Origin: Prevotella sp. UBA4341
Lineage (GTDB): Bacteria > Bacteroidota > Bacteroidia > Bacteroidales > Bacteroidaceae
DNA: 22,388 bases
Direction: 5' to 3'
Assembly (NCBI GenBank): GCA_002393705.1
Contig: DGTH01000066.1
Span: 18,986 to 41,373, forward strand
Part shown: positions 1 to 22,388 of the stretch, in pieces
How positions within the stretch are numbered: the first letter of the stretch is position 1
Layout of the letters: each line of letters begins with the position of its first letter
The notes under the pieces: generated by a model
The model's database searches: none
What the model was told of the DNA's origin: nothing
Seen by the model: the letters and a program-made list of their open reading frames with translations, nothing else
Program-made: the position numbers and the translations under genes

Positions 1-28
1 GGGTGATGGGTGTTGGGTGATGGGGCTT
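1..28. repeat. 7-base tandem repeat, GGGTGAT family (cut by window edge)
   Basis: Four consecutive degenerate 7-base units (GGGTGAT, GGGTGTT, GGGTGAT, GGGGCTT) open the window. The array probably continues upstream. It lies just before the promoter of the first lipoprotein gene. It shares the 7-base period and G-rich character of the other arrays in this window but has a different unit sequence. No function can be read from it. Confidence 0.7.
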
Positions 29-50
29 AGGCAAGTTTTTTTCCAAATAA

Positions 51-82
51 TTTGGTTATTTCCTTGATAATCCGTATCTTTG
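51..82 (+). promoter_or_regulatory. Bacteroidetes-type promoter for the first DUF4842 lipoprotein gene
   Basis: TTTG at 51-54 and TATCTTTG at 75-82 are separated by 20 bases, matching the Bacteroidetes primary sigma consensus (TTTG, about 20 bases, TAnnTTTG). Transcription should start near 89, giving a leader of about 44 bases before the ATG at 133. Confidence 0.8.
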
Positions 83-108
83 CAGGGTTAATCAAGTTAT
101 AACGAACA

Positions 109-122
109 ATTTAGCGCTAAAT
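109..122. promoter_or_regulatory. 14-base perfect palindrome in the 5' leader
   Basis: ATTTAGCGCTAAAT is a perfect dyad centred between 115 and 116. It lies between the predicted transcription start and the ATG at 133. It could be an operator half-site pair or a small RNA hairpin near the ribosome landing region. The sequence does not show which. Confidence 0.4.
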
Positions 123-132
123 AGAAGACATT

Positions 133-2802
133 ATGGTAAGGAAGAAGTTTTTGGTGAAAGGCATGGCCGCGCTGGCCGTTGGCCTGACACTTGCCGGCTG
201 TTCCGGTGAAGATTTGTTTACTCAGGCTGACGCTGTAAAGAACGCCAAAGAGGTTCTCGGCATCTCCATTGACGAGAACCGCGATTGGAACATGACTGCC
301 CAGGTATCGGCAACCATTGCCGTTCAGGGGGACTATGGCGTCAACTACGAACTCATCATCTATGCAAATGACCCCTTTGTTGACAATAAGGGAACGGTGC
401 TGGCACGCTCGTCGGCGCTGAGCGGCAGCACGGCTACGTTTGCGTTTACCGTGCCCAAGGGCACATCGGCCGTTTTTGTCTGTCTGCGTGATGCCAAGGG
501 CTATAACTATCTGAAGCCTGTGGGCATATACGACGGCAAGCTCGAAACGTCCTTCGGTGGTGAGGCTACGGCATCCTCTCCGGGCTTCTTCACGCGTGGT
601 GACGTTACGCGTAGCACCGAGGCTGACGACTTCGTCATTCCCGATGCCGACGTTCCCTTCACCTCCGATGACATTACTGCCTATTTGGCCAAAGCCAAGG
701 AGCCCAACGCCGAGAATATTGCCGATAACAATGATGGCTCCTACTGGGTAGATGGCACCGAAGGGCATTGGGTGATTGATACGCCTTATTCTCATACTGA
801 TGCTACATTCCCCGGATTTGGTTGGCAGGGCGATGCAGGTAACTGTCTTTATGGCTGGAATCCTGTTTCAGAAGAAACTAAAGCTTGGTTTGATGCCAAC
901 TGTCGCGCATTTGCCGAGACAGCTGTCCCCTACAATGGCACTGACGCAGAAAAGAATCACTATATCGACATGTTCTGGGATGTGTATCACAAACTGGAGA
1001 ATACCGGACGAACGGGCTGGATAAACGTTTGGACGTGGCCTGTGTATGCCGAAACCGTAGAGGAAGTGAAGCACTGGGAAGACGGCACGGATGGCCATTG
1101 GGTCTATGACGAGTCCTACGTACTTGACTTCAAGATAACCGGAACTTATAATGGCAGCATTGGCGTCCTGTCAAGCGAAGACGTGCCCCGGTGGGAGAAT
1201 AATACCCTTGTAGGCTACACCCGCGCACACCGCGATGTCTATATTACAGGAACCTGGACGTTGCCTTCCGGCGAGCAGAGGGTTGGCGGCAATGCTAACG
1301 TCGTTGTATGTAGCGGTGGTACGCTGAACATTCCGGCTGGTGCAGAAATGAACTTTGTCAATCAGGCCCGCCTTGTGGTCATGCCCGGAGGCACCTTGAC
1401 GGGTGCCGGCAAGATTAACATTACCAACGGTACGTCAGAAGACGGTTATGGCTACAACGGTGGAACCATCAGCATAGCCACATTTACCAACAACTTCGGA
1501 ACGTTCTTCAACTACGGCAACCTCTTGATACAGAACATGGAGGGTGCTTCCGCGTACAGCCTCTACATCAACCACGGCAAGACGCTCGTGCAGTCGGCCA
1601 CGAAGGGTTCGAACACGGCCAATCTGCGCGTCTATAACAACTGCTGGTTCGAGTGTACCAGCGGCTTCGCCTGCCGTAACATCGTCCAGGGAACAGGTGC
1701 TTACTTCAAGGCTGGCAACCTGGAGATGTCGGCCTCGGAAGACAATACGGGCGACCATGCCTACATCTATGCCAAGGCCAATTCGCTGATTGACGTGCCG
1801 GGAGCCGTTGCCCTGAATAACGTTGACATCATTGGCCCCTATTCCGGCAACGACTATGCCTACCTGCAGTTTGGCTACGTAGAGGGTGCAAATGGTTCCC
1901 ACGGCTTGAGTACTGCCACCAACTATACTACGTCTTGGGGAAGTGCTGGTGAATACATGTCAGCAGGAGCAGTGCAGAACAATATCCGTGTCAGTGTCGA
2001 TTATCCCGAAATAGATACCAATCCTAATAACGATACTCCATACGAGAAGCTGCGCAATATGCTCAACGGCACCAATGCATTCTTCGTGGAAGAGATTAAC
2101 CCCACGCTCGACCAGTGGAATCAGAAGCAGGAGTTCCCCGTTCAGGGTAACGGTAATGCTGTCATCATTCGCAAGAACCAATACACCGGCATAGCTACCG
2201 AGGCCAGCGAGTGTGCTCCCGCCATTGAGATAATAGACCCCATAGTGATAGAAGAAGAGAACCTCGTTTGGAGCTACGCCTTTGAGGACTCTTACCATGC
2301 CGACTACGACATGAACGACGTGGTGCTCTACGTCAGGGAGAACGCTTCCGACGCCTCGAAGCTCGACGTGACGCTCTGCTGCACGGGTGCATCGTATAAC
2401 CTGAAGGTCTATTTAGGCTCCAGCGACCGGGCCATCTTCGGCGATACTGAGGTGCACAGCCTCTTGGGAGCTCCTGCCGGCAAGTACGTCAATACCGAGA
2501 CGGCCGACGGCGACAAGTTTGTTGACGGCACGCCCTACACCACCACCATCGACAAGCCCGCCGACTTTACCTTCGGTACGGCCGACTTCTGGATTCGCTC
2601 GCCGGAGGGTGACATCCATGTGGCCACGGCCGGACAGGATCCTCACGGCATCATCATTCCCGGCGAGTGGAAGTGGCCCAGAGAGTACATCAGCGTGCGC
2701 GAGGCTTACCCGCAGTTCTCCTACTACTACATTGACGGCAGCGTCAACCCCGAGTACGAGAACTGGTACGACAACCCCGACCAGACGAAGATCTATCAAT
2801 AG
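133..2802 (+). CDS. DUF4842/LruC-domain surface lipoprotein with beta-helix-like middle
   Basis: An exported lipoprotein of 889 residues. The N-terminus has a basic start, a hydrophobic stretch and a lipobox LAGC with Cys23. The next residues SGED are acidic, resembling Bacteroidetes lipoprotein export signals, so surface display is likely. Residues 35-140 look like a small beta domain also present in the convergent neighbour. Around 195-330 there are two similar EGHWV/DGHWV segments. Residues about 330-590 are rich in Gly, Asn and Thr with repeating turns (GGTLNIPAGA, GGTLTGAGK), suggesting a right-handed beta-helix, and align by eye with the gene at 4297-6480. The C-terminal LruC/DUF4842 domain starts near residue 710 and carries the signature DYDMNDVVLYV near 723, which resembles a calcium-binding acidic loop. 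The protein ends in an aromatic-rich tail. No enzymatic motif is seen; the role (adhesion, matrix or glycan binding) is unknown. The ATG at 133 is the only start giving a complete signal peptide downstream of the promoter. Confidence 0.93.
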   Translation: MVRKKFLVKGMAALAVGLTLAGCSGEDLFTQADAVKNAKEVLGISIDENRDWNMTAQVSATIAVQGDYGVNYELIIYANDPFVDNKGTVLARSSALSGSTATFAFTVPKGTSAVFVCLRDAKGYNYLKPVGIYDGKLETSFGGEATASSPGFFTRGDVTRSTEADDFVIPDADVPFTSDDITAYLAKAKEPNAENIADNNDGSYWVDGTEGHWVIDTPYSHTDATFPGFGWQGDAGNCLYGWNPVSEETKAWFDANCRAFAETAVPYNGTDAEKNHYIDMFWDVYHKLENTGRTGWINVWTWPVYAETVEEVKHWEDGTDGHWVYDESYVLDFKITGTYNGSIGVLSSEDVPRWENNTLVGYTRAHRDVYITGTWTLPSGEQRVGGNANVVVCSGGTLNIPAGAEMNFVNQARLVVMPGGTLTGAGKINITNGTSEDGYGYNGGTISIATFTNNFGTFFNYGNLLIQNMEGASAYSLYINHGKTLVQSATKGSNTANLRVYNNCWFECTSGFACRNIVQGTGAYFKAGNLEMSASEDNTGDHAYIYAKANSLIDVPGAVALNNVDIIGPYSGNDYAYLQFGYVEGANGSHGLSTATNYTTSWGSAGEYMSAGAVQNNIRVSVDYPEIDTNPNNDTPYEKLRNMLNGTNAFFVEEINPTLDQWNQKQEFPVQGNGNAVIIRKNQYTGIATEASECAPAIEIIDPIVIEEENLVWSYAFEDSYHADYDMNDVVLYVRENASDASKLDVTLCCTGASYNLKVYLGSSDRAIFGDTEVHSLLGAPAGKYVNTETADGDKFVDGTPYTTTIDKPADFTFGTADFWIRSPEGDIHVATAGQDPHGIIIPGEWKWPREYISVREAYPQFSYYYIDGSVNPEYENWYDNPDQTKIYQ

Positions 2803-2865
2803 TTGCTATAGTTTCTATAGTTGCTATAGTCACTATAGTAGCTATAGCTTCTATAGTTGCTATAG
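2803..2865. repeat. 9-base repeat array NNNCTATAG between convergent genes
   Basis: Seven consecutive 9-base units each end in CTATAG, itself a 6-base palindrome, with the preceding three bases variable (TTG, TTT, TTG, TCA, TAG, CTT, TTG). The array starts right after the stop codon at 2800-2802 and ends 3 bases before the stop of the opposing gene, filling the whole convergent gap. Each adjacent pair of CTATAG units can fold into a short hairpin on either strand, so it may act as a weak bidirectional terminator. That function is inference. Confidence 0.75.
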
Positions 2866-2868
2866 TTC

Positions 2869-4137
2869 TCAGTACAGCAGCTGCGGGTGGGTGGCGTTGG
2901 TGTACCAGTTGTTATAAGAGAAATGGTTTTTCATCCAGTTGGCGAAGTCAGGGTAAGGGCCGAAGACTTCGCCATTTTCTTTGTTATACGTTCCTAACGA
3001 CATGCCCTCAATGGGGTAGCGGAAGTCCTTTTGCGGCACCACGATGCACCAGCTGACGTGGTTGTCGTAGGCCGACTGGTTGCCCCGGAAGATGTCCTTC
3101 AGTACGTCGTTGAACTTGTAGGGGTATGTATGCACCTCCCAGACGCTGCCGTTGTACTCCTCCAGGATAAAGGGGTCTATCTGGTCGAAGCTGAGCAGAC
3201 GTGCCGTCTCGCGGTGGCGGAAGGTGATGCGGTAGGTCCTGCTGACGGGGCTGACGCTGGCAGAGCGGAATTCCGTCTCGCCCCTGACGGTGTTCAGCAG
3301 CATGCGCGTAATGGAGCCGTTTGTGTCGCTGCCGCTGAGCAGCACCCAGTGGGCGTCCTCAAAGAGGTTGACGACGGCCTCGCCGTTACGCCCGCGCAGC
3401 AGCAGGTCGCTCGAGCCCATGATGCGGCGGGGCAGGGGGTAGTCTTTGTCCATGATGTCGCCGCCTACTATCTCCACCTTGCTCACCTCGTCGTAGCTGA
3501 CGCCGCCCAGGTTGATGCCGGCGGCTATCTGCTTGACGGCTCCGGCTGCTGCGACGGTCACCGTCAGCAGGAGGTCGTACGACGACTCCGTGTAGCCTTT
3601 ACCCACGCGCAGCACCAGGTCGTTGTAGTCAAAGTCGCCCGGTTCGGGGAAGTTCTCTTCGTACAGGTAGGTGAAGGTCTGCGGCGTAGTGATGTTGATG
3701 TTGCTGCCCTCTGTCTGCTGTATGTCTGTCAGGTCAAGCTCTTTCGTGCCGTAGGTCAATTTCCTTATACCCAAGAAATTTCCGTTGGTGGCAATGGCCG
3801 ACAGATACACCGTGCTCTGGGTGTTGGGAATGGTGTATGCCAGGACGGCCTCGTTACCGTAGCAGACGGCTTCGGCCGCTACCTCCACATTGGTGGTGTT
3901 GATGGGGTTGTCGGTCAGTATCTGTACCTTGTGAACGGCGTCCGGCGTCTTGACGGTGAGGGTGTCGCTGTGGGTCAGCTGCCACTGGTGCGACATGTCC
4001 ATGTTGTCAATCATGAACTCATAATCGACGTATTCGTTGTATCGCTGCTTGTCAAATTTTTCTTTCTCGCAGGCGGTCATCGCCACGAGCAGGCCTGCGG
4101 CCACGAGCGTAAGGAGTTTCTTCTGTGTCATAGTCAT
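2869..4137 (-). CDS. DUF4842/LruC-domain lipoprotein (shorter form)
   Basis: A secreted lipoprotein of about 422 residues from the chosen start. The signal peptide ends in a lipobox VAMTAC with Cys23, followed by acidic and basic residues (EKEKFD). The N-terminal beta domain contains SHQWQLTHSDTLTV, comparable with DWNMTAQVSATIAV in the convergent gene. The LruC/DUF4842 signature FDYNDLVLRV is near residue 170. No beta-helix middle is present, so this is the compact member of the four. The tail ends NNWYTNATHPQLLY. The frame is open upstream to 4176, but that ATG lies upstream of the predicted -7 promoter element (4153-4160), so ATG 4137 (or 4131) is preferred. It converges with the gene at 133-2802 and diverges from the gene at 4297. 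Function unknown; surface role inferred. Confidence 0.92.
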   Translation of the reverse strand: MTMTQKKLLTLVAAGLLVAMTACEKEKFDKQRYNEYVDYEFMIDNMDMSHQWQLTHSDTLTVKTPDAVHKVQILTDNPINTTNVEVAAEAVCYGNEAVLAYTIPNTQSTVYLSAIATNGNFLGIRKLTYGTKELDLTDIQQTEGSNINITTPQTFTYLYEENFPEPGDFDYNDLVLRVGKGYTESSYDLLLTVTVAAAGAVKQIAAGINLGGVSYDEVSKVEIVGGDIMDKDYPLPRRIMGSSDLLLRGRNGEAVVNLFEDAHWVLLSGSDTNGSITRMLLNTVRGETEFRSASVSPVSRTYRITFRHRETARLLSFDQIDPFILEEYNGSVWEVHTYPYKFNDVLKDIFRGNQSAYDNHVSWCIVVPQKDFRYPIEGMSLGTYNKENGEVFGPYPDFANWMKNHFSYNNWYTNATHPQLLY

Positions 4138-4152
4138 TTCGGAATGTGGCTT

Positions 4153-4184
4153 CAAAATTACAAAAAATATGAGCAAAAGGCAAC
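4153..4184 (-). promoter_or_regulatory. Bacteroidetes-type promoter for the leftward DUF4842 gene
   Basis: On the minus strand TAATTTTG (4160-4153) matches TAnnTTTG, and GTTG (4184-4181) lies 20 bases upstream. Transcription would start near 4146, just before the ATG at 4137, giving a very short leader. Confidence 0.6.
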
Positions 4185-4223
4185 GTTTTCCTGTTTTTTT
4201 ACATAAATTAACCCCTGAAAGCG

Positions 4224-4253
4224 TTTATTTATTATTAATAATGTGTAACTTTG
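4224..4253 (+). promoter_or_regulatory. Bacteroidetes-type promoter for the third DUF4842 gene
   Basis: TAACTTTG at 4246-4253 is a full -7 element followed by GC. A weak -33 match TTTA is at 4224-4227. The expected start near 4260 gives a leader of about 37 bases before ATG 4297. It is back to back with the leftward promoter at 4153-4184. Confidence 0.65.
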
Positions 4254-4296
4254 CAGCAAATATTTTCGAAAACAAACTAATTATAATGTCTTAACA

Positions 4297-6480
4297 ATGA
4301 AACAGTATTTGATGAAAGGCTTCGTCGCAACAGCCCTTGCCGTCGTGGCGGTCGGCTGTTCGGAGGATGTCTATGACGCTAACCTCGACGCTGATGTGGC
4401 GAAGTACGAGACGGCTTTCAAGCAGCACTTCGGCCTACCTGCCGCCGACCAGGACTGGGGCTTCGGCTCGTTTACCACTTCTACCCTTACACGTAGTCAG
4501 TCGGCACCTGCCGTTGCCGACATCAGTGCTCCCTACGATGCCACGTGGGTGGCTGGTTATCTGCTCACGGCTTCCGAGCCCACCAGTGCCAACGTCGAGG
4601 ACGACTATGACAATTCCTACACAGCTTCCTGTCAGTGGTATGCTACAGCCAACGGTAAGCTGTCAACTCTTTTGAACAATTATGACAATTGTATCTACGA
4701 GGGAAGCCCTGTTACTCAAGCTGACAAAGACTGGTACACGGCCAATGTGAAGGGCCTTATGGAGGCCTGTGGCAAGAACTGGAACGCCGACAGCGAGACA
4801 GCTTACAACATTCTGCAAGTGCTGAAGAGCTACACCGGCGACTACAACTACTGGGACCTGACGGTTAATTCCGAAGGAGGCTATGTAGCTGATGCCACTT
4901 ACGTCAAGAACTTCAAGGTTATAGGCACGTGGAATGGCCCCATGCGTGTTGTGGCTTCCGAGGGTATCAAGGACGGTTCCACGCTGACGGGTGCCGAGCG
5001 TACCGTGGTTGTTACGGGAACATGGAACCTGACAGCCAGCCAGCGGGTAGGAAGCCTTGGAAAGATTATCGTGGCTGACGGCGGCACCATCAACATTTCG
5101 TCCGGGGCAGCCCTTGAGCTGGTCAACCAAGCCCGCCTCGTGGTGCTGCGTGGCGGTACCATTACTGGTCAGGGCGAGGTGATGATTACCAACGGCAATG
5201 CCGTAGGCCTGGAGGGTTACAATGGTGGTACCATCAACGTGCACAAGGTGAACAACAACTTCGGCAAGTTCTATAACTACGGCGTACTGAAGGCCGACAT
5301 CTATGCTGCCGGCTCTAAGGAGAGCAACATCTACAACCATGGCATTGTGCACATTAAGGGCACCAAGGAGAACGGCAACTATGTCTCTTCCAACGCCCGC
5401 ATTTTCAATGCCTGTCAGTGGTACTGCGAAGGCGACATGCGCGCCCGTAACATCGAAGAGGTGCAGGGAGCGTCAATGATTGTCGATGGCGAGCTGATGA
5501 TGAGTGGCAGCGAAGACGGAACGACGGATGCCTCATACGTAGGCCTGGAGGCCGGCGCCCTCGTCAAGTGCGGCACGCTCTACAACAACGGAACCAGCTG
5601 GACGGGCCCCACGTCGAACGGCTATGCAGTAGTGGCCGCCGGCCAGATTACCTATCTGAACTGGGCTCAGGACACCTTCCCCTTGGAGTTCGGCTACTTC
5701 GAGAACAACATCTACATGTACTTGGAGGACGGCACCAACGACCCTGACGGCAATGGCAACCACGTGAACGATGACGAGGAGAACTACCCCTATCGTGCTA
5801 ATTGGAAGTTCGAACACATTGTGGCCAACGGACTTGACGGCGGAACCGTCGGCCGTGGCAACGGTAACGTGAAGCTCATTCAGGCCGGCACAACCGAGAT
5901 TATTCCTGCCGATGCCAATTACGTGAAGGGTGTCAGCGGCTGTACGCCCGGATTCCGGGGCGACGTAGATCCCACCCCCGACCCTGACCCCGAGACGTTC
6001 ATCCCCGTGGCCCGCATCATGTGCGAGGACCTCAGTGCTGAGGACGGCTCCGACTTCGACTTCAACGACGTGGTGTTCTCCATTCAGTGGACGGAAACGG
6101 GCGCCAAGATTCGTCTGGAAGCTGCCGGCGGTACGCTGCCGCTGACCGTTGGCGGAGTCGAGGTACACGCTCAGTTCAAGGTGGGCACGCAGACCATGGT
6201 CAACACCATGGCCGGTCACAAGAGCGACTACCAGCAGCCCATCTTCGAGATTACGGGTAACTTCAAGAACGCCCAGGGCGACTACGATGCCAACCTCATT
6301 CCCGTACTCGTCTTCAAGCACGACGAGTGGAAGGAGATGACGGCCATTAAGGGTCGCGCCGCCAGCAAGATTTGCGTCGATCCGCAGACCGACTGGTGCG
6401 ACGAGTACCAGGACATCGACGACAAGTGGAACGGCCAGTTCTCCGAGTGGGTCAAGGGTCAGCGCGCCACGTTCTACTAA
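4297..6480 (+). CDS. DUF4842/LruC-domain surface lipoprotein, paralogue of the first gene
   Basis: A lipoprotein of 727 residues with signal peptide and lipobox VAVGC (Cys21), followed by SEDVYD, an acidic surface-export-like signal. Residues about 35-55 carry FKQHFGLPAADQDWGFG, a motif shared with the fourth lipoprotein gene (FVARYGQPAANHTWGFG). Residues about 200-460 form a Gly/Asn-rich beta-helix-like region that aligns by eye with the gene at 133-2802 (shared NQARLVV, GGT(I/L)TG, NNFG.F.NYG). A short Pro/Asp linker (DPTPDPDPETF) follows. The C-terminal LruC/DUF4842 domain begins near 568, with signature DFDFNDVVFSI near 585 and PLTVGGVEVH. It ends WVKGQRATFY. Genes 1 and 3 are tandem paralogues interrupted by the opposite-strand gene. 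No catalytic motif; binding or structural role inferred. Confidence 0.93.
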   Translation: MKQYLMKGFVATALAVVAVGCSEDVYDANLDADVAKYETAFKQHFGLPAADQDWGFGSFTTSTLTRSQSAPAVADISAPYDATWVAGYLLTASEPTSANVEDDYDNSYTASCQWYATANGKLSTLLNNYDNCIYEGSPVTQADKDWYTANVKGLMEACGKNWNADSETAYNILQVLKSYTGDYNYWDLTVNSEGGYVADATYVKNFKVIGTWNGPMRVVASEGIKDGSTLTGAERTVVVTGTWNLTASQRVGSLGKIIVADGGTINISSGAALELVNQARLVVLRGGTITGQGEVMITNGNAVGLEGYNGGTINVHKVNNNFGKFYNYGVLKADIYAAGSKESNIYNHGIVHIKGTKENGNYVSSNARIFNACQWYCEGDMRARNIEEVQGASMIVDGELMMSGSEDGTTDASYVGLEAGALVKCGTLYNNGTSWTGPTSNGYAVVAAGQITYLNWAQDTFPLEFGYFENNIYMYLEDGTNDPDGNGNHVNDDEENYPYRANWKFEHIVANGLDGGTVGRGNGNVKLIQAGTTEIIPADANYVKGVSGCTPGFRGDVDPTPDPDPETFIPVARIMCEDLSAEDGSDFDFNDVVFSIQWTETGAKIRLEAAGGTLPLTVGGVEVHAQFKVGTQTMVNTMAGHKSDYQQPIFEITGNFKNAQGDYDANLIPVLVFKHDEWKEMTAIKGRAASKICVDPQTDWCDEYQDIDDKWNGQFSEWVKGQRATFY

Positions 6481-6512
6481 GCCAGGCCCGTTCCACGGTG
6501 TCTCCTTATATT

Positions 6513-6577
6513 GAGAGAAGTGCCGTTTCTCCACCAGAGAAGCGGCACTTCTCTCATAGAGAAACGGCACTTCTCTC
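6513..6577 (+). repeat. Three 19-base units able to form alternative hairpins
   Basis: Unit 1 (6513-6531, GAGAGAAGTGCCGTTTCTC) is the exact reverse complement of unit 3 (6559-6577). Unit 2 (6537-6555) equals unit 3 except one base (G for A). Unit 1 can therefore pair with unit 2 (loop of 5 bases, one wobble) or with unit 3, and units 2 and 3 are direct repeats with a 22-base period. The set starts 32 bases after the lipoprotein stop codon. It could act as a 3' stabiliser or part of a terminator, but no T-run follows directly. Confidence 0.7.
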
Positions 6578-6624
6578 GGGGAGACTCGGTAGGTGAAAGA
6601 AATGGACAGATTGTAAATACTAAT

Positions 6625-6740
6625 GGACCGAATGACGGTATGACGGTAGTTTCTATAGATTTCTCGCGTACGTACGCGTACGTACGCGAGAAGTCTTGAA
6701 ATTTTACTGTCATACCGTCATTCGGTCCTTCTGTTTTTTT
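6625..6740 (+). terminator. Long concentric inverted repeat followed by a T-run; possible terminator or palindromic element
   Basis: Arms 6625-6644 and 6709-6728 are perfect 20-base complements (GGACCGAATGACGGTATGAC). A second perfect palindrome of 32 bases (6661-6692) has exactly the same centre, 6676/6677. The 16-base blocks between them match at only about half the positions. Seven T residues at 6734-6740 follow on the plus strand, so the RNA could terminate transcription from the gene at 4297-6480. The stem is far longer than needed for termination, so a palindromic repeat element is an alternative. Confidence 0.5.
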
Positions 6741-6760
6741 AGGTTAACTGGTTGGTTCGG

Positions 6761-6791
6761 CAAAGGTACAAAAAAAGAAAGGACCGTGCAA
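6761..6791 (-). promoter_or_regulatory. Candidate leftward promoter into the hairpin region
   Basis: On the minus strand TACCTTTG (6768-6761) is a full -7 match followed by CC, and TTG (6791-6789) lies 20 bases upstream. Transcription would run leftward from about 6754 through the long inverted repeat. No gene lies on that strand, so a small structured RNA or a chance match are both possible. Confidence 0.35.
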
Positions 6792-6900
6792 GTGCTCTGC
6801 CTATTATTTTTGAATAATTCCCATTCCTGCCGTTTTGTTCCGTTAAAACACTTGCCCTACGTCAACGATTACGCAAATATTTCAAAATATTAACATTTTT

Positions 6901-6934
6901 ATTGTATATATTTTGAAAAATTATTGTATCTTTG
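6901..6934 (+). promoter_or_regulatory. Bacteroidetes-type promoter for the fourth DUF4842 gene
   Basis: TATCTTTG at 6927-6934, preceded by G and followed by C, is a strong -7 element. ATTG at 6901-6904 is the best -33 candidate (22-base spacer). The surrounding sequence is very AT-rich. The expected start near 6941 gives a leader of about 58 bases. Confidence 0.7.
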
Positions 6935-6998
6935 CACCCAACAAGTGAACGAACCGAATAAAAATCTTTTAAGTAATAACAATTAAACTATTAAGAAA

Positions 6999-8480
6999 AT
7001 GAAAAAGTATTTGATGAGTTTAGCAGCTGTTGCGCTCGTTGGAAGTGCTTTCGTCAGCTGCTCGAAGAGCGAGGACGTGTTCAGCGTCACCGATCAATTG
7101 AAGAATCAGAAGCAGGCTTACACTCAGGCCTTCGTTGCCCGCTATGGTCAGCCCGCTGCCAATCACACTTGGGGCTTTGGTACAACGCGTGCTAACGTTA
7201 ACGTAAATGGTAACCTTTGGGTTGAAAGGCCTGTAGTGACAGCTGCTGAGAAAGCTATGGTCTATGCACATGTTAATAAGGATAAGGCAGACGTAGTAGG
7301 TGCTACTGAGGAATTCCCTGAAAACTTGGTGAACTATTGGGTTACTCAGGTTTGGACGGGTACAGACACTTATACTTCAGCTGACGGAGGCGATCCTTAT
7401 GTTGGTAGTACAAAGATGAACAACCTGCATATTGCCGAGACTGCTTCTGCTACTATTACCAATGGCGAACTGAGCGACGGATGGTATCACGTTAACAACT
7501 TTAACCGTGGCGACAATACCGACTGGAGCGGCAATACTTTGATTTCTGAGTCTGGCACGTTCGACTTTGCCTACCACAATGCAGAGGACAGCAAGTACCA
7601 CAATAAGTGGATTGCCGTTCCTGGTGCAAGCATCGATGCGTCTCTTGCAGGTTACTACTATATCTGCTTTGACTTTGAAGCTACTAATGATGGCTACACC
7701 GTCTTCCGTTTCCAGTATCCCGGTAACAATCCTGGAGAGTGGGTTGAAACAACTGTAAACGTTGATGGCGAATGGACAATTGAGAAGGCTATTGCTCAGA
7801 ATCTGGAGGTAACTTACTATACGACAGTGTGGGATGCTGAAGCAGGTGCAAACGTTAATGTTCCTCACACTGTAATCGTAGGTGGTGAGGGCACTCGGAA
7901 TTGGAGTATTGACAATGTCGTAGGTGGTAACATGATGGTTTCTGGCGATGACAATTACACCGACTGGATTATCCGTCTGGTTTACGCACAGCCCGCTGAG
8001 GAGGAGGAAGAAGTTACCTACACCGACCGCGTGATTTGCGAGGACCTGGGTACGGCTGACGACTTTGACTTCAACGACGTGGCATTCGACATTCGCTATG
8101 CTGACGGTGGTGCTTACGTGAAGGTTATTTCCGTAGGTGGTATCTATCCGCTGACCGTTGCCGGTCACGAGGTACACCAGCTCTGCGGCCAGCAGGCTGA
8201 CGCTAAGGGCTTCTACCGTATCGCCGGAGAGGTTGACCTCGACGAGTTCTTTGTAAGCGGTGCTACTACAGCTGCTGACATTGACATCTATGTTACCTAC
8301 ATCGACGGTACGGCCGACAGTGGTTCCGCTACCTTCGAGCTGCGCGCTGACGCTGGTCAGGTGCCTCAGAAGATTAAGGTTACTCCGAGCTACAAGCTCT
8401 GCAGCGAGCGTCAGAACATCGAGGCCAAGTATCCTCTGTTCAAGAACTACGTTCAGGACCAGACCGTAGAGTGGTATTAA
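6999..8480 (+). CDS. DUF4842/LruC-domain lipoprotein with a distinct middle domain
   Basis: A lipoprotein of 493 residues with lipobox AFVSC (Cys21), followed by SKSEDVF. The N-terminal motif FVARYGQPAANHTWGFG (about residues 43-60) and the C-terminal LruC/DUF4842 domain (about 335-493; signature DDFDFNDVAFDI near 354, then YPLTVAGHEVH) match the gene at 4297-6480. The middle (about 110-330) has no beta-helix pattern; it contains alternating Trp/Tyr-rich strands (TNGELSDGWYHV, YHNKWIAVPGASI) and may be a carbohydrate-binding-like beta-sandwich, but I do not recognise it. The middle (about 7190-8000) uses more A/T-ending codons than the C-terminal third, hinting at domain exchange. It ends YVQDQTVEWY. 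It has its own promoter and terminator and so is probably monocistronic. Confidence 0.92.
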   Translation: MKKYLMSLAAVALVGSAFVSCSKSEDVFSVTDQLKNQKQAYTQAFVARYGQPAANHTWGFGTTRANVNVNGNLWVERPVVTAAEKAMVYAHVNKDKADVVGATEEFPENLVNYWVTQVWTGTDTYTSADGGDPYVGSTKMNNLHIAETASATITNGELSDGWYHVNNFNRGDNTDWSGNTLISESGTFDFAYHNAEDSKYHNKWIAVPGASIDASLAGYYYICFDFEATNDGYTVFRFQYPGNNPGEWVETTVNVDGEWTIEKAIAQNLEVTYYTTVWDAEAGANVNVPHTVIVGGEGTRNWSIDNVVGGNMMVSGDDNYTDWIIRLVYAQPAEEEEEVTYTDRVICEDLGTADDFDFNDVAFDIRYADGGAYVKVISVGGIYPLTVAGHEVHQLCGQQADAKGFYRIAGEVDLDEFFVSGATTAADIDIYVTYIDGTADSGSATFELRADAGQVPQKIKVTPSYKLCSERQNIEAKYPLFKNYVQDQTVEWY

Positions 8481-8511
8481 TACGTAACATCAAATACTCT
8501 ATAACATTAGG

Positions 8512-8549
8512 AAAAAGGGTGCCTGCGTGATGTAGGCGCTCTTTTTTTT
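8512..8549 (+). terminator. Rho-independent terminator of the fourth lipoprotein gene
   Basis: An 11-pair stem (8516-8526 with 8532-8542, including three G-U pairs), with a five-base loop GTGAT and preceded by A5, runs directly into eight T residues (8542-8549). It lies 32 bases after the stop codon. Confidence 0.85.
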
Positions 8550-8578
8550 GGCCATATCAAATAAAAGTAGTACCTTTG
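8547..8578 (+). promoter_or_regulatory. Promoter of the flippase operon, overlapping the upstream terminator
   Basis: TTTG at 8547-8550 and TACCTTTG at 8571-8578 are exactly 20 bases apart. The -33 element is the end of the upstream terminator T-run. The predicted start near 8585 lies almost at the ATG at 8588, implying a nearly leaderless mRNA, or initiation at ATG 8597. Confidence 0.8.
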
Positions 8579-8587
8579 CCTACTGTT

Positions 8588-10027
8588 ATGGCAAACATGA
8601 AAACTCTGGCCAAGGATACGGCCATCTACGGACTCTCCAGCATCGTGGGCAGGTTCCTCAACTACCTGCTCGTACCGCTCTATACCGCCAAGATGACGGC
8701 CGAGAGTGGCGGCTACGGCGTTATTACCAACATGTACGCCCTGACGGCGCTCATCATGGTGCTGCTCACCTTCGGCATGGAAACCACGTTCTTCCGCTTT
8801 GCCAACAAGGAGGACGAGAACCCGCAGAAGGTCTTCTCGACGGCACTCATCGGCGTGGCTTCGGCGGCTACGCTCTTCATTGTACTGATCTTGCTGTTCA
8901 TCGCGCCCGTCAGCGACTTCCTGGGCTACAGCGAACATCCGTCCTACGTTACGGCCATGGCCTTGACGGTGGCCATCGATGCCGTCCGGGCCATCCCCTT
9001 CGCCTATCTGCGCCAGCAGAAGAAAGCCATCAAGTTTGCCACTCTGCAGCTGCTGAACATTGCCATCAACATTGCCCTGAACCTGGTGTGCTACCTGCTG
9101 CTGGGCTTCACCGACCCGGGCTACGCGTTCTACGTGAACCTCGTCAGTTCGGCCGTCATCACGCTCTGCCTCTACCGCGAGTTCATGAACATCCGTTACG
9201 GCTTCGACCGGCAGCTCATGCGCCGCATGCTCTCCTACTCGTGGCCCATCGCCATACTGGGCGTGGCAGGCATTCTGAACCAGGTGGCCGACAAGATTCT
9301 CTTCCCCTTCGTCTATAAGGGCCAGGACATGCAGATGCAGCTCGGCATCTACGGCGCGACGGTGAAGATAGCCATGATCATGGCCATGATTACGCAGGCA
9401 TTCCGCTACGCCTACGAGCCGTTTGTCTTCGGCAAGTCGCGCGACAAGGACAACGACGAAATGCAGGTGACGGCCATGAAGTACTTCATCATCTTCACCC
9501 TGCTGGCCTTCCTCTGCGTGGTGGGCTACATCGACGTCATCAAGCACCTCATAGGCCCCGACTACTGGGTGGGTCTGCGCGTGGTGCCCATCGTCATGGC
9601 GGCTGAAATCATGATGGGCATCTATTTCAACCTCTCCTTTTGGTACAAGCTGGAGGACAAGACCTACTGGGGGGCCATCTTCTCGGGAGTGGCCTGTACG
9701 GTCATCGTCGTCATCAACGTCCTCTTCGTGCCCCGCTCCGGCTACATAGCCTGTGCGTGGGCCGGCTTTGCGGGCTACTTCACGGCCATGATGCTCAGCT
9801 ACATCGTCGGACAGATTTACCACCCCATAGCCTATACGCGCCGTTCTATCGCCATCTACGGCATCATGGCCATGCTCTTCTACATCTTCATGCACAACGG
9901 CCGCGAGCTGCTGCCCACGTGGGCCTCCATCGCCCTGAACACGGTGCTCATCCTCATCTTCGTGGCTAACGTCATGTATCACGACCTGCCAATATCAGTA
10001 TTTACCAATAAACTCAAGAAGAAATGA
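8588..10027 (+). CDS. Polysaccharide/oligosaccharide flippase (Wzx-like, MOP superfamily)
   Basis: An integral inner-membrane protein of about 479 residues with some 12-14 hydrophobic helices along its length, the size expected for the polysaccharide-biosynthesis/O-antigen flippase group of the MOP superfamily. Such proteins move lipid-linked glycan units across the cytoplasmic membrane. The N-terminal segment (KDTAIYGLSSIVGRFLNYLL) and the later FAYLRQQKKAIKFATLQLLN are typical of the family, where an early helix is followed by a basic cytoplasmic loop. The frame is open from 8576, but that ATG lies inside the predicted -7 element, so ATG 8588 (or 8597) is preferred. No glycosyltransferases are adjacent, so the substrate cannot be inferred. 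Its stop overlaps the next start (ATGA at 10024-10027), implying translational coupling with the S46 peptidase. Confidence 0.9.
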   Translation: MANMKTLAKDTAIYGLSSIVGRFLNYLLVPLYTAKMTAESGGYGVITNMYALTALIMVLLTFGMETTFFRFANKEDENPQKVFSTALIGVASAATLFIVLILLFIAPVSDFLGYSEHPSYVTAMALTVAIDAVRAIPFAYLRQQKKAIKFATLQLLNIAINIALNLVCYLLLGFTDPGYAFYVNLVSSAVITLCLYREFMNIRYGFDRQLMRRMLSYSWPIAILGVAGILNQVADKILFPFVYKGQDMQMQLGIYGATVKIAMIMAMITQAFRYAYEPFVFGKSRDKDNDEMQVTAMKYFIIFTLLAFLCVVGYIDVIKHLIGPDYWVGLRVVPIVMAAEIMMGIYFNLSFWYKLEDKTYWGAIFSGVACTVIVVINVLFVPRSGYIACAWAGFAGYFTAMMLSYIVGQIYHPIAYTRRSIAIYGIMAMLFYIFMHNGRELLPTWASIALNTVLILIFVANVMYHDLPISVFTNKLKKK

Positions 10028-12144
10028 AAAAAACGTTTTCCCTCTTACTGTTGTCCCTGCTTGCCTTTTCGCCCGTAAAGGTAAGTGCCGACGAAGGCAT
10101 GTGGACCCTCTGCGACCTGCCGCAGCCCGTCTTTGAGCAGATGCAGGCCGAAGGCTACTCGCTGCCCTACGAGTCACTCTACTCGGCCGACAATGCCGTG
10201 ATGAAGGCCGTCGTCAACTTCGGCGGCTACTGCTCGGGCGTCGTGGTCAGCCCCGACGGTCTGGTCTTTACCAACCACCATTGCGGCTTCGACTGCATAC
10301 GCCGCCACTCTACCGTAGAGCATGACTACATGCTCAACGGCTTCAACGCCAAGAGCTACGCCGAGGAGCTACCCAACGAGGACCTCTTCGTCAGCTTCAT
10401 GGTAGAGCAGAAGGACATCACCGACGAGCTGAACCGTCGGGGCATGAGCCAGCTGCCCTACGAGAAGATCAGCGACTTCGTCGATAGCCTGGAAAACGTC
10501 ATGAGCCAGGAGCTGAAGGACAAGGACCCCACGCTGCGCGTAGAAATCAAGCCCTTCTACGAGGGTAACAGGTACTACCTGACGACCTACCGCGACTTCA
10601 AGGACGTGCGCCTGGTGTTTGCCGTGCCCAAGTCGATGGGTAAGTTCGGCGGCGAGACCGACAACTGGATGTGGCCCCGGCAGACGTGCGACTTCTCCGT
10701 CTTCCGCATCTATGCCGACCCCGAGACCAACGGACCGGCCGAGTACAGCGAGAAGAACGTGCCCTACCACCCCAAGAACTGGGCTCCCGTGTCGTTGAAG
10801 GGCTACAAGCCCGGCGACTTTGCCATGACCATGGGCTATCCCGGCTCCACGAGCCGCTACCTGTCGAGCTACGGCATACTGGAGCGCTACGCCGAGAATG
10901 CCGTCAGGGCCCAGGTGCGCGGCGTGAAGCAGGACGTGATGATTAAGCACATGCGTGCCTCAGAGGCCGTACGCATCATGTACGACTCAAAATACGCCAA
11001 TTCATCGAACTACTGGAAGAACTCCATCGGCATGAACAAGTGCATTGACAGCATAGGGCTGGTCAGCCAGAAGCAGCTCTTCGAGCACAAGCTGCGCCGC
11101 TGGCAGGAGGAAAAACACTTCCCCGGACCCGACTTCGACCTGCTCAACACGTTTTACGCCAAGCGCTATCAGGCCAACCGCATGTTCACGCTCTTCTATG
11201 AGACGTTCTTTACCGACCAGCTCTCCATGCGTGCCTTTGCCAGCAGCACCGGGCGCATGGAGGTGAAAGGATCCGAGGACAAGCCCAAGAAGCAGTACAT
11301 GGAGTTCCGCGACAACACCAGCGAGTGGGACGTGGCCACCGACTGCGAAATGCTGGGAGCCCTGCTCGACAACTACCGCCGACAGGCCACCTCGGACTAT
11401 CTGCCCGAATTCTACAAGACCATCGACCAGAAGTTCTCCGGCAACTGCCAGCAGTACGCCGACTTCCTCTATAAGAACTCCGTGCTCATGCGCAGCGGAA
11501 AGCCCATCTACGTGAATCAGAAGGAATACACGCGCGACCTGGGCGTGGAGTACGGCATTGACATCTACGGCATGCTCATTCAGTTATACTCCATGATGGG
11601 CAGCGTCGATGAGAAGATTGCCGAACAGGAGAAGCTGCTCTGCGCCGCCAAGCTGCGCATGGAGCAGGACCTGCCCAACTATTCGGACGCCAACTTCACG
11701 CTGCGACTCTCTTACGGACAGGTGGGCGGCTACACCCTCGGCGGAAAACCCTCTGGCTACTACACCGAGGCACAGAGCATGGTCGATAAGATGCTGCAGG
11801 GCGAGCGTGGCTTCATCGACTACGAGGCAGAACCCATCATGAAGGAGCTGCTCTCGGCACGCGACTTCGGACCCTACACCGACGGCACGAGCGGAAAGAT
11901 GCAGCTCTGCTTCCTCAGCAACAACGACATCACCGGCGGCAACAGCGGTTCGCCCGTCTTCAACGGCCAGGGCGAGCTCATCGGGCTGGCCTTCGACGGC
12001 AACTGGGACAGCCTCTCCAGCGACATCTTCTTCGACCGCGAACTGGCCCGCACCATCAGCGTCGATATACGCTACGTCCTCTACATGATGGACCGTTGGG
12101 GCCACGCCGACCGGCTGCTGAGCGAAATCAACCCGGTTAAGTGA
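10024..12144 (+). CDS. S46-family dipeptidyl-peptidase, DPP7-like
   Basis: A secreted/periplasmic serine exopeptidase of 706 residues that removes dipeptides from the N-terminus of peptides, feeding amino-acid use in asaccharolytic and proteolytic Bacteroidetes. The signal peptide MKKTFSLLLLSLLAFSP ends before ADEGMW, the usual mature start of S46 enzymes. Chymotrypsin-like catalytic elements are clear: TNHHCGFD with His85/His86, TCDFSVFRIY with Asp223, and TGGNSGSP with Ser641. Gly659 lies 18 residues after the serine (LAFDGNW), the position that is Arg673 in the acidic-specific DPP11 of Porphyromonas gingivalis (nucleophile Ser655) and Gly in DPP7. A hydrophobic P1 preference is therefore inferred. 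The length fits the family (about 700-720). It is coupled by ATGA overlap to the flippase and followed after 31 bases by an aspartic protease in the same direction. Confidence 0.95.
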   Translation: MKKTFSLLLLSLLAFSPVKVSADEGMWTLCDLPQPVFEQMQAEGYSLPYESLYSADNAVMKAVVNFGGYCSGVVVSPDGLVFTNHHCGFDCIRRHSTVEHDYMLNGFNAKSYAEELPNEDLFVSFMVEQKDITDELNRRGMSQLPYEKISDFVDSLENVMSQELKDKDPTLRVEIKPFYEGNRYYLTTYRDFKDVRLVFAVPKSMGKFGGETDNWMWPRQTCDFSVFRIYADPETNGPAEYSEKNVPYHPKNWAPVSLKGYKPGDFAMTMGYPGSTSRYLSSYGILERYAENAVRAQVRGVKQDVMIKHMRASEAVRIMYDSKYANSSNYWKNSIGMNKCIDSIGLVSQKQLFEHKLRRWQEEKHFPGPDFDLLNTFYAKRYQANRMFTLFYETFFTDQLSMRAFASSTGRMEVKGSEDKPKKQYMEFRDNTSEWDVATDCEMLGALLDNYRRQATSDYLPEFYKTIDQKFSGNCQQYADFLYKNSVLMRSGKPIYVNQKEYTRDLGVEYGIDIYGMLIQLYSMMGSVDEKIAEQEKLLCAAKLRMEQDLPNYSDANFTLRLSYGQVGGYTLGGKPSGYYTEAQSMVDKMLQGERGFIDYEAEPIMKELLSARDFGPYTDGTSGKMQLCFLSNNDITGGNSGSPVFNGQGELIGLAFDGNWDSLSSDIFFDRELARTISVDIRYVLYMMDRWGHADRLLSEINPVK

Positions 12145-12366
12145 GGAATGAAGAGTGAAGAGTGAAGAATGAAGAATGAAGAATGAAGAATTTGCTACCG
12201 CCCTTGTTGTGCGCCGCGTGCTTTTAGTGTGCTGTCTGCTTTGGAGCGCGGCAGCAAATTCTTCATTCTTCATTCTTCATTTTTCACTCCAAAGAAATTC
12301 TTCATTCTTCATTCTTCATTCTTCACTCCAAAGAAATTCTTCATTCTTCACTCTTCACTCTTCACT
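12145..12366 (+). repeat. Signal-peptide-encoding inverted-repeat element, copy A
   Basis: The core of 80 bases (12185-12264) has 17-base terminal inverted repeats (GAAGAATTTGCTACCGC / GCGGCAGCAAATTCTTC, one mismatch). On the left are purine 7-base units (TGAAGAA/TGAAGAG, 12145-12184). On the right are complementary pyrimidine units (TTCTTCA/CTCTTCA) up to 12366, interrupted by two extra blocks ACTCCAAAGAAATTCTTC. It begins directly after the S46 stop codon. Read rightward, it supplies the ATG at 12176 and a hydrophobic segment fused to the aspartic protease. The core is the same length as copies B and C. No transposase is present and no target duplication is obvious. Confidence 0.85.
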
Positions 12367-13546
12367 TGCACAAGGTCTGCACCGCTACACGACGGGCTTT
12401 AACGTTACTTACACTCCTGCACACTCCTCTCTCCCCACTCCTCACTCCTCACTCCTCTCTCCTCTCTCCTCTAATTTCGCCGATTCCATCGACATAGAGT
12501 TTGACGATGGGCGCATTCTCCTGCCCGTAGAGATAGACGGCAGGAAGTATCGTTTCCTCTTCGACACGGGCTGTACGCAGGGCGTACTCTTTACGGGTAG
12601 CTCGGTGCCTTTTATCCGCGAGGTGGGCAATGTGGTCAGCTTCGACATCAACAACCAGCCCGACACCGTGCGCGTTGTTCAGCTGCCTGAGTTCCGCTTG
12701 GGCCACCTCTCCATCGACGGCTACCTTTGTACGGTCGTGAAGGGTAGCGCCATCCATCGGGGTTACGATGGAATCGTGGGTTTTGACCTCATCAACAAGG
12801 GCCTGGCTTGTAAGATAGACGTGGAGCACAAGCGCCTCATTCTGACTGACCGCAAGAAGCACTTTGCCCAGGAGCAGGGCTACGAGGTGAAGTACAGGCT
12901 GCAGGCTTTCGTGCCCTACGTGTGGGTGAGCCCCTTCATGCGTCACATGGACCGCGCCCTCTTCGACACGGGTTACCGACAGCTCTACACCATGAACGTG
13001 GAGAGCTTCCGCAAGCATGTATATAAGAGTAAGCAGGTGGCTGCTCAGGTGGAGGGGCGGGCCGTCGGCAGGCGCACCATCGGTGCCAACAGCGTTGAGC
13101 AGGCCGACACGGTCTTTTTCCTGGCCCTCGACCGACTGAAGTGGGACGACTTTGCCTTCCGCGACTACCATACGGTGACGCAGGCCGGCACGTCGCACAT
13201 CGGCACCGAGTTGCTGACCTACGGCAACCTCATCATCAATCCATTTAAGAAGCGGATGGTGTTCCAGCCTACCGCCACCAAGAATGACGAGCTGACCATC
13301 GGCAACGAGCAGGTACAGTTTTCGGTCATTCCCGTCGGCGGTCGTCCGGTGGTAGGCCTTGTACGCGAAGAAAGCGAGGCCTACCGCAACGGCCTGCGCC
13401 ACGCCGACACCATCATTCGCATAGACCAGCGCAACATTCCCGACGTCACCGCCATGCAGCAGTTCCCCTTCGTCAAGGGTCGCACCTACATCTTCACCGT
13501 CCGTCGCGCCGACGGCTCCGTGCATGACGTGAAGATTAAGAAATAG
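12176..13546 (+). CDS. Exported retropepsin-like aspartic protease with PDZ domain; N-terminus encoded by repeat copy A
   Basis: A 456-residue protein. Two Asp-Thr-Gly motifs, FLFDTGCTQ (130-132) and ALFDTGYRQ (264-266), with YDGIVGFDLI near 197-206, mark a single-chain aspartyl protease of the Asp_protease_2 type. Residues about 375-456 form a PDZ-like domain (VGLVREESEAYRNGL, DTIIRIDQRNI) likely to bind substrate tails. The first 65 residues derive from the repeat: basic VVRR, hydrophobic VLLVCCLLWSAAA, then repeated NSSFFILHSSLQR units; a signal peptide cleaved at AAA or at LAQ is plausible. The first Met after the repeat is residue 255, beyond the first catalytic motif, so translation must start inside the repeat. 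Residues about 82-100 come from another 7-base array. It lies 31 bases after the S46 gene and is probably co-transcribed. Confidence 0.85.
   Translation: MKNEEFATALVVRRVLLVCCLLWSAAANSSFFILHFSLQRNSSFFILHSSLQRNSSFFTLHSSLAQGLHRYTTGFNVTYTPAHSSLPTPHSSLLSPLSSNFADSIDIEFDDGRILLPVEIDGRKYRFLFDTGCTQGVLFTGSSVPFIREVGNVVSFDINNQPDTVRVVQLPEFRLGHLSIDGYLCTVVKGSAIHRGYDGIVGFDLINKGLACKIDVEHKRLILTDRKKHFAQEQGYEVKYRLQAFVPYVWVSPFMRHMDRALFDTGYRQLYTMNVESFRKHVYKSKQVAAQVEGRAVGRRTIGANSVEQADTVFFLALDRLKWDDFAFRDYHTVTQAGTSHIGTELLTYGNLIINPFKKRMVFQPTATKNDELTIGNEQVQFSVIPVGGRPVVGLVREESEAYRNGLRHADTIIRIDQRNIPDVTAMQQFPFVKGRTYIFTVRRADGSVHDVKIKK
12423..12471 (+). repeat. 7-base tandem repeat ACTCCTC inside the aspartic protease gene
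   Basis: Seven consecutive units (ACTCCTC, TCTCCCC, ACTCCTC x3, TCTCCTC x2), with a degenerate unit just upstream. In frame they encode HSSLPTPHSSLLSPL-type sequence between NVTYTPA and the start of the protease domain (DSIDIEFDDGR). The insertion sits in a linker and leaves the catalytic domain intact. Confidence 0.8.
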
Positions 13547-13556
13547 AGGTATAGTT

Positions 13557-13680
13557 CGAGGTGCGAGGTTCGAGGTACGAGGTGCGAGGTACGAGGTGCG
13601 AGGTTCGAGGTACGAGGTACGAGGTGCGTGGTGCGAGGTACGGGGTACGAGGTACGAGGTGCGAGGTACGAGGTACGTGG
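13557..13680. repeat. 7-base tandem repeat CGAGGTR filling a convergent gap
   Basis: Seventeen full units of CGAGGT(A/G/T), with occasional changes (CGTGGTG, CGGGGTA), plus a partial unit. It occupies almost the whole gap between the stop of the aspartic protease (13546) and the stop of the opposing membrane protein (13682). The same unit appears inside CapA (17503-17530) and, on the other strand, at the right edge (22345-22374). Confidence 0.85.
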
Positions 13681-13681
13681 A

Positions 13682-14287
13682 TTACTTCGCCTTCGGACAA
13701 CGCTGGCTGATGAAGTCCAGCACGAAGTGGTAGTCGTCGTTGGGCACAAAGATGCGGTTCTTGGTAATCAGTTCGTTGACCTTGATGAGGTTACGCTTCA
13801 CGACGGGCTTGATGCGCCTCACGCTGCCGAACTCCGTGCGCCACGTAGAGCTGTTGGCAGCCAGCAGGCCGGTTCCCGTCGCCGTGGCACTGCCCGCCAT
13901 GAGTCCGGCCAGTGCCGTAATAGCGCCCAAGACCTGTGACTTCCTGACCTCTTTCGGCATCTGCTGGTGGGTAATGCTCTTTTCGTCCATGATGAACAGC
14001 ACGCAGTAGCTGCCGCCGTTGATCATGGCCCAGATGTAGTAGCTGACGACTCCGATAAGATACATCAGGGCGGTGAGGCCCAGAAAGACCAGAAACAGCT
14101 GCAGCAGGTTGCTGAAGCTGGCACCCTCGCCAATCTCCAAGAGAGCCATCAGGAGAAACACAAAGCCAAACGCAACACCCAGGACCAGGAGCAGATCGCG
14201 TAGTATCTGCGTGTTCTTGTAGAGGTTCACCTCGTAGCACCAGCGGTACTTCCCGTCGGGGCAGAGGGTCACACGGTCGTTGACCAT
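13682..14287 (-). CDS. Two-helix membrane protein of unknown function
   Basis: A 201-residue protein I cannot assign to a named family. The N-terminus is cytosolic-like and has the segment LCPDGKYRWCYEVNLYKN. Hydrophobic helices lie at about 31-50 and 60-87, and a Gly/Ala-rich hydrophobic segment at 120-143. The C-terminal part (150-200: RTEFGSVRRIKPVVKRNLI, DYHFVLDFI) has alternating basic and hydrophobic residues and could be a small pleckstrin-like domain, but this is only an impression. It starts 12 bases after the uracil phosphoribosyltransferase stop and is probably in the same transcript. There is no signal peptide or catalytic motif. Confidence 0.75.
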   Translation of the reverse strand: MVNDRVTLCPDGKYRWCYEVNLYKNTQILRDLLLVLGVAFGFVFLLMALLEIGEGASFSNLLQLFLVFLGLTALMYLIGVVSYYIWAMINGGSYCVLFIMDEKSITHQQMPKEVRKSQVLGAITALAGLMAGSATATGTGLLAANSSTWRTEFGSVRRIKPVVKRNLIKVNELITKNRIFVPNDDYHFVLDFISQRCPKAK

Positions 14288-14299
14288 TGCTGTTGTGAC

Positions 14300-14989
14300 T
14301 TACTTGTCGGCAATGCGCCGGAACGCCTGAATCTTCTCGCCGTAGCAGAGATCGCCGCAGTCGCCGAAGCCCGGCACGATGTATTTCTGCTCGTTCATGC
14401 CCTCGTCGATGGAGGCACACCAGATGGTGCTGTCCTCGGGCAGGGCGTTCTTCACCACCTCAATGCCCTCAGGAGCGGCAATGACGCAGCAGACGTGGAT
14501 CTTCTTCGGCTTGCCGGCCTGCAGCAGCGAGTCGATGGCGGCAGCCAGAGAGCCGCCCGTTGCCAGCATGGGGTCAACGAGCAGCAACGTGCGCCCTTTG
14601 ACGCTGGGTGTGGCAATGTACTCGGTATGCACGCCTACCTCGGTATGCTCGCGGTTCAGGTACATGCGGTAGGCGCTGACGAAGGCATTGTCGGCCCCGT
14701 CGAAGACGTTGAGGAATCCCAGGTGGAAGGGCAGTCCGGCCCGTAGCACGGTGGCAATGACAATGTCTTCCTGCTTCAGCAGCGGAATGTCGAGCACGCC
14801 CAAGGGAGTCTTCACCGTCTTGGGCTTGTAGTCGAGGGTCTTAGAGAGCTCATAGGCCATGAACTCACCGATGCGTTCCACGTTCTGTCGGAAGGCGCGG
14901 CGGTTCTTCTGGTAGCTCTTGTCGCGGAGCTCGGCCATGAAGTGGTTGATGATGCTGTTCTGTTCTGCAAAGTTAATTACCTGTGTCAT
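14300..14989 (-). CDS. upp: Uracil phosphoribosyltransferase
   Basis: A cytosolic pyrimidine-salvage enzyme that converts uracil and PRPP to UMP and pyrophosphate; 229 residues, near the family length of about 210-220. The PRPP-binding loop is LLLVDPMLATGGS (about 135-147). The uracil-binding loop near the C-terminus is YIVPGFGDCGDLCYG (203-217), close to the canonical YIVPGLGDAGDR.FG. ERIGEFMAYELSK and VIATVLRAGLPF are also typical. The ATG at 14989 is kept because MTQVINFAEQNSIINHFMAELRD resembles the N-terminus of Bacteroides enzymes from memory. The gene lies 30 bases downstream of the exported protein gene and has no clear promoter of its own. Its link with the neighbours looks incidental. 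Confidence 0.95.
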   Translation of the reverse strand: MTQVINFAEQNSIINHFMAELRDKSYQKNRRAFRQNVERIGEFMAYELSKTLDYKPKTVKTPLGVLDIPLLKQEDIVIATVLRAGLPFHLGFLNVFDGADNAFVSAYRMYLNREHTEVGVHTEYIATPSVKGRTLLLVDPMLATGGSLAAAIDSLLQAGKPKKIHVCCVIAAPEGIEVVKNALPEDSTIWCASIDEGMNEQKYIVPGFGDCGDLCYGEKIQAFRRIADK

Positions 14990-15019
14990 ACTTTTAGGTC
15001 TTTATGTTATTGGTTTGGT

Positions 15020-16108
15020 TTAGTCTTCCACAATCTTGCGCAGCGCCTCGATGGTGTTGGCCGGTGCGGGCGGTATCTGGTGCTGGCGCTCAAACTCCAG
15101 GATGCTTTCGAAGTTCAGTTTGAGCTTGTTCTCACGCTTGCGGGCTTTCAGCTCGTCGCGCGTGCAGTAGGCACGGTCGGTGGTGAACACCTCAATCCAG
15201 AGGCGGTTGTGTATGTCCTTTTGGTGTCTTTCGCTAAACTGGTCGTAGTCATCGTGAATCTGCGACGAGATGAAGTCGCTGATGCCACACTGGTGGTCAT
15301 CGTCCATGGCATAGACCAGGTAACGGGTTGACACCACGTTCTTGCGCTTGGCCTCACGCTCTGCGCGCTTCTTCTGCTTCTTCTCCGACTGGCGGTCGTT
15401 CCAATAGAGGCGTACGAAGATCCTGTCGTCGATGGATATGCGGCGCTGGTGGTCTTGCACGTCATCGACCATGAAGCCCACGAGCGAGTCGCCGTAGAGC
15501 ACAGCCTGACGGCTGTCGGTCTCGGGGCGCAGCGAGAGCCCACTCTTTGAGGTGTTAAAGGCGATATTCTCGATACTCAGCTCGGAGTGCTGGTCTGCTT
15601 TGCTGCCTATGATGGCGTCCAGCAACCAGCGTACAAAGCCACCCATGCCGGAGCGTGAGAAGTTGCGGGTGCTGGCGCTGAGCTTCTTCTTCGGGATGTT
15701 ATACTCGTTGTCGGTCAGTCCGGCACGGTAGTAGAACAGCGTGTCGTCCTCCATGAAAAACATGCGGTAGTAGGTCTGCACGTAGATGTATTCCTTCGGC
15801 TCAACGGTAATCTCGGGCAGGTCGAAGTCACTCTCCGTGAGTGTGACGCGCCCGTCGGCGGGTAGTTCGCTGACCTTTACCACCTGCGGCTTGAAGGCCA
15901 CGTGCGTGATGGCAATGCTGCGTACGCCGCCCACGTCGGGCAGTACGCCCTGCAGGTCGGTCGTGCCTATGATGTTGCCGTTGTCGGCATTGCTGATGCT
16001 GGCATAGCTCACGGGGTTTCCGTCAGTGTCAACGGTCTGGACCTTCTGAGCCATGATGCTGACTGAAGCCACCATGGCAACTAATAGTGTTAATACTTTT
16101 CTCATCAT
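15020..16108 (-). CDS. Exported protein with carboxypeptidase-regulatory-like N-terminal domain
   Basis: About 362 residues from the chosen start. MMRKVLTLLVAMVASVSIMAQ is a clear signal peptide ending in AQ. It is followed by a short CarboxypepD_reg-like beta domain (VDTDGNPVSYASISNADNGNIIGTTDLQG), common at the start of Bacteroidetes exported and outer-membrane proteins. The remaining 270 residues are mixed alpha/beta with a highly basic patch (RQSEKKQKKRAEREAKRKN) and I do not recognise a named domain. The frame is open to 16183, but the predicted promoter (-7 at 16146-16139) lies inside that extension, so ATG 16108 or 16105 is chosen. It is likely the first gene of a unit including upp and the membrane protein. 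Confidence 0.85.
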   Translation of the reverse strand: MMRKVLTLLVAMVASVSIMAQKVQTVDTDGNPVSYASISNADNGNIIGTTDLQGVLPDVGGVRSIAITHVAFKPQVVKVSELPADGRVTLTESDFDLPEITVEPKEYIYVQTYYRMFFMEDDTLFYYRAGLTDNEYNIPKKKLSASTRNFSRSGMGGFVRWLLDAIIGSKADQHSELSIENIAFNTSKSGLSLRPETDSRQAVLYGDSLVGFMVDDVQDHQRRISIDDRIFVRLYWNDRQSEKKQKKRAEREAKRKNVVSTRYLVYAMDDDHQCGISDFISSQIHDDYDQFSERHQKDIHNRLWIEVFTTDRAYCTRDELKARKRENKLKLNFESILEFERQHQIPPAPANTIEALRKIVED

Positions 16109-16138
16109 TTTCTGTTGTCTGTTCTGTAAGTTGCTGTG

Positions 16139-16169
16139 CAAAAGTACGAACATTTTTGCTTTTGGCAAA
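16139..16169 (-). promoter_or_regulatory. Leftward promoter of the exported protein/upp unit
   Basis: On the minus strand TACTTTTG (16146-16139) is preceded by TTTG (16169-16166) at a 19-base spacing. The start near 16132 fits ATG 16108. Confidence 0.75.
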
Positions 16170-16182
16170 ATAATTCGCCACA

Positions 16183-16217
16183 TTTCGCCGTATTCTGCAA
16201 AATAGTTCGTACTTTTG
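16183..16217 (+). promoter_or_regulatory. Rightward promoter of the esterase gene
   Basis: TACTTTTG at 16210-16217, preceded by G and followed by C, is a good -7 element. The -33 is weaker (TTTCG at 16183-16187, about 22-base spacer). The start near 16224 gives a leader of about 29 bases. Confidence 0.65.
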
Positions 16218-16252
16218 CAGCTGTATAAACGAAAACTGAAACAAAGACAAAG

Positions 16253-17059
16253 ATGAAGAAACTATTAACCCTGGCCTTACTGGCCTTAGCAACAATGACA
16301 CAAGCACAACAGCGTATCGACTTGTGGCCGCAGGGCGCGCCACACCCCAGCAGTGACCAGCAAGACACAGCATTCGTAAAGGTATTCTTGGCAAATAACG
16401 AAGCGGCAGCCCCCTGCATAGTCATTTGTCCTGGGGGCGGCTATACCCACCTGGCCATGAACCACGAGGGCTACGACTGGGCACCCGTGTTCAACCACAT
16501 GGGTATCCATGTCGTAGTGCTGAAGTACCGCATGCCGCACGGCGTGAAAGAGATTCCTTTTGAAGATGCCGAGGAGGCGGTGCGCTTAGTGCGACGTCAT
16601 GCCGCCGAGTGGAACATCGACCCGCAGCGCGTGGGCATCATGGGCTCGTCGGCCGGTGGCCACCTGGCTTCAACCATTGCCACCCATAGCGTGGGCGAGG
16701 CGAAGCCTAACTTCCAGGTGCTCTTCTATCCGGTCATCACGATGGACAAGAGCTTCACGCACCGTGGCTCACACGACTTCCTCTTAGGGGCCGACGCTTC
16801 GGCAGAGCTGGAACAGCAGTACAGCAACGAGAAGCAAGTGACGCCACAGACGCCACGGGCCTTCATCGTGTTGAGCGACGACGACCATGTGGTGCCGCCG
16901 CTCAACGGCGTGAGCTACTACATAGCCTGTCACACCAGCAAGGTGCCGGCCGTGCTCCACGTCTATCCCACGGGTGACCATGGCTGGGGCTTGCGCTCCT
17001 CGTTTGCCCATCATGCTGAGATGCTGATGGAACTGAAGGCGTGGCTCAGTAAGTTGTAG
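16253..17059 (+). CDS. Exported alpha/beta-hydrolase esterase (BD-FAE / acetyl-esterase type)
   Basis: A 268-residue secreted hydrolase, likely a carbohydrate esterase removing acetyl or feruloyl groups from plant polysaccharides. Signal peptide MKKLLTLALLALATMTQAQ. The oxyanion segment is CPGGGY (59-64), the nucleophile elbow GSSAGG with Ser133, the acid in SDDDHVVP (Asp210 or 211), and the base His243 in GDHGWG. The mature start QRIDLWPQGAP resembles esterases of Bacteroidetes polysaccharide-utilisation loci (WP.GAP motif). No SusC/SusD or glycoside hydrolase is adjacent, so the substrate is not fixed. Its last 14 bases overlap the 3' end of the convergent CapA gene. Confidence 0.92.
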   Translation: MKKLLTLALLALATMTQAQQRIDLWPQGAPHPSSDQQDTAFVKVFLANNEAAAPCIVICPGGGYTHLAMNHEGYDWAPVFNHMGIHVVVLKYRMPHGVKEIPFEDAEEAVRLVRRHAAEWNIDPQRVGIMGSSAGGHLASTIATHSVGEAKPNFQVLFYPVITMDKSFTHRGSHDFLLGADASAELEQQYSNEKQVTPQTPRAFIVLSDDDHVVPPLNGVSYYIACHTSKVPAVLHVYPTGDHGWGLRSSFAHHAEMLMELKAWLSKL

Positions 17060-18056
17060 CGATATGAGGCACGCAGTGCCTGATGTCTATAGGAATCGTC
17101 TCTACCGCAACGGCGTCAGGGGCGATTTTTATTTGTACCATGCAGGCACGCGTGTTGAGGGGTTTCTCCTGGTCGAAGATGAAGTTGCCGATGCTGTAGT
17201 AGATGGGCTTGCCCTTGTACTCCTCGATGGTTTGCAGGGTGTGCGTATGGTGGCCTACGATGATGTCGGCCCCGGCGTCGATGATTCGGTGGGCTTCCTG
17301 CCGTTGCAGCGCCATCGGCTTCAGTTGGTGTTCGGCTCCCCAGTGCAGGCAGACAGTGATGTAGGCCGTGCTGTCCTTTGCCCGCAGACGCTCAATGCGC
17401 CGGCACAGCGTGTCGAGCGGTTCCTGTGACACGCTGAAGGAGTCTGGCAGGTAGGTGAAGTTCTCTAACTTGAGTCGTTGCGAAGCCAGGAGGTAGATGT
17501 TTCGAGGTACGAGGTGCGAAGTGCGTGGTACCTCGGAAAACTTATGAGCTGCAATCAGTATAGCCTCAGACGCCTCGTCCATGTTGGTGCCGGCTCCTAC
17601 GGGAACGATATGGGCTCCGAGGCAGTTCTTGTAGGTGTCGCGCAGTCCGCCCCGTCGTTGATCCACGCTGTGGTTGTTGGCCAGGTTCAGGTGGGTAATG
17701 CCGTGTCGGCGCAAGTCGTGGAGCCACTCGGGGTTGCCACGGAATACGTATTGCTTCACGGCTGGTGTGTGTATGTTGGTGGCTGGACACTCCAAGTTAC
17801 CCACCACGATGTCGCTGTGGGCAAAGATAGAGTCAATCTGTGGTGTAAAGAGGCTGTCGATGCCCTTCTGCATGATGTAGCGACGCACGCCACGGTCCAG
17901 CAGTATGTCGCCTGTCAGCGTAATGGTGGTCTGGGCCTTGATAAATGAAGAGTGAAGAGTGAAGAATGAAGAATTTGCTGCCGCGCTCCATAGAAGGCAG
18001 CACACTAAAAGCATGCGGCGCACAACAAGGGCGGTAGCAAATTCTTCATTCTTCAT
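17046..18056 (-). CDS. CapA-family metallophosphatase-like protein; N-terminus encoded by repeat copy B
   Basis: A 336-residue PGA_cap/CapA-type protein, a calcineurin-like fold linked in other bacteria to poly-gamma-glutamate capsule synthesis, though most Bacteroidetes members have no known role. Motifs: LTGDILLDRG (48-56), GNLECP (86-91), NLANNHSVD (124-132), VCLHWGAEH (235-243), GHHTHTLQ (268-275) and YSIGNFIFDQ (287-296). Residues 1-38 come from the repeat: MKNEEFATALVVRR, hydrophobic MLLVCCLLWSAAA, then NSSFFTLHSS, fused to IKAQTT. The next Met after the repeat (residue 62) lies beyond the GD motif, so the start must lie in the repeat. A second repeat family encodes VPRTSHLVPR at 177-185. 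No pgsB/C partner is present. It is the last gene of the leftward operon. Confidence 0.9.
   Translation of the reverse strand: MKNEEFATALVVRRMLLVCCLLWSAAANSSFFTLHSSFIKAQTTITLTGDILLDRGVRRYIMQKGIDSLFTPQIDSIFAHSDIVVGNLECPATNIHTPAVKQYVFRGNPEWLHDLRRHGITHLNLANNHSVDQRRGGLRDTYKNCLGAHIVPVGAGTNMDEASEAILIAAHKFSEVPRTSHLVPRNIYLLASQRLKLENFTYLPDSFSVSQEPLDTLCRRIERLRAKDSTAYITVCLHWGAEHQLKPMALQRQEAHRIIDAGADIIVGHHTHTLQTIEEYKGKPIYYSIGNFIFDQEKPLNTRACMVQIKIAPDAVAVETIPIDIRHCVPHIATTY
17503..17530 (-). repeat. 7-base CGAGGTR repeat inside the CapA coding region
   Basis: Four units (CGAGGTA, CGAGGTG, CGAAGTG, CGTGGTA) lie inside the gene and in frame encode VPRTSHLVPR. They are the same family as the array at 13557-13680. 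They fall between conserved CapA motifs, so the fold may tolerate them as a loop. Confidence 0.75.
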
Positions 18057-18106
18057 TCTTCACTCTTCATTCTTCACTCTTCACTTTTCATTCTTCATTC
18101 TTCACT
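17945..18106 (-). repeat. Signal-peptide-encoding inverted-repeat element, copy B
   Basis: The core of 80 bases (17968-18047) has 17-base inverted ends GAAGAATTTGCTGCCGC / GCGGTAGCAAATTCTTC. It is flanked by 7-base units TGAAGAR on the left and their complement on the right, the right flank being longer (to 18106). Relative to the gene it reads in the same direction as copies A and C. It fills the gap between the DUF3160 stop and the CapA domain and contains the CapA start codon (18056). By eye the core differs from copy A at only a few positions. Confidence 0.87.
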
Positions 18107-18110
18107 ATCA

Positions 18111-20537
18111 TCAGCATCCTGAGCTGTAGAAGAACGTCTCGTTGTCAGCGGGAGCTAACTCTAAGGGAACGGTGATTTCCTGCATCCATTCCGGCTCGCC
18201 GGCTCGCGGCTGCTGCTTCAGTTGCTCCTGCCACTCCTCGTCAGTCCAACGGCCTTCAGAGATGGCACGCTGGAACTCACGGTAGGAGAAGACGGCACCA
18301 CGCGTCAGGTACAGCATGCCTTCAATCTCTACTACGACGTAAATCTCGTAAGCCGGGCCTACAGCCTCGTAGAGGATGCTCTTGTCGGGAATGGGAATGT
18401 TCTTGTGGTTGGCAGTAAAGACGTCGGCCACTACGGCAATGGAGCGGTCGGCACCTTCCACGCAGTCCCATCCGTAGAGCTCGTCGTTCTCGCTCTGGCG
18501 CAGCAGATCGAGGGTGATGTACTCAAATGTAGAACCGATGATCTCTATCTGGCCATACTCTTGCTCGGTCAGTTTCTTGCCCTCCAGCTCCTTCTTGCTC
18601 ATGTTGAGCAGGAACTGAGCCTCTTCGCGCATGCGATTGCTGATGTCGGCGGTTCTCTCTGTTGCCAGGTTGTAGCGCTTCAGCACAGCCTCCGTAGCGT
18701 CGATGAGCGTAATGGCCAACTGCCAGTAGCGCACGTTAGGCTCTACATATCCCTTCACCACGGGCTCGGGCGGTCCGCCCGCACCACACTCCGCTCCTGC
18801 CGGCTGCTTGGCATAGAGAATGGCGTCGTGCTTCAGCTCGGCCCACGAGGCTAATGCCGAATTCAGGTTCTTCTTCTGCCACTGTGGCGTCTTCATGAAG
18901 TATGGCTGTGTATAGCCGCCGCTGACGGTGGGGGTGCAGAGCTCCTTCAGCGAGTTAATCCAGCGGGTGCTCACGGTCTCCTTCCAGTCTATCTCCTGCA
19001 TGCGCTTCTTCATCTCCTGCAGGGCGGGCGAGAAGCCGCTCCAGTTCTGCTGCTCCTTCAGTTCCTCAATGAGGACGCGCTCTGCGGCTGGTACGCCGAG
19101 GGCTGCCATGACGTCGAGTCCCTTCGGGCACTTACGCTGTGAGATGGGGTAGGTCTTGTAGTCCTGCATCTCCTGAAGCACCTCTGCATCGGGCATGTAG
19201 CGTTGTGGCATGAGGTTGATGACGTACTGGTAGTCGTCGTCATCCCTCGGTATGATGCGCGTCTGCTTCTTGGCCACGGCCACGGCCGCCTCACGCAGCT
19301 GCTGCATCTGCCTGCCGTTGCCGAGCAGCGTCTCGGGGGTAAAGCCCAAGCGCTTCATCTCGGCACCCAGTTGCAGGATGGTGATGTTGTCAGGAGCACC
19401 GAACAGGAACGTGATGGGCTGGTTGACGCGCTCGTAGAGGTTCTGCAGCTGCTGGCTGTTGCTGAGCGTGGAGGCCATCAGTGCTGCCGCCCCGAGTTGG
19501 TCGTTCAGCTTAATCTGGAAGGGAGCGCTCTGTAGCCACATCATGCCCCGGAAGTAACGCTTCAGTGCGTCGCTGCGGGTGTAGTGGCCACGGGGCTTGA
19601 AGAGCGAGTAGGGGAACATGTGTTCCGTGTAGTCGAGGAATTGCGACGAGTTATCCACGGCGCTGTTGATGTTCTCCACCTCCTGCTGTGCCATGGCTTT
19701 CCACTCGGCATCCACGGCGGGCAGCGGCTGGTTGTTGAGCACGGCCAGTGCCACGGCATAGAAGGCTGCATTGTAGCAGGCGGCCTGCTTCAGCACGTTG
19801 TTGCTCGTGGTCTTGGCCACACGGTTCATCTCGTCGTACATCTTCTTCGAGAACTCCTGCATGACGGGCAGCAGCGTCTTCTCTTCTACCTCGCGGGTCA
19901 GACAGTCAAAGTACATGTGGAAAGCCTGCAGGTAGAGGTCGGTAGTCACGAAGTTGGGGAAGTCGTGGTAGTCGTTCATCTCGTAGATGTGGAAGAGCTG
20001 TTCCTTCCTCTGGGGCACGATGGCAAAGCCGTTGCGTCCCAACATGTCCTCCAGGCGCGGGTCCATGTTCTCCACCTGGTAGGGATTAATCAGGTTGTCC
20101 GTGTTGACGATGTGTCCGCCGGGGGCTGTGAAGTTCTGCGTCAGCAGTTCCTTCTCGCGTGTCTGTATGCGCTTGATGAAGGCAGCCTCGGCCGGCGTGT
20201 ATTTCAGCTGGAGCTGCTGGCCACGCGTCTCTTCCTTTTCCCAGCGGTCCATCATCAGACTATCGTACCACGTCGTGCCATTGAAGACGTCGCGCAGCTC
20301 GGCACTGGTGAAGGCAAACCCCTGTCGGGCGGCGAAGGCGTTACGCAGTACGCGCAGTTCGCTGAGTGAGAGCTTCGAGATGTCCATGTTGGTGTCGATG
20401 TGGTAGCGCATCGTCTCTAAGTTCAGCTGTCCGCGCCCCGGCAGTATGGGGTTGCGGTTGCCGAAGAATTCTTCTTCCTGCGCCTGAATGCTCATGGCAG
20501 TCAGGAGCACAATCATGGTGACAAAGATTTTTTTCAT
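18111..20537 (-). CDS. Exported YARHG-DUF3160 protein
   Basis: An 808-residue secreted protein. Signal peptide MKKIFVTMIVLLTAMSIQAQ. Residues about 58-92 (LSELRVLRNAFAARQGFAF...WY) match the YARHG domain, an extracellular module of unknown function. The long remainder (about 180-760) looks like DUF3160, with FPNFVTTDLYLQAFHMYFD near the start, largely helical and rich in Trp and Tyr. No catalytic motif is known for DUF3160. The C-terminus ends FFYSSGC. It starts 12 bases downstream of the small VCBS-like gene and is followed by CapA in the same direction. Its normal Bacteroidetes signal peptide contrasts with the repeat-derived N-termini of the genes on both sides. Confidence 0.88.
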   Translation of the reverse strand: MKKIFVTMIVLLTAMSIQAQEEEFFGNRNPILPGRGQLNLETMRYHIDTNMDISKLSLSELRVLRNAFAARQGFAFTSAELRDVFNGTTWYDSLMMDRWEKEETRGQQLQLKYTPAEAAFIKRIQTREKELLTQNFTAPGGHIVNTDNLINPYQVENMDPRLEDMLGRNGFAIVPQRKEQLFHIYEMNDYHDFPNFVTTDLYLQAFHMYFDCLTREVEEKTLLPVMQEFSKKMYDEMNRVAKTTSNNVLKQAACYNAAFYAVALAVLNNQPLPAVDAEWKAMAQQEVENINSAVDNSSQFLDYTEHMFPYSLFKPRGHYTRSDALKRYFRGMMWLQSAPFQIKLNDQLGAAALMASTLSNSQQLQNLYERVNQPITFLFGAPDNITILQLGAEMKRLGFTPETLLGNGRQMQQLREAAVAVAKKQTRIIPRDDDDYQYVINLMPQRYMPDAEVLQEMQDYKTYPISQRKCPKGLDVMAALGVPAAERVLIEELKEQQNWSGFSPALQEMKKRMQEIDWKETVSTRWINSLKELCTPTVSGGYTQPYFMKTPQWQKKNLNSALASWAELKHDAILYAKQPAGAECGAGGPPEPVVKGYVEPNVRYWQLAITLIDATEAVLKRYNLATERTADISNRMREEAQFLLNMSKKELEGKKLTEQEYGQIEIIGSTFEYITLDLLRQSENDELYGWDCVEGADRSIAVVADVFTANHKNIPIPDKSILYEAVGPAYEIYVVVEIEGMLYLTRGAVFSYREFQRAISEGRWTDEEWQEQLKQQPRAGEPEWMQEITVPLELAPADNETFFYSSGC

Positions 20538-20549
20538 ATAGCCAAGTAT

Positions 20550-21104
20550 TTAGTTAGTATTAAAAGTTCTTTCAGCTGTCGTGCGGTCGGTGGCCTTCTC
20601 AAGGAAGCGCAGGAACCGGAGACCGAAGCCGCTCCATTCGTATTCTGCCACAGACCAGAGCCCGTTCGCGGAGGTCTCTAAACTGCGCACCCGGCCGTCG
20701 ATGAAGCGGAAGTCCTGCAGGTCACCGCCCAGTTTGGAACCCATCCAGAGCGGTCTGACGTGACCACGGTAGTTCTTGAAGATGAACAGCCGGCGGCCAT
20801 AGGGAAAGTAGCGAGTGGCTTTCTCTACACCCACCAAGGCATCGGTACTCCCGTCGCCATTGACGTCGCCCGTGGTGAACTGATAGACAGGGTAGGGCAG
20901 TCGCCATCGGCTCAGCGTGGAGTCGGTCTTCAGCACCAGTGCGTGCAGCGTGTCGTTCTGCTGCTCCATGCTAAAGGTCTGGGCCTTTATGAGTGAAGAG
21001 TGAAGAATGAAGAGCGAAGAATTTGCTGCCGCGCTCCATAGAAGGCAGCACACTAAAAGCATGCGGCGCACAACAAGGGCGGTAGCAAATTCTTCACTCT
21101 TCAC
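20550..21104 (-). CDS. Small exported VCBS/FG-GAP-like protein; N-terminus encoded by repeat copy C
   Basis: A 184-residue protein. FTTGDVNGDGSTDALVGVEKA (about 79-99) is a single calcium-binding-like DxNxDG loop of the VCBS/FG-GAP type; the rest (YFPYGRRLFIFKNYRG, LQDFRFIDGRVRSLETS) looks like further beta-propeller-like strands. The partner is unknown. Residues 1-38 are repeat-derived (KSEEFATALVVRRM, LLVCCLLWSAAANSS, LFILHSSL) and join IKAQTF, a typical signal-peptide end. The in-frame start is GTG at 21104; the ATG at 21111 is out of frame. Alternatives are the ATG inside the core (residue 15) or Met48, which would give no signal peptide. The gene follows the thioredoxin-fold lipoprotein by 15 bases. 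Confidence 0.78.
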   Translation of the reverse strand: MKSEEFATALVVRRMLLVCCLLWSAAANSSLFILHSSLIKAQTFSMEQQNDTLHALVLKTDSTLSRWRLPYPVYQFTTGDVNGDGSTDALVGVEKATRYFPYGRRLFIFKNYRGHVRPLWMGSKLGGDLQDFRFIDGRVRSLETSANGLWSVAEYEWSGFGLRFLRFLEKATDRTTAERTFNTN

Positions 21105-21119
21105 TCTTCATTCTTCACT
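20991..21119 (-). repeat. Signal-peptide-encoding inverted-repeat element, copy C
   Basis: The 80-base core (21016-21095) appears identical to copy B over the inner region, with the same 17-base ends. It is flanked by three to four 7-base units on each side (one with C for T, GAAGAGC). It begins directly at the stop codon of the upstream gene (21120-21122) and runs into IKAQ of the downstream protein. It contains the GTG start at 21104. Confidence 0.87.
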
Positions 21120-22271
21120 CTACAGCAGCTTTCGGATTTCTGCTTCCAAGTCGTCAATGGTAGCCATGCGCTTCACGAGGTTGTTCTCGCGGTCAATGAG
21201 GAAGTAGTCGGGCAGACTGGGAATGTTGTAAGTCAGTAGCAGCTGTGAGTTCAGACCTTGAGGGTCACGCACGCAGACCCATGGCAGGGCGGCCGTCTGC
21301 TGCTTCCAGAAGTGCTCGTCACCGTCGGCTGCCACCTGGTAAATCTCGAAGCCCTGAGCGCTGAACTTATCGTACAACTCGCGCATGGCAATGATGCGTT
21401 TGGGCGACTCCTCAAGGGCAAAGAGGTGGAAGTCGAGCAGGACCACCTTACCCTTCAGCTCCGAGAGCTTGCGCGTGCGCCCCTTGTTGTCGGCGAGCGT
21501 AATGTCGATGATGCCTGATGTCTGCACCTGCGAGGCATCGATGGTCTGCTGGTTGTTGTACTGCACGATGCGGTCGTTCTTCATGCCGTTGATGGCAATG
21601 TTGTGCAGGTTCTTCGTGCGCATGGCGTCGGGGTAGTTGGCGTCCCAGCTGGTGGCCACGGCGGCAAAGGCCTTGATGTCCTCGTGGTTGGTCTGCGGGT
21701 CAAAGATGAGCAGTCCGCCGACGGTCTGGAACAGGGCAAAGTAGGCATAAGCCTTGTCGGGTGCGCTGAAGATGTAGTTACGCTTCACGTCGTCCTTGTA
21801 GGCCTGAATCATGTGCATCAGTGAGTCGTGTCCCAGCGTGCCGGGGAGCGCGTTGCTAACCTCGAAACACCGTTGCTGTAGTGCTATCTGCTTCAGTGCC
21901 AGTTCCTTGATCTTCGTGCAATTCTCTGAGCCGCTTACCTCGTACTGCGTAATCATGGTGGGGTAGGCGGCCTTTATGTTGACCGTCTCCGTTGAGTCGA
22001 TGCTGATGTTGATGATTTGGTCGCTGATGCGCAAGCGGTAGAACTCGGGCGACAGGCCTGGCTCGCTCTTGAAGGAGAAAGAGCCGTCGGCCCCTAACTT
22101 GACGGAATCCACTTTCGTGATTTCTTCCAGGCCGATGTTCTCAAAGTAGAGCATCGAGTCCTGGGCTTCGCTGATGGTTCCTTCTACGTTAAACTTATTC
22201 TGGTTGCAGGCTGCAACGCTCAGAGCCATGAGTGCTGCGGCCCCTACTTTTCCTATCTTCTGAATGTTCAT
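21120..22271 (-). CDS. DUF4369/thioredoxin-fold (TlpA-like) lipoprotein lacking CxxC
   Basis: A 383-residue lipoprotein with signal peptide and lipobox LSVAAC (Cys22). Residues about 28-110 resemble DUF4369 (FNVEGTISEAQDSMLYFENIG). Residues about 255-383 have an AhpC/TSA-thioredoxin fold (KLSELKGKVVLLDF, then YNIPSLPDYFLID with the cis-Pro loop). At the active-site position, where TlpA/ResA proteins have WCxPC, the sequence is HLFALEESP, so no redox cysteines are present. A binding or structural role rather than disulfide reduction is inferred. It is the first gene of the leftward operon and has a good promoter. Confidence 0.9.
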   Translation of the reverse strand: MNIQKIGKVGAAALMALSVAACNQNKFNVEGTISEAQDSMLYFENIGLEEITKVDSVKLGADGSFSFKSEPGLSPEFYRLRISDQIINISIDSTETVNIKAAYPTMITQYEVSGSENCTKIKELALKQIALQQRCFEVSNALPGTLGHDSLMHMIQAYKDDVKRNYIFSAPDKAYAYFALFQTVGGLLIFDPQTNHEDIKAFAAVATSWDANYPDAMRTKNLHNIAINGMKNDRIVQYNNQQTIDASQVQTSGIIDITLADNKGRTRKLSELKGKVVLLDFHLFALEESPKRIIAMRELYDKFSAQGFEIYQVAADGDEHFWKQQTAALPWVCVRDPQGLNSQLLLTYNIPSLPDYFLIDRENNLVKRMATIDDLEAEIRKLL

Positions 22272-22297
22272 TGTTGTATTCCTATTTATTTACGTTG

Positions 22298-22329
22298 CAA
22301 AGTTACAAATAAGTGCGAAGAAAACCAAA
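22298..22329 (-). promoter_or_regulatory. Promoter of the leftward four-gene operon
   Basis: On the minus strand TAACTTTG (22305-22298) and TTTG (22329-22326) are 20 bases apart. The start near 22291 fits ATG 22271. No other promoter is apparent before the downstream genes to 17046. Confidence 0.8.
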
Positions 22330-22344
22330 AGATTTTTGGTTTTT

Positions 22345-22374
22345 CTCGTACCTCGTACCTCGCACCTCGCACTT
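22345..22374. repeat. 7-base repeat CGAGGTR family, opposite strand, at the window edge
   Basis: About four units CGTACCT/CGCACCT, the reverse complement of CGAGGTR, sit just upstream of the operon promoter. They belong to the same family as 13557-13680 and 17503-17530 but with the G-rich strand facing the other way. Confidence 0.75.
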
Positions 22375-22388
22375 ACACCGTTACCTTA

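Follow-up and report, generated by a model that had tools for sequence, protein, structure and literature searches.

The window, a stretch of 22,388 nucleotides from Prevotella sp. UBA4341, contains three copies of a repeat with an 80-bp core flanked on both sides by arrays of 7-bp units. The copies and their neighbouring genes are as follows.

10024–12144, plus strand: S46 peptidase gene (PF10459), upstream of copy 1
12145–12184, plus strand: copy 1 left array, (GAATGAA/GAGTGAA)n, directly 3' of the S46 peptidase stop, with stops and ATG/GTG in all frames
12185–12264, plus strand: copy 1 core, with inverted ends GAAGAATTTGCTACCGC and GCGGCAGCAAATTCTTC and an interior coding for LVVRRVLLVCCLLWSAAA
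12265–12366, plus strand: copy 1 right array, (TTCATTC/TTCACTC)n, partly a 39-bp in-frame triplication (repeat family D3)
12176–13546, plus strand: aspartic protease ORF, 456 aa (PF13650), with copy 1 as the source of its start and predicted signal peptide
17046–18056, minus strand: CapA-like ORF, 336 aa (PGA_cap, PF09587), N-terminus from the cassette
17943–17967, minus strand: copy 2 right array, running into the native CapA c-region IKAQT
17968–18047, minus strand: copy 2 core, coding for ALVVRRMLLVCCLLWSAAANS
18048–18110, minus strand: copy 2 left array, adjoining the DUF3160 stop (18111–18113)
18111–20537, minus strand: DUF3160 gene, upstream of copy 2, with its own ordinary-looking signal peptide MKKIFVTMIVLLTAMSIQAQ
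20550–21104, minus strand: VCBS-like ORF, 184 aa, GTG start in the array, N-terminus from the cassette
20991–21015, minus strand: copy 3 right array, running into the native c-region IKAQTF
21016–21095, minus strand: copy 3 core, same sequence as the copy 2 core
21096–21119, minus strand: copy 3 left array, reaching the stop of a TlpA-like gene (21120)
21120–22271, minus strand: AhpC/TSA, DUF4369 gene (Pfam), upstream of copy 3

The minus-strand cores share one sequence, from which the plus-strand core departs at 4 of the 80 bases. At every core, an open frame begins within the left array and continues into the downstream gene, which confirms the arrangement described in an earlier note on this DNA: three cores, each placed after a stop codon and joined in frame to a gene of exported type. 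The core peptides are also as described there. In copy 1, the right array is open in all frames and encodes FFILHSS-type heptads as far as LAQG. The Pfam search supported Asp_protease_2 and PGA_cap for the protease and CapA, as the earlier note had named them, and returned no family for the VCBS-like third protein, whose orthologue in genome G206 carries the same cassette at the same junction (locus L151).

The earlier claim that a functional protease and CapA would require initiation inside the repeat agrees with both sequences: in the protease frame, none of ATG, GTG, and TTG occurs between the element and the Asp-protease domain, and in CapA, TGDILLDRG comes before the first ATG 3' of the element (17873). 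A later ATG does exist in the third ORF, at 20969, and initiation within the repeat is therefore not forced there. This later ATG, together with the mechanical calling of gene starts, would suit a reading of the fused frames as annotation errors or products of decay, with real starts at other places and the genes reduced to pseudogenes; such a reading is very improbable, since CapA and the protease are long open frames with recognizable domains and no native start left, and orthologues and alleles carry the same fusion. Repeat-driven misjoining in a draft metagenome genome (62% complete, 194 contigs) is also conceivable, as repeats can misassemble, but it is scarcely credible because the fusions of CapA, protease, and phosphatase are also present in other assemblies (eight proteins, the window's own among them) and fusions on other genes occur in the single-contig genome G345.

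Repeat architecture and spread

The family layout is (GAATGAA)n, AATTTGCTRCCGC, a variable interior, GCGGYAGCAAATT, and (TTCATTC)n. The element is a short inverted-repeat unit with terminal inverted repeats that is present in many copies, and its end motif is variable (GCTRCCGC/GCGGYAGC). The unit of the family consists of two inverted arms, each composed of a heptamer array and AATTTGCTRCCGC, around a variable interior. A 7-mer array encodes one heptapeptide whatever the frame, RMKNEE-stop on one strand and FILHSSF on the other. Because 7 and 3 have no common factor, the upstream arm offers a stop followed by ATG/GTG in every frame, and the downstream arm provides an open, fairly hydrophobic tail (FFILHSS) in each frame. 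The element therefore always provides for termination and restart followed by an open tail, so that the right frame is accounted for without luck and any gene can be joined in frame. Read in reverse, the core likewise has one open frame, which is hydrophilic, with a best 12-residue hydropathy of −0.64 to −0.86 versus 2.35 to 2.54 for the forward reading. The agreement of strand and frame at all three copies, which had been taken as evidence for a cassette, was consequently rejected as evidence: the arrays are frame-neutral, the reverse core is open in one frame, and disruptive copies would be purged.

The end motif is present in 45 of 120 genomes of the Prevotella-like genus (reversed control, 0/120). 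The window's own genome, of which the assembly is 62% complete, has three copies of the full 80-bp core, and the 119 other genus genomes gave no full-length match, with at most seven candidate places scored per genome; the 80-bp core was rejected as the dispersed unit. The claim of a dispersed repeat thus stands in another form, because the dispersed unit is the paired ends and heptamer arrays, with variable interiors. Profile A1, built from ten cassette peptides that are all hydrophobic and thereby favouring hydrophobic forms among its matches, at E 1e-3 hit 152 of 398 genus genomes. The best matches covered the full length and lay in long open frames, and weaker ones were often partial or contained stops. 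At E 1e-6, the profile had matches in 6 of 301 genomes sampled from the taxonomic family, belonging to 4 of 30 genera. The paired-end pattern was detected in 1 of 395 genomes of a phylum sample that holds few members of the genus and was scanned with a gap limit of 44, too short for the window copies as well. A paired-end pattern run on named genomes gave 85 stretches, and the titles among the 80 listed were Prevotella, Prevotellaceae, Bacteroidaceae, or Bacteroidales, with three "uncultured bacterium" and one Fibrella rubiginis. No recognizable description of this element was found in searches of open-access literature.

Signal-type copies on exported-type genes

Signal-type interiors follow the pattern RR-xLLxCCxLLW-SAAA-N, that is, a basic, then a hydrophobic, then a small-residue stretch. 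Across the genus genomes, a cassette peptide of one kind was read as fused to 11 exported-looking gene families, named by Pfam where possible: RlpA-like/DPBB, SprA, exo/endonuclease, TonB receptor, histidine phosphatase, pectinesterase, aspartic protease, CapA, VCBS-like (no Pfam family), TPR, and two-component sensor. This hydrophobic-interior subfamily replaces the native start and signal-peptide core and stops at the gene's own c-region, often xAQ. By a loose rule, a Sec-type composition (basic n-region, hydrophobic core, small residues at −3/−1) was found in all 33 listed N-terminal cassettes. Their median best 12-residue hydropathy was 2.57, versus 0.70 for nine other in-frame copies (eight of the 13 internal sites described below plus RecQ), the interiors of which are polar. 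The comparison with orthologues also favoured the earlier note, as elsewhere in the 120 genomes the best orthologues of CapA and of the protease (29 each) carry other N-termini, mostly plain signal peptides as judged by eye. The native start and hydrophobic part are therefore gone in the CapA and protease of the window.

The same fusion is seen at one gene in different species, with an excess of synonymous change. In ten hand-chosen same-gene pairs, with arms included and some branches shared, 84.5 of 186 changes were synonymous versus 29% expected, and second codon positions changed least (34/186); three additional pairs, made up of different genes, were calculated but kept out of the count. 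Little or no excess was observed in three of the ten, namely exonuclease G034/G141 (6.3/21), RlpA G392/G297 (8.5/27), and RlpA G103/G104 (12/33). In the RlpA copies of G061 and G144, the hydrophobic core is not preceded by any ATG, GTG, or TTG within the interior, and the start must accordingly be in the array or further upstream. The occurrence of a cassette at one gene in two species could also be explained by separate gain.

These sequence comparisons indicate that rumen-type Prevotella carry a palindromic repeat family that is protein-compatible, one subfamily of which probably supplies the start and predicted signal peptide to exported-type genes. Translation would be initiated inside the element, probably aided by termination of the upstream ribosome at the adjoining stop, and the product would be exported through Sec. 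As a secretion-signal cassette, the element proposed earlier holds for the 11 exported-looking families and not for the repeat family as a whole. As read here, among the 78 catalogued sites, 60 are intergenic, flanking, or otherwise placed, 13 lie in frame inside genes, and 5 are N-terminal signal-peptide fusions. In-frame internal copies include those in ArgRS, RNase R, CTP synthase, and Xaa-Pro aminopeptidase, and in all four in-gene cases compared with solved homologues the extra residues are located at the element. Heptamer arrays of any sequence were also sampled (400 kb of G345 at even steps and 171,680 bases of the own genome), which gave 39 period-7 stretches, overlapping ones counted apart: 21 intergenic, 9 in frame before the first start, 6 internal, and 3 near an N-terminus, one of which was read as a signal peptide.

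The distribution of the catalogued sites would suit purely selfish or neutral repeats that landed anywhere, with gene-breaking copies lost, signal peptides tolerating hydrophobic heptads, and neither cassette nor exchange. Most catalogued copies are indeed intergenic or flanking, others are in frame inside genes, and on one strand the arrays are open in all frames. We nevertheless consider this account unlikely, because unrelated genes of exported type repeatedly carry one kind of interior peptide, which replaces the native signal and does so across species with a synonymous excess, whereas the nine other in-frame copies examined have polar interiors.

Possible exchange of N-termini and the predicted hairpin

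Five CapA proteins that are at least 88% identical, the window's own included, all carry the cassette with differing array lengths; one record (P0007) starts at its inner Met. CapA proteins P0025 and P0026 are 98.6% identical over 279 residues of the mature part and have unrelated signal peptides. For this comparison of N-termini, cassette labels were set by hand, since the automatic label missed several, and 24 of 70 rows with short N-termini were left out. At the DUF3160–CapA junction, four different inverted heptamer pairs are found in four genus genomes. Heptamer families other than that of the window occupy the corresponding sites in related genomes. Recombination between arrays, or template switching from one array to another, may exchange cassettes, arms, or interiors among genes. 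As a tentative extension, the inverted 7-mer arrays could serve as frame-neutral recombination handles by which whole signal peptides are swapped between genes or strains while the mature proteins stay nearly unchanged. Period-7 inverted pairs were absent from 29 CapA loci and present at 2 of 32 protease loci in a scan of 230 bases upstream, which thereby missed the window's own protease copy; these counts argue against a general rule. At RlpA, an inverted pair lies upstream of the mature region at 19 of 30 loci, 13 with period-7 arms, in a set biased upward because it comprises the loci closest to a cassette-bearing query among 130 genomes with a match.

If such exchange occurs, it would amount to a modular renewal of secretion signals, and we know of no description of such a system. 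By joining any gene, whatever the frame, and bringing its own start and secretion signal, such a repeat would give selfish DNA a direct route to exported proteins. The origin and replacement of signal peptides becomes a testable question, and gene starts in cassette-carrying genomes may be misannotated.

The mRNA around CapA is predicted to form a very stable hairpin (−84.5 kcal/mol, z −7.5), with the array start codon mostly within the stem, which could hinder initiation at that codon. The hairpin itself, as RNA or DNA, might be the selected feature, for instance by coupling or throttling translation of exported proteins, with signal-peptide coding secondary. The strength of the fold, the RlpA pairs, and the retention of arm complementarity with wholly different heptamer sequences in the four genomes at one junction are in line with this. 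However, quasi-palindrome correction through template switching would likewise keep arms complementary, the arms of P0046 look eroded yet its peptide is retained, and many copies lie away from starts; a hairpin-centred explanation is accordingly distinctly unlikely, and supply of a start and signal peptide remains the preferred reading.

Comparison with known repeats

Genomes with the end motif more often hold the transposase family Y1_Tnp, that of RAYT, than genomes lacking the motif (34/45 versus 38/75, p 0.008), with no match in the own genome (62% complete) or in ten other carriers. REPINs possess a constant GTAG tag, unlike the Prevotella element, in which the corresponding position is not constant (GCGGYAGC). 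Heptanucleotide STRR arrays of cyanobacteria are 7-bp tandem arrays between genes; by description, the Prevotella arrays are set apart as inverted pairs around starts that code for signal-peptide cores. Terminal inverted repeats are shared with MITEs. No target-site duplication or enzyme came to light for the element, the search for a parent transposon having covered Y1_Tnp. The MITE-like enterobacterial RU-1, RU-2, and RU-3 are, in the portions of the accounts available, likewise small repeats with open frames; RU-2 is described there as part of one such signal, whereas the Prevotella cassette type is found on a large number of identified gene families and turns up again at the same gene in different species. 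REP repeats are described, in the sections drawn on, as GTAG- and CGTC-tagged (PMC3116915, PMC3733652). REP/REPINs with RAYT transposases resemble the present element in paired inverted ends, a short variable middle, and many copies. In the excerpts cited, Rickettsia palindromic elements (RPE) are short palindromes in frame within unrelated protein genes, conserved ones included (PMC2229807, PMC10969869), and the Prevotella repeats similarly lie in frame inside unrelated, otherwise conserved proteins. Likened here by description, the two belong to different phyla, and the Prevotella element has heptamer arrays as arms, which can be read in every frame. Whereas RPE, in those excerpts, sit inside the protein, one Prevotella subfamily replaces the start codon and signal peptide.

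Architecture and frame neutrality of the three copies

Three copies of an 80-bp core were identified from the sequence of the window, each lying between a stop codon and a gene that it joins in frame, in agreement with the earlier note:

12185-12264, plus strand, 80-bp core, copy 1
17968-18047, minus strand, 80-bp core, copy 2
21016-21095, minus strand, 80-bp core, copy 3

Both minus-strand cores are identical, and the plus-strand core differs from them at 4 bases. Every core is enclosed by an inverted pair of 7-mer arrays (arms), of which (GAATGAA/GAGTGAA)n faces the upstream gene and (TTCATTC/TTCACTC)n the downstream one, and the upstream genes (S46 peptidase, DUF3160 and TlpA-like) each have their stop at the array. 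The open frames encode M/V-K-N/S-EEFATALVVRR[M/V]LLVCCLLWSAAANSS, followed by heptad-coded residues and then by the gene's own IKAQT or LAQG.

The GAATGAA array reads as repeats of RMKNEE-stop in all three frames, and its complement as FILHSSF in all three. Because the arrays read alike in every frame, an inverted pair provides, in any frame or orientation, a stop codon, a new start and a tail that stays open. The earlier note had considered the right strand and frame in three of three cases to be unlikely by chance; since the arrays are frame-neutral in either orientation, this argument falls. The reversed core is also open in one frame, but its peptide is hydrophilic.

Other repeats were observed in the window:

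2799-2875, 9-base tandem array (ATAGTTGCT type) immediately after a stop codon
6615-6738, long inverted repeat behind an ORF, with two 62-nt arms, 81% complementary, and no spacer
12417-12471, CACTCCT heptamer array in the protease, encoding PAHSSLPTPHSSLLSPLSS just behind the conserved AQGLHRY; not seen when the N-termini of 29 orthologues were read, and reduced in length in protein record P0005
13554-13693, GAGGTRC heptamer array between the protease and the following gene
17501-17535, in-frame GAGGTAC-type heptamer stretch (VPRTSHLVPR) in the CapA mature region, at which alleles P0001, P0003 and P0004 are unlike the window

Loss of native signals, recurrence and possible exchange

As the earlier note had suggested, orthologues without the element were compared: in 120 genomes, the best orthologues outside the window (29 for CapA and 29 for the protease) possess other N-termini, mostly plain signal peptides by eye. 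Homology among the protease orthologues starts near AQ-x-HRY; the window protease retains AQGLHRY, and its native start is gone. A cassette (an interior between inverted ends, plus arms) recurs at the same junction in the VCBS-like gene of genome G206 and in the protease of G181 and G179. It is also present in all five CapA proteins of at least 88% identity, the window's own included, that were retrieved from 5.8 billion proteins; their array lengths differ, and one record begins at an inner Met. In ten same-gene pairs, which were hand-chosen, with arms included and some branches shared, 84.5 of 186 changes were synonymous versus 29% expected (nominal p 1.4e-6), with little or no synonymous excess in three pairs, and second codon positions changed least (34/186).

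CapA records P0025 and P0026 show 98.6% identity over 279 mature residues and carry unrelated signal peptides, and P0026 and P0032 (96.4%) have a common interior type between the inverted ends and different arms. A quick tree of 70 CapA proteins, 46 of them judged, required at least eight changes between cassette and other N-termini. Four different inverted heptamer pairs occupy the DUF3160-CapA junction in four genomes; in G206 the upstream gene was confirmed by alignment, and in G179 and G181 it was recognised from its final codons.

Heptamer types at the DUF3160-CapA junction
Window: GAATGAA
G206: GAAATGA
G179: AAGTGAC
G181: GTTTGAA

The G179 protease combines the same type of interior with AAGTGAC arms at either end. 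Among the 30 RlpA loci closest to a query that bears a cassette, the cassette was found by hand reading in 9, and an inverted pair lies upstream of the mature region in 19, with period-7 arms in 13. Period-7 inverted pairs were found in none of 29 CapA loci in the first 120 genomes, and the same test gave period-7 arms in 2 of 32 protease loci; such pairs are therefore a feature of some lineages.

Distribution of the repeat unit and the genes that carry it

The full 80-bp core occurs only 3 times in the window's own genome assembly (62% complete); in 119 other genomes of the genus, scored at up to 7 candidate places each, it had no full-length match. Its ends are common. The core end GAATGAAGAATTTGC, with at most 2 mismatches, gave 42 matches in the own genome versus 7 for the reversed control, and the end GAAGAATTTGCTRCCGC is present in 45 of the 120 genomes of the genus that were searched, where its control gave 0 in every genome. 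These ends are frequently paired in inverted orientation around short, mutually different interiors. Across 80 listed loci from named genomes, 30 of 82 paired matches have the most frequent interior length, 22 bases, and 77 have heptamers on both flanks, counting only those accepted by the search pattern; the other five comprise one cut by the locus end and four with other or irregular flanks, including a Fibrella copy. This copy (Fibrella rubiginis, locus L318:5286-5328), far from Prevotella, carries the shared inner motif between heptamers of another inverted pair (GATGAAT type); G1053, the sole matching genome of the phylum sample, contains that core and a second paired copy.

Exact end matches in six genomes, read by hand, gave a catalogue of 78 sites (G000, 18; G034, 20 among the matches listed; G080, 16; G041, 10; G022, 7; G105, 7). 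Sixty are intergenic, flanking or otherwise placed, 13 lie in frame inside genes, and five are N-terminal signal-peptide fusions (three in the window, an exo/endonuclease and SprA). All four internal sites compared with solved homologues have extra residues at the element.

Extra residues at internal elements, by comparison with solved homologues
CTP synthase: 15
Xaa-Pro aminopeptidase: about 30
RNase R: 17
ArgRS: 13

A half-element also lies in frame within a P-type ATPase, with a hydrophobic stretch on either side (L199:802-2952), and other heptamer families are in frame inside genes as well (L401:19478-19513 and L403:1595-1669).

Profile A1, built from ten cassette peptides, had matches in 152 of 398 genomes of the genus at E 1e-3. 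The strongest of these cover the full length of the peptide and continue as an open frame into a long gene, and weaker ones are often partial or contain stops. The stronger matches head genes for RlpA-like (DPBB) proteins, SprA, an exo/endonuclease, a TonB receptor, a histidine phosphatase, a pectinesterase, an aspartic protease, a TPR protein and a two-component sensor, in addition to CapA and the VCBS-like gene. The idea that the repeat gives an N-terminus to unrelated exported-type genes thus extends to families beyond the window. Judging from the families and their N-termini, the products are probably exported; RecQ in G215 is one cytosolic case, with a polar interior. The best 12-residue hydropathy had a median of 2.57 in 33 N-terminal cassettes versus 0.70 in RecQ and 8 of the 13 internal sites, the 9 other in-frame copies compared. 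This contrast arises partly by construction, as the profile that yielded most of the cassettes was itself built from hydrophobic examples.

Known relatives and proposed mechanism

Rickettsia palindromic elements are closest in kind to this family (PMC2229807, PMC10969869), the likeness being in-frame copies inside genes that add residues to proteins. A mobile repeat as signal peptide has a precedent, because a portion of the signal peptide predicted for YPO1552 comes from enterobacterial RU-2 (PMC2759123). No recognisable account of the present element was found in the open-access literature searched; the features that look new are its scale, the disappearance of native signals that are known, its recurrence in different species and the inverted arrays that read alike in every frame.

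The architecture, its frame neutrality, the missing native signal and the recurrence were all observed in the sequences; the steps that follow are proposed. Translation may initiate inside the element, with help from the adjacent stop codon; in Bacteroidota, Shine-Dalgarno sites are little used. The cassette-headed proteins would then be exported via Sec. Exchange through the arms could occur by recombination or by template switching, by which perfect palindromes are known to arise. At the CapA start, the surrounding RNA is predicted to fold with an energy of -84.5 kcal/mol (z -7.5), in a structure that places the array start mostly within a stem, and this predicted hairpin may represent either translation control or a cost.
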